64,000 nucleotides of DNA from Rhabditophanes sp. KR3021 (lineage: Eukaryota > Nematoda > Chromadorea > Rhabditida > Alloionematidae). Positions 1-64,000 of this stretch are shown here, in pieces. The stretch is from assembly GCA_963281155.1 (NCBI GenBank), contig CAUJLY010000006.1:930001-994000 (forward strand), in the 5' to 3' direction. Under the pieces are notes generated by a model. That model was not told the origin of the DNA, ran no database searches, and was given only the letters and a program-made list of their open reading frames with translations. Made by a program: the position numbers and the translations under genes. Every line of letters starts with the position of its first letter. The first letter of the stretch is position 1.

Positions 1-34
1 TTATGAGTCGTGGGTTCGAACCCCACTTGCGGTA
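1..34 (+). tRNA. tRNA, 3' part only (cut by window edge)
   Basis: The window opens inside a tRNA. The T-arm is visible as stem GTGGG (10-14), loop TTCGAAC and stem CCCAC (22-26). It is followed by the 3' acceptor strand TTGCGGT and discriminator A. A T6 run at 38-43 is a normal Pol III terminator. The anticodon lies outside the window, so the amino acid cannot be named; the missing 5' acceptor strand should read ACCGCAA. Confidence 0.85.
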
Positions 35-872
35 AACTTTTTTGTATTAATTAAAAATAACTATTCTATGGTGGAGAGCAATATTTAATCCGATTTATGT
101 AATTGTTTTATAAGTTCGCATGAGTAAAATAGAAATTTTGTTATTTTATTATTTACAATTAATCTTGGTAAATATATTTTGATGTTAAGAAGGAGATTGA
201 AGAATCAATTTCGTACTAACTTATCTCTTTCTAACAAAACGTAAATATTTTTGTAAATGCAAAAGCTTGAAAATAAAGCAATTTTGATTAAAATGCCACA
301 ACCTGCTTACTTCTTGATTGGCCAAATTCATTTTATTTCTTCATTGTATCCTCATGACCATTTTTTATAAATAAAGTACATATTTATGTGACGTTAACAA
401 ACAACCTTTTGAATATTAAAATGACACCAACCAAATAAGCATTCATGTAATATGTCAAAAATAATTATGTCATTTTAATCCTTGTTATTTTATATGTTTT
501 ATTCACGATACTTGCTTCATTTTAAATATAAAGTCATATTACATTATTTTAGTCGCTTCCTATTATTTATTGGCTTGGTTAAGTAACGATCATATAAAAG
601 ATATACGCCATCCGATAAAAGTAATTGCCAAAGTTACTAATCGCAGTCTCACATATGTATATCTACATACTTACCATTGTTGTTTTTCTGCACTCACACT
701 TTTAAACGACTTTTGAAATAAAAACAAACTTTGTTTTTTAGGTATAATCAAGATATCTATTTATGAATTTAAACTAAACATACATACAACACTATATATT
801 TTAATTGAATTTATTGTATTAAAATACTTCCCAAATTGCAAATGTTTGTATTTGTTATTGCAAACTAATATT
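35..872. other. intergenic, no gene seen
   Basis: AT-rich sequence between the tRNA and the first receptor gene. No reading frame with coding character, no structured RNA and no repeat was recognised. Confidence 0.5.
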
Positions 873-1790
873 ATGAACCAACTTCAAAATCAATCGTTGT
901 CTGTTACTAAATTCTTAGTAAACCTAGATGAAAACATTTATGTGAATGTTATTTTGTTGTCAACTGCCACAGTTGCAACTATTTTAATTCTAATAAAACT
1001 GTATATTGTGTTGTTTAAAAAAATATACAAACAATCTTTACTAAATTGCTTACATGCATATTTTGATATTACATCCTCTTTTCTGGCTATATTCAATTTC
1101 ATTATAAGTATCTTTAATATTCTGGTCATTTACAAAAATGATAACTTTATGAAACCTTATTGTTCTACGATAACAATTGTTAAAATATTTTTATTTGAAG
1201 CCTTTAAAGTATCCTATTTATTTGTTATTTTGAGTTTTGGGGTACTTTTGAGGTTTCCCATGCTATACAAATCTTTCGCAAATCGTATTAATATTCGAAT
1301 CATGGCAGCCCTATTAATAATAATTTGGTCAAGCATCGGAAGTTTGTTATTAAATTTCAAAGGAACTAGCAAACTACAATATGGGTGCGAAGAAAACAGT
1401 TTTATCTTGCAAGAATTTGAATATTACTCTATATCAATCACCGCAGTCACAATTGCCCTAGTAATACCTCAAGGAATTTACACCTACAAAAGTTTACACA
1501 TCATGAACGATCAAAAGAAAAGAAACTTAATGTATCTAATGAACTCATCCTCAATATCTTTCTTAATTCTATGGACTGCACCAAACATTATATTACTAAT
1601 TGCTCATCATCAAAAATGGTCAGCTCAATGTTTGAACCTAATATGTCATGTAATTGGCATATCTGTTAACTTGTACATTATTTACTCTTTTATATTGTCA
1701 ATACAAAATATTCGAGATGTAAAGGAGCATTTTTATAAAATTATACATCATCATTCATTAAGTACCAATCCTAAGGCTGTATTGGTATAG
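873..1790 (+). CDS. serpentine 7TM chemoreceptor, single exon
   Basis: A 305-residue multi-pass membrane protein with seven hydrophobic stretches. The open frame extends a few codons upstream from a TTG, but the first ATG (MNQLQNQS) is the likely start. It is clearly paralogous to the minus-strand gene at 46.0-47.0 kb. Shared features are a KQSL.NCL motif after TM1, the segment around FKV/FKI SYLF, a LLLNFKG/ALLIFKG stretch before TM5, and WTAPNIILLIA/WCSPNILIITA in TM6. Such proteins are taken to be ciliary membrane chemosensory GPCRs; ligand and exact C. elegans family (sr-) are not recognisable by eye. The coding part has no intron. Confidence 0.8.
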   Translation: MNQLQNQSLSVTKFLVNLDENIYVNVILLSTATVATILILIKLYIVLFKKIYKQSLLNCLHAYFDITSSFLAIFNFIISIFNILVIYKNDNFMKPYCSTITIVKIFLFEAFKVSYLFVILSFGVLLRFPMLYKSFANRINIRIMAALLIIIWSSIGSLLLNFKGTSKLQYGCEENSFILQEFEYYSISITAVTIALVIPQGIYTYKSLHIMNDQKKRNLMYLMNSSSISFLILWTAPNIILLIAHHQKWSAQCLNLICHVIGISVNLYIIYSFILSIQNIRDVKEHFYKIIHHHSLSTNPKAVLV

Positions 1791-2442
1791 GCTGGATATT
1801 TATTTTCATTATTAAAGACAATAAATTTTGATTATATGTATATTCGTACACTTTTATTTTGGAGAGAATATACATGAAAATAGTGTATACTCGCCCAAAA
1901 ATGTTTTCTCAATTTTAAAAAATAGAGCCAATGGACACTTAACTATTTTTTTAAATGGGGATCATGCTCTTATACAAATAAATTGCTTTGATATTAAAAG
2001 AATTAAGTTACATACTACTATTTTAATACTGCCTAACTCGCTCCACACTCTCATCCTTTAGATCGTTTCCTTTAATTGCTATTTAAACAGGGTGAATAAG
2101 GCTGATTATTCATTTAAGAAAAATAATTAAAGTTAAAGTAGGAAGCTGTAAGACTTAAATATTTTCTAATTCTTTATATGGCTCTTTGAGGAAGATCCTA
2201 AATATTTCCATCATTATTACTACCTTGAATCGGACCATTTGATATATAAAAATGTGGACTGTGTATAGTTATTTTGTTGACTACTTATTGTTTCGGCTAG
2301 TATAGTTTGCTGCAAAGTGTGGAAATAAATATTTGCCAAAAACTCATTAAATAGCATAAAGCAATTTCAAGTTTTGAGCGAATATGCATATTTTTTAAAA
2401 ATGTGCTAACGATAATTATACCTAAATTTTTAATTATTTTAG
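1791..2442. other. intergenic, no gene seen
   Basis: AT-rich. The short open stretch from 1828 has no ATG at its start and no recognisable content. Confidence 0.4.
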
Positions 2443-2598
2443 TTTCAAAAAAGCTGGGATGATTTGGATGGTAGATGCTTTATTAGAGCAAGATGTAATT
2501 CGAAAAATAAAGTGCTTGATCCGTTTAATAAAATTGTTTTATTGATTCCAATTAAAAACACGAATAAGATACAATTAATACCCTACTTTAAACTTTAA
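2443..2598 (+). pseudogene. possible orphan terminal exon
   Basis: After a good acceptor (TTAATTATTTTAG) an open frame of 51 codons reads F-Q-K-S-W-D-D-L-D-G-R-C and so on to a stop. Its residue composition looks like a real protein, but no upstream exon was found and the family is not recognised. It may be a relic of a secreted or transposon-derived gene. Confidence 0.2.
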
Positions 2599-3101
2599 TT
2601 TAAATATTAAAAAAGGAAAAAAGTTACTTACTCATTAAACGTAAAAGAAAACTTCCGTATTCATTTTCTTCAGTGTTAGACGCAATTACAAAAATAAGAT
2701 AGATGATCATCGGAATTCATGTAAAATTAATTTGATAAAGAAAATTTCATTTAATTTACTTACAGATAATTATAATTGGGTCCACCATCTGATAAAAAAT
2801 CATCCTTTTGAAGTCGTCATTAATGTTTATAATTTCTAAACGATAGAAGTCAGATAACTGTTTATTTATCGAATAATATCATGAATGCAAATATGCATAT
2901 TAATATCTTATGTGGCAAGCACTATCCAACAATTTCATTCGCCAAAAATGAAGTATATTCATCTTGAAATTCTGAATATTTTTTGTAGGTGTCAGAAGTA
3001 ATAGGACGTAACCATGGATGAGTATAAGGAAAACGTAAAAAAGTATAGATAGATTTTGATTAAAGTCTAAATAAATTATATTTCCAAGAAAATATTATTT
3101 A

Positions 3102-3564
3102 GCTTACAAAATTCATAGCCACTACGGCGACATTAGTAATGATACCATTTTTAATCTTATTAACATTTATATGAGCAAAAACAAGATAGACATCGAATGG
3201 TAAAACACGCATGGTATTTGTACTGGTTCAATTAGTAATCATTTTAAAAATTCACCTGAATTAAATGGTAGTTTTAATCTTGGTCTTGTTAATTTAAAAG
3301 AAAGATTAAATAATACACTATCAAATACTTTTAACTATAATATTTTTATTCACGAACTTGGACACAGTTTCGGGCCAAAACACATTAATGAAAACTTTGT
3401 AAATAATCAATTCACCATGTATCCTTATGGACAAACTTTTTACTATCCTAAATTAACAACATTTAGAAGCACAGCTACATCTATAATATGTCTAGAAGTA
3501 TTCATTATATTTTAAGTGAACTAATTATTAAATTCAACGATTCGTTAGACAAAGTGAATAATTA
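3102..3564 (+). pseudogene. decayed ADAM/reprolysin-like zinc metalloprotease fragment
   Basis: An open frame following an acceptor (ATTATTTAG) carries HELGHSFGPKH at about 3350-3382. This is the HExxHxxGxxH zinc-binding motif of metzincins; the residues around it (GICTG upstream, HELGHSFG) are closest to the ADAM/reprolysin pattern. The frame has a TAA after ...DIEW (about 3201), unless a 36-nt intron removes it. A frame change near 3465 is needed to reach a plausible Met-turn region (YNMSRS) and the final stop. No prodomain, signal peptide or C-terminal domains are present. Most likely a degraded fragment of a secreted or membrane protease gene. Confidence 0.5.
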
Positions 3565-3822
3565 AAGAAATTGTTTTGTATAAATAATATTATTATTATG
3601 AACTTACTTTATTTATCATAACCTCATACATATTTAATATTTATATATATAAATGCACAAATTAAGATCATTGTTTCATAAAATCACTGTTACACCTTAC
3701 TGTTTGATGAAAACAACTATTTAAGGATACTTTTCGTACATTATAAAAATTAAAACTCAAATTCCAATTGTCGTATACTTTAAAGTAATCTCTTCAATTT
3801 ATTTAGTTACTAACTACTAAAC

Positions 3823-4375
3823 ATGCAATATTATGCTATTTTGATAGGTCTATTCTTGATTTCTGTTCATGGAGAAGAGAATATTGTCTTTAATGGGAAA
3901 CATTATTCAAATGCTGTTGGTGATCCTGGGTGTGTGAAAAAAGTCTGACGCCTTTTATTGATGGCAATTTGTGAGTTTTGTATGGCACCAATGTATCTAG
4001 TAAGGTTTGTTCGGTTTACAAAGCTTTCGAAAAATGCTAAGAATCAATTGCTTGAAGTGACGCTTACGTTGATGTGTATAAGCTCATTTTTGGGGATGAA
4101 AAGAAAATCCGCAATACTCAAACTGACACAACCTGTCTAGATCTTGCCTTACTTAATATTGCGAAACGTATGTGTTTAATATTTATGTTAAGTTAATCTA
4201 ATCTAATATTGTATTTAAGAATGCGGCAATTCAAATGAACTATCAAGGAAAGTCAATAAATTGTTTAACAAAAGAATCCTCAAAAATAAGGCTCTTTTTC
4301 TTCCAAATCCAATTGCTTTAATTGAAAATTGTGGTGATATATGGTATAACTTAAAATATTTTCATGCTTGTGCCT
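3823..4375 (+). pseudogene. broken gene for a small secreted cysteine-containing protein
   Basis: ATG at 3823 starts a convincing signal peptide (MQYYAILIGLFLISVHG) followed by about 24 residues and a stop. Protein-like sequence with several Cys continues in other frames (for example around 4040-4170, ...TDTTCLDLALLNIA) with internal stops and at least two frame changes. A possible intron (about 4169-4220) leads to a last segment with ENCGDIWYN. The family is not recognised. Confidence 0.35.
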
Positions 4376-4399
4376 AGAAAGAACTTAATATTCAGTGCA

Positions 4400-5108
4400 A
4401 AAATACAGCAAATTAATTTGCTCGTTTCGTGATTAGCCCGTTCTACAAAAGTATTGGTCAATAAATAACAACCTAACCTTCTATAAAATATGCAATAGTT
4501 GAGAGCCCAAAATGTGTAAAACAGGTGCAGCGTAATTTCCGATGATTATACCACTAAATAATGGATAAAAGATAGATCTTAAGATTTGAACCATCTACTA
4601 GTTATTTAAAAAAAATTAGATGCGATTTTATATTGGAACACTTTCATAACCAAATTGCTAATAATTGTAAACAATATCTCATAAGTCCCGTTCAAAATAA
4701 ATTGAATATAGAAATAAAAAATATTATCTTTTGCTCTTCGTTTACTTTATATATTTGAACTCAGACAAATGATTGTAAAAATATACAGAATTATGGTAAT
4801 TACATCAAAGGTAATAACAAATGATTTCAGTATACTAGTAGCCATGTTGGACGTCAAATCAGAAATTTAAAAGCAGCAATATTAAATAATGCCAAACATA
4901 TATATAATTAATAATCAGATTGAAAAAAAAACTTTTAAATAATTATAAATTCTGCGAAGACAATTAATTATTAAACGTAAATTTATTGTAAGTAATTGAT
5001 TATTTTTTGTATATTGGAAAAGAAGTCGTTGAAAAGGTTAAAATTTGTGGAAAACATTACTTTATAATTAAAACATAGACAAAATATCCTGTAATGAAGG
5101 GCAATTTA
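4400..5108. other. intergenic, no gene seen
   Basis: AT-rich, many stops in all frames, no repeat recognised. Confidence 0.4.
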
Positions 5109-6083
5109 TTATAAAATGACAATGTTCTTCTGAGAAACAAGTGAAACTGTATTTGACACCGATTTAAAACAAAGAAAGTTGATAAAATCCTTCCTGATAC
5201 ACTTGCTCATTCCAAGAACTAGATACGGATGAGCATTTGTAACAAGAGTCGTTAGAAAATGAGTATTTGTGAGTATCCAAGATCTTAAATCATCATTTTC
5301 GTTTAAAATTGCATATAATTTTGTTACATGATACAATGCCACAGAAATCATCATAATAGAAACTATAGTTGAATATATCATATAAAACTTAATCCTTCTA
5401 AGTGGCAATACATTTTTTGTTTTAAAATTTTTGATGTTTGTAACATTTTTTATGTTCAAATATAGACCTGTTAAAGCACAAATAGAACAGATAATCGTTA
5501 TAATAATACTATTTTGCAAAGGAACGCGTTTTGGTACTGAGACGATTAGAAAAGAACTTTGAGATTCAAAATATTTTAGTTCTACTTCTTCATTTACTAA
5601 ATAACAGAAGGGAGCAAAGGATAATAGAATTTGTAATAAAATAGTAGACAAGGTGAATTTGAGTCCTGTAATCTTAAATGAAATAATTAGATGCAAGCAC
5701 GTTAATTAATTTCTTACTTTTTTGAATTGGATTGGATTATTCAAACACAAGAATCTGTTGAAAATAATGACAAGATTGCCAATTATAATTCCAGAAAAAG
5801 CAGGAAAATACAAAATAGTGAGCACTTTGGGAATCCAATAATTATCTCTATATAATTGCTCCACAACTTTGTATTTTATCACTCTGACACCTAGATAATT
5901 TATGATACAAAATAATATATCAAAAAAAGCCTGTGTAATAAACAAACAATAAAAATAAGCAATAGCATCTTTAATTTTTAATCTTCTTTTAATATTTGCT
6001 GCCATACTTAAGATAACTAATATGTATAACCAAAATGTAATGAAATCAAATATTGGAAACAATATATCACTTAATAAATACAT
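5109..6083 (-). CDS. serpentine receptor, srg/srv-like
   Basis: Two exons, 6083-5718 and 5672-5109, joined in phase 0 by a 45-nt intron (GTAAGA...CATTTAAG), giving 309 residues. The open frame runs upstream from a TTG, but the first ATG (MYLLSDIL) is chosen. Seven hydrophobic segments are visible. TM3 ends in IFNRFLCLNNPIQF, an NRF...P arrangement that replaces the rhodopsin DRY motif in srg/srv-type nematode receptors, as in the 30.6 kb gene (NRYSAICHP). Predicted chemosensory GPCR, ligand unknown. The coding frame is intact. Confidence 0.75.
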
Positions 6084-7238
6084 CACCAACTTTTTTAAAA
6101 ATTAGTTTTGTTTCCTTTTAAATATTTTTACAATAAGTCAAGTGTTCAAAAGTATTTATTAAAAGGGACAATTAAAAGAAATACAATTAATAACGCGTAA
6201 ATATGGGAACGTATGCCAACCTTCATAACTTTTGCCTTTGCACTCAAGCAATGTTCAGATATGACATTTATTTTTAATAAAAACAGTAATTATAATACGG
6301 CAAATTTGAAAATATCATAATTAAAATTACGAAAAGTAAAAAACATCATGATTAATCAGAGATATATAAATGTCAAAGATGCTTTTGACTTTTATCTAAA
6401 TTATATAGATTAAATGGTAAACGTTATGTCTATAAGGCCAATTAATGGAAGAATAAAAGTACAATTTAGTTCCATAATGTTTAAAACACAATTACAGGGA
6501 GGGGGAGCATATTAATGCGGAAATTTTTTTAAAGTGATCATGGCTTGCAGGCAGGTGTATGTTAAGGCTAAAAAATTGCATAGACTAAATCCAGTCATGG
6601 ACTATTGCTGTTTAAATTTTTATGTTCATTTTTTGTAAATCAAGAATTTCTATTAAACTTGATTGAGGTAAAGCTTTTTTCTTATTTAAATTTAATTTGT
6701 TAGCTATTTAAAGGCAATAGAAAGTGATGAATTCATTTCTAAATCCTTTGCTCATAAACAACATGAAATAGAGAGTTATGCTTGTAATTGATGAACATAT
6801 ATAATGAGTTAAAGCTGTAGATGTGCCCTTTAGGTCATCTAGTTTAGCTATTGTCGCGTAATATTTTATACTTTGATGGGCAGTGGCAAAAATTAGTGCA
6901 ATTAAAAAAAGTAATCAAAATCCAAAATAAATTTAATTCTGTTGACTGGTAAAAGCTTCCTTTATTTAATTATATTATACTTGAAACAACTAATTATATT
7001 CATGACAAGACCATATATACTAGATATTATTGCCACCATTGTCATTATTAAACTATTCTGCTAGGCGAATGTTGATGGTGAAGATGTTACTAGCTCATAT
7101 TCTGTTTAGGTATTAAAAATATTTTGGTATTGAGTGGTTTCTATAAATGATATTTTGTTTATCTGAAGCTTTTACTTATTAGTTTTAATATGTGTCATAA
7201 ATCAGTTTTTTAAACAGTGAAAAACTGATTGGCACATT
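6084..7238. other. intergenic, no gene seen
   Basis: About 1.1 kb of AT-rich sequence. No coding stretch, RNA gene or repeat recognised. Confidence 0.4.
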
Positions 7239-8206
7239 TTGATATATTTCTCTTGTTCAGGCAAGAGACTTTTTAGAGATCACACAAGCAAATATCAAGT
7301 GATTGTGAAAGCCTCTGTTCCTCAAAACAATAATGTTATATCAAATTTTCATCATCAAAACAATTCCTTAACAAAGTTTCTTCCTATTAAACTTGTGCAA
7401 AAGGAAAAAAAACTTTACCGGTAAAATTGCTGGATTTGTAATAGATGGAGGTGTTTTCTTTCGTATGACTGAATCTATCCTTTTCCAAAAACTTTTGCAA
7501 AGTATATTCAATTCTGGGTAAGCATATTTCATTACTAACTTAGTATCCTTTAAATTTAGAGCTTTAAGAGCAATTCCAATTACTAAAAACATTGCAAACT
7601 TCCCTCCCAGATAAACAGTAAAAGAACACAGAATAGAAGTGTCCTAGATCACTATTGCTAAGAATTTAGAAGCTGTTCGAAAGTCCATTGATGCCAACGG
7701 AGAAGCTATTGTTGTTGACTATGGAAAATAAATCTTTGATTTTATTTCGATTGTCTGTCACTACTTTAGGAATACGGATGAATAATGTTATGTTGAATTG
7801 CTACAGGTTCCTTAAATCACCCTCCGATTCAAAAATGTATGGATTGAAATGGTCGAGAGCGTTGGGTTATTCAGATTAACAGAAGAGGAACTTAATGAGT
7901 TAACAGGAGTTTGTGATGAAGGAGCCAATATCATAAGATTTTTAACTGACATCTTGATTGTAAATAATTTTATGAATTACTTATCTTTTTTAAAAATAAA
8001 TACCTTTAATTACATTGTGTATTTATTGCAATATCAATGGTTGTCCTTTTAATAAATCTACTTCTGGTTCTACCGGTAATAATTTAAGTGCCGCCGAAAA
8101 TGCCACAATCACTGCTGAAACAGTTGCTAAAGCTGCTGTCTGTACTGCCAGAACTGCAGCGGGTGTTTATGCTTGTCCTACCGAAAATGCAAATGTGTGT
8201 GATTAA
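7239..8206 (+). pseudogene. run of decayed coding fragments, family unknown
   Basis: Protein-like stretches appear in changing frames with internal stops. Examples are FTGKIAGFVIDGG (about 7418-7510), VRKSIDANGEAIVVDYGK (about 7675-7730), and WIEMVESVGLFRLTEEELNE with a following 30 residues (about 7840-7965). The last piece, 8015-8206, is more GC-rich and Cys-containing (NGCPF...VCTARTAAGVYACP) and could be a terminal exon of a secreted protein. No single intact gene can be assembled and no family is recognised. Confidence 0.25.
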
Positions 8207-8621
8207 AAAAATTCAAGTTTAATATCCATATCATTTGCTTATAATTTAAGCACAAATTCCATAAATTAGTCTGTAACTTTTTTTTGTAAATTATGTTAAT
8301 TCCTCACATAAGTGCTAGAAAAGAGATATTCAAAATCTGCAAAATCATTTGGGCACATCGATCTATTCCTTTAAACAAAATGAGTGGAAATTTGAAAAAA
8401 GTATTTAGACTCGAGGGCCGAGGTTATAATGCCAATAACTTTGACTTTTTCCAGAGTCGTTCTGGGAATGTGTTTCAAGTTGGATGTTTGGAAAAAGTGT
8501 TACACCATTTAGTAAAGCTGGAAAAACTTAGTCTAATGACATAAACAAAATCAGGAATCAATTGGTTCGGTGTGGAAGTTTAGATCGGATTTAAAGACCT
8601 GATTTGGCACTCTTAGAATAT

Positions 8622-8694
8622 GCCTCCCTAGCTCAATTGGTAGAGCGTTAGACTTTTAATCTAACGGTCGCGGGTTCGAGCCCCGCGGGGGGCT
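8622..8694 (+). tRNA. tRNA-Lys (anticodon TTT)
   Basis: Complete cloverleaf of 73 nt. Acceptor GCCTCCC pairs with GGGGGGC (one G-U). The D-arm contains AGCTCAATTGGTAGAGC. The anticodon stem TTAGA/TCTAA encloses loop CTTTTAA with anticodon TTT at 8655-8657. The T-arm is GCGGG-TTCGAGC-CCCGC. No intron. A short T run follows just downstream (8699-8704) as the Pol III terminator. Confidence 0.97.
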
Positions 8695-10012
8695 TATGTT
8701 TTTGTTTAGATTAATAATCAAGATCATCTAATCCAATCTATTTGATCCTTTTTAAATTAGATTTCACAAGTGCTTTAAATATCGCTATTTTTAATCACAA
8801 GCTTAAACGTACTTTTTAATGACAAAATAAATTCATAGTCTTACTGTATGTGAGTTGTTATGTATATCAGCCAGATCAATTAAAATCATTAAAGTATTAG
8901 TTAAGATGGCAGCAAATGTTTGTATGCCTTGAAGTTGAGCCATTTCCAGGGTACCAACATTAGTATTTTACCAATGTTTTGATTCATTTGCTGCTCATCA
9001 AATTATACAATTTTGATTCCATATGCTAACATTTTAAGATATGAAACTCGTGTTCCAATAAATGTTTATTTCTTTAAAAAATGTACAGACTTAAATTTTC
9101 GCCATTTAACAGCACCAAGGAATCAGATATTTAAGATATGTTTGAAGACTCAGAGAAATATCTTACTCTTATGCACATACTTTAAATCGAATAAATCATT
9201 TATCTCAAAAATTACCTGCTTTATTTGTTCTGTCTTCAAAATGAATATTTGCCCATACTTGATCCTTTTAACAAAGTGTGCTCATTCGTTCTCAAGCTCC
9301 TTGTCAATTTTAATATTGGTCTCAAGCACTTTATCAATCTAATTAATAATCTATTTTGTTTTAAAAAACTAATATGATCAACAGTAAATGAAAATAAAAA
9401 TAAACGAAAAGAGATATAAATAATCAAAGTACAAATAGAAAAACATTGTTACAAAATCATTTAAAAAACAACAACTTGTTTTTCTGTTCATTCAACAATT
9501 TACTAATTTAATGTCCTTAAAAATAAACATTTTTCATTTATATCTCCAATGATATTTGAATAATCGCCTGAGTAAAAGTGATAGTATTATTAATCTCATC
9601 CTTTTTTGTCGATAAAAACAAATATATACGATGAAATGGATTCATTTTCATTTGCATTTTATCAATCATTACAAAAACTTCATAGATAAATGTTCATATA
9701 TCCTGAAAGTAGCAAAAAATGCTAGTGTTGATGCAAGGAATGAAAAAGGAACAAAAAAAGAACTTGATAAATGAAACTTCATACATCCATTGACTATTTC
9801 TTAGATAAAAAGAATGAAAAAGGAACAAAGAAGGAACGAAATTTAAACTATCATCCAAATAAACAACAAATCTACCTTGCGTCTTGATAATGCTGTCATT
9901 TTCTTAATCAATCTTGCAATGATTAAATAGATAGTGCAACAAGTTATTATTTTGATTGTTCATTTAAGGGTAGTTAAAGCATAAATTTGTGTCATTCGAG
10001 TCAATAACAATT
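8695..10012. other. intergenic with a short direct repeat
   Basis: No gene recognised. An imperfect 26-bp direct repeat (GAATGAAAAAGGAACAAA...GAAC) occurs at about 9739 and again at about 9813. The remaining sequence is AT-rich with frequent stops. Confidence 0.45.
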
Positions 10013-11636
10013 ATGGCTGTGTTGGCTTTTGTTTTATTTATTACGCTCTTTTTGTTTTATGATCTGTACTGGAAACGAAGAAATTTACCTGCCGGTCCAA
10101 TGCCGTGGCCAGTCATTGGAAATTTGTTTGACATATCGTGGTATTCTCCGGGCTATCAAGCTTTTATTAATTGGAAAAACCAGGTAGGTTATAAATAATA
10201 ATGTGATTATATTTAAATATCATTTAGTATGGGCCAATTTACACTTTCTGGCAGGGCAGTATTCCTGTAGTATCATTCTGTGACTATGAAACAATGAATG
10301 AAGCTTTTGTCAAACAAGGCGATGCTTTTTCATCACGCCAATTGTTTAAAGAATTTAATCAAGATTTGAAGAAAGGATTCACTGGCATGTTCAACGCTAG
10401 AAATGATTTATGGCAGCCTACAAGAAGATTTAGTTTGCATACATTTAGAAATTTAGGCTTTGGGAAGTCTATTTTGGAAGAAAAGGTCATAAATGAAACT
10501 GTTCGTTTAATAGGAAATATTAAAGCTGAAAAGGGTCATGCTAATATTATTACGCATATAAATGTCTGTGTGGGCAGTATTATTAATCTTCTTTTGTTTA
10601 ATTACAATTTTAATGATGAAAGAATTGTTGAATTTGAAACACTCAAAAAAATATTAAGAGAACAAGTTAGATTAATTCAGTCTCCTTTACACCTGATGCT
10701 AATTCCTCAATACAAATATGTAAAACATATTCCGATATTAAAAGGAGTAATGAGCGAGTTTTTCACTTCACAAAACGCGTTGAATGACTTTTTCGGAAGA
10801 CAAATTGAGGAACATATTGCAACACATCAACCAGATTCGTATGAAGAACCAAAAGATTTTGTAAGTGCCTTTTTGAAAGAAATGTATAAGGACGAAAAAG
10901 AAAATGTTGTGAATTCAGACTTTAACATAAATCAGTGTCTATCTCTCGTTAATGACATTTGGGCAGCAGGCATGGACACAACAAGTATAACTATGCTATT
11001 CCTTATTATTTATCTGCAACACAATACTGAAGCACAAGATAAACTTCATGCTGAACTTGATCGTGTAATAGGTTCTGATCGAATTATTACGACAGCTGAT
11101 AAAAATGACTTGATTTATACGCAAGCTGTCATTAATGTAAGTCAACTTTAGGATTTGTTTATAATAATAAAGTTACAGGAGGTTCAAAGAGTTGCTAATT
11201 TACTCCCATCAAATGTACCACATTTAACGACTAAAGATTGTGTTGTCATGAACCACAAAATACCCAAAAATACGACTGTAATTGCACAAATTAGTTGTAT
11301 GCTTTATGATGAAAAGGTATTCCCCAATCCAAAGCAGTTTATTCCTGAACGTTGGATAGATGAAGAAGGCAAACTTAAAAAATTTAATGAATTTATGCCA
11401 TTTGGAATTGGGAAAAGACAGTGTTTAGGTAAAGTTATGGCTTGTAAATATTTGATAATAATATTTCAGGCGAATCACTTAGCAAGATGGAGCTTTTTGT
11501 TGTAGTAGCTAATTTATATAATAACTTCAAGTTCGTTTCAACTGATCCAAACGGTAAACCCCCCAGTACAGTGCAAAAACCTGGAATTGTTGTTTCACCT
11601 GAATACTTTACAGTTAAAGCTATAAGTCGTTACTAG
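10013..11636 (+). CDS. cytochrome P450, CYP2-like, microsomal
   Basis: Four exons (10013-10183, 10228-11136, 11179-11428, 11470-11636) give 498 residues, normal for a microsomal P450. The start is the ATG of MAVLAFVLF; a longer frame begins only at a GTG. Order: N-terminal membrane anchor, proline hinge [14 protein letters not shown]-helix oxygen-activation motif AGMDTTS (about 304-310), ExxR as EVQR (361-364), PERW, and the heme loop [10 protein letters not shown] with thiolate Cys442. Expected to act on the cytosolic face of the ER as an NADPH-dependent monooxygenase of lipids or xenobiotics; substrate unknown. All introns are 41-44 nt. AATAAA follows at about 11653. Intact. Confidence 0.93.
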
Positions 11637-12423
11637 TCCAAATATTATTCCTAAATAAATGTTATTTTTATTATTTTTTATTATTTAAATACCTTGATTA
11701 GAAACGGTCGAATAATGATAACATTTTATAACTAGCCAATTAATCATATTAAATTGAAATATTAACGTCATTTTTGTAAAAACAAATATCACACATACTC
11801 AAGATTATTGTCTAACAATTCTTGAGTTGTGTGCGGATACAAATATGAATTCCAATAACTGTTAATAATTTGCATTCATCAAAGTATTTTTTGAGACGGT
11901 AGAGTTTTTAAACAAAATTATAGTAATTAAGCTCAAGAAGATTGAAAGTATCTGTTTATAGAATAAAGGAATCTGATCAAACTTACTCTTTACCCAATGT
12001 TATCTAGTTATGAATAGAATGATTTTATCTAAATAAAAAGTAAACATATTTTCTAATAGAATACAATTTTTTAGAGTCTTTTAATTACTTTACAAACTAA
12101 TAAAGATTAGTAGCATTTATTAGTTTGATGAGCACCAAGCAAAAAGAATTTTGAGGGACAACTTTCTTGTCAAATAGGTACTTAAATATTTACTAAACTC
12201 ATGATTGTATACAATTATTTTAAATTTGATGTTTTGTCCCAAACATACATTTTCTGATAGTTTATGATGAATCATTTTTTAATCTTTCTAAAGTGAAAGT
12301 TCAGTGTATAAGTCAAACTAGTAAATAATGAATGACAATTTAATAACTAATCTTGGAAACTCAGCCATAACATGAGTACATTTGAATAATTTTAAATACA
12401 ATTAACCCATACACACAAAAAAG
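11637..12423. other. intergenic, no gene seen
   Basis: AT-rich spacer between the P450 and the next receptor; nothing recognised. Confidence 0.45.
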
Positions 12424-13509
12424 ATGCATTTCCTGTTTTATTCTACTGCTGATTTTATTTTTCTACTATCAATACTTGGAAACATTCTTTCATTGAGTTT
12501 GTATTCGTTCTATACAAATAGTAGTGATGCTAAAGGCTATATACTGATTCAATTTTCTAGCTTTGTCCTAGATTTGTTATTCAGCTTATTAAGTCTCTGC
12601 GTTAGGATCAATGTTATAGTTTTGAAAGAAAATATGGTTTTCCAAATTGAAAATATTTTTAGATATAAATTAAATCAAGATAAATTGAAGTTAATCTTAT
12701 GCTGCTTTTCCTTTTTGGCATATACCAATTTGACGATAACTCCAACCACCACTATTATTGCCAGATACATAGCTATAACAAACAAAATTATGATGCAGAA
12801 GAGGCATTTTGTGATAGCTCTAGTAATGACAATATTTGTTCCAATTGTGACGAGTATTTTATTTGTCATGACATTTGAAACTCAACCTTCGTTAAATACA
12901 TTAATTCTTCTCAACAATAGCAATATGTACAACAGTAAGGTCGTGTCAGTATATTTAAATTATGTAAGTTTAAAAAGCATAAGTATTATAAATATCCATT
13001 TATAGACAGATCCAAAAAATGTCTTTATCCTGATAATGGACTTGATTTATATATTATTTAATTACATTGCAATCTTCTTGACTTATCAAAAGTACACATT
13101 ATTCGAAAAACGTTCTTTCCAGCATATGTCCAAAGTTACCAAAAAATTGAACCATCAATTTAAACGGGTGTTGTTTTATCAAAGTATATCACCTGCCTTA
13201 ATAATAGGTTCGTTAATTACTTCAGTTTAATCTTAACTTATTCTTTTCAGGGCTTCCGCTAATATTTTACATGTTGACATTGTTTTCGGAAATCGATTCA
13301 AAGGATGCTGGAAGATATATTACCTTATTAATGGGCAAGTTTCCAAGTCATACAATGTTACTAACTTTAATATTTTAGGCATTAATCCCGCCATAAATTC
13401 ATACCTATTTATATTTTTAATTACCAAGAATCGAAATATATTTATTAGACGGTTTCACAAGTTGAGGGCGTTATTTAGGCCGACAACCATTGTTGCACCT
13501 GTGATATAA
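12424..13509 (+). CDS. serpentine receptor, Str-superfamily-like, four exons
   Basis: Exons 12424-12963, 13006-13207, 13251-13334 and 13379-13509 give 318 residues with seven hydrophobic segments. It shares with the 24.7-25.7 kb gene the order GNILSLSL/GNILALSL in TM1, FSSFVLDLLF/LLFSQFVMDLIF in TM2, RYIAITNKI after TM3, KKLNHQFKRV before TM6, and MGINPAINSYLFI in TM7. The third intron appears to use a GC donor (G|GCAAGT), since the nearby GT would break the frame. Predicted chemosensory GPCR. It has two more introns than its 24.7 kb relative. Confidence 0.8.
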
Positions 13510-13996
13510 ATAATCTGTTTTAACTGCCAACGTTCCTTTACAATGTTTAAAAAAGAAACTTTCAAATGTTGGCATTTCCTGACTCTTAATTATGAAATTC
13601 CATATGTTAGTAAATTGGTCTGAGCTAACTTTGTGTAGTTTTTATTGCCGCAATAATTCTACTTTAGCGTCCTTAAAATCCAATCTAGCGACATAAGCTT
13701 TGAAGTTACTGCTGAATTAGCGTAAATAAACATTCTAAATGCCAAAAAGTGGCTTTGAATGATGCTTTTATGTATAAAATAATTTACTATTCAATCGTGT
13801 AATTGCATCCAACTTCTTATCCTGTTGATATAATGTCCTAATACAACATCGGCAAAATGTTACAGGCATGTGCATAATTATTTACACCGAATACACATAC
13901 TTCCAATTAGATCTCTTAAAAAGATTTAGTTTGCGGCAGTCGACTAGTCTGTCTCTCGGCACAGCATTTAAGGGATGTTCCATCGTCACAAATTAG
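13510..13996. other. intergenic, no gene seen
   Basis: Nothing recognised apart from the histone promoter at its right end. Confidence 0.4.
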
Positions 13997-14004
13997 TATA
14001 AAAG
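13997..14004 (+). promoter_or_regulatory. TATA box of the histone H3 fragment
   Basis: TATAAAAG lies 59 nt upstream of the H3 ATG, in a GC-richer stretch (AAAGCCCGGT) typical of compact histone promoters. Confidence 0.55.
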
Positions 14005-14062
14005 CCCGGTATTTCGTTCATTCAGTTACTTTGTCTAAAAAGTACTTTTTAGATTTTTAAAT

Positions 14063-14140
14063 ATGGCTCGCACCAAGCAAACTGCTCGCAAGTCTACTGG
14101 AGGAAAAGCCCCACGTAAGCAATTAGTGATGCTTTCATGA
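14063..14140 (+). pseudogene. truncated histone H3 (first 21 codons only)
   Basis: From the ATG the reading is identical to canonical histone H3 through [18 protein letters not shown] and on to residue L (21 codons including Met). It then diverges at CAATTAG into V-M-L-S-stop. Codons are GC-rich compared with neighbours, as in histone genes, and a TATA box sits at the expected distance. No other part of H3 was found downstream or elsewhere in the window. The CACGTAAG inside codon 18 resembles a splice donor, but no matching second exon exists before the P450. Best read as a recent 5' partial copy of an H3 gene with its promoter; a real gene with a distant exon is unlikely. Confidence 0.75.
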
Positions 14141-14548
14141 TGTTATTTATTTTATATTTTAATAAGAACTTTTTTTGGATAAATATAACTTTTATCAAGT
14201 CCTTTGTATTGTTTTAATAATTAATGATAATGTACTATGTACGTACATTGATCTAAATAAATTTGATGAAGTTCCTTTTACATATCAGCTAATAAAAATG
14301 GGAAACGTGTGCAGTTAGCCGATAAAATAAACACTCTTATTCACGTATGCATTGAGAAATATTAAAATCAACATTTTATACACACTTCATCTCATTCAAA
14401 ATCACAACTTAAACATAACAACAGCAGAATATTTGCACAGTCATTCATATATAAATACGTAAAGTACTGCTGAAACAAATAACACAGATGTTTATAGCTT
14501 GATACTTATGTAAATCGATTCATAAATACTTATTTTTATTTTATTTAG

Positions 14549-16158
14549 ATGTTACTACTGATATTTACGTTGGCTGTTATTGGGGCTGTTTGGTATGTTA
14601 AGAAGTTTTATGAAAATATCAAAAGATACCCAAAAGGGCCTACTCCATATCCATTAATAGGAAATTTATCCGAAGTACGTTTTTGTAATAGTTTATATAA
14701 AATAAATTTATCTAGATTCCACCAAATGAAATTCATGAATATTTTCAAGATATGTCTAAAAAGCATGGGGATGTATTTTCAATCTTTTTGCCTACCCCAG
14801 CAGTTGTCTTAACTTCTTATAAGGCTATTAAAGAAGCATTGGTTACAAAGGGAGACATTTTTGCTGGAAGAGCACAAGTTTACCCTGAACTTTTTTTTTA
14901 TGCGTGGCCCAAATGCAGGAATTTTATTTTCTCAAAATGAAAACTGGGTAGCACAAAGAAGGGTAGCTTTACATGCACTTCGAGATTTTGGAATGGGTAA
15001 AAACTTGATGGAAGATCGTGTCAATTCAAGTATTGACGCCATGATTGAATTTATTGATAAAAATAAAGCTGAACCAATTGATCTAAGATGGCCACTTCAA
15101 ATTTGTGTTGCTAATATTATTAGTGAAATCATTTTTGGTATTACAACATCATATGAAAACTCACAAGGCTTCCAACGAGTAATCGAAAATTTGGATGAAG
15201 CGATCAAATATATTGGAGATGATAAGAGAATATTTTTATTTATGTACTTTACACATAATCCATGGATCATAGCTATTCTTAAAAAGTTTATCAAAATAAG
15301 AGGAAGCGATAGTCAAGAAGTTTTTTATGCGGATGTTGCTAAAAATTGTGAGGAAACAAAAAAGAAATGGGTCAAGGGGAGTGAAGCTACTAATTTTGTT
15401 CATTATTATTTAAATAAAATTGAAGAACAAGGAGGCTATTTAAATGAAAATGAGTTACATGCCTGTGTCGGAGACTTGATGCTTGCAGGAGCTGAAACTA
15501 CTAATACAACTTCATTACATGCAATGAATATCCTTGGTGCTCATCCAGATAAACAAGATAAGATGAGAGAAGAAATTCTTAATGTTGTTGGTTCAGATGC
15601 GTTGATTTCAATGAAAGACAAAGCTCGTTTACCTTATTGCACTGCCGTTGTGAATGAGGTCATGAGATTTGCAAATATACTGCCCCTAGCAACAGCTCAT
15701 TCAACCTTGAGCGATTGCGAGATTCAAGGCAACAAGATACCTAAAGGAACAATGGTCTTTCCCCAAATTTGGAATGTTATGATGCATGATGAAGTTTTTG
15801 TTGATGCTGACAAATTTATTCCTGAAAGATTTTTGAATGAAGATATGATGAGTGTAAATAAGAAAATGACTGAAAAGTTGATTCCATTTAGTATGGGTAA
15901 GTCTAGAATATTTAGTATAATTTATTTAACTGATTTAGGCAAAAGGCAATGTGTAGGCGAAGGTATGGCTACCATGGAATTGTTTTTGAGTATGTTAAAC
16001 CTAAAGTATATATTTAACTTACATTTTTAGTCATTACACGAATGATCCAAAAGTTTAAATTAGAAGCTCCACCAGGCAAACCACTCCCAAGTCTTAAAAA
16101 AGGATTCGGTGCAATATTTAAAGCAGCGCCTTATAAGTTTCAAGTCACTAATGTTTAG
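14549..16158 (+). CDS. cytochrome P450, CYP2-like, with a one-base frameshift
   Basis: Exons 14549-14674, 14716-15896, 15939-15989 and 16031-16158. With one base removed the product is 494 residues and carries every P450 landmark: membrane anchor, YPKGPTPYPLIGN hinge, I-helix AGAETTN (about 298-304), EVMR (about 356-359), PERF, and FSMGKRQCVG with Cys440. As read, the frame breaks at a run of nine T at 14891-14899 (after ...YPEL); eight T would continue into RGPNAGI. This may be a homopolymer sequencing error or a true recent mutation. A strong acceptor (TTTTATTTAG) abuts the ATG and probably serves SL trans-splicing. The gene is a relative of the 10.0 kb P450, not a near-identical copy. Confidence 0.85.
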
Positions 16159-16404
16159 AAAAAAGTATTTAATTAAATTTTATCAAAATATTTAAATTTA
16201 AATAAAATTGTTGGCAATATCTTCTTCTTTGAGTTTGAATATTTTAATTGAATCATTAAAAAAATTTGTTTAAAAGAATCAAGAGTGCTACGTGTTTAGT
16301 TGTTAACGTATTTTAAATTGCCTTTAATTGTAAGTTTTGTCCGAATTTTTATCAAAACAATTTATTTCTTTTAAGATAAATCCACTTCATGGAAGTATTT
16401 TAAA

Positions 16405-16821
16405 TTGACCACCAAGAACTTTAAATCTCTTGACCATGTACCTTTAAATTCCTCTAATACAGGAGAAGGATATATTGCAAGTTTTGTTGCTCATATTGCC
16501 ACCCTTATTAGCACAATTAATGCTGAATCTGAACAAAGAATTGTTTATTTGAACATGGAGTATGCGGATCCATATATTGGTGGTGAATCTATACTCAACA
16601 TCAATTACTTCCACGATGTTTTGTATGGTTTAATAATGAATTTAACGCTTCTCAAGAGTGTGAAAATATTTACAACAAACGAATTTGATCGTTGTCCCAA
16701 GGTTTTAACATGTATTGGACGTTACAATAATATACGTACTGGATTACAATTTCACACTATATCAGCTTCCCATTTTCGTAATAGAACAATTATATTTATT
16801 AATGGCTTATATATCAACTAG
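16405..16821 (+). pseudogene. LRR/F-box-like fragment
   Basis: A 138-codon open stretch without an ATG at its start. It contains a repeated LK.VKIF / LNM.YADP pattern suggestive of the C-terminal leucine-rich half of nematode F-box-type proteins. No F-box, signal peptide or membrane segment is seen. More fragments of similar style, with stops, follow at 17.2-17.5 kb. Probably a relic. Confidence 0.3.
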
Positions 16822-17179
16822 GAACCAGTTTGGATCCGGTCAATAAGTTGAGTAATATATATTTTTATAAGTTGGTTGATGTCATTAAATGGTATACCAA
16901 AGATTATTCACTTTCATATATGTCCCAATAAATTTCATATTTATCACTTTTATTTAAGTTGTAAACATGTAGTTATTTGCATACTTTGTTAAATATAAAT
17001 CATTAATTACCTCATAGTTACAAATATCACTGTTTTTATTTAAATAGTTATTCAATTAATCTATTAAATCCATTATTTAATTGACATCTTTTTTGTAGCT
17101 GTCATTAACACATCACCCTCGACACTTTTCCAAATGATCAGTAATAATGTCCTGTCTTGATTTAGTGATTAACTTGTAG

Positions 17180-17545
17180 ATCCATACATTTTAGCAAATG
17201 ATGGAAAGGAATTAGTTAACTCTGTAGAATATTTAGTAAAAAACACTAAAGTTATTACTTTAAATATTTTCACAAATTTGAAATTTACAATAAAACTCGC
17301 GAAAAAAAGTCTTTGGTGCTGATTACTATAATCTTTGTAGCGATGTCAAGAAATTGAAATTGTTAGAGCTAGAAAACAAAAAAGAGTTCGATAGATTAGA
17401 CATAAATGGAAATTTCAACGTCTTCATTTATAAAAATTCATGATCGTCACTTGTTGACTGATTTTGGCGTATTTATCCAAATGGACAGATGCCTCGAATT
17501 GAATTTGCCAGACAACTATTGGAATTATTGTTTGATTAAATATAC
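17180..17545 (+). pseudogene. decayed LRR/F-box-like fragment
   Basis: Protein-like reading with frame breaks, such as NSVEYLVKNTKVITLNIF, LKLLELENKKEFDRLD and MPRIEFARQLLELLFD, separated by stop codons. Its layout resembles the 16.4 kb fragment, so the two may be remains of duplicated genes. Function not assigned. Confidence 0.25.
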
Positions 17546-18113
17546 TCATTCGTTCATTGCTAAAATGAGCAAAAAAGAAAATTTAGTAAGAAAAAATAAT
17601 ATGGTTCCTTATTCTGGCTTGGCAAACAGAAAGACTATAATTAAGAATTGCTCAATTTATAAATTACATAGGAATATGACATTTATTTGGTAATAATAAA
17701 TTTTAATTCTATTTTATTTGTAAGTGATTATTGTACTGGAGTATTTTTGATTTATCAAAATCTAATGTGATTGTTTTATCGATATTATTTACTTTATTAT
17801 AAAAATTTGGATATTGTATTTTTATATTCTTGAGCCGAAACATGTTTCTATGCTGATTGGTGTTTAGTACCTTTGTAGTTAAGTTGTATAGATTCATTAG
17901 TATCAAGATATTTACTTGCAATAATAAATGTGTATTTAAATAAAATGAAAGTATTAATCCGATGCCACTAATTATTCCTGGACTCTTCCACAATTGCCCT
18001 TTCAACATTTGTTTTAGTTATCGCAATCATTTGACAGTTGGTACAATACAACCACCACCTGATTTGTACTCATTACGCGTAAGTTACTATTATTTTTCTT
18101 TATTGATACAATT

Positions 18114-18353
18114 GAGCGATTAAGTGTTTTCGATCCTTTTGATTATGCATTTGAAAATCTAGTAAGTGAATGTATTGAAAATGATATTACAATGAAACGA
18201 GATAATCTCCTCTTACATATCAGCAGTTTACGACTGTTGTGTGGATTGATGTTGATGAATAAAGACGACACGTGGAATGGAAACTACGCTCCTGAAATAT
18301 ACAATTTAACTGTAGAAATTGGATGTTATGATATTAATAAGAATAACTTATAA
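18114..18353 (+). pseudogene. orphan open frame, 79 codons
   Basis: Open frame E-R-L-S-V-F-D-P-F-D-Y-A-F-E-N-L on to a stop, with protein-like composition and leucine spacing but no start codon and no clear upstream exon. It may be the end of the same LRR-like relic as the preceding fragments. Confidence 0.25.
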
Positions 18354-19222
18354 TAAGAAAATGTTTGATTTAGGTTATAAGTATGGCATATTGTGTGTTT
18401 TGTCAATTGGCAAAAGTAAAAAAAGGAATTAGAGATCGCCATTACTGATATTGTCCATGAATGTTACGAGATAACAGGCGAAGAAAGTTTTATACATTTA
18501 CTTCTTTAGGTAATACTAGATTCGGTCAAGTAGCAAGAAGAACTACAAACTTTATCTGTAATGATTTGTTAAACATAAACAACATGTTTGGTTAATAGTA
18601 AGCAATTATTTCAATTTATGTGTATAATAGAATTTAATTAAAAATAAGTTTGTCATTGTCTCATTTGTTTGTAAAGTACTGAAAGTTCATTCTCACTTAA
18701 ATATTTAAAAACATCAAACATATGTATTCAAATACTATAGTTCAATATATTATTTAAAGGCGATAATTTATTATAAGTATAATCAAATTGTTAGTTCAAT
18801 CATTAAATAAAAGAAACATTTTAACAAAGCACGAAAAGATCCAATAAAGCACATTAGTCACAAAAATAGACTAAAATAAACATAAAATAAACGTATCTAA
18901 TACATAGACGCTCAAAAATACACTACAATCCACATAGATTAAACGTACGTAAAACACACCTTTCGTTGAAGTAAATATTTTTATACGCATACTTTGTTGT
19001 GGCTATTTAGATAAATATTCTTTTTTTAAGTCAACAATTATAAAAGAAAAACATTTTTTGTTGAACTTTGCAACAAGGTTGTCGTAGTTCGAGTAACAAT
19101 TTAAAACACATTTATAAGCATTGTGTATTTGTTGTGTTTTGGAAGAATATAAAAGAAAAGTAAAATGAAATGTAGATTCAGTTTATAAATTAACTATCAC
19201 CACTAAATACTTATTATCTAAC
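18354..19222. other. intergenic and promoter of the dehydrogenase
   Basis: No gene seen. A TATA-like ATATAAAAG at about 19147, some 75 nt before the ATG, probably serves the short-chain dehydrogenase. Confidence 0.45.
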
Positions 19223-20125
19223 ATGTCTTTTGCTGATAAAGTAGTAATCGTTACTGGAGGAAATTCCGGGATCGGAAAAGGAATTGTTCTTAAATTTGCT
19301 AGTGAAGGTGCTAAGGTTGTATTTGTTGGAAGATCAGAAAAAACTATTGAAGAAACAAGACAAGAAGTTGTTGAGCATGGAGCTAAATCTGAAAATATTT
19401 TAGCTATCAAAGCTGATGTTTCTCTTAAGGAAGAAACTGATAGAATTGTTGGTGAAACAATTAAGAAATACGGAAAGATTGATATTCTTGTAAGTTATTA
19501 ATTGATGCAAATTTATTTTACTATTTTAGGTCAACAATGCTGGTGTTGGTAACAATCCTCAATTAGAAGATCCAACAACAATTGAAAATTATGATCATAT
19601 TATGAATTTGAATGTTCGCGGAGTTATCAATCTTTGCAAAGCAGCTCAACCTCATCTTATCAAATCTCAAGGAAATATTGTTAATATCAGCAGTATTATC
19701 GCTTTTATTCCTGTAAGCAATTATGTTTTCATAATTTTAACTAATCTTTTTAGAGTTCAACTTCTCAATACTATGCTGTTTCAAAAGCAGCCCTTGACAT
19801 GTACACAAAATGTTTGGCAAGTGAAATTACTCCCCTTGGAGTCAGAGTAAACTCAGTCAACCCTGGTCCCGTCTCCACAGCTTTTGCAAGCCGTCTTCTT
19901 TCTAAGCCAGGTCAAGCCGTATCAATTGAAGATAGTAACAGAATGGTTGGAGGTATGATTGCACCATTTGTTCCAATGAAAAGAGTAGGTGAATGTTCTG
20001 AAATTGCTGACGCTGTTGTCTTCTTGGCTGGACCAACAGCTTCTTACATCTCAGGAGTATGTATTTCAGTTGATGGTGGTGTTGTTATTGCTGATAGATA
20101 CCGTGAACTTTTCCAACAACATTAA
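19223..20125 (+). CDS. short-chain dehydrogenase/reductase (SDR)
   Basis: Exons 19223-19489, 19530-19712 and 19754-20125 give 273 residues, the usual length of a classical SDR. Visible motifs: Rossmann glycine motif TGGNSGIG (11-18), NNAG (91-94), catalytic Ser144 in NISSI, and Y157-xxx-K161 (YYAVSK). The C-terminal part (SASYISG/ VDGG type) is as in FabG-like enzymes. Expected to be a cytosolic NAD(P)-dependent oxidoreductase; substrate unknown. All introns are 40-41 nt and in phase 0. It converges with the Mediator 22 gene, only 86 nt apart. Confidence 0.93.
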
Positions 20126-20211
20126 TTGTCTTATCCATTCATTTATAACTTTTTAAATGTCTTTATCTAAATGGATGTCAATTTTAATAAAAATTATTAC
20201 TCATACGCTTT

Positions 20212-20530
20212 TTAATTATGAACAGTTTGAGTAGGAAAACTAAAGTCTCTGAGTACTAAAAATTCTTTCATATCTTGGGTGAAGCGAAGAAGTTGATCTG
20301 TTGATTTGAGAATTAAAACTGCACATGTCGTCATTTCATTTTTATTTGTATAGTATTCGCCAAGTTTGCTAGTACTGTTTTTGACTGAATCTTCTGGACC
20401 ATTTACCTAAATTTATTTTAATGAATTAGTTGTTTAGTCTTACTTTTGCTGTAGTCAACATTTGGGCAAAGTTGTCGCTAATTGATCGAATGTTATTTTT
20501 CAGTCGTCCTTTGTAATGTTGAATTGTCAT
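20212..20530 (-). CDS. mdt-22: Mediator complex subunit 22 (MED22/Surf5)
   Basis: Exons 20530-20444 and 20406-20212 joined by a 37-nt phase-0 intron, giving 93 residues. The reading YKGRLKNNIRSISDNFAQML, then a K-rich linker, LILKSTDQLLRFTQDMKEFL and VLRDF match in order the coiled helical core of MED22. It is a head-module subunit of Mediator that links activators to Pol II in the nucleus. The start is taken at MTIQHYK. An upstream in-frame region has stops, and an alternative ATG-ATG-GAA upstream is in another frame. The protein lacks the C-terminal tail present in longer homologues. Confidence 0.75.
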
Positions 20531-20941
20531 AGCCTTATTGACATGAGATTTATGCGTGGTTTAGTTCCGGTGCCACTTTCCATCATTTTGATAGTTAGAA
20601 AATACAATTAAGTGAAGAAATAAATATCTGCTATGATTGCTTGTTTGTTGGAAAGAAGAACTATTTATTCCAATTTTTTCATTGGTCATCTCTTGGATTT
20701 GAAAATCAAAATGTAAGTTGACACTTTGCTATTAATAAATTATTATTCTTGGAATAAGGAAGTAATAAAAAACTCACGTGATTGATAATTTAAAAATAAC
20801 CTCAAAAATGTGTTCTTTTTGGCATTTCAACTTTAACATAAAATTACGGCATTAATTACCAAAAATAACCTTACCCGGTCCAATAACATTTAAAGGATAG
20901 AGTTAGTGGAACAAATTCAAAATAATACTGATTTATAATAA

Positions 20942-21291
20942 ATAATTAATACCATTAACTATGTTATAAAAGCTGGAGCTGAAACTTTAAGTAAAGAGGG
21001 ACAAAAAGAAGCAGTTGAAAGTATTACAGCATTTCGTAAGGCCCTTACGAATCCTCTATTAGAATTTACTATGCAGCCGAAAGCCCATTTTCTGATGAAC
21101 CATATGCCAGAACAGTTAGAGCTCTATGCATCGATGAATTTTTTCGCGAGCAGCCGATTGAATCAATGCACACTTCTATTAACAAGAACATGGTTAAAGT
21201 TAGTTCATTTAATGAACTTGATAAAGTTGTAAATTTCATGATTTGGCATAACCAATGGGTAGCATTTAATGATAAAATATTCAATAACTAG
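20942..21291 (+). pseudogene. broken gene, family unknown
   Basis: A clean protein-like frame (...AETLSKEGQKEAVESITAF...) changes by one base near 21067. It continues as YYAAESPFSDEPYARTVRAL, then IESMHTSINKNMVKVSSF to a stop at 21291. No ATG or signal peptide is found at the left end. One frameshift and a missing start suggest a decayed or partial gene. Confidence 0.4.
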
Positions 21292-21887
21292 TTGTAAATA
21301 AATATGTCAAACTGTGTTCGATGGGGTTTATCATTAAAATAAAGGTCATTTCAAGGTAAAAGTTTAATTTTTAGAGATATGGGTTTTTCTCGATAAATAA
21401 CTTGGTCATTTTTCTGCAAATACATGATTAGGTTGATTTTACGGTCCTCTTTCTAATGGTAGTAACGACATAGCGCCAATTTAGCCTGTAATGGTTTTAT
21501 GGGCCGTTTAAGGCAGACAAGGTTTTTAATCAAAAAAAAATTAACTTTCGTTTTTACTTAGAAAATTACCACCGTGGGATGCAGCGTGGTTATTTGTATT
21601 TACTCTTTCTTATTTCACTCTGGTTCCTTTTGAAAAAATTTACTATGTCTATGAATATAGATTCAAAAAACTTAAAAAAATTAAAAAGCAGCTGTTTCAT
21701 TTAAGGATATAAAAAATTCGTTGTTTAAAGACAATTAACTGAACAACATATTTTGAGTTAATAATTATTTAAATAAGTCATTTCACAATTAAATTGTTTT
21801 TGTTGAATATTTGATTAATATGTCATTTTGTAGACAGACATTTGTAAATATAAAGCTGTAATTGCCACAAAATATTCATTCATCAAA
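21292..21887. other. intergenic, no gene seen
   Basis: AT-rich spacer upstream of the 21.9 kb receptor. Confidence 0.4.
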
Positions 21888-22915
21888 ATGATTTACCATG
21901 AATTATATCAAAACTGTATTTGCATTGAAGCCTCAATTGGCATCATATTAAATGTAATAACTTTCCTATTATTTCAATTTCATCCACCTACCTCTAAAAA
22001 TGAAAATCTCCCAGTTATCAAAATAGCAAGACTCAACGACATACTTATAGTTTTCATACTTTCATTTGCCTTACAACCCTACTTTATTTTGCCTTATGAA
22101 AAAACGGCTGTAATTAATGGCTTCATGAAATATATAAAAAATAGAAATATGATTGCAATTTTAAGCGGAGTATGGCTTTTTCAACTGCATTACCTTGCTC
22201 TTTTTGTTGCTTTAAATTACACAGTAAAATATAACATATTTTGTAGGAAGAAGAAGCCTCTGTATTTAAATATTTATGAAATATTAATTGTTTTTGGAGT
22301 GTATGTAATTATGCCTATTTGTACACTAAGTACCTTTTCAACATGGACATTAAATGATGGTGAAAATGATTTAATGAATTTAAAAGTAAAGCATAATTCT
22401 CAAATACCTAAATAATAATTTTTTAGATTCACGCAATTAGTCCAACTATAAATCGAACAGAAGCGTTTCTATTGAATATACAATTTTCGTCAACTTCTAC
22501 ATTATTTTTTGTAATAATCGTTAATATGATCATTATTGCAATTGTCGTAATATCAGCCATTAGTTATTATTACATTAAAATTGAAAGACAACTTAAATTT
22601 TTATGCAAAAATGCAATTGAATCAACAAAGAAAGTGATTAAAGAAAATTTAACTCAAATGAGATATGATATAATTAGTCCTATATTATTTATAACTCCCG
22701 TTTTAGCTGTATTTTGTACATCATCTTTGTATTTATCAAAAAATGAAGAAAAATCATTGCAATTTTCCCCAATATCATACCTTTTCTTATATCTTGAATT
22801 ATTTTTTATTTTAAGACCAATAGAACAATTATTTCACGTATATGGAATCAAAAAATGGTTAACTTCAAAATTGAAGAAAAAAGCATCTATGATAAGAGTA
22901 CGAGGGTCTATTTAA
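21888..22915 (+). CDS. serpentine receptor, two exons
   Basis: Exons 21888-22385 and 22427-22915 (phase-0 intron of 41 nt) encode 328 residues with seven hydrophobic segments. It belongs to the same subgroup as the 27.2-28.2 kb gene: FQFHPP/IQFKPP after TM1, YNIFCRKKK/YNTFVRKRK after TM4, an intron at the same place, STKK.I.NL..MR before TM6, and RPIEQLFHVYG/KPIEVVYRTYL at the C-terminus. Predicted chemosensory GPCR with intact frame. Confidence 0.8.
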
Positions 22916-23471
22916 TTGTAATTAAAGATTTATTCAAAATAAATATTAATCGAGAGGATAACGGGAAGCATATTTGCATTTTGCAGCATTTGACATCACT
23001 ATTATGCTTGTAGTATATATGAATAATTTCTTTACGTGTGAATTTTTTTTATAAGAATCTTGATATCTTTTTTTCCCTCGTTCAAAAAATATGATTTTAT
23101 ATTCATTTTGATTGTCTTTTAAAACTCTATAAGATGATGAAAACTATAATTACTAAACTAAATTTATGATTAATTAAGAGCACTAAATAAAAAATTCTAT
23201 TAATCTGGTACGTGTAGCAAAGACATTAGAAAATGAAAGATATCTTATTCTTGTTGATGTTATTTGTAAAAAACCAAAGTTCCGACATGATTTAGTCATA
23301 TGATAAACAAAGAATAGAGTATTCTTGATCTTAGACTACGAAATCCTAATTGTTATAGTTCTAAGATTGAAATATAAGTTATAATAAAACGATTGTCAAC
23401 AAAAATAAAAACTTAGATATTTTTTTGCTGTAAATTTAAAACAAACTTTGTTAACATTTATTTATTTTTAT
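22916..23471. other. intergenic, no gene seen
   Basis: AT-rich spacer between the receptor and the SL RNA gene; nothing recognised. Confidence 0.4.
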
Positions 23472-23564
23472 TAGAAACCTTTTCAAGTCTCCTTCCAAAA
23501 TTTGCTAACAGTATTCATATAGAATCCTGAACGCATACTAACCTCAAACTGGGTTTTTTAAACC
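23472..23564 (-). ncRNA. spliced-leader (SL) RNA, copy B
   Basis: Read on the minus strand, 23564-23543 is a 22-nt leader beginning GGTTTAAAAAACCC and ending AGTTTGAG. The donor GTTAGT follows directly. After about 35 nt comes the Sm-binding site AAATTTTGG (around 23503-23495), then a 3' hairpin GAGACTT/AAGGTTTC with a GAA loop and one extra base. This is the full architecture of a nematode SL RNA, the Pol II snRNP that donates its leader to mRNAs by trans-splicing. It is about 90% identical to copy A at 43.45 kb in opposite orientation. The conserved upstream block (TATAAAAG and an element near -60) is also present. Confidence 0.92.
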
Positions 23565-23632
23565 ATCTCAGTAACTTTATTATCAGCTTTTATACACACA
23601 AATACGACAATCGAAAGTAGGACTTTGCACAG
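23565..23632 (-). promoter_or_regulatory. SL RNA promoter, copy B
   Basis: Immediately upstream of the leader, shared with copy A: TATAAAAGCTGA about 20-30 nt before the transcript, and about -50 to -65 an element reading AAAGTCCTACTTTCGATT. The latter has the position of a snRNA-type proximal sequence element. Conservation against diverged flanks supports function. Confidence 0.6.
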
Positions 23633-23714
23633 AGTAGTAGTATGATGTACATTTACATTTAAATGTGATATTCGTTTATAGTAAAACAAATCACTTCTTT
23701 TTTTAATATTTTAT

Positions 23715-23750
23715 TAGAAACCTTTTTATGTCTCATTCCAAACATTGTAA
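23715..23750 (-). pseudogene. SL RNA 3' remnant
   Basis: Minus-strand AATGTTTGGAATGAGAC followed by AAAAAGGTTTCTAATAAAAT matches only the Sm-site-to-hairpin end of the SL RNA genes. The leader and middle are absent and the Sm site has one change. It lies where the second exon of the adjacent receptor pseudogene should begin, marking a rearrangement breakpoint. Confidence 0.65.
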
Positions 23751-23766
23751 TGGGATCATACTAAAA

Positions 23767-24334
23767 TTAAGTAAAATATTGATGAAATAAACTTACAAAA
23801 TGCACTCCGACACCCATGGTGTTAATAATGAAGTTAGGATCAACAATGTTATCTTTTAAATTTTCAAGATAAACGTAATTCCTAGGAATTGTTCGATCAA
23901 AGATAAAGAAATATGCAATTGAGCATCCTATTGGAAACATAATTGTCAAAAGAATTCCAATGACAAAATGTTTATTTGTGAAGTCAATAGTATTTGTGAC
24001 ATACAAATATCTAGCAACCACATTCGTCGTCGAGAACGAAATATTGGTGAAAAGGCAAGCATTGCAGAAACACACTCAGTAGATCCATACTATCATCCTT
24101 AAATAAAGAAAAGACGTACGAAAGAAAAGCGTGTATTGTAATGAGCTCCAACCTTAATGCAAAGGCCGTTGTTGCGAAAATTAAATCCATTACAAATTGC
24201 GAGAATAATAATTTTATGTAAGCATTATACCTATTATTCTCCTTATAATTAGGCATTAAAGATAATGCTAATATGTTTCGAATCGATGATAAAATAAAGG
24301 TAACCCAAATAAAAATAGACATAAAGTTAAGCAT
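23767..24334 (-). pseudogene. serpentine receptor pseudogene (Str-like)
   Basis: Starts with ATG at 24334 and follows the 24.7-25.7 kb gene closely (ILALSLMPNYKE, LLFSQFVMDLIFA, FTNKHFVIGILLTIMFPIG, FDRTIPRNYVYLENLK). The part between TM2 and TM3 has lost residues and shifts frame near 24075 (after FKDDS). After the conserved exon-1 end (GVGVHF then GTAAG) no second exon exists; an SL RNA remnant lies there instead. Non-functional. Confidence 0.8.
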
Positions 24335-24678
24335 TTTGTTTGATAATAATTTTTCAAACTGATTATCTCATACAATTTGGTAGAATTATATATTATCCAT
24401 ACTTTTGTTTTGTCGGAAATTACGATGTAGCTATTATGAAATAAGCTAAACAAGGTAATTACGACTCACATGGATTTTCAAAAATCTGCGGAGGATAAAT
24501 ATGTACTCCACAGGAATTTTAAACATTCCTGTGAATTATAATAACTTACTTAAATGAAAAACAAAATAATCTTTTAGATTATAAAAATAAATATTTATGA
24601 CTTTATCCATATAATTTATAAGTACATACACGATCTGATTTGATAAAAATTATTTCAGACAATTAAATGAGTACAACT

Positions 24679-25685
24679 TTATGTTGTTAATGTAACAACT
24701 CTTGAATCAATATCAATTCCAATCCTTCGAAGTCGTCGCTTGAACAATGCTCGATTCTTTGACAGTATAATCAAGAATAAAAATGAGTTGATAAATGGTG
24801 TCATTCCGACGCTTATCAAAACATAGGTACCTCCATCTTTTTTCCAAGCCGCGTCAGTAAAAATTGAGAGAATGTAAATAAAAAGTGGAATTCCACTGCA
24901 AAAAAGAGGTGCGATTCCTTGTATAATAAAAATCCTCATGAATTCATTATTCATTTTACGTGTTTCAGTACTTAAATGGCCAGTCATTTCTTTTAAATAT
25001 ATTGATAATTTTCTGTATGCGATGAATATTATCAAGCAATTAATAGATATGTAAACGACGTATCCCAAAATGAGAACCATTGATGTTAGACGAAACTAAA
25101 ATGAATTAATTAATACCATAAAGATAAATTTACAAATTCGACTCCAACACCAAAGCTATTAATATTAAATTCCGGATCAATATCGTTAGCTTTTAAATTT
25201 TCGAGATAAACAAAATTGCGCGGAATTGTGCGATCAAAGGCAAAGAAATATACAGTTGTCCATCCTATTGGAAACATAATTGTCAAAAGAATTCCAATAA
25301 CAAAATGTTTATGTGTGAAGTCAATAATATTTGTCACACATAAATATCTTGAAACAACATTCGTTGTTGTAAAAGATAAGTTAGCATAAACGGTAATAAT
25401 GTAAAAGCAAACACATGCATCATAAAATTCATAAGATAATCCATCGTCTTTGAAGAAATGAAGGAAATACGACAAGTACCCGCTTACAGCTATCACATTG
25501 ATGCGACATACGAATGTGGTAATTGCAAAAATTAGATCCATCACAAATTGAGAAAATAGTAACTTGATGTAAGCATTGTATTTATTGGCTTCTTTATAAT
25601 GAGGCATCAGTGATAAAGCTAAGATGTTTCCAATTAAAGACAAAATAAATACGGTCCAAACAAAAACAGACATAAAATCAACCAT
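24679..25685 (-). CDS. serpentine receptor, Str-superfamily-like
   Basis: Exons 25685-25134 and 25095-24679 (phase-0 intron, 38 nt) encode 322 residues with seven hydrophobic segments. The open frame begins at a TTG, but an acceptor (ATTGTTTAG) lies just upstream of the ATG of MVDFMSVF, so that ATG is the start and the acceptor is probably used for SL trans-splicing. Family marks: GNILALSLMPHYKE, RYLCVTN after TM3, MNNEFMRIFIIQGIAP before and into TM6, and SVGMTPFINSFLFLIILSKNR in TM7. Intact sister of the pseudogene directly downstream, so a local tandem duplication. Confidence 0.82.
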
Positions 25686-26402
25686 TTTCCTAAACAATAT
25701 TTTTCCAGACTGACTGTGTTGTGGAATTTATAATAATTGTTTATTTTGATGGAAATGAACTTCTTATGAAATGTTACGAATTTTCTTGTTTTCATTATAG
25801 GAAATTCAAGAATATACTTCCATGAACTAGGTAATGAAAGGTGAGATTGTTTTCTATCTTTCCTTTAATCTTATTTCTCACCTAAAACATTATGACCTAA
25901 AAATAAAATTATGTATTCGTTTTGTATATGAGTCACGGTGGTGAAATGTATGCATTGTAGCAGGTCCACGCCAAATCTTCCGTTGTAATAATCTAACCAT
26001 TTTAAAAATAGCTGAATTAGATAAAAATGACGTTTAAACTGCAGTTTGTTAGCATATTGTGTCCACGGGCCCTAGAAACACCCTATAACACCAGATTTTT
26101 TAATAAATGTTTCATTTTAGATTGTTTAACTCGTGCTTTTAGATAATCTTTTTATAGAAAACTGAAGCTTTTGTTCAAAGCAATGATTATTTTGGACTTA
26201 AAAGATAGATTTTTATTTGAATTAAAGAAAACACTTTATTTAGACAAAAATTACAACAAAAAAACAAAGATATATACCATTTATTACAAAATTAGAAAAA
26301 AAGTCAAAACATGTCCTTTCTTTCGACTTTTCCTGCTTGATAGATTTGGGCCTGGGTTGATTTCTTTGTTTCATTAGATTCAGTTTTTCCTGGGCTTTCT
26401 AA
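25686..26402. other. intergenic, no gene seen
   Basis: AT-rich; a short Lys-rich open frame (26.17-26.38 kb) has no supporting feature. Confidence 0.4.
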
Positions 26403-26850
26403 TGACTATTTCTGTGAACATCTATTGCGAGTAGATTTTGAGATATTGACTACAATGCTGAAAAAATGACAAATAAAAATCGTCATAACAACAATATCCA
26501 ACTTTCATTTGTGTAAGTTTTGATATAATTCTTTTCTTTGTCGGATCAAAGACATTTTGTGAAGTTTTTTTTAAGACTTTCAGTGTTTCATAATAATATA
26601 GTTTCATAAAATGATAAAATACTGCAGAATAGGATATTGAACTTGCCCATGGAAGATAAATAATAGGTGATGATAAGGAAATACGAAAATTTATAATTAT
26701 CAAATCAAACGTCTTCGATAATCCCATAGCTTCCAGTATCTGAAATTAAATAATTATATTTTTAAATGACTTTAAAACGAACCTTCTCATTTAATATTTC
26801 CTTTTCCTTCTCATTAAGTGAAAAAGAGTAGCAATTGTTACTGAAACAAG
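26403..26850 (-). pseudogene. serpentine receptor pseudogene, 3' half only
   Basis: Minus-strand sequence reads NNCYSFSLNEKEKEILNEK, a 43-nt intron (26782-26740, in the family position), then ILEAMGLSKTFD and TM5, followed by KKRIISKLTQMK before TM6. The frame then shifts by one base at about 26505, where IVVMTIFICHFF continues in another frame. It belongs with the 21.9 and 27.2 kb receptors. The first four helices are missing. Confidence 0.65.
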
Positions 26851-26868
26851 GGGATTAAACAAACTTAA

Positions 26869-26911
26869 CAAACTTCATTAAACCACCACAAGCAACGCTT
26901 AATGAAGTTTG
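26869..26911. repeat. perfect 13-bp inverted repeat with 17-nt loop
   Basis: CAAACTTCATTAA at 26869-26881 is the exact reverse complement of TTAATGAAGTTTG at 26899-26911. It sits beside the broken end of the receptor pseudogene. Confidence 0.8.
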
Positions 26912-27211
26912 TATCAAAACCGGTTTAATTAAAACAGTAACATCAAATACCAAAAAAGGATCTATTAAACGGGAAAAATGGTAGTAGATATATGTGTATT
27001 GTCCGCTTTTGGTGGTTTTAAATACATAATTAATGCACTTAAAATATTTAATGCAACTCCAAGGGATTTACAAATTGTTAAAGACAAAAAATACAAGTCG
27101 ATGTTGATTGGAAATATTAAAATGATACACAATTTCCAGACAATTATTTTTATGACAAATTAATGACTAATTAAACAACCAATTAAATGTGTAAATATTT
27201 TTATTAATAAT

Positions 27212-28248
27212 TTACGATAAATTTGTATTACCGAAATTTATGTTACCAATATTTCGAATAGACTTCTTTGCAATCATTTTTGAAGATCTATATTTTTTAA
27301 AGTCATACAAATATGTTCTATACACAACTTCAATTGGTTTTATAATAAAATAAAGTATCATATAATTAAATATCCATGAAAAATAGGATATTTCAACTCT
27401 ATCACTGGGTTGATCATACCAAAAAATACCTACTCCCATTATAATGAAAAAAGGAAACAAAAAAACAACCTGGTACTATAATAGCAAACCTCATTACGGC
27501 CACATTTCCCATTATTTGCTTCTTGGTACTTGATCTTGAATTTTTGGAAATTTCTCTTAAGTTCTTGTCAATTGTAAAATAATAAAATGCAATGAAAAAG
27601 AGTAGTGTACAATCTTGATACATTACTGATATAATTAATCCTAGACATAAAGGACTGAACATAGATTGTTTCATATTTAATATTACAACATCATTGAGAT
27701 GTGGATTTGATTTTAAAATCTAAAAATTAATATAAAATAATAATTTAAACCATTACCTTATTAGTCAATTCAATATTTTCAACATCTAATACAAGCCACG
27801 AATTATAAGTAGACAAAATCAAGACAGGAATAAATATATATCCTACAATGAACAAACCTTTCTCAAATATATTTGTATAAAAAATGTTTTTTCGTTTCCT
27901 TACAAATGTGTTGTAGCGTGAAAGAAAAATGATCACCTGACACAAGATAACATAATTAAAAAGTATGATTGACAAAACAAAGATAATTGCACATATTGTT
28001 TCATTTATGATATGTTTAGCGAGTCCATTTATAATTATACTGGCATATGTATGCGTAAATTGGGCTTTCGTAATAAATCCAAATATAAATGAAATTGTGG
28101 CATCTATTAAACGAGAGTATTTTGAAATAGAGCTGAATTCATTTTGAATTATTGGAGGTTTGAATTGAATAATTGTGAATACTGCTATATTTAGAAAAAA
28201 AGCTATTCCGCCTAATAGACTCGAACAAAACAGATAGATATCATTCAT
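27212..28248 (-). CDS. serpentine receptor with one-base frameshift
   Basis: Exons 28248-27757 and 27719-27212 (phase-0 intron of 37 nt). With one base removed the product is 332 residues with seven helices, aligned over its length to the 21.9 kb receptor (IQFKPP, YNTFVRKRK, KKQIMGNVAVMRF, KPIEVVYRTYL). As read, the frame breaks at about 27452-27470, where a run of seven T on the coding strand should be six to pass from ...IIVPGCF into LFPFFIIMGVG. Either a homopolymer error or a recent inactivation. Confidence 0.75.
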
Positions 28249-28567
28249 TAAAATAAATTTAAAGTCTATATTGAAGTTGAAATTGAATGAAGAAATATAT
28301 TGGCTGTTTCATTAAGTTAACACATTCATATTTAATATCCACCTGTTATTGGAAAATTACCTTCTAAATTATTTAATAACATATTGTAAGCACTCATTAA
28401 AAAAATTATAGTTTCCAGTCTAAAAGTTTACGTACAAATATATTACACGTCAGAACAATTTTTTAAAGCATATGAAATCAAAAGGTGTGAAAAATGCATT
28501 AATTTGTAGAACTGATAAAATATATTTATTATCAAAGTAAAAATAGAGATAGAATAATTAATTAGCT
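28249..28567. other. intergenic, no gene seen
   Basis: AT-rich spacer; no first half of the adjacent kinase-like gene was found here. Confidence 0.4.
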
Positions 28568-29236
28568 TTCAAGTTTCGTCTTTCTATTAATTCAAAATAC
28601 AATCCTTTCTTATCCTTTATGGGAAAAAATAGATGATAAAGTTAACAAATTGGAAGCTAACTATTTAAGAAATACGGATTTTGAATTTGACAAATTAATT
28701 GAGGAAAACAAAAATGAAACAGTCGTTGCTCATAATGATATTTGGGTAATTTAATTTATTCAGATTTAAATACAAAAATATTTTAGGCAAACAATTTGCT
28801 CTTTAATAAAAATGACGATGGAACTGTTGGCAATGAACCGACAATAATTGACTGGCAAGACTTCACTGAAGGGGCAATCACTCTTGATTTATCCAGTATT
28901 TTATTAAACTGTGTTGAGTCTGACCTAAGACACCATATTGAACAAAAATATCTACCGGAATATTATGAACGACTTAAGGCAGCTTGTGAAGACAATAAAG
29001 TGAAATTTGACATGACCTTTGAGAAGTTTCAACGTAATTATGATTGTTCATTCCTTAATCAAACTATGTATTCAATGATGGATTTAGGTCTTTTGTTTAA
29101 TGGTAATAATATTCCAAGAGAAAGTGGTAATGAATATTGGGACAAAAAAAAATATAAATTAGGTCTGAATATCTATGCTTTTCTTTGTGACTCAATTGAA
29201 AAGGCTCAGAGAATTAATAGTAAATGGTTGGATTAA
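28568..29236 (+). pseudogene. choline-kinase-like (CHK) protein, 5'-truncated
   Basis: Exons about 28568-28745 and 28787-29236. The reading carries the C-lobe catalytic signatures of the CHK/EcKinase-like phosphotransferases: HNDIW.NN (equivalent to HxDxxxxN) and IIDWQDF (metal-binding Asp). A helical C-terminus runs to the stop and aligns with the 36.1-37.5 kb gene. An in-frame TAG precedes the first exon and no N-lobe is encoded upstream, so about half the protein is missing. Coding character after the break is good, so the truncation is probably young, or an upstream exon lies beyond detection. Confidence 0.7.
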
Positions 29237-29317
29237 AAATTTACTCATACAAAATAATACCAAATAACCACTTAAACAAAATAAACAAAATATCATTAAA
29301 TTTATTGTTTCAATTAT

Positions 29318-30040
29318 TTAGAAGGCAGATTTTGGTCTGGATTCAACGTATTGTTTAATTTTAGGATCATTTCCAATTTTGGCGTAAAATTCTTTTACAG
29401 CACCTTCAATGACGAGGCCATGTCTGTTAATAAATGGCCAAAGAAATTGATAAAGAGCAATATCAGCATATCCAATGCTGGAACCAACAAGATGTCCATG
29501 ATTTTTGATTAAAAATTGAGACATCAACTTGAGAAATGGAACAATATGTTCGGCTTCAAAAACTTTATATATTTCGTGTTTCTTTGCAGGGTCGCGTTCA
29601 TAATACATTGACTTGCCATTAGATTGAACATCGTCCATAGCAATCACAAATTGTAAATTCAAGGCTTCCTCGATATCATTTTCGCCGACTAGATTGTAAC
29701 GCTTAGCCAAAAATGTTTGAATTGCTATAGTTTGAGCGATTTGGGATCCATCAACTTCTAAAACTGGCAATTGTTTGAAAGGTTGTTGTTCCTTAATATC
29801 AGTCCATCCTTTGTCAAAAGTTACTCTTTTGTCTTCGAATTCTTGACCGCCATAATTCAAAATGATACGAGAGACCTGAATAATAGATTTAATAAATATA
29901 CAACCGTACTTACCTCAGCTCTGCCTAAACAAATAGTTAAAAATATAAAATATCAATAAATTAAAAACGAATTTTGATCGTCTATTAATGATTTACATAC
30001 CTTGTCCGTCGAAATAAGTCAAAGTAATCTTTCCAGTCAT
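29318..30040 (-). CDS. glutathione S-transferase, nematode sigma type
   Basis: Exons 30040-30001, 29924-29914 (only 11 nt) and 29875-29318 give 202 residues, normal for GST. The N-terminal thioredoxin-like domain has LTYFDGQGRAE with catalytic Tyr9, PVLEVDG (cis-Pro region) and AQTIAIQTFLAKRY. The C-terminal helical domain follows, including LVGSSIGYADIALYQFLW. A cytosolic dimeric enzyme conjugating glutathione to electrophiles or isomerising prostaglandins in this class. The tiny middle exon encodes only the GRAE turn and keeps the frame exactly. Confidence 0.93.
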
Positions 30041-30570
30041 AGTTTAAAAATATTATTCAAATAATAATGATTGAAACACCAACAAACATTTCCTTTTATA
30101 TATTTCAAATAACCTTCTTGAACATTCTACCCGTCAAAGTGTTAGCGATAAAGTATAAAATCTGATAATCAAATAATCATAGATTATATATAGATTAAAA
30201 TATGTTGTGAATTTTTATGATAAGTTAAGGAAAAGTCAGACTAGCATGCGAACTAATAATAGACATAGGTAAATCACACTGTTCTTTCTCAGTATTGGAA
30301 AATGATTCTGTCATTTTGTAATTATAAAAAGAAGACGCCACTGAGTGTTACAGCAACAAAATAATGATGTATTTATTATAAATATAAGCTTTCGAAGAAA
30401 TTTTATTCAGACACCGCAATTTTTTATGGAATAGTTAAATCTAATATTTCTAATTTATTTACAATTAATATTAAATGCTTATTATCTAGTTGGAAATAAT
30501 TGCTTATATGTATTGCAAAAATGATGACTAAACAACTTAAAAATATTACCAAAATAAAATAATATTTTGT
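30041..30570. other. intergenic, no gene seen
   Basis: AT-rich spacer between the GST and the next receptor. Confidence 0.4.
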
Positions 30571-31566
30571 TTATGACGTTCTTGGTATTTTGGAATTTAT
30601 ACGAAGTGTATTCTTTACGTTTTTTACTTGACTTTTCTTGAAATTCATAAAGACAAGGAATTTTGTTCGTACATCACTTGAAAGTATCAATAAAGTATAT
30701 GGTGAAAAAAATGCCAGAAAACTTTGATAAATTAAAATTGAAGCCTGTATAATTTGATTTAAAATCTGCGAAGAAAAAAAAATATTAATATATGTTAATA
30801 ATTCTATGATAAGAATTAAAACCATTGCAATGAAATTAATTGTAGAAAATTTCACAAATATCATTTCCGTTTTTAAAACTGCTACAATTGAAATCTTCTT
30901 GAGTTTTTGAATTAAAAGCATGTTTAAAATGGACGTGATTGTTATTGCAAAGAGGTGACAGGCAATGGAAAGTAACAGGACATCAGTAAATTTAGACTTT
31001 CCATATGTCTCCAAGTTTAACTTTTTTATATTATCATCTAATACATAATGCATTTGGAATTGTAGATTGTAAATGAAAATACAAGCAGCGATAATAAACG
31101 GCCAAATTATAACTAAAAATAATTTCCAAGAACCCCAGAGGGTCATATAAGATGTTGGATGGCAAATTGCCGAATAGCGATTTGCAGTGACGTTTACAGC
31201 AAATAATGTTAACAATATCTCTAAAGCGAAAGATATTGAGCTCAATTTAGTAGGTGCGTCAAATAATGAATTTAAGACATTTAAGTAAAAAGATGGAAAT
31301 AAATTATACAATATTGGTATATTATCAGTGAAATAAATTAATACAATAAATATAATCTCAAATATGCCATGTACTACAAACATGAAATAAAATTGCTTTG
31401 TAATTTTAGAATTTTTTGTCAGTAGCATTTTAATTATAAAAATCAAAAGTGATACATACAAAATAAATGAAATTACATCAAATATCAATATACTATATTT
31501 CAACAATACTGACACTAAAAAACACAATTAAAATTATGATATTTAAAAAATGAACTAACCTTCCAT
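30571..31566 (-). CDS. serpentine receptor, srg/srv-like
   Basis: A 7-nt first coding exon (ATG GAA G, 31566-31560), a 45-nt intron (GTTAGT...TTTTTTAG), then one long exon 31514-30571, giving 316 residues. Without this first exon the frame could start only at a TTG. Seven hydrophobic helices; TM3 ends ANRYSAICHP followed by a W, the srg/srv-type signature; KTEMIFVKFSTINF precedes TM6, and PYTLLILSSDVRTKF ends TM7. The same pre-TM6 signature appears in the pseudogene at 39.1-39.5 kb. Predicted chemosensory GPCR. Confidence 0.8.
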
Positions 31567-31824
31567 TTTAATACAAAACTATTTGCAGTAAATTGTGAAA
31601 CTTATTTATAAATGAGAAATGAATCATTTTTACAGTTTATTATTATTGTTTTTGATACAATTAAAATGTCATTAAATTATAAAAAATAATAATTTGTTGC
31701 TACAATCTTTTTAATTGTAGTAACAATAATATTATTGACAACATATTTTAATTAAGCATCAACTAAAAATTCGCCATAATTACAACATAACATTTGTATT
31801 AGTGTAGATGTGATTAAATACATC

Positions 31825-32047
31825 CAGGAAGTTCTCAGCCAACGATCCTCCCCGTTCAAACCAAGATACAGTTCATTTTCTTGAAGATTGTGATTATCCA
31901 ATACTGGATTGATGAGAAGGTCATCCTTGAGAATCCCAATGCCACTCAATCCATCGTGGATATCTCTAGGAAGATGGAGATGATGACTAATAAACGATTG
32001 GAGAATCAAAATAAGCTGGCGAGGAAATTACTAACAAGTATAATTAA
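31825..32047 (+). pseudogene. GC-richer orphan frame with coiled-coil end
   Basis: Plus-strand reading after a possible acceptor (TACATCCAG) gives VQTKIQFIFLKIVIIQYWID, then NATQSIVDISRKMEMM and NKRLENQNKLARKLL to a stop, about 70 residues with a heptad-like end. The opposite strand is also open for 85 codons, but its composition is less protein-like. Base composition is more GC-rich than the surroundings. Not recognised; perhaps a fragment of a transposon-derived or recently copied gene. Confidence 0.3.
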
Positions 32048-32406
32048 TTGAGTTAATTTTAAACCATTGATGTTCTTGAATAACGAATTAATTAAATAAA
32101 TGTTTAATATGTTCGACTTTTTCAATAATTTAACCTTAATGTATCCTATTTGCTTTAATAAAACATTTCGATACTTGTTTTCTTTCATGTAACAAAATTT
32201 TACTTTTAACAAATTACACTATTTTAATTTGCATTTATGAAAGTACTTTTATATTATGCCCATAAAAATACCAATAAATCCACGTTTCCTTATCCATTTG
32301 CATATAATAAACAATACCCATATAAGACTTATGTATATAGTTATAATTATTTAAAAACTTTTATTACATATAAATAATCCTTTACTTCGCTTTAGATATT
32401 TCCTTG

Positions 32407-32840
32407 AGACAATCTAGAACCATTTTACCTCAAAGATACTTTTTCTATGGTTATTAAGATCATAGTCATCTGTATCATTAACATAAATATATTTCGTTTT
32501 CGTACCAAAATAATGAATAGCAATATTATTATATTGTTCATTTAATCCATTTCTTATTTTTCCGTTGTTGAATAACCAGAGGAAGAATACATATAGGAAT
32601 AACATATAAGTGTGATTTTTCGTAATGATTTAGGGAAATGTGGCTTAATATTTGTTACACATTTTAAAGTAAGATCTTCTAATTTTTTAAAATTCATAAA
32701 AAAGTTAGGTTGAATTTGATGAGTAGATTCATGACCATATTCAAATAAAAACTTGAAAGATTTTAAATGTGGATAAGCTTCTGTAAGTTTTTTGTCAAAT
32801 CCAGTAATGTTGATAGTGATGAAAACATGTCTATTGTAGA
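32407..32840 (-). pseudogene. LRR/F-box-like pseudogene
   Basis: Minus-strand frame reads YPHLKSFKFLFEYGHES, NFMNFKKLEDLTLKC-type repeats and FPKSLRKITLI. It then shifts by one base near 32600 into FNNGKIRNGLNEQYNN and runs to a stop at 32414. Spacing of LK.L.L and LRKI.L suggests leucine-rich repeats as in nematode F-box proteins. No start or F-box was found. Confidence 0.4.
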
Positions 32841-32949
32841 AGAAAGTAAGTTTTTAATTTAATCAAACAATAATTATATTCATCTAATGTTGCTTTGACA
32901 ATTGCTAAATCAAACAAAGGAAAAAAGCCAAAAGTAAAAGTTTGGAAAA

Positions 32950-33389
32950 TAGGACTGTAGGATGTGCTCGCGATCCTTATGTTACAGCAATAGAGCATTT
33001 TTTGGGAGAATTAAGTGACAAGTGTATTTTTTGAAAAGGAAAAAACATATCGGCAATGTTGCAGTGGGCACCTGAAGTTGGCTGAATTTGAGAACTTTGA
33101 CGAAGACTTAAAGCAATTATGGTACTCTTATCCTGAATAAAGAAGTAAGCTTGGCATTTGGAAACCACAAATGTCGTCAATGTATGTTCACAGCTTTTGA
33201 TCACTTAAGAAGAGTCGCAACTGTTGAACTGGCAAATTCCATCCCTGTGAATTGTTGTTCCAGAAAAGAAAAAGAATGAAAGACGTGTAGAGTTTGAAGA
33301 TATAAAGCTCGTTCAAATTAAAGATCTTGAGCTAGAAAAAGAAGAAAATGAGAGTGAACAAATTTATATGATCAATGAAGCGATCTAAA
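32950..33389 (+). pseudogene. decayed gene, family unknown
   Basis: Protein-like segments in three frames: VGCARDPYVTAIEHFLGEL, then LKLAEFENFDEDLKQLWYSY, then HKCRQCMFTAFDHLRRVATV, and finally VVPEKKKNERRVEFEDIKLV with an acidic end to a stop at 33388. Multiple frame changes and stops separate them. A nucleic-acid-binding type protein is possible from the Cys/His and charged stretches, but no family is named. Confidence 0.3.
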
Positions 33390-33844
33390 GTGTAAAAAAT
33401 TAACCCAGTTATATTAAACAATAGGGAAAGAAATTACATTTATTTTATTTAATATTATGTAATTTTGGATAAATTTAAACTACAATTAAAATATATGTAG
33501 ATACTTATATATCAAAAGCATATTATAAATATGCTTCAAATTCCCTTTACGGTTTAACATGTGGTATCCAGATGCAACTGTATTTGTTTAAATGATAAAT
33601 TTATTTGTTAATTTCAAAAAAACGTTTATATCCATGTGAAGATAAACACAATGTTCCAAAAAGGGGGAAATAAAAATTGATACTAAAAATAATTTGTATT
33701 TGATCAGTTTCATCAATATGTTTTGAGTAGTTTAAATTGCAGCTATGTAATTTTTGGCATTTGTACTTTCACCTAGTTAAATATATCAAAATTTCTATTT
33801 AAGGGAATTTAGTTTTGAAAAAGTATCATATCATATTATTCATA

Positions 33845-35178
33845 ATGGTTTCTTGCAAATTGGTTTTGGTTATTCTTTTGGCTGTTGCCCCATATTCAGT
33901 TATGAGTCAAGCTGCAGCAGGAGCTGTTTGTGATGCCACTATTACGTGTGCTGCAACTTTAGGTAATTTTAATCTAGACTTTTTTGCTATCTATTTATTT
34001 TTAGCATGTAATGAAAAACCACCTGCTGATACCCCAACAGGAACATTTGTATGTTCAAAAGCATGCACCGTTAACACAGATTGTGTTGCTCCAGCAACTT
34101 GTACTCCAGGAACACTTGCACCAGTCAAATCAACCTGTAATCTTTCTGCTCTACCAACAAATGGATGTAAAGTGGCTTGTGTTTCACCATTAGTTTGTAA
34201 TACTGCCAATCTCCAATGTGAAGCAGCTACAACCACGACAACAACAACTGTCGCCACAACTACAACAACCGTCGCCTGTAGTGATATTGCTCGTAAGTTA
34301 GGTTACCTTCTCAACTTAATACATCTTTATTTAGCAAATTGTGCCGCACTCAAGGCTCAAGGATTATGTACCGATGCTAAATATTTAGCCCTTATGTCTT
34401 CTGACTGGTATGTTTTATCTTTCATATTTAAGTACCTTTTTCAGTGCAAGCACATGCGGAACTTGTGGATCAGTTGGTTCTGTCACTACAACAACCAGTG
34501 CAACATCATGCGTAGATACTCTTTCATCAACTACCACTACATGTACAGCTATGGCTTCACTCTGTAATTCTGGTGCCTATAAAGAATTCATGCTTTCAGT
34601 AAGTTCAAACGATCCTTTATAAATAATAATACTTTTATTATAGAATTGGTAAGTTTTTTTTATTTTTAGATAATTAAAATTTGATATAGCGCATCAACAT
34701 GTAAATTCTGTGCCTTGGCTGGAGCCGGTAAGTTACAAATCATAGGATTTAACATTAAAAATATCCAGGTGTTGGCGGAGGAGCTGGAGGTGGTATTGGA
34801 GTACCCCAAATAATAACTCCTACCTGTGTTGATTTGATCACAACTTGCTCTTCACTTTCCATTTATTGTTCTACTAGTGCATGGTATTCTTACCTCACCA
34901 CAAACTGCGCCAGAACTTGTGGAAGATGCCTAACATCAATCATAAGCGCAACTACATGTGCTGACACATACAAAGTATGTAAACCTTTAAAAATAGTGTT
35001 CTAATATAAACATTTTAGGCTAATGGAACAACCGATTGCACTCAGGCCAAAAAACATTTGTGTACCAATGCAACATATCAAGCTATATACAGGTAAGAAT
35101 CAAATTTTGATTTTAATTATTAATAACCGTTAATTTCAAAGAGTTTCCTGTCCAAGATTATGTGGATACTGCATCTAA
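33845..35178 (+). CDS. secreted protein with four ShKT domains, nine exons
   Basis: Exons 33845-33962, 34005-34292, 34335-34407, 34445-34598, 34644-34648 (5 nt), 34690-34727, 34769-34974, 35019-35092 and 35142-35178 give 330 residues. Signal peptide at residues 1 to about 22 (MVSCKLVLVILLAVAPYSVM). Then comes a Cys-rich N-terminal region, a Thr-rich linker (TTTTTTTVATTTTTV, likely O-glycosylated), and four six-Cys ShKT domains each ending C-x3-C-x2-C (CASTCGTC, CASTCKFC, CARTCGRC, CPRLCGYC). A Gly-rich linker separates domains 2 and 3. ShKT modules are common in nematode secreted, cuticle and enzyme proteins; nothing here implies toxicity. The micro-exon supplies the N-C codons that complete domain 2. 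Confidence 0.85.
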
Positions 35179-35361
35179 AGCGATCAATTTTAATAGTCTC
35201 GATTATTAAGTAATAAATATATTTTTACAATCTATTAAAATAAATAGTACGCATTTACATTTCTTTTTGACTTCAAATCTCCTGATCGCGTGTTTTATGT
35301 AAAAAATAACAGTGCTTATACAGTTAGTTTTATAAACAATTAAATAATTGTTGTAAAGAAT

Positions 35362-35590
35362 TTAATATCTTTTAATTAGCAGGTCAAAAATGGCCAAACC
35401 TACCATCATTTCTTTGCAGACATCTTTTTTTGTTAGGTCTTTGATCGCGGCGATTGCTTGTTGGATAAGTGTCATTTCTTCATTAGTTAGTGTTTTGACT
35501 CCAGACAAGTGACTTATTATTGCAAGATGTTCGACAATTTGCTTCATGATTACTATTAATACTACAGGCATAATAGTGTTATCCACAAGC
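35362..35590 (-). CDS. hypothetical protein fragment
   Basis: About 75 codons from an in-frame ATG (MLVDNTIMP...) to a stop, helical in character (HLAIISHLSGVKTLTNEEM, AIAAIKDLTKK). It could be a terminal exon of a helical domain; the upstream region gives no convincing exon. Not recognised. Confidence 0.25.
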
Positions 35591-35648
35591 ATCACTCCAT
35601 AGACAATATGCTCCTTTTAGTATTACGTTTTGTTCATTCGAATTTTTA

Positions 35649-35972
35649 TTGACTACGTTAACTGATCTCAAAATTTTGTATCTAAAACGTATCACAAAAT
35701 TAAGACTGTCCAAAAGGTATAATAATGAAATGAAACCGGTAGTATTGGCACTTGTAAATTTGATAGTTCAATATATTTATCTTAATGTGTTAATGGAAAA
35801 TGAGGATCAAACTTTGTCAAATTTGTTATACTCTTATTTACCACTAATGTCTACTATAAATTTGTTTGTAACGAATTTTACAACTATTATATTAAGCTCA
35901 ACTGTAAGAAAGTATTTAAAGGAAATATATTATATTAATGGACTTAAAAAAGTCCACAATATTTTGAAGTGA
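35649..35972 (+). pseudogene. serpentine receptor C-terminal fragment
   Basis: Reads as the end of a seven-helix receptor: a basic loop (KRITKLRLSKRYNNEMK), TM6, TM7 (INLFVTNFTTIILSSTVRKYL) and a short tail. The layout is like the srg/srv-type genes in this window. Helices 1-5 are missing upstream. Confidence 0.45.
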
Positions 35973-36110
35973 AAAACTGGTATTAATGAATGATTTATTG
36001 TTGCACTAAATAGATAGAATAAGGTGCTAATAATACTTAATCATTATAATATTTATATTTTGTTGTGCTTGGTTAAAGCTATAATAAGTTTATAGCAAAT
36101 TTGAAATAAA

Positions 36111-37493
36111 TCACTTTGTAACTTCTGCCTTAACTTTTGGAATCAACCATTCAGGCTTTAAGACACGACACTTTTTAACAGCATCCTTCATAGCAAAAAC
36201 AATTCTCGAACCAATGGCATACTTTCTAGCATTCCACATGTAATCAGAACGGTCTTTGGGAACATTATGATTTTGCATACTGAAGCCATACAACATGAGC
36301 AATTGTAAAGCCTGATCAATCATACAATGATCATAGTTTAATTTGAACATATCCCAAGTCATTTCAAATTGACCGCCTCTTTGAATGACTTCAATTTTCA
36401 AATTTTCATAATATTTGGGCAAATCAACAGTTTCTATTTCTCTACGAATTTCAACTGAACAACCAAGGACGATAGCTCTGGCTAAATCAGCTCCAATGCT
36501 TCCTGTGTAAATAATTTGCCAGTCAATGACTAAAACAAATAATAAAATTCGAGTAACCTAAACTTACTGGCATCAATTTCATTTAATGGAGTTCCATTTT
36601 TATCTTTAAGGAACATAAAATTGTTATTCCAGAGATCTCCGTGAACAAAGCTTCTCATATTTCCTTCAATAAAAGGTAGTTCTTGGAAATTAGAAAGAAA
36701 AATTTTACTAACATTAGACATTAAAGCTAAGATATCAGTTTCATAATCTTTGTAAAGTTGATCTGGAACAAATTCTCTGATTGTATTCCAATTGTTAGTA
36801 AAAATTTCACTCATTTTTTCAAATTCAATAGCATCCAACAGCATTTTATATTCACCTTCCCATTCCTTATTAGGTAAACTAAAAAAGTAAGATTGAAGGT
36901 TGTGAATTTCTTTTAGAACATTTCTCATTTGATGGATATTCAATCCATAAATAAATTCAACATTCATCCCTGTATCACCGAGATAATCCATGATTAGAGC
37001 CCCTTCTTGTGTTCCTTCATTCCAATCTCTTGCTCCATAACACTTGACAATTTTTAAGTTAGGAATTTCAGTAAAGTTGTTATAAAATTGGCATTCTCTA
37101 TTGTGAAAATTAGCCAATAATTTGTTGTCCAGTAAATCCTCTTTATCGTCCATATTAATTTTTTGATGATCCATTGCTTCCAAAATGCATTCTGATCCAG
37201 GAATTTTTAAAATAGATAGAAATGGTTCTCTATTTGTGTCATCAAAATGAATAGTAATTTTGTAGACTTTTGAGATAAAGCCTTTTCCACCAGAGATATC
37301 AAAGGCATCAACCTAAACAAAATGTTAATTTAATTAATATTAAACTTACTTGAGTAACCTTGGAATCTCCTCTGGCATCTCTAAATGCCTGATTCTTTTC
37401 CTCCAAAGACCCAACAACCCACTCTACCTCAGTATTAGTTCCCACAACATTACTCTTCCTTACAACTTCATTGGCAAAAATAGACCCTTCCAT
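36111..37493 (-). CDS. choline-kinase-like (CHK/EcKinase-like, DUF1679 type) protein
   Basis: Exons 37493-37350, 37312-36568 and 36529-36111 give 435 residues, the usual length of this nematode-expanded family. N-lobe: ISGGKGFISKVYKI (glycine-rich) and FLSILKIPG (Lys). C-lobe: FVHGDLWNNNF with catalytic Asp274 (Brenner-type HxDxxxxN) and IIDWQ with metal-binding Asp299. Insects use relatives as ecdysteroid kinases; the nematode substrates are unknown, so only small-molecule phosphotransferase is claimed. Introns are 37-38 nt. Intact counterpart of the truncated 28.6-29.2 kb locus. Confidence 0.88.
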
Positions 37494-37997
37494 TATTATA
37501 AATATTTAGATTCTAATAAAAATAATAATTTACCATCCACCTATGTACCCTTTAAATATTCTTTTTTATTCACCAAAAAAGACCCTACTTTACTATTTAT
37601 CAATTAACATAAATTTATCTCCATTCCTATTTAGGATAGTTTATGTCAACACAATAAAAAATTTGTGCGAAGTTGTTTTTCAACTCATGACTAGGTTTTT
37701 TGATTTAGTGGTGATTTGATTCTTAATGAAGTTAATTTTGTGTTGAGTTTATTTCTTTTTGTGCTTTAATGGGAGTATTTTGGAATAAATATAATTTAGT
37801 TAAGTGTAATTATAAACTAGTAAATAATTGGAGTAGTTGATGTGTGTAATCAGTCCGATCATAAACAGGAACAATTTTTACAATGATTTTGAATTAATAC
37901 ATATAGCATTTAAAAGTAAGTAGTTAATTCGACCATAAAAAACTACTTTATGGTAAAATAAATTTTATAATAACACATGGTTTGAATTAAATCTTTC
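37494..37997. other. spacer upstream of the SRP RNA
   Basis: AT-rich, no gene; contains A/T-rich TATA-like stretches (about 37960-37975) that could belong to the SRP RNA promoter. Confidence 0.4.
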
Positions 37998-38302
37998 GCT
38001 GGGTTCCGTAACGGGAGATTGTCAGTCAGTGTCTTGACTGTATAATTTGAGGAAGACTTGCCCTCTGGAATCACAGTGGACCATTAAATGTTGACGATCG
38101 AGTGTCCGTGCCAAGCGTTGCGTCGATAGGCTTATCTTGGAGTAATCTTCGATAAATCGGTCGTGGTTTCGGCCTCTAAAGAGAGATGGAAGGCTCAGGA
38201 TCGAAAGGCAACAGGCAAAAGTTTCCGCGCGATGACAGTGGTCGGGTGGCGTACGCAAAGCATTTAGTACCACTTGCTAGGTTTATATAGTTTCACTCAA
38301 AT
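37998..38302 (+). ncRNA. signal recognition particle RNA (7SL)
   Basis: A GC-rich 300-nt island matching SRP RNA in order. The 5' Alu-domain start is GCTGGGTTCCGTAACGGGAG (U-GU-AA type motif). A central GATCGAGTGTCCGTGCCAAG corresponds to the human GATCGGGTGTCCG segment of helix 6. Then comes the helix 8 core GGATCGAAAGGCAACAGGCA followed by GATGACAGTGG, equivalent to the SRP54-binding region of human 7SL. The T6 run at 38302-38307 is the Pol III terminator. The RNA scaffolds the particle that targets signal-peptide ribosomes to the ER. The 5' end is uncertain by a few bases. The overlapping minus-strand open frame is a shadow. Confidence 0.9.
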
Positions 38303-39067
38303 TTTTTGGATAAATCAATCATTTTTCTACACTATTTAACAAATAGATAATAGCTATGTTATTTTATAATTGCGAATTTAAATACTTTTATACTAGATTT
38401 AATTGGTCTGACTGTTATAATAAAATGTACCATTTTTTGTAGCTTCTTTTCATTTTTCTTCCGATATGTGCTCACTGTTATGTCTGTTGTTACTGTAGTA
38501 ATTTTATTTTTATTTTTTTTATAAAAAATGAAGGTTTTAAGAATTGATATATTTTGATGATTTTTACTCACAAAAAAATAATTTCTACTCATTTGTTTTT
38601 CTTTTTAAGCTCTATAAGATATAAATGTTTTAAAGAAGATAAAAAATACACTACGAAAAATTAATATAGTAACAACAGACATAACAGTGCATATTCGACA
38701 CTAACACAGTTACATCATGGCCAGCATCAACTAAAAAATTATAATTGAAACTAGCAAATAATGTTACTTAAAGCATCCGCAATTTCAGACGCAAATACAA
38801 CATGTGAATAACCAAATTTGGGATTATAAATTAATATTTTGTATGGTTGAATAACAGTCAGTAAAAATGCAATTAATAAAAACAATCCACTAAACGCTAT
38901 CATCTTATAATATTATCTTGGTCTATTAATGTTTAGATTTAAGTATCAAAAAATTGTTATCTGTAAACAAAAAGTACCAATTAAGTTAATGCTTTTGATC
39001 AAATATATAATTTCAGTGTGATGACATGTTTCAAAGTAAATTCTTTTAATGTTTAAAATCAAGTTCA
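38303..39067. other. intergenic containing an inverted repeat
   Basis: No gene seen. A 22-bp perfect inverted repeat (38473-38494 and 38668-38689) encloses about 170 bp of A/T-rich sequence; see the repeat entry. Confidence 0.45.
38473..38689. repeat. foldback / MITE-like inverted repeat
   Basis: CACTGTTATGTCTGTTGTTA-CT at 38473-38494 recurs as its exact reverse complement at 38668-38689, and similarity extends several bases outward. No coding sequence lies between. It has the form of a small foldback transposon relic. Confidence 0.6.
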
Positions 39068-39475
39068 TTAAGTTTCAGGAGCGTTATATTCATGTCTTTG
39101 GATTAAGGGTAGCAATCTAAATTTTGATTTGATCTCGTTCGAAAGGGATAATAATGCAAAAGGCGCATTAACAACTAAAATAGTTTCAGATAGTAAAAAG
39201 ACATTTATTGATATAATGAGTAAATCCATCCACATATATTTAGTGCCGATGAAAACAACAATTTCATTAAACATAGTACATATTAATGTTGCAAAATTAA
39301 TGGTTCAATATTTAACAAAAATCATTTCTGACTTTGAAACTTTTCCAGTAGTCAGTTTACTTATTTTTCTTGCCAAAAGAACACTTAATATAGATATTAG
39401 TATGAGACAAGTCGTATGAATTACTATCATTGTAAACCAAGTTATTACATATTCATTTGCTGATCTATAGATATA
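39068..39475 (-). pseudogene. serpentine receptor pseudogene, srg/srv-like 3' half
   Basis: Minus-strand frame: EYVITWFTMIVIHTTCLIL (TM5), then SEMIFVKY, an in-frame TGA (39307-39305), TINFATLICTM (TM6), and TM7 ending NAPFALLSLSNEIKSKF, to a stop at 39068. The 30.6 kb gene reads TEMIFVKFSTINF at the same place, so the stop is an inactivating mutation. Upstream helices are absent or scrambled. Confidence 0.7.
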
Positions 39476-40088
39476 CCTTCTTCAGAAACTTCTAATTTTA
39501 AAGTTGAATATATAAGATATGAAAACCGGTTAAATGTTGTATTAATGGTAAAAAACAATTAAAATTTGAAAGCAAACCGATATAGCCTTTAATACTTAGA
39601 TAAAATTGGTGATGAATAAAAATTCATATAAAAGTTAGCTAACTTAAATCTAATATATCTAAAATTGATAAGAAATTCAAAATATTATTAGTACTTAATT
39701 TTCAATAACAAGAATCCCTTTTTATCACGTCAGAGTTTGTTACAATATTTTGGAGATTAAACATCAAGATCATTTATTTTGTAGCTGGATCGTTCTTTTA
39801 TCATAGCTTATAAAAGATATTTTGCCAAAGTATGTATGAGATTAATCTTATCTAAGTGTCTTTTGTGATCAACTTTTATATCAAATGAAAAAATAGCTTT
39901 ATATGTACAATACTTGTCTTTTTCAAGAACATAAATATTTCAAAACTTTCTTTACTTTTAACTTATCATACCATTTATTCATATCAAAAGCATATTGTAG
40001 TTTGATTGGCTCTGTTTATCAGTATCATTTCGACATTATAAGTATAAATAAAAGATTGCTGTCTTGCTGTGCAAGGTCATTCATAAAT
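39476..40088. other. spacer and UGT promoter
   Basis: No gene seen. GATA-type sites (CTTATCT at 39847-39853, TTTTATCA at about 39797) lie upstream of the UGT and would fit intestinal expression by GATA factors. Confidence 0.35.
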
Positions 40089-41848
40089 ATGAAAGGTGTA
40101 TTTTTATTTTTAGCTCTACTTCATGTAGTTTCATGTGTACGTATTCTTGTGTATCTTCCTGAAAGTGGCAGGTCACATATGAGGGTTTGTTTTAAACTCA
40201 AAAAGAATCAATTAACAATGTTTTTTAGCATATGGCCAAATTGGCTGATATTTTGGTAACAGCTGGGCATGATGTGGTAAGTACATAGTTGGACATTTTG
40301 AATTTTTGTTTTTTTTATTTAGACAGTTTTAGTATCGCCATTTGATCCAAGTGAAGCAGATCAACATGGCCTAAAATTAGCTAAAACTATCAGAGGAAAA
40401 GTAAACCCCAATTTGTTGGATCAATCTGGTCCAGCCAAGACTGAGCACCTGAAAATGATTTGGACTAACAATTTTGCCTCACCCATATCAGTATATTTCA
40501 TGACAAAATTCACCGATTCATGGGTTGAACATTGTAAAGGAATCATGAACGATGACGAATTGACTGCCCAAATAAATGGTCAAACATTCGACATTGCCAT
40601 CGGAGAAGCCTTTGATCCATGTATCTTTGGTCTTTACAGGCAATATGGAATTGAAAATCATATTGTTGTTTCTAGCGGTTTATTCTTTAGTCCTCATTTT
40701 GAATTGTTAGGTCTTACCTACCCCTCTACTCAAGTACCAGATTTAATGGCTGATTTTGGAGCTAATGGATTTTCAATTTATGAAAGATTGGTGAACAAAT
40801 ATTACGGTTTAGTGAGTTACATATTCTTAACAAGGCCAATGCAACAAGAACAAGCTTTGTTTGATCAAAAGTTCGGTAAAGGAGTCGTAGATATGAGAAA
40901 AACATTTTCAGAATGTGCTTATTTGATTACTAATGCCGATCCATTAATTGACTTTGCCAAACCAATTACCTCCAAAATAATTGAAATTGGAGGTTTTTCA
41001 ATTCCTAAAAGCAAACCATTAGATGATCATTTTGACAAGGTTATGTCTTTGAGAAATAAAAATGTTTTAATTTCATTTGGAAGTAACGCAAAGTCTTGCT
41101 TCATGCCAGATAGTTACAAGCAGAATTTGAGGAAAGTCTTTAAATCTTTTCCAGATGTTACTTTCATATGGAAATATGAAGCAGAAACTGATGACGGTAT
41201 TACTGAAGGGCTTGGCAATTTGATTATTTCAAAGTGGCTTCCACAAACTGATATATTGGCTGACAAAAGACTTTCTGGTTTCATTACTCATGTAAATTTA
41301 CTTTTTATCTTGAAAATATTGATATCATTTCAGGGTGGATTAAATTCTTTGACTGAAGCGTCACAAGTGGGTGTTCCTTTAATTCTTGTGGGATTATTTG
41401 GTAAGTTAATCAAAAATAAATATATAAATAATTTGTAGGTGATCAATTGCGAAATGCTCAAGTTGCTGAAAAAATAGGATTTGGAAAAGGAGTCGAAAAA
41501 TATTTACTAGCTGATTTCGACACTATGAGAAATGCTATTGATGAGGTATTCTTCAAATCCGATAAATATAGAAAAGCTGCAGTCAAGCTGATGGAAAGCA
41601 TCAAAAACAAACCCTTTAATTCAACAGATGTGTTCGTTCGACACGTCGAGTATGCTGCTAAGTATGGAGCCCAACCAATGCTTAATATTTTGGGGCAAGA
41701 ACAATCGTACATTCAAAGAAATAATATTGATCTCTTAGCTATTCTTATTATCGTTTTGTTTTTGTTTGGTGTATTGATTTTGAAGGCTGTCAAATGTTGC
41801 TGCTGTAGAGAAAAAGTTGTGGTTAAAAAAAGTAAAAAGTTAAATTAA
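40089..41848 (+). CDS. UDP-glucuronosyl/glucosyltransferase (UGT)
   Basis: Exons 40089-40184, 40229-40276, 40323-41291, 41334-41400 and 41439-41848 give 529 residues, standard for a UGT. Signal peptide MKGVFLFLALLHVVSC; N-terminal acceptor domain (RILVYLPESGRSHMR...); UDP-sugar signature [21 protein letters not shown] and on to GDQLRNA (about 352-400); one membrane helix near 492-509; a CCCC cluster; and a basic tail ending KKLN, a KKXX ER-retrieval signal. Expected to conjugate small lipophilic compounds in the ER lumen. Five exons with 38-46 nt introns. Intact. Confidence 0.95.
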
Positions 41849-41896
41849 GTTTTTATTTATTTTTATCGTCAATAAAATGTTATAGAACCGTACACA

Positions 41897-42466
41897 CTAA
41901 ATTTTTTCAAAATTAGAGGTACTTTTTGGTATTTTAATATTGTTTGAGACTTTATCAAGTACTAATTGTAGTTCGGCAGATACTAATTTTGTTATATACT
42001 CATAATCACCGGTAGCCTCTTGTTTTAACATTTTCTTCACAGAATAAAAGCTTGGAAAGATGTTAGTACCGTGTAGATTCTTAAGAAGTGACTCAAATTT
42101 ATTTTGAGTTAAATTTAACTCCAAGAGTAACTTGACGGCTTGCTCAGTATTGTACTTCTTGGTCACTCGATTATCTACTAAACTTCTTGCTTGAAAATAG
42201 TTACTTAAATTTTCAACGAACATTGAATCGGGTGGCATTGACATATTTGCTTCGACAAAACTGTCGTAAATATGTCTAACATAGTCTGACCTTGATTGAT
42301 CTCCAGAATCTTGAACTGGCAGTCTTCGCCTAATTACTGGTACTTTCTGATTGCACAGTTTGTTATACTTCAATTCCAATTCTGCATATTTTTTATTCAA
42401 AACAGAATAGTTGCTTTGTACATCAGCTAATTCTTTTCCCAGTGTTTTATTCCTTTCCAAAAGCAT
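41897..42466 (-). CDS. coiled-coil protein, function unknown
   Basis: An intact single frame of 189 residues from the ATG (MLLERNKTLG). A longer frame starts only at a GTG and is closed by a stop just upstream. The first 40 residues form a coiled coil (LADVQSNYSVLNKKYAELEL). The rest is mixed, with YVRHIYDSFVEANMSMP and NLTQNKFESLLKNLHG. No membrane segment or signal peptide. It ends only 49 nt from the UGT stop, in convergent orientation. It may be the 5' or only exon of a host gene or of a transposon-derived gene; not recognised. Confidence 0.5.
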   Translation of the reverse strand: MLLERNKTLGKELADVQSNYSVLNKKYAELELKYNKLCNQKVPVIRRRLPVQDSGDQSRSDYVRHIYDSFVEANMSMPPDSMFVENLSNYFQARSLVDNRVTKKYNTEQAVKLLLELNLTQNKFESLLKNLHGTNIFPSFYSVKKMLKQEATGDYEYITKLVSAELQLVLDKVSNNIKIPKSTSNFEKI

Positions 42467-43141
42467 CGTGTGCACTCTGCTTTATCATTGACTTATTCAC
42501 TCTTTGTTTTCTAATTAATGAGAAATACCTCGATAGTAAAACAGACAATTTTATGACAACAAAAGTTACAGATATCATGTTTTACAGTCAAAGCGCTCTG
42601 CACAATCTTTCCGAAATGTTCTTGTTACTTTCATTTCATATTATTTCAACATTTGCCGTAAATGATATTCAATTATTTATTACAGTAAGTTTATGTTGTC
42701 AAGATTATCATTTCACATAATAAGCTTTATGTTAGTTTCATTAGATAGTTTATTACAATATTTTTAGACATTACTGGGCACATTGGGTGATGAATAGTTT
42801 TGGTGACATTGAACTTTCCGATTCCTATATACAAATTAATTTTAAATGAATATTTTTGTGACTTAATGCCTTCTAATATTATTAAATCATAATAATTAAA
42901 CCACGTCTTTCATTTAATATTTCTTTGGGAAATATGAATAACCTAATATTCATATAACCATTTCTATGTAAAACTAATTAATCAAAAACTATTTTTAAAC
43001 TGTTTGATGCAAAAATTTCAACATACCTGGTAATTTACTTGAACTGACTTTGCTTTGTAATGGCTTAATGTCAGATATTTATTTAGGTCTCTTCATACAC
43101 AAAAATATTGTTCTGTGCTCAACGGTTTTTTCCATGGAGTA

Positions 43142-43231
43142 ATGCCGGTTGCAGTTTTATCTGTCCACATTTTTTTATTTTGTCTTTTCGGAAATCTTCT
43201 TGTAATAACTGGATTTAATCAAAGAACATAA
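43142..43231 (+). pseudogene. possible receptor TM1 fragment
   Basis: ATG followed by a single hydrophobic helix with FCLFGNLLVITGF, a GN...LV pattern typical of rhodopsin-class TM1, and a stop after 29 codons. No continuation was found, so this is at most a relic. Confidence 0.25.
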
Positions 43232-43383
43232 AGAAAATTTATAAATAATAAGACAAAATTATGTGTGTTTATTTAATTTGGGTAAATCTATGACATTTTT
43301 ATATGTATTCTACTTTGTTATTTCCGAATTAAATACGTTATGTGTGCAGTATATAGAGGTGTTTACATAAAAATATATCTCTG

Positions 43384-43449
43384 CAACAAAGTTCTACTTC
43401 CGATTTACACACATCGATGCATAAAAGCTGACAGTAAAGTTACTGAAAT
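43384..43449 (+). promoter_or_regulatory. SL RNA promoter, copy A
   Basis: Shares with copy B an element AAAGTTCTACTTCCGATT at about -63 to -45 and CATAAAAGCTGACAG about 30 nt upstream of the leader. The layout fits an snRNA-type proximal element plus a second box. Confidence 0.6.
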
Positions 43450-43542
43450 GGTTTAAAAAACCCAGTTTGAGGTTAGTATGCGTTCAGGATTCAATATGAA
43501 TACTGTTAGCAAATTTTGGAATGAGACTTGAAAAGTTTCTAA
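43450..43542 (+). ncRNA. spliced-leader (SL) RNA, copy A
   Basis: Leader exon 43450-43471 (22 nt: GGTTTAAAAAACCC then AGTTTGAG), donor GTTAGT at 43472, Sm site AATTTTGG at 43512-43519 and a perfect 7-bp 3' hairpin GAGACTT-GAA-AAGTTTC at 43523-43539. The length of about 93 nt is usual for nematode SL RNA. This RNA, as an Sm snRNP, donates the leader to the 5' ends of mRNAs. Near-identical to copy B, about 20 kb away in inverted orientation. Confidence 0.93.
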
Positions 43543-43722
43543 TAAAAAAGCATAATACACATGCATCAGTTGAATTCAACTATCTTGAAAGTTTTTAATT
43601 TGCCTCATTTTTGCTCAAATAACGAAAGATAATACAAAACAATTATTGTAATCAGATAATAAAGAAACTGCTTACTAGCAATATTAACTTCCCTTACTTT
43701 TCTTGAATTTTCTAACAACATT

Positions 43723-44225
43723 CTAAATGGAATCAACTTCATCTTTTGACAAATAAATAACGGTCAATGTTTTCTTTTTAATCTTTAGAATTATTAATAT
43801 GGCTTGTTTCACTTTATCTAAAATAAGCTGATTAACTATCTTCTTATCACTAAATATTTTCTAGAATTTGTAAGGTTAATTTGGTGTACCAATCAATATA
43901 TCTATGACAGAAGCTCAGCTTAAAAGGTTTGATTTTTGATTTCATGAGCAGCTTTTCTGTTACTAATAAACATCCGTTTTTCTTTAGAATTGCGTTGTAC
44001 TGAAAAAAAAATTAATTTGATTAGAATATAATTAAAAGATATACTAACGAAAGCTGATTAAAAAATCCATGTTCTAAGCAATCTAATTGATGATACTAAC
44101 ATTCATTTCAAATAAACTAATTCCCTTTGAAATTTAATAATCTTTTGCGCACAAATTTTTTTGAATAGATCATATCTGTTGATGTTTTTATTGCTTTCTC
44201 ATTCATGAACACATCCTATGTTGTT
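43723..44225 (-). pseudogene. decayed gene, family unknown (LRR/F-box style)
   Basis: Minus-strand pieces: KTSTDMIYSKKFVRKRLLNF, then YHQLDCLEHGFFNQL, an intron-like gap ending TTTTTTCAG, then YNAILKKNGCLLVTEKLLMK to a stop. A frame change leads to KKTLTVIYLSKDEVDSI and the final stop at 43723. Stops interrupt the reading several times. Confidence 0.3.
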
Positions 44226-44608
44226 TTAATTGTAAATAATGATATTAAAGAAAGATATACATACATATTTTGTTCATGTTGATATATTTTCATGACTACA
44301 CATTAATTTAAGTGCTCCGGAAATAATAAAATAAATCCATTCAATGTTTGCATTCGACAGTAAAAATGCCAGAATTAGATGAATGACAGACAATAATTAT
44401 GCCAATTGTCTCAATAGTACGTGGATTTTGAATGAAGTACAAAGTGATTATCAATGATGCTTTTACCTACGCCTACAAACAACTCATTATCATTTTTATA
44501 GTTGTTATATACTTGCCTCATTTAATGACTAATACTAAAACACTATAAAAGGTCTTAAGAGTTTCAAAAAACATATCATACAAAATATTCTAGTACATAA
44601 GCTACATT
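44226..44608. other. intergenic, no gene seen
   Basis: AT-rich spacer upstream of the 44.6 kb receptor; a TATA-like ACTATAAAAGG lies at about 44541. Confidence 0.4.
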
Positions 44609-45641
44609 ATGATAAATGTAATAGAATTAAAAAACAAAACTACTATGTTCATGCTTGATATGGAGTATCTTAAAAAATCACACCCTTTAACTCAAAAATT
44701 TTTGATTCCTTTCTTATTTATTTCAAACAGTCTAATAATACCAATGCTATTACTTGGATATTTGTTCATCTATAAAAAAGCCATGGTACATTCAAATTTT
44801 AAGATGATCATACTTACACTAGGAATAATAAATCTACATTATGATGTATTTCTATTAATATGTTCTGCTAAAATCTTATTTTTTGAGTATGATCAAGCAT
44901 TTTGTCTATTTTTTGATATGGTATTACAGTTTGGAGGGGCTCCTGTGATTTTCTTCCCGATACTAATGCTGCTTGAAAGATTTGAAGCATATCAGAATGT
45001 TTCAAGTTATGAAAGTTCACCATTAAATGTAAAATATTTTATCTATTGTTTAATTGCAATAATGCTGGGAATATTTATTATTTTAAACGAAGTGTTCGGT
45101 AAGTTTTATTTTTAAATATATTTATAAACAAACATTTTTGGGAGTAATTAATGAATATTATACAAATTCACTATGGTTCATAGCTACATTCATAGCCTTT
45201 ATCGGTATCATCATTTTACACAAAAAGAATAAGTATGCCCTTAAAATGGAAGAAGAATGCAAGACAAGTGTGAATAAGAAGTTTCAGCTAATAGAAAATT
45301 CCGAAATTATTTCAGTTTTATTACTTACCGTAACATTTTTGTCCTTTGCCAGTTTATTTGTTTTTATTATTCATATTTTATGCACTTTAAATATTATTGA
45401 AAGAGCTTTTGTTTCTGGCTTTGTTTTTTCTAGTTTCTCCATTTTTACTTTTGTTTTTCCGTATTTTTTCATACTAATGTTGTCGTCAACAAGAAATGCA
45501 CTAAGACAACTTTTCAAATCAAACAAAGTTGAAGATGAAGAATGTGTTTCTGTAATTGATTATGAACAAGGCTTAAAAAGTGTTCGAAAGTTAAATGAAA
45601 CGGAAATGCATTTTAACCAAATTCAAAAAAGTTGGAATTAA
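44609..45641 (+). CDS. serpentine receptor, Sra-superfamily-like
   Basis: Exons 44609-45098 and 45145-45641 give 328 residues. The acceptor (TTTTTGGGAG) is weaker than others in this window, but it is the only one that keeps the frame (phase 1). Seven hydrophobic segments. KKFQLIENSEIISVLLL before TM6 recalls the YQ..EN signature of sra/srab-type receptors, and TM7 ends FFILMLSSTRNALRQLF. Long acidic C-terminal tail. Predicted chemosensory GPCR; family placement tentative. Its tail is copied just downstream. Confidence 0.75.
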
Positions 45642-45705
45642 ATAAATTGTCTTTATTTGAATAAAAAATTGTAAACATGTTTTAAAAATTAATCTTCTAT
45701 TTGAA

Positions 45706-45951
45706 ATGATAATAATTTGGACAGCTATTTTTCCAATGGCTTTTATTCTAAGTCTTAGGTCTACTAGAAGTTATTTAAAACAACCGCTTGGATTAAAGAA
45801 AAAAGAATCAAATCTGCCTGCTAATAATTTTCTTTCTAAGCCTAAAGAAGTTCGATTAAAAATTGAAGCTCAATTTTATTTTGACCAAGCTAGCATGATG
45901 TGGAATTATAATTTTGAGATACATTTAAATACTTACAATATATATTTATAG
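45706..45951 (+). pseudogene. tandem receptor fragment (TM7 and tail)
   Basis: Reads IFPMAFILSLRSTRSYLKQP, then an EAQFYFDQASMMWNY tail, matching in order FFILMLSSTRNALRQLF and ETEMHFNQIQKSWN at the end of the preceding receptor. Only the last helix and tail remain, 65 nt downstream of the intact gene, so it is the remnant of a second tandem copy. Confidence 0.7.
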
Positions 45952-46030
45952 CAAACATTATCAAATATTTATTTAAATATTTAGAGATTTAATCTATCCC
46001 TAGTATAGTTGATTCCTTTGGCAAATAAAG

Positions 46031-46984
46031 TCATGCCGGAGCTGTATTTGTGCCAGACAAATTCGTATCCACTTCAGAATGATCACAAAATCGTCTTACA
46101 AAGGGCAAATTAAAAAAGGATCTCCTAATATCTCGATTTTTTCGGACGCATGTTATAAATCCGAATATTGCAAAAACATTAATTGATATACTAAACAAGT
46201 CTGAAGTCAACGTTGTGGATGATTTGCTCCATCTTTGATAAGTAGCAGTAATGATAAGAATATTGGGAGAGCACCAGAAAAACAAGAATGCAAACAAAAG
46301 ATTATTCATTAATTCGAATAAGTTTTTCCTTTTTTGATTGTTAAAATTCATTTCGTGAACTCCTTTATAAGTATAAACTCCTAGAGGAACTAGACTAATA
46401 AATATTATTGAAGAAACACCAATGAAATACCACTCGAATGTTTCCAATGAATAATTGAGGACTCCGCAATTGTTGTTGACTGCATTTTGACCTTTGAAAA
46501 TTAATAATGCACATCCAGCACCTGACCATATCATTACAAAGACAGCAAAAAATATTCGCGCTTCAATACAATTACAATGAGTTCTGTAAAATACTGGCCA
46601 TTTCAGCATTATCACAAAACATATTGTTCCAAGAAGAAATGATATTTTAAAGTTGTCAAATAAAAAGAACTTGAAAACTGTTAAAGCAGGACAATAACTT
46701 TGATAAAATGTATCGTCATCTTCATAAAGCATCCAAATATTAGCTCCACTCAAAAAAACATAAAATACAGCCATAAGAAATGTCACATTATCAACATAGC
46801 TAAATAAACAATTAAATAAAGATTGCTTATGAATGTTATTTCGATAGACCAAATAAAGTTTAAGAGAACTTAATATACTTGAAACGCAGGATACAATTAA
46901 CAAAGTAATATTAGCATACAAATTTATTTCATATTTTCTAGATCCACTAGTACCATTTGATAATTGTTCATTATATAGGTCCAT
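46031..46984 (-). CDS. serpentine 7TM chemoreceptor, single exon
   Basis: 317 residues from the only upstream ATG (MDLYNEQLSNGTSG, with a possible N-glycosylation NGT on the extracellular N-terminus). Seven hydrophobic segments. Paralogue of the 0.9-1.8 kb gene: KQSLFNCLF, FKFFLFDNFKISFLL, ALLIFKGQ, PLGVYTYKG, and FFWCSPNILIITATYQRWS. Intronless coding sequence, intact. Chemosensory GPCR of the same unassigned subfamily. Confidence 0.82.
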   Translation of the reverse strand: MDLYNEQLSNGTSGSRKYEINLYANITLLIVSCVSSILSSLKLYLVYRNNIHKQSLFNCLFSYVDNVTFLMAVFYVFLSGANIWMLYEDDDTFYQSYCPALTVFKFFLFDNFKISFLLGTICFVIMLKWPVFYRTHCNCIEARIFFAVFVMIWSGAGCALLIFKGQNAVNNNCGVLNYSLETFEWYFIGVSSIIFISLVPLGVYTYKGVHEMNFNNQKRKNLFELMNNLLFAFLFFWCSPNILIITATYQRWSKSSTTLTSDLFSISINVFAIFGFITCVRKNRDIRRSFFNLPFVRRFCDHSEVDTNLSGTNTAPA

Positions 46985-47686
46985 AATTTAAAATATATTT
47001 AATTGTGGTTAGTAGTTCGGTTTTTACTTATGAATAAATGATGGGATAAATCCTTTTAATTCATATCTTAAATATACGCAATTTGATATCAACTAGTTTG
47101 ATATTAAGATAATTTTGTATTTTATTAAAGAGTTATTCTATGTGAACGTATTAAGTCCAACAAATAAGTCTATAAATGACGTAATAGTTTATGTGAATTT
47201 TTTTGTGTAAATATAAATCTCAAAAGTGCACCAAAATATGATTCAATTGTTACAATTTAAGCCGTTGTATCCGGTAGGAGGAAATCATAGTTCAAAAGAT
47301 TTTGTAATATAAAACTTTTAGAGTAATCATAAATTTACACATTTTTATCAAATACATCGTACTCGAGATAAATAAAAACTTCATGATTTCTTAATTAAAA
47401 GTTTATCACATTCACATTGTAAAAGATAATTGCCATTCTAAGAATGGAATTCTTCAAAACAACTTTTATCATAACTAAAGTCTATTTTTGTACTAAATAT
47501 CATGTTCATTAGATGGTCTTCATCGGAACTTACTTACTTTTTATTATATTACGTATTCGCAATTTAAATAGATACAATTATTAACTAAAGATATGAAAAA
47601 GTAAACACGATAAATAATAATCTCTATATTCTTGGAAAAGGTGTTTTAAGAACTAACTGAATATATTTTATAAATTTAAAAGAATA
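46985..47686. other. intergenic, no gene seen
   Basis: About 700 nt, AT-rich, nothing recognised. Confidence 0.45.
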
Positions 47687-48054
47687 ATGAACTTTTCTTT
47701 TATTATGAGTTATACGATATTTGGCATTAGTCTAATTGCAAATATTTAGCACTTTCTCTATACAATCACTATCCTAAAAATGGCTGCACATACCTATTGT
47801 TTGCACAATTTATAATTGATTTGATGTATGCCACAATACCTTTTCAATTACATTTGGCATTAATTGTTATTCGAAATATAATAGTATTTCATTTGCCTAA
47901 ATTGTATTTTAATGAAATACCATTTTCGTTATATACACTTTTTCTATACATTTGCTTTGTGTCATTTTATATTAATATAATGCTTGTCTCAATTTTGGTT
48001 GTAGCTAAATATCCTATGATTACTAATACATTGATATTCACTTTAATAAAATAA
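47687..48054 (+). pseudogene. serpentine receptor N-terminal fragment (Str-like)
   Basis: Starts ATG-AAC-TTT with TM1 and ISLIANI, then needs a one-base shift near 47748 to continue LALSLYNHYPKN and LLFAQFIIDLMYATIPF. That matches LALSLMPHYKE and LLFSQFVMDLIF of the 25 kb gene. It ends after TM3 (VVAKYPMITNT) in a stop. Helices 4-7 are missing. Confidence 0.65.
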
Positions 48055-48319
48055 TACTTTTTAGTATTCTTTTTATCTTTCATAGTTTGATAAGCAATTG
48101 ATCGCCGTATATACATTCAATATATAAGTATTTGGAAAATTCAGTTTTGGCGCCATTTTCCGTTCTATTCTTTCTATTATATTCTGTTTGGCTGTTTCCA
48201 TGTGTCAGCACTACATGAAATGTAGTTTTTGTAGCTTGCGTGAGCGTTGCATTAAAAGTAAATCGGGCGTGTCATGGTATAATGAAGACGACCTACATGT
48301 CCAAAACTTGCTATATGAT

Positions 48320-48431
48320 CAGGGTTGGCATTTTTTAAAAAATATGTAAAGCGGGGAAAGTGAGGAAAAGTAGGGATGGAAGTGGGGAGTGGGGTTTCCC
48401 ACCTAAAAATAATTTTTCAAAGCCAACCCTG
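48320..48431. mobile_element. short TIR element (MITE), hAT-like ends
   Basis: 112 bp bounded by CAGGGTTGGC (48320-48329) and its exact reverse complement GCCAACCCTG (48422-48431). The interior is purine-rich with GGGG runs and does not code. CAGGG...GGC ends resemble hAT-family terminal repeats. The 8-bp flanks (TATATGAT / TTTACAAT) match at only 5 of 8 positions, so the target-site duplication is degraded or absent. Confidence 0.65.
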
Positions 48432-48442
48432 TTTACAATAAA

Positions 48443-48840
48443 TTATTTAATATATGTTACACTTGGATTAAAGTGTAAATTTGTGGCAGCTCGAACTTTT
48501 GAACCTTGAAAGTTCCTTCTATTAGCAACATAATTAGAATAAAATATGGCCACAGGTTGAAATATCCAATATAAAACTACTATCAAATATGCCCAACTTA
48601 ATTTCGATACTTGGGTAACGTTATCGTCCCACACTTTGTTTGAAATCATGATGGCTATAATTGAGAATATGAGTGGCAATACTATTAATAAGGGAAGAAA
48701 TATTGTGATGAATTACACTTGCTTTTATTTTTTCCTTTGTTTCAGCTCTAGCATTCATTAACAGTATTTTCAATTCCCTAGTTAATTCGAAATAATAATT
48801 GTGGAACAAGATATAAAGGGACTGATTTATTAATACCAAT
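48443..48840 (-). pseudogene. serpentine receptor C-terminal fragment
   Basis: Minus-strand reading LYILFHNYYFELTRELKILL, then ETKEKIKASV, a one-base shift near 48718, TM6 (FITIFLPLLIVLPLIFSII), and TM7 with VLYWIFQPVAIFYSNYV and a short tail. This order matches the subgroup of the 21.9 and 27.2 kb receptors. No helices 1-4 upstream. Confidence 0.6.
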
Positions 48841-49448
48841 CTCTAGACCTGTTACATATAATGGCATCGTGAGACAATGGTTGGTACAATGATATATAGA
48901 GATATGACATGATGGTGATTATGGGCGTATCCGACAGTAACTATAGAAATTCTTCCAAACTACATATTGGACATTATAATTTTGTTAGTAAATTAAGGTT
49001 ATTTAAATAAAGTGTTCAAGAAATCAAAACTGATTAATGCATGAATAATAACTTAGTAATCCAGACAATTAATTTAGTCACAAAATTAATGCATTATGTG
49101 ACAAAAGTGCGTCATGAAAAGTTAAAAATACCGATACAAAAATCATTTTTGACACAAATTCCTGATACCATTAGTAACTTGTTCTGCACTAGATAAAAAC
49201 CTAGCTTGTCAAAAAGATAAGAGCTTATTAAGCTGTTTTAAACATAATATAATTAGATAAAGGAATTAATAGTACAGTGTAGTTCATTGAGAAGACGAAT
49301 TTTTCGAATATTAATACCTACGCAATTTTAAATCACCAATCACGTATGACAAAAGTGATGTTATGAAAAGGGTAAACTATTTTGATTAACAAAAATTTAT
49401 CTAGTATATAAAGTTGGAAAATGATAAATTAAATACACTCATTTAACA
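48841..49448. promoter_or_regulatory. upstream region with direct repeats, GATA sites and TATA
   Basis: Two related blocks, TGTGACAAAAGTGCGTCATG (about 49096) and TATGACAAAAGTGATGTTAT (about 49345), each followed by AAAAG. AGATAAG lies at 49215-49221, a TATATAAAG at about 49404 and TGATAA at about 49422. These precede the secreted-protein gene at 49449 and would fit strong, gut-type expression. Confidence 0.45.
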
Positions 49449-49895
49449 ATGAAAGCCTTTTTAAATATTATTCTTGTTGTTGCTTTAGCTACATTAGTCA
49501 ATGGAACCTGCATGCCAATGAGATTTTCTCCAAATCCAGTTTTAGGATACTACTCAGCCTACACTGACAATTCAGTCGATGACGAGACTGGCTGGCCATG
49601 CAGCGTCGGAGCCCAGACAATGTCACTTTCAACTGAAATGGAATTCCACTTTGAAATTCACTTTGACTACACTGAAAACCTAGTTTCAAATCAAGCCAAC
49701 TTTACCATCTTTGACCAAGATCAATCTATTTCTGGAAGTCCTTTCTGTACCGTTAATACTGATGTCAAAACTTTTACCTGTCCACCGTCTTTGACTAACA
49801 AAATTATTGTTTATTATGTTATGCCAGTTACTGCTCATCCAAAAAGTAGCATGATGCCTCAGTTTACTATTGCTGCTTTGTCTACCCGTAAATGA
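49449..49895 (+). CDS. small secreted protein, single exon, unknown family
   Basis: 148 residues with a clear signal peptide (MKAFLNIILVVALATLVNG, cleavage before TC). The mature part has cysteines in TCMP, WPCSVG, PFCTV and FTCPP, suggesting two disulfides, and beta-strand-like alternation (EMEFHFEIHFDYTE; KIIVYYVMPVTA). No intron. A TATA box about 45 nt upstream and GC-richer codons than neighbours suggest high expression. The fold could resemble transthyretin-like or beta-sandwich secreted proteins; no family is claimed. Confidence 0.8.
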   Translation: MKAFLNIILVVALATLVNGTCMPMRFSPNPVLGYYSAYTDNSVDDETGWPCSVGAQTMSLSTEMEFHFEIHFDYTENLVSNQANFTIFDQDQSISGSPFCTVNTDVKTFTCPPSLTNKIIVYYVMPVTAHPKSSMMPQFTIAALSTRK

Positions 49896-51248
49896 AAAAA
49901 TCATTTAATTGTCTCCACATTGTCGAATTTATTAATATTTTATTTCAATAGAATTAAATAAATTCTAAGTAAATGAAACTGCTTCATTGCATTCTCCGAA
50001 TAAAATCTAACAACAAACTTGTTACACAATTTTACGAATTAACTTCTTTTATATCAAAAAACAATTAAATTTCAAGCTTATTTCCTCCGATAACAACAAA
50101 ATACACTAATGTTGTTCTATTTCAATGTAAATTGACATTTTAAGGAAGTATGATGAGTACAAAATAAGCACTGAAACTTCACAAAAACTTCCTCGTCTGT
50201 GAAATCATATTATTTTTTACCTTTACCCCTGATCATATCATAAATTTGTTAATCATTTTGTATTTGGGAAAATGATCAGCTGATTATTATCAGATCATTA
50301 TGAAAATACCCGATCATTTTCCACACTGGTTGTAGTTCTGTTACAATCGGCAATTGTAAATATTTTTATCTATGCCATTAAAGTTGTATTTGTGTGGGAC
50401 AACAAGTTCAAAATTAAATCATTTTTCTGCAGCCTTTCCAAGAAGGTGAAATCGTGAACCTATTGCAGTACCAACTTTTGCATCTTGCTTAGTTTCAATT
50501 ATATCAACCGTTTCAACATAATTCCATGTGCAAAAAAAAGAGATGCAGGCAGTTCCATTGAACCTAAAAACATAAGAAAAATTTAATTTGAAATTTTCTA
50601 AAATTACTATTAATAGCTGAATGTCTATTTTTCCTAGGTTTGATTTTCAATTCAATTACAGATTTTATTTTCTAAAAATTTGATCATTAAACAATTTAGT
50701 ATAGATTAAACTAACTTCTAACTGATAAACATCATTTGTTTTGCTTTCCTTCAAAATCATCGTTAATTTGCTTGGTGCCGCATATAATTAAAAAAATTAG
50801 TTGCAATTTTAAAGAGAAATGTCATACCATTAAAGCAAGATGTTGTTGAGCACTTTTTGATGCCGTTGCTACTGTCAAGATTTGGAATGAACCAACGATA
50901 TTTTTTCTAACAATTCACAATGTTTAGAAGCTTAATATTATCAAAAGGAATTGATTATATACACGAATAATTATAATATTCAAATTATGTGCGAAATTAT
51001 CTTACAAGCCTTTCTAGTAAGTTTTGGTGTACATTTTGTAACACATAAATCAAATGTGTCGTTTTTGATCATACATTTTCCTGCATAATTATATAGATTT
51101 TAATGAAATCATGATAACTTTTAAATAATTAGCTTTAAGATCTGAAGATACATATTTTATTCATATTTAGAAGATGGGAATTTCTTTTGGAGTATTTTGA
51201 CTGTGTTGATAAATTAATAAAGTAGTTGCCGAATTTGTATATAATACA
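49896..51248. other. mostly intergenic, with one broken frame
   Basis: Minus-strand sequence at about 50360-50560 reads CISFFCTWNYVETVDIIETK and GSRFHLLGKAAEK, a stop, then FELVVPHKYNFNG, a possible relic of a secreted protein. Nothing else recognised. Confidence 0.3.
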
Positions 51249-52672
51249 TTAGTACACTTTTGATCCACTCTGTAGAGGACCCCAGTCTTCGATGAATGAC
51301 GTAATTAAGAAGGTAAATGCTCCTCCACAAGCAATTCCACTCATGAGAAACAAAGCTGACAGCATTCCAGCTATATGCGATTTAGAAACATCAACTCTTT
51401 TTGGTGCATACATCATGATCAAAGATGAAAAATAACCCGACGTGATTGCTAAGACCAAAGTTCCTATAATATACCACAATTCATTTTCAAACCATACATT
51501 CCAGGTTCTTCGATTTGGTCTGAAATTGCAGAAACAGAAAAATGGAATAAACAACAGTCTTAAAAAAATTGGGATTGTAATTAGTTTTGGCCATTTAAAT
51601 GGAAAATATGTAGCAAAGACACATCCAATCGCTGAAAATAAATTGAAAAAAAGAAAGCAGGTGACTGGAGCAAAATATGTCGGTGTTATAAAAAAGTCAC
51701 TCCCTTTGGGGGGAACAATATCTGACAAGACAACTGGAAACAAAGCTATATTTGCAAAAAATATACAAAAAATATTAATACAGTCTGACCAACATTTTCG
51801 AAACACATTCAAATACGCAGCAGCATTCAATTTTTCAGAATCTTTTCCATCTGCATTTTTGGCTAGATCTTCATAATACTTGTAAAATGGCAATTTTTTT
51901 AGCACTGGAATACTAAAGAAACATATCAAAATGACAGCTAGAGTGATTATAAAATAGGCTGTAGTCGATACATTCACATTGTTAGAAGCTAAAAAAGACA
52001 AATTAAGCTTTTTAAACTTTCAAGAATAGATAATTGAATGATGATGATCATTGAATTTCTGTAATCATTTTAGTGATAAGTTTTAATTATTAGACTACCT
52101 GCGATAGTGATGATATTGATAATTGCTATGAATGTCCCACATATGCTGTTGCCAAAAACTAGTGCGTTAGTAAAGCTTGAAGGTAAAATTGCTGCTACTC
52201 CAAACATACTGTTTTGATACACCCCTCCGGCGCCGTTAAATATAATAAAAGAACCCATCGTCATCCAGAAGAAACCACTTTTCCAAGAATTTGTGTCAAT
52301 GAAGATCCATACCATTGTAAATAATATGCATCCAGCTATTATTAAAATCATGATGCTGATTCTATTTAATAAATCTCCTTTGAGCCTTACAATCAAGTTG
52401 ATAAACATGACAATAACCATGGGAACTTCAGAAAAAATGTTAAAATAATTGTAAAAATTCAAAGCATATGTTGATTTAAATACTATATCTCCTGTTGAAT
52501 TGTGATCAGATAATTTGTCGCCGACATAATATGAACCAGCAATAGTGACTAATAAATTATAAGGCATCAAAAACCCAATGCCATGAAGAAGTACAATAAA
52601 ATAACAGACTTTCCAATGATCTTTTGGAGGAGCCATGTTGTCAACAACCGGTATAATTTTTATTGAATGCAT
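51249..52672 (-). CDS. equilibrative nucleoside transporter (ENT/SLC29)
   Basis: Exons 52672-52099 and 51988-51249 (phase 1; 110-nt intron, long for this window) give 437 residues with about eleven membrane segments. APPKDHWKVCYFIVLLHGIG followed by FLMPYN is the ENT TM1 signature; ENT-like residues recur in NGAGGVYQNSMFGVAAILP (TM4) and RLLFIPFFCFCNFRP (TM8 with loop). Moves nucleosides across the plasma membrane down their gradient. The start is the upstream ATG; a second in-frame ATG lies 12 codons further on, directly before APPKDH. Intact. Confidence 0.9.
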
Positions 52673-53836
52673 AGTAGCAATGAAGTGAAAAGGTTGAAAC
52701 TCGTCATTTATACAATTAAACTATAAATTGTTGATAAGGTATCAGTATACTAATTAACATGAAACATTCGTCACTATTAACCTGGATTTAATCAACATTA
52801 TATTATATATTTAGAAGACTCCTTGAGATGTGAAAATTATAATTTTTATGCTTTGATTAACAGAATAATATTTTTTTTAAATGTCATTAAATTGGGCCCT
52901 TTAATCAATGTCTTAAAATGATGTCATACAACAACTAAATGATATAATGGTTGTTAAGATATCATACTTTTAATTGAATATAATTTATTCTCTTAATAAT
53001 TTTTTATAAAAACAAAAAGACATGGGTTCTCAGACGTTTGGGCCAAAAATAAAGCGGCCAATTTAGGTGACATTTAAGCCAGAGATATTTGGGCCGAGGA
53101 ATATTTAGACAATGAGACAATAGGGCCCTGATAATTTTACGTTGCTTTAATCTTAATAACAGATTCATAGTACTATAAAGATGGAGACAAACTCCATCTA
53201 AAAGCACTTGTGCAAAGAAAAATGATGATTGTGATGAGAAATATGTTTTAATCAAAAAAGGTAAAGGTGGAAGGATATTTAAAAGAGTCACTAGTATTTT
53301 ATGTATTACTAAAGCTAGAAATCCTTCTGCACTCGACTGAGAGTCCTCCCTTGAGGCTTCACCTCTGCGATCCTTCAATCCTAACTACTCCTCAACATAT
53401 GACACTTCGGAAACGATGACATGTCTTAAATAAAAAAGGTAAGGGTTTAAACAATATTTAAGCGTGATGTTACTTTCTTATTTAGTTTAAAATGTAAGCT
53501 ATATTTATTAATTTACAAAGATCGCGATCTTATTTAAGTATTCCATGGGTTGAGTTTTATTATATTCCTTCATAATGGCAAGCAAATTCTTTTTATGCCT
53601 TGATAGGTTTTTGAAATTATTTCCGAGTCTTCTCCGTAATCAAACGTTGATATTGTAGAAGTTATGAGTGTCTGCTCGAGTTTCGGATCAGCTCATAAAT
53701 ATTTGGATGATTGGTTGATATCATGGAATTAAAAGTGATGTGGTACCCTCCACATGTGTTATTTGTTCTGTGTTTGATAGTATTCGTGATGTCATAACAA
53801 TTCCACCATTGCAGCTTAGATCTACTTTGCTTTTTC
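52673..53836. other. intergenic, no supported gene
   Basis: A 124-codon minus-strand open frame (53004-53378) lies in a slightly GC-richer stretch with repeated GGGCC words. It has no recognisable domain; it could be a decayed repeat. Confidence 0.35.
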
Positions 53837-54241
53837 TCAACACCAATCCATGTAGACTGAAAATATTATGAAAATTCGTGAGTATATGTCACTTATAAAA
53901 CTTCCTGTAGCTTCAATGGTTGTTTTTGCAGCATCAAAAATTGACCTTATTTTTTTGTCAATGCCATATTCAGTCATTTCCATATAAAATGATTCGCGAT
54001 TTTCTTTATCCGTGAAAATTTTACAATCATCTTTATTTCTATATTTTGCCATCAAACGACCATCAATTTCTTTGGAGTATTCGTTTCCATCGCTATCAAT
54101 TTGAATCCAATCATTATCTCGATTATCTTCTACTCAATCACTATTTATAGAGACAGAATGTCTTGATATTTCTCTTCCAGATAATAGAATAAAAAAGTTA
54201 AAAGAATTAAAATGTATTTGGATAACAACGTAATCTAAAAA
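53837..54241 (-). pseudogene. pseudogene of an acidic secreted protein
   Basis: Degenerate copy of the 54.5-55.0 kb gene. The region corresponding to its start reads ACG instead of ATG, then LLSKY, a frame change, LLSGREISRHS and a stop. The C-terminal part is still open (from MAKYRNKDDCK) and ends AAKTTIEATGSFISDIYS, matching AAKAATQAVGSLITDLYS. Start loss, frameshift and stop show it is dead. Confidence 0.65.
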
Positions 54242-54547
54242 TAAATAAATGCTAATTAAAAGAGTCTAAATAATGAATGAGTAAGAATTAGATTCAAACG
54301 TGTTTTATATCTTGTTTAATTAAATAAATAAAAGCATTCGATTTAAATGAACATGGCCAAAAAAGGATTGTCCATAATTACTTTCTCATGTCTTTCACAA
54401 GGTATAGATAAAAATTCCACATAATTTCGTTTTAACCAATGATGGTGCAATTTTACACATAATTACAGATTTAAACAAATCTTTAAACAATCCCAATTAA
54501 CGGTTGTAATACTTTTCAAAACAATTTATTTGTTACAAATTTATTTA

Positions 54548-54955
54548 TTAAAACAATGTGTGATAAAATAATGTGCCTTTTTCAGACAAAAATGAATACA
54601 AATCAGTAATAAGACTCCCAACAGCTTGAGTAGCTGCTTTTGCGACGTTTAATAATTGTTCCCTCTTTTTTAGTTCCTCATTCAGAGCATTTTTCATAGA
54701 TAGTATTACGCCGGGTTTTTCCTCACTGGATCCTTCTTCGCTTGATCCTTCATCTTCATAGTATACTAAATTTGTAATTGGTAATAATTCAACAGATTCT
54801 TCGGATTCACTTAATTCGGCAGATTCTTCGGATTCACTTAATTCAGCAGATTCTTTGGATTCACTTAATTCAAGATATCTTGATATTTCTCTTCCAGATA
54901 ATACAATAGGAAAGATTAAAAAAATTAAAGCAGCACTGTATTTGGATAACAACAT
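54548..54955 (-). CDS. acidic secreted protein with nine-residue Ser/Glu repeats
   Basis: 135 residues. Signal peptide MLLSKYSAALIFLIFPIVLS. Then three tandem nine-residue units of the form ELSES(K/E)ESA/V, a second acidic patch (EDEGSSEEGSSE), and an amphipathic C-terminus ending SLITDLYSFLSEKG. Single exon. The acidic, Ser-rich middle is probably disordered and could be phosphorylated or bind metal. No known family; a degenerate sister copy lies 0.7 kb away. Confidence 0.7.
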   Translation of the reverse strand: MLLSKYSAALIFLIFPIVLSGREISRYLELSESKESAELSESEESAELSESEESVELLPITNLVYYEDEGSSEEGSSEEKPGVILSMKNALNEELKKREQLLNVAKAATQAVGSLITDLYSFLSEKGTLFYHTLF

Positions 54956-55560
54956 ACTTAATTAAACGAGTCTAATATAAACAAGAATAGATTTAATAAA
55001 TCCAAAACTGCTAATAATGGTCAGATAAATCAAGTATGCACTTTTTAATTAGATTATATCTTATAGATTGACAACGAAGCATTTGAACATGGCCCGAAAC
55101 GTAAGCATAGATAAAAATATATACGCATAAAGTTAATCAATCATTCAAAGAATTTTCTTAAAGCAAAATAGACAGACTTTTTTTGCTTTAAACCAATACA
55201 TTCCAAGTACAATTAACATTTGTATAAATTTATTTTATAAAACCGGTTTTTCCTAAACAATATTGTCATAATATTTGTTTGTTCCATAATAATTTATTTG
55301 CTCCAAAACAAATTAGATGATCATAAATTAATAAGACAATAAACCAATTATTATCAACTATGTTAATATCTTAAGTGTTATTTGGATAATATTTTTTATT
55401 GTCGTAGGTCCAAACAATACACATTAACTTTTATATTGGAGAAGGTTAAACATACTTTTGCTTTCCAATGTTTAAATTCATTCTTATTGAGATAAATAAG
55501 TCCCAATAACTTATTTAAAAATCTTTCATAAATTCGAAATACAAAATAAATATTTAAAAG
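54956..55560. other. intergenic, no gene seen
   Basis: AT-rich spacer; nothing recognised. Confidence 0.4.
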
Positions 55561-55704
55561 GAGTAAATTTATTATGATTCAAGGTGATATAACTATTATG
55601 TACAAATATCAAGAATGAAGTGGTTACATAATTAAGAGAGTATTAAAATTCTGGTATTAGTTTGGTTTAAAATTATGGTATTAAGATTATGTGACTCCAA
55701 TGCA

Positions 55705-55908
55705 TTAGTCATATCTATAATATTCATTGTTTGCATTCCTTTTGTACATGTATCTTACATTTGAATTGAGTCCTCCGTTGGACCATCCTCCTCCATTTGA
55801 GAATCCCCATCCTGCTCCGCCAGCATTGTGCCATCCATCATAAACAGAAGCAGAAGTAAAAGTTGCGAATAAGAGAAAAGCAGCTAGGATGAATGTAAAC
55901 GATTTCAT
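55705..55908 (-). CDS. small glycine-rich secreted peptide precursor
   Basis: 67 residues starting at MKSFTFILAAFLLFATFTSA (signal peptide). An upstream in-frame ATG at 55938 would add ten polar residues before the hydrophobic core, so the inner ATG is preferred. The mature part is Gly/Trp/Asn-rich (GGAGWGFSNGGGWSNGG) and ends RYMYKRNANNEYYRYD with a dibasic KR. This resembles nematode glycine-rich antimicrobial or neuropeptide-like precursors (nlp/cnc style); assignment is by composition only. Its 3' flank is duplicated at 56.6 kb. Confidence 0.65.
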   Translation of the reverse strand: MKSFTFILAAFLLFATFTSASVYDGWHNAGGAGWGFSNGGGWSNGGLNSNVRYMYKRNANNEYYRYD

Positions 55909-56067
55909 TTTTGGTAAAGATTGCAAAACCCAACTCATTTTATACGGAATCTTCTATCCCACCTCCTACACGTGATCTTACTTAAAAAACAAATCATTCA
56001 AAATCAAACTGGATTTCGGAGATATAAAGTATATGGGCGTGAATACTTCATCATAACTATCTATTTT

Positions 56068-56235
56068 TGGAATGATTTTTATAAATAATATTTATGAATC
56101 AAGAATGAAATGTTTAAAAAATAAAAACCTTTTAATTAAGAGGCGTAATTTCGTCATAGTGATATACTTATTTTTAGAAATGACTTTTATAAATAATATT
56201 TATGAATCAGAAAGGAAATGTTCAAAAATACAAGC
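56068..56235. repeat. direct repeat, about 108 bp period
   Basis: TTTTATAAATAATATTTATG-AATCA at about 56078 recurs at about 56186. Each copy is followed by a related GAAATGTT.AAAAAATA stretch. A weaker third copy (TTTTTATAAATAATGG...) is at about 56937. Non-coding in appearance. Confidence 0.6.
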
Positions 56236-56712
56236 TCTTTATTACAAAGATCATAATCTAAAAGATCATACAATTAGATTATCAAAAATGATTAATTGAT
56301 AGTGTCTAGGAAATTACGAAATGTGTGTTAAAGTTATACTAAACGCAAAATAACTATTTATTTTAGTTTAAATAAAGTTATTGTTATAAAAAAAGTGGCA
56401 GTTTAAATAAAAGTTTGTTACTATAATATTACTATTAATATAAATTAATATAAAGATCACCATAACATGTATTCATTTTGTATTGAAAGTGTTATTTGTA
56501 CTCTATGTTTTGAAATAATACAAGTTCATTTTAAATCTACTGATTGAATTTGACAATTACTTTAACCGTAAATAAAAATATATGAGGAATACATTTATTA
56601 TAATCCAAGACAATGCGACTATTTATAACTATTATGTACAAAGGCCAAGAATGAAGATATGCCATAATTAATAAATTAATCTTAGCTTGTTTGAATTTTT
56701 GATATTTATGAT

Positions 56713-56880
56713 TTATTTTCCAAGACTCAGTCCAACTCCGAGAAGACCGTTTCCGCTATTTCCATATCCATATCCACTGTTACCACCATAAGTATAACCC
56801 CGCCAGTATTTCCATATCCGTACCCATTATTGCCATAAAGATAACTCCGCCATCAGTATTTTCATATCCTCTAAATTAAA
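56713..56880 (-). pseudogene. glycine/tyrosine-rich peptide relic
   Basis: Minus-strand reading ends GGNSGYGYGNSGNGLLGVGL-SLGK-stop. More YGYGNTGG units follow in shifted frames upstream, and there is no start or signal peptide. Together with the 3' flank shared with the 55.7 kb gene this marks a broken second copy of a glycine-rich peptide gene. Confidence 0.5.
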
Positions 56881-57073
56881 GTGGACTTTGGCGACTGAAA
56901 GTGTATAATAATATTATTATTTATTTACAAAAGCTATTTTTATAAATAATGGTTAAAAATAAAGACTATTTAATTGGCAGAGATCATAAACTGAAATTGT
57001 AAATGATCTACATTAGACTAACTAAACTTTGAAGATGTTTTTTGAGAAAGTAATCAAATTAAATTAAATGACT

Positions 57074-57379
57074 TTAGTGACGAAATGCAACAAGTTCATG
57101 TCTGTTATAAACATTTCTGAAGTCATATTTGTCATTAGTAATAGATGGGTAACTTTGTGTCTGTCTTTTGTTGATTGCTTTCGTAATTTTGAGAAAATCT
57201 GTATCTTTGCCAAGATTAGTATCTCTTTTTGATTGTAATAGTCCAGCAGAATCAGCTTGTTCAAAAATATGGCTCTGAGTAGCTTCTTTTTTAAGTCTAG
57301 CCCCTTGTTCATCAACAGCCTCACAAAGCATAAGAGAAGCAATAGCAACGGCTAACATACAATTGTAGAAATATTTCAT
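57074..57379 (-). CDS. secreted peptide precursor, possibly neuropeptide-like
   Basis: 101 residues from ATG (MKYFYNCMLAVAIASLMLCEA, signal peptide). The prepeptide has dibasic sites LKK, SKR (about residue 51) and NKR (about residue 71). These would release a peptide of about 18 residues between the KR sites (DTNLGKDTDFLKITKAIN) and a C-terminal one starting QTQSYPS, whose N-terminal Gln could cyclise. Single exon. No copy of a known neuropeptide motif (RFamide, GYG) is present, so the peptide role is inferred. Confidence 0.55.
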   Translation of the reverse strand: MKYFYNCMLAVAIASLMLCEAVDEQGARLKKEATQSHIFEQADSAGLLQSKRDTNLGKDTDFLKITKAINKRQTQSYPSITNDKYDFRNVYNRHELVAFRH

Positions 57380-57648
57380 TTTAAAAAACACAATTATAAA
57401 TTTAACCTACAAATGGTTTCTTTAAATACCTTTGTAGATGTACATATTTACTTACTAAATTTAACTATATCATACGTACATTTGTACTCTGAGCATCCTC
57501 ACAATAACATAGAACGTGTACGTATATTTTTCAATGAAATATCACATAACCGGAAATCTATTATTAATAATATATTTGATAAATTTGTAGGGTGCTTCCC
57601 AAAGAATGATCTATTATTAATTTTTAAACATATTACTCGTCTATCTAT

Positions 57649-58236
57649 TTAAAGTTTATTTGAAAAACATAAAATACAAAAATTAATTGACATCTTCGCA
57701 ATTTCTTGGTGTATTGGATTCCATATCCTCATCTTTTCCAATTCAATTTTGTTGATTTCAATTATTTTCGTAACTCCATCACCAAACAGTACGCGTCGGC
57801 CACTGATAATGGAATAATTTCTAAAAATAAAATAAATTGTATTTATTTTTTGCTTAAGATCCAACTGACCTTCTTCTATAATAGTCACATTGCTTTCACT
57901 ATCAACTTCCATCAACTCCTGATCATCTTGGCTATCGTGATCCATACTTTCAAGAACCTCTCTGTTAGACTGATCATTATTTGCTAATGTTTCGATTAAA
58001 TCATAGTAATTTAAATTAGCATTATGCAGTAAAACCAATGGCCAAATTCGACAATGTGCAGTGTCAAAGGGAAAGTTTACTGAGAACTGATAATTAGTTC
58101 TGTCCGAAGGCAAAGGACTGAAAATACCAAATCCGATTTTGTACTTATTTCCAAGTAACGCAAGATATAAAACGCACTTTGGCACTCTTTTTATGCTTAA
58201 AACATTAAAAGTTAGCAATAATAATTTCTTCCGCAT
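57649..58236 (-). CDS. hypothetical protein with acidic region
   Basis: Open frame of 195 codons from ATG (MRKKLLLLTF). An acidic stretch (MDHDSQDDQELMEVDSES) follows a folded-looking part (YQFSVNFPFDTAHCRIWPLV). A 49-nt intron-like segment (GTCAGT...ATTTTTAG, about 57870-57822) begins after ...TIIEE. If removed, the C-terminus becomes short (about 142 residues in all); if retained, the frame runs to ...RRVLFGDGVTKIIEINKIEL. Both options are kept. Not recognised. Confidence 0.45.
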   Translation of the reverse strand: MRKKLLLLTFNVLSIKRVPKCVLYLALLGNKYKIGFGIFSPLPSDRTNYQFSVNFPFDTAHCRIWPLVLLHNANLNYYDLIETLANNDQSNREVLESMDHDSQDDQELMEVDSESNVTIIEEGQLDLKQKINTIYFIFRNYSIISGRRVLFGDGVTKIIEINKIELEKMRIWNPIHQEIAKMSINFCILCFSNKL

Positions 58237-58926
58237 ACATAAGTGTGAAAAATATTTTATTATGTAAAAAAATTTGATCAGTATCTCCCTTTCACTCTAT
58301 CAAATGAGGCTCGGAAAAAAGAGTCATATTATACTTTTTATGTTTTTTTTAATGCGTTAAAGTTTGAGAAGATTTGACTTGTAAATTTCTATTAATTTGT
58401 AAAAATTCATTATTTTAGCAGACACAATATAATTTTGTTTTAATTAAGTGAATTTCAGTTTATTTATTACCTTTTTATACACTAACTTTGGTTATTAAAA
58501 AGCAAACACCACCCATATAAGTAAAAACAAGATGCTTTCCATCAACTTATATGTACTTGTTCTATGTTTCGGTTAAGTTAATGCATCAACTGAAAAGTAT
58601 TTTCCAAGTATAACTGGAAACTTGATTTATACACACATCATCAATGATTATATCATTAAAACACACTAAAATTTGATTATTTTCTTATCTATAAAGCTTA
58701 CAAATATTGTTAGATTATGTATATGCATAATCAACGGGAATGAAAGGGTACAAAATGATGTGAGCGTTGTAGGGAACATTTGATAAGAATGGCTTGACAT
58801 GATATATAAAACTTAAATGCAGTGGGAGCTTATCAAAGTAGAGTGTTATTAGCTATAATAGATTGATTTGATCATTCTAGAAATCGTTTATAACGCCAAA
58901 AATGTGGAAGTAAATAACATTGAATT
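58237..58926. promoter_or_regulatory. lipase upstream region
   Basis: No gene. TATATAAA at 58803-58810 and CTTATCA (a TGATAAG GATA site on the other strand) at 58829-58835 precede the lipase, a combination typical of gut-expressed worm genes. The remainder is AT-rich. Confidence 0.45.
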
Positions 58927-59875
58927 ATGCAACTATTCAAAGCTTGTGTTTTGGTGGCTTTAATTGTTTCAGCAAGTGCTGGTTATAGTGATTCCCTTGC
59001 AAGAGATATTTTTTGGCCAATGGTAAGATCATATTTTATGAGTCAATTAAAAACGTTTTTTAGTGTGCTGCTTCGTACTCACATCACCCCGAAAATTGTA
59101 TTGCAAACAAATTAACTAATTCAAAATTAGTCAAACAAGTGACTGTTCCGTGTGATGCTGCTAAAAATGATAATTGTTCAGGATTCATTGCTGTTGACAA
59201 CAAAGAAAAAGTTATTTTAATTATTTTTAGAGGAACTGAAGGTTTTACTCAATTACTTACGGAAGGAAGCAGTGAGGTGTTCTCCGCACCAGCTCAATTT
59301 TTAGGTGGAGGTGTTTCTCCCTATTTCTTGAATGCTTTTAATCAAGTTTGGTTTGGTGGTTTGAAAGATGCATTTTTGACTGTCAGAAATACTAATCCTA
59401 CTTTTAAAGTATGGGTAACTGGACATAGTCTTGGAGGAAGTATGGCAAATATTGCTGCTGCCACAATTGCTAGTAATGGATATGCTGCTTCTTCTAACAT
59501 GTTGTTGGTAACGATGGGAGAACCAAGAACTGGAAACGCTGCTTTTGCCAAAGCTTATGATGCTTTGAATGTCGAAAGTTATAGAGTTACTCATAAGTAA
59601 GCTGCATGTTTGATTACTAAATTAACTTGTTTAGACACGACATCGTTCCTCATATACCTCCAAAGCATGTCAATCCTTACGGATATGAACATCACAAGAG
59701 TGAAGTTTTTTACGATAATGATATGAGTTCTGGATCTGCTTATAAAATCTGCAGTGGGGACGATTCCAACAAATGCTCATCTGCTAGTTTATTGGATGTT
59801 TCTGTCACCGATCATTTTGATTACTTTAATATCGTAGTTCCGGATTATGGAGTAGCCGGATGTATTTCAAAGTAA
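58927..59875 (+). CDS. secreted class 3 (fungal-type) lipase
   Basis: Exons 58927-59022, 59064-59596 and 59635-59875 give 289 residues. Signal peptide MQLFKACVLVALIVSASA. Alpha/beta-hydrolase marks: VILIIFRGTEG (oxyanion strand), nucleophile elbow VTGHSLGGS with Ser154, GEPRTGN, Asp212 in HDIVPHIPP, and His270 in VTDHFDYF. Hydrolyses acylglycerols, probably in the gut lumen or extracellular space. The first intron is 41 nt and phase 0; the second splits a Lys codon. Intact; Cys-rich segments suggest disulfides. Confidence 0.93.
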
Positions 59876-61539
59876 CTTTTAATTGATATTTCAATGAATA
59901 TTAAATGGTTTCAATAAATATGTTTCATGTGTAAAATGGTGTTATTTAAAAAATGTTTACTGTCAACAAGTAACTATTTAAGAGCTTATTAAATATTTCT
60001 TCTAATTATCAGAAACGTTTTTTCAATTTCCTTGAGATTTTTTTGAAGTTGTTAAAAACGGCTCTCACGGCATGGGGAGTCAACAAGTAAAAAATGTGTT
60101 TTGTTAGTTCTGTGGAGCATACTCAGGTGCAATTAATATCATACTCAGTTTTTTTTAAAGATCTGTCTTAGCACGATAATAAGAGTCCAGTTATGTAATA
60201 ATTCTTAATCTTGATCAGTGAGGCCGTCCAACTCGGTATAGCGTTTAATTATTTCGCCCATTTTGTATATACACACGGGGCTACATAATGCGCATTAAAG
60301 TTTTCATTTCTTTAAGAGACCGTCGGCAGGGCAATGCTTATAAAAGACGTTGTGAAAACTCAATAAGTGACTAGCCATAGGCCGACGTAATTTATAAATA
60401 ACAAGACTTTGGGTTTCATGAATCTCGAATACCGTCAGAAGTATCCGACCTGAGATGGTATATGGTTTCTTCGGCCCTTCGATACGAAAATATACACACT
60501 AAAATTATTCTCCTGAGTTTTTATGATTTATTTTTTCCTCCTTCTTCCGTCTGGTAATTCTTAAATTCTGTAAATACATTCGTGACATTTTTTGTTTATA
60601 ATTAAATTAATTCACACAGGATGGGGTTATGTAATAAAAAATAACTGATCAGAGGTCATAATAACCAATCATTAATATCATACGATGACGGCGCCTAATT
60701 CGTACGTTGATCTATTTAAATCCTTTGTTAGTTGTTATATCAAAACACATCGCACAAATGCTAAAGATTAGAACAATGATCATATGGAATTAAAGGTGCT
60801 TCCTATATAAAGTAAACAAAATTTAAAAAAATACGATTTATGACAACAACTTAATGGGATTAACCCTTTTTTAATATTGACAACAAAAAACACAATGATA
60901 AATAATACACTGAGAAAGAAGTTCAAAAATGGTATATAAACTCTTGATAATTTCATTATGTCTTCTTGTTCTTTTTGCTATTACTATTAAATTACTCAAT
61001 TAGTTCAAATTTTTTATTACATTTAAAAGACCAATAAATGCAAAATTTAATATTATTAGTGCATATTTCCTAGTATATGATTTGAAAATAATTTCATGAC
61101 ATGATAATTTTTAAAATAAGTACTTATTAGGTATTTTATAGGCTATCAAAATATTTATAGTAAGTAGATTTCATGGTACATTTCAATTATTCACACAAAT
61201 GTTCAGTATTAAATTGAGTTCATTTTGTGTCTCTTTAATGATAAACTTATAAATCAGTGATAATATTTATTATGTTTACTGGTAATAGCCTATAAATAAT
61301 ATTTAATATAACTTCTGGGATTGCTGGAACATTACATCAAGTAGGCTATAATAATTAAATGAATAAAAAACAAAAATTGTTGTAATAATGAAGTGAATAG
61401 AAAAACAAAAATTATCGTAATATAAGTGTTAAACATATTTAATTAATTAATAATTTAAAATTATATGCATCTGTTCGATGAGTAATTAAAAATTAATAAA
61501 CACGCTCAGAATGTAAGCTTTTTATTTATTAATCTCAAA
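59876..61539. other. intergenic with a GC-richer structured island
   Basis: At about 60200-60500 the sequence is GC-richer and holds complementary arms, notably CGTCGGC (60321-60327) with GCCGACG (60381-60387), and ATACC (60429-60433) with GGTAT (60457-60461). No coding frame fits. A short single-helix frame at about 60929-61003 and a direct repeat at about 61363-61420 (AATAAAAAACAAAAATTGTT type) are also present. Confidence 0.4.
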
Positions 61540-62549
61540 ATGGTTTTTGAGGACGACGTGTATTTTAACATTATTTCTTATTATGGTTATATAGCATTTA
61601 CTTTGCATATTTTACTTTATCCAGTGGTCTATTTTTTTGTACCACACCAAAAAGACATTTTCACAATTTTAATCTTTATAATCAAATTAAACGAAGCCAT
61701 AGTAGTAATTTTGATAGGCAACATTCTTAATTCAAAATTCTTATTCCCAATATTTGGATTTATTTCAAAAGGCTCATGTTTTTATGCAGGGGAATGGTTA
61801 TGTTCTATTTCATTTGTTCTTATTGTAATTTGTATAGGAAACATATCGAACTTTACGGGAATTGTAATAACTTTTCGGAATAATGTGTTTGTAAGAGGAG
61901 GTTCAAAATATAGCATATGTACATTTCAAAAATTCTTCTATTCCACGTTTTGGGTAATTTTTCCAATTGCCGGAATTGGCTTTTCATATACAATGCCATT
62001 AAGTTTAGATGGAGTTTCTAAATCTTACCCAAATGTAAGTCTTTCAAAATACAAATTGATAAATGATCTTTACAGGACTTGGCGATTTTGAAGCCATATA
62101 AAAATAACAACCTACTTATTTTTAGCGCTGATTTAAGTCCATTTTTTATTTGCGCTTTAATTTATGTGTGCTCAACATATTTTCTCGGTCCAGCACATTT
62201 TATGGTTACGAGATATTTTCCTTTACTTGCCAAACTAAAACAACTAAAAAAAGAATGTCGTATTGAAACGGCAAAGAAACTCGAGCGTGCCATTTTTAAG
62301 ATCAATATTATGGTCGCCTTGCCTATAACTTTTGCTTTGCTTCCGTGTTTTGGATGTCTATTTTCTTCAGTTTTATTTAAGATTAATTTTTCAAAAGAAG
62401 TCCAGCAAAATTTATCACAAATGACGGTTTTATTTCCCACATCATACTTACTTTGTTCTCAAATTTTGGCAATTTATCTGATTTATGATTCTAAACAAAT
62501 TCGCAAAACACCTGCCAAAATCAGGAATACTATGGAAACTCGTGCATAA
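61540..62549 (+). CDS. serpentine receptor, two exons
   Basis: Exons 61540-62034 and 62076-62549 (phase-0 intron, 41 nt) give 322 residues with seven hydrophobic segments. It has the same architecture as the 21.9 and 27.2 kb receptors (RNNVFVRGG after TM4, intron in the same place, a basic loop KKLERAIFKINI before TM6, FPTSYLLCSQILAIYLIY in TM7) but is diverged. Predicted chemosensory GPCR. Frame intact. Confidence 0.78.
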
Positions 62550-63831
62550 TTAAAAGTAATCTGAAATAAGCTATGTTGTTCAAAATAAATAAATTATTTA
62601 AAAAGATTCAGTTGTTAAAACAAAATTCTTTTAGGTAATCATAAATATACCGCATGTTATATCTTGTCCAATTGTCTTATTAAATTCATGCTAAACAGTC
62701 TTTGAATCATAAGTAGGGAGAACGGATTCTAGTAATCAAACGATAATATTGCTTGATATGTATTGTTGATACAATTTATAAATAATATAATTGGAAATTA
62801 TTAACCAATCAACATTCATTTTTGAATCAAAACTTTTCTTGACTTAATATGTAATTTTAAAACAACAATTTATAATTATTAAAAAAAGAATAAAGTGGAA
62901 ATATACGGCGGTTGACCATTTTCACATTTTGGTAAAATTATAGACAATTGTTTAAGGAACGAAAGGTAAGAGAACAGAACTTATTATTAGATAAAAATGG
63001 TTAGACTATATGTCTTGTATGATGCACTAAATATACATGATAACAATATTTAAATACTATAAATGCAAATTATACAACAACAATCGTCAGCATTTGATGG
63101 TTTTTAACACTTTTGGCAGAAAAACAAACTCGGCGTAAAAAATGTTCTGTGTAAACTTCAAAAATAATAAAAGTTCAGTTGTTAAACGTCGACGAATCAA
63201 CGGGATATCAAAAAATCCTTCATAATATGACATGTTACATTTACTTTGTATTCTTAAAAAATTCAATAAGATATTTAAATAGCGTTATTTGAATATTGCT
63301 CGAAGGAAGTCACAAAACATTATTAATTCCTCAATAATTATGATGTATATATTTACTTAACTCGGTAAAAAAAATTAAATATTTGTTTATGTAAATATTA
63401 CAGATGATTTCACTTACAAAAGTTACACATGCACAATAATACTTATCACAACTAATTACATATGCTACTGTTAACGTCATTTTTTAGCAAAAAAATTGAA
63501 AGTTTACTTTGCAGACTAATGCATTACAACTTTTATTCTTGTACTTTTGATGATCTCTAATAGAATAGTCATCCATTGTTGTTCTCAACAAAGAGCTTTT
63601 GAGGATAATACTATTTAGCACATTAATTATGTAAATACACACAAATGTTACAAACACAAGTGTAAACAAGAAGGTTTATTTTTAACTTATGTATTTGAGC
63701 AAATCACAAATGATACACATGATTTTTGTAAAATAACAATTTGAGGAAGTAAATCCACCTTTAACACAAGTAAGTTAATACTATAAAACAGGCAACAAAT
63801 TTCATTTATTATCACTCCTCAAATTCAAATT
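62550..63831. other. intergenic, no gene seen
   Basis: About 1.3 kb of AT-rich sequence. A TATA box (CTATAAAACA at about 63780) serves the gene at the right edge. Confidence 0.45.
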
Positions 63832-64000
63832 ATGATGTCCTCTATTGCTCTACCATTATTGTTCTCCTTCTTTTTCCTGGCCAATGGAAGAGCTTTTTCA
63901 GATGATTCAAACGACTTGGTAAGAAATGTTCGTCAGACTCAACAACAATCTAGTGTTACCTTGACATGTGTTGATGAAGTTAAATTACCTAAAGAAATAG
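63832..64000 (+). CDS. secreted protein, 5' part (runs off the window)
   Basis: Two adjacent ATGs begin a signal peptide (MMSSIALPLLFSFFFLANGR). A polar mature part (FSDDSNDLVRNVRQTQQQSS) and VTLTCVDEVKLPKE follow, open to the last base. The TATA box lies about 50 nt upstream. Only 56 codons are visible, so the family cannot be judged. Confidence 0.65.
   Translation, partial: MMSSIALPLLFSFFFLANGRAFSDDSNDLVRNVRQTQQQSSVTLTCVDEVKLPKEI

Follow-up and report, generated by a model that had tools for sequence, protein, structure and literature searches.

The SL RNA gene at 43450

The window, i.e. the entire 64,000-nucleotide stretch of Rhabditophanes sp. KR3021 DNA analyzed here, carries on the forward strand a complete spliced leader (SL) RNA gene at 43450-43539 (copy A). 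The gene consists of the 22-nt leader GGTTTAAAAAACCCAGTTTGAG (43450-43471), the 5' splice donor GTTAGT (43472-43477), stem II with 7 pairs and one internal loop (43485-43505), the predicted Sm-binding site AAATTTTGG (43511-43519) and a 3' hairpin, stem III (43523-43539; GAGACTT-GAA-AAGTTTC, 7 bp with a 3-nt loop). Direct reading of copy A thus confirms the leader, donor, Sm site and hairpin reported in a sequence-only reading of this DNA; the span 43450-43542 given there has the correct start but runs past the end of the hairpin, which stops 3 nt earlier. The leader starts with GGTTT, contains a central CCCA and ends in AG before the GT donor, as is typical of SL1-type leaders, with 6 bases between GGTTT and CCCA, 5 between CCCA and AG, and GAG at the end. 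The Sm site starts 39 nt past the first base of the donor, inside the range of 20-60 nt past the donor that is the SLIDR default according to the text of PMC7986045.

Upstream of copy A, we identified a perfect match to the SL upstream element CTACTTCCGATT (also given as CTACTTCCG) at -56 (43394-43405), a TATA-like box CATAAAAG at -30 (43420-43427), one base off the family form TATAAAAG, and an initiator-like stretch ACTGAAAT (43442-43449), of which ACTAAGAC is the commonest form in the family.

A second complete gene, copy B, lies on the reverse strand at 23474-23564, with an identical leader GGTTTAAAAAACCCAGTTTGAG (23543-23564, reverse strand) and a promoter at 23587-23620 (reverse strand) that combines CTACTTTCGATT at -56 with TATAAAAG at -30. 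The two copies are 97% identical across 99 nt, and a search of the window for the 22-mer with up to 3 mismatches returned only these two places, both exact, compared to none in 100 shuffles. On the same strand as copy B and 243 bp upstream of it, a distance equal to one array unit, is a remnant of the 3' part of an SL gene (23709-23742) that begins within the Sm site and runs through the hairpin. The sequence-only reading mentions neither copy B nor the promoter, and the gene family described below is not visible from the window.

The remnant adjoins a Str/Srh-type chemoreceptor paralogue that lacks its C-terminal half (23709-24364, reverse strand); the two meet 18 bases past an intron-like stretch, where the remnant begins inside the Sm site. 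Two stretches of the N-terminal part of the neighboring paralogue, whose Pfam match provides the family assignment, are found in the truncated gene at 62% and 71% identity, and the 139-residue C-terminal part of the neighbor finds no counterpart there with an E-value below 0.41. At gathering scores, an Rfam search of the 64-kb window yielded only an SRP RNA and a tRNA, and no SL family. The identification of the SL gene therefore rests on its anatomy and on the gene family in the same genome. The SRP RNA gene is of the metazoan type (37998-38306, forward strand; 120 bits), and AACCCA is absent from the 148 bases read upstream of it. The nematode origin claimed in the sequence-only reading is borne out by a protein match: within the window, an open reading frame for a UGT shares 94% identity with a protein of Rhabditophanes sp. 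KR3021. The G+C content of the window is 28.7%, below the 32.16% stated for the Rhabditophanes diutinus KR3021 assembly in the text of PMC10676810.

Fold of the SL RNA and covariation

The free fold of copy A (-16.6 kcal/mol) pairs the Sm site with the 3' end of the leader. When the Sm site is held open, a constraint that mimics the state with Sm proteins bound, the predicted fold (-14.5 kcal/mol) consists of stem I, stem II, the open Sm site and stem III. Folding of the transcript, which had been suggested as a check, thus yields the three-stem SL RNA structure in the model only with the Sm site open, and the free fold closes that site. In the constrained fold, stem I is formed by AACC of the leader and GGUU spanning the donor, that is, the last G of the leader and GTT of the donor. 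The non-elegans middle of the leader and the donor sequence GTTAGT accordingly complement each other as the two sides of stem I, a pairing that had escaped the earlier reading. The counterpart in C. elegans SL1 is the pairing of TTACC with GGTAA.

Among 91 unique RNAs of standard length, the pairing of stem III is kept in 90.9% of the cells, compared to a mean of 84.4% and a maximum of 86.3% in shuffles, and at one pair position the variants C-G, T-A, T-G and A-T all occur. The 3' hairpin covaries in the SL family; because the shuffles ignore relatedness, the excess counts as support for this pairing rather than as proof. Stem II shows no such excess in the same 91 RNAs (92.0%, compared to a mean of 91.5% and a maximum of 92.9% in shuffles).

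A multi-copy family with one dominant leader

We searched the genome (44,845,725 bp in six contigs of 9.31, 7.88, 7.52, 6.57, 2.36 and 11.21 Mb) for relatives of copies A and B and found at least 132 SL RNA genes, which are present on all six contigs. The patterns that combine leader and Sm site produced 92 and 30 matches, the reversed controls giving 0 and 3; after 3 of these 122 matches were set aside by eye as unrelated, 13 genes with other Sm sites were added. The looser pattern GGTTTN{4,10}CCCAN{3,7}AGGT matched 140 places in the genome and 37 in the reversed control, and the count of 132 is a lower bound, with about 40 of the 140 places not among the matches listed. For the analysis of flanks, 12 SL genes were left out and one false place was dropped from the list, leaving 120 genes.

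The exact leader GGTTTAAAAAACCCAGTTTGAG is found in 115 of the 132 genes placed (107 of the 120 with analyzed flanks), and 12 minor leaders are distributed among the remaining 17. The promoter element, the TATA-like box and the hairpin are present in some of these 17, which could represent either minor SLs or copies in decay. The family patterns demand GGTTT and CCCA and are accordingly biased to the leader, so that strongly diverged leaders would escape them. A search blind to the leader, using the promoter element and TATA, returned 40 places, compared to 3 in the control; 38 of the 40 show the common spacing, each of them upstream of an SL gene, with the exact leader in 37 and a 23-nt form in one, a check that spans these 38 genes. 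The proposal that the leader provides a species-typing character is only half supported, in that the leader is close to fixed within the genome searched here.

The canonical SL1 leader GGTTTAATTACCCAAGTTTGAG has no match within 2 mismatches anywhere in the genome and is approached by one gene at 3 mismatches, which upholds the original description of the leader as different from that of C. elegans. No SL2-like gene was listed by patterns with spacing 2-12 and the TTTTGGAA Sm site. One gene with an intact leader (C1:3054301) has a GC rather than a GT donor and is possibly a dead copy.

Genomic layout

The layout was derived from 131 of the genes, the 132nd being C1:8705737. Contig C6 carries 49 of them, C1 29, C2 20, C3 17, C4 9 and C5 7. 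SL genes are over-represented near contig ends, with 30 of the 131 located less than 100 kb from one and 3.5 expected. Most of the genes (85 of 131) are solitary, and 46 form tandem groups of 2 to 4 with a unit of about 240 bp (spacing 231-250 bp).

SL genes also occur next to other small-RNA genes. Nine of the 16 U1 genes have an SL gene at a distance of at most 1 kb, compared to a mean of 0.07 and a maximum of 3 in 1000 circular shifts, a proximity count that is inflated by recent duplication, with five of the U1-SL pairs being near-identical; for 5S genes, the corresponding figures are 7 of 47, 0.20 and 3. The same distance holds for 2 of 13 U2 genes and for none of the 7 U5 and 6 U6 genes. 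There are U1 genes with an SL gene on the same strand a few hundred bases downstream; U1, SL and 5S genes are found inside 720 bp at C6:505595-506311, and U2, SL and U1 genes inside 1.4 kb at C5:57770-59082.

Promoters of SL genes and of other small-RNA genes

In the 107 exact-leader genes, CCTACTTCCGATT occupies positions -57 to -45, TATAAAA is present in 70 genes, at -30 in every one of them, and ACTAAGAC is located at -8 in 67. With up to 3 mismatches, the upstream element was detected in 117 of the 120 SL genes, compared to 24 and 25 of 5332 equal-sized stretches on the two strands of the window; the promoter element, the TATA-like box and the 3' hairpin occur together in 94 of the 120 SL genes read. 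In most of the exact-leader genes, TAATAAA follows the 3' hairpin from +92 on (per-base frequencies 0.87, 0.95, 0.90, 0.72, 0.95, 0.92 and 0.84 among the 107) and is a possible signal for 3'-end formation.

For comparison, we examined the promoters of 14 of 16 U1, 11 of 13 U2, all 7 U5 and 4 of 6 U6 genes (two U1, two U2 and two U6 genes were omitted as weak matches) and 12 distinct 5S upstream regions from 47 places. AACCCA is located at -56 to -59 in all 14 U1, 11 U2 and 7 U5 promoters; within 80 bases upstream, it is present in 3 of the 120 SL genes vs. all 32 U1, U2 and U5 genes, a set that includes near-identical duplicates and reduces to 22 distinct sites. Conversely, TATAAA is found in 82 of the 120 SL genes and in 3 of the 4 U6 promoters vs. 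1 of the 32 U1, U2 and U5 promoters. The SL genes therefore do not have the type of promoter that U1, U2 and U5 share in this genome (AACCCA without TATAAA) and, as judged by sequence, theirs is a type of its own. No description of such an SL-type promoter was found in the parts of the literature searched; the text available for Plectus reports no TATA for Pol II snRNA genes (PMC6436959).

The upstream regions of 5S and U6 genes have their own features. The motif A[AG]CCCA occurs in all 12 distinct 5S regions, as AACCCA at -67 in 10 of them, and in most of the 12 a TTGAGCTGG-like stretch comes after it. AACCCA is found at -67 in two of the four U6 genes as well, with GGCCCA in the other two, and the 5S upstream element is U6-like in both place and form.

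In Ascaris, the sequence of the leader is itself required for transcription of the SL RNA. In the present genome, the leader has letters in common with the U1/U2/U5 element, AACCCAGT, but we rejected the idea that it forms a full snRNA promoter element: on the 22-site matrix it scores -24.6, as do or better 6146 of 127960 background positions, and among 2000 shuffles 558 align equally well. The joint and the 5S/U6 matrices likewise gave no support. Against the 5S/U6 element AACCCATTTGAG, 16 of 2000 shuffles equal the leader, a post hoc result to be taken as a hint only. Reading the SL upstream element as a form of the snRNA element also failed, the resemblance being not above that of shuffles (1718 and 1181 of 2000 as good).

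A tentative scenario, which we consider somewhat less probable than its negation, is that the SL genes of Rhabditophanes abandoned the promoter common to U1, U2 and U5 in favor of an SL-only, TATA-type Pol II promoter, such that the supply of SL RNA would become separable from that of the other splicing RNAs, with the near-invariant leader perhaps serving as an internal element. The proposed order in this promoter would be CTACTTCCGATT, 14 bases, TATAAAAG and then ACTAAGAC reaching +1.

Identity of the gene and alternative interpretations

Taken together, these observations identify 43450-43539, with a probability of about 0.95, as an SL1-type spliced leader RNA gene of Rhabditophanes diutinus, a species name that we infer. 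The 22 bases of the leader are most likely spliced onto the fronts of mRNAs; transcription and trans-splicing would be expected from the conservation of the family, and the RNA would presumably also be capped and bound by Sm proteins. The predicted product is an RNA some 90-100 nt long that would associate with Sm proteins and start with GGTTTAAAAAACCC. This is a known kind of gene, and what is less expected is a promoter unlike those of the other splicing RNAs of the worm.

Within a working SL family, copy A itself might be a decaying pseudogene that is transcribed little or not at all. Its TATA box reads CATAAAA instead of TATAAAA and its initiator-like stretch ACTGAAAT instead of ACTAAGAC, stem II contains a G-A mismatch, and the hairpin loop is one base shorter. 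Worn relatives exist, among them the truncated unit at 23742-23709 and a copy at C6:495818 with an altered leader, the donor GTTATT and a weak hairpin. The internal bases CAATATGAATACTG, combined with the short loop, are copy A's own. Given its small departures, copy A is less surely active than copy B; decay nevertheless appears unlikely for a gene that retains an intact leader, donor and Sm site, all 7 base pairs of stem III and a perfect match to CTACTTCCGATT.

Much less probable are two readings that concern the whole family. Dispersal over all six contigs and the presence of at least one truncated fragment, the one that adjoins the truncated chemoreceptor gene, would suit a family that is mainly a SINE-like repeat of SL RNA origin and not a set of working genes, an interpretation that we regard as very improbable: the leader is identical in 115 of the 132 genes and in 37 of the 38 found without reference to it, stem III varies with compensating changes while the leader stays the same, and the promoter elements are conserved to -57, which implies that copying carried the upstream region along. 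Transcription by polymerase III is equally improbable. The frequency of TATAAA brings the SL genes close to U6 and sets them apart from U1, U2 and U5, and by the vertebrate U6 rule an upstream element combined with TATA points to this polymerase. However, the family consensus has no T-run past the hairpin, CTAATAAA being found there, TTTT sits within the Sm site, and, according to the text of PMC12803116, Pol II binds C. elegans SL1. The preferred reading remains that of a family of working SL1-type genes.

Comparison with other nematodes and implications

The closest parallel is Strongyloides ratti, a tylenchine nematode that likewise belongs to the Strongyloides clade (clade IV), in which, according to the text of PMC1657053, the SL1-like leaders have the same GGTTT...CCCA...GAG layout with spacings of 5-8 and 5-6, a range that includes the 6 and 5 of the Rhabditophanes leader. 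The comparison is one of spacing, and the RACE products of S. ratti described there include 19 leaders, all SL1-like, in contrast to the single dominant leader of Rhabditophanes. The SL2-like leaders of C. elegans have GGTTT-CCCA spacings of 3-4 and CCCA-AG spacings of 7-8 and, save one, end in AAG (text of PMC1657053), whereas the Rhabditophanes leader, with 6, 5 and GAG, is not of this kind. C. elegans SL1 RNA shares the 22-nt leader, the GAG end, the GT donor, the Sm site and the 3' hairpin, and its leader differs at four positions. The number of genes is also similar, a hundred or more in each case (about 110 for C. elegans SL1), but the C. elegans genes lie within the tandem 5S array (both statements from the text of PMC1657053), unlike the dispersed SL genes of Rhabditophanes. 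Pristionchus pacificus likewise has many SL1-type genes, 187, with seven SL1-type leaders reported (text of PMC7986045). The exact 22-mer was not found in the literature text searched, a search that leaders given in tables or supplements would escape, and the parts of the literature covered contain no treatment of Rhabditophanes SLs.

Here the SL RNA comes from a free-living species in the Strongyloides clade; it would serve as bait for trans-spliced mRNAs and operons in this group, and allows one to ask whether the loss of the canonical SL1 preceded parasitism. Within a single genome, the contrast between SL and snRNA promoters provides a test of how the small-RNA promoters of nematodes are distinguished.
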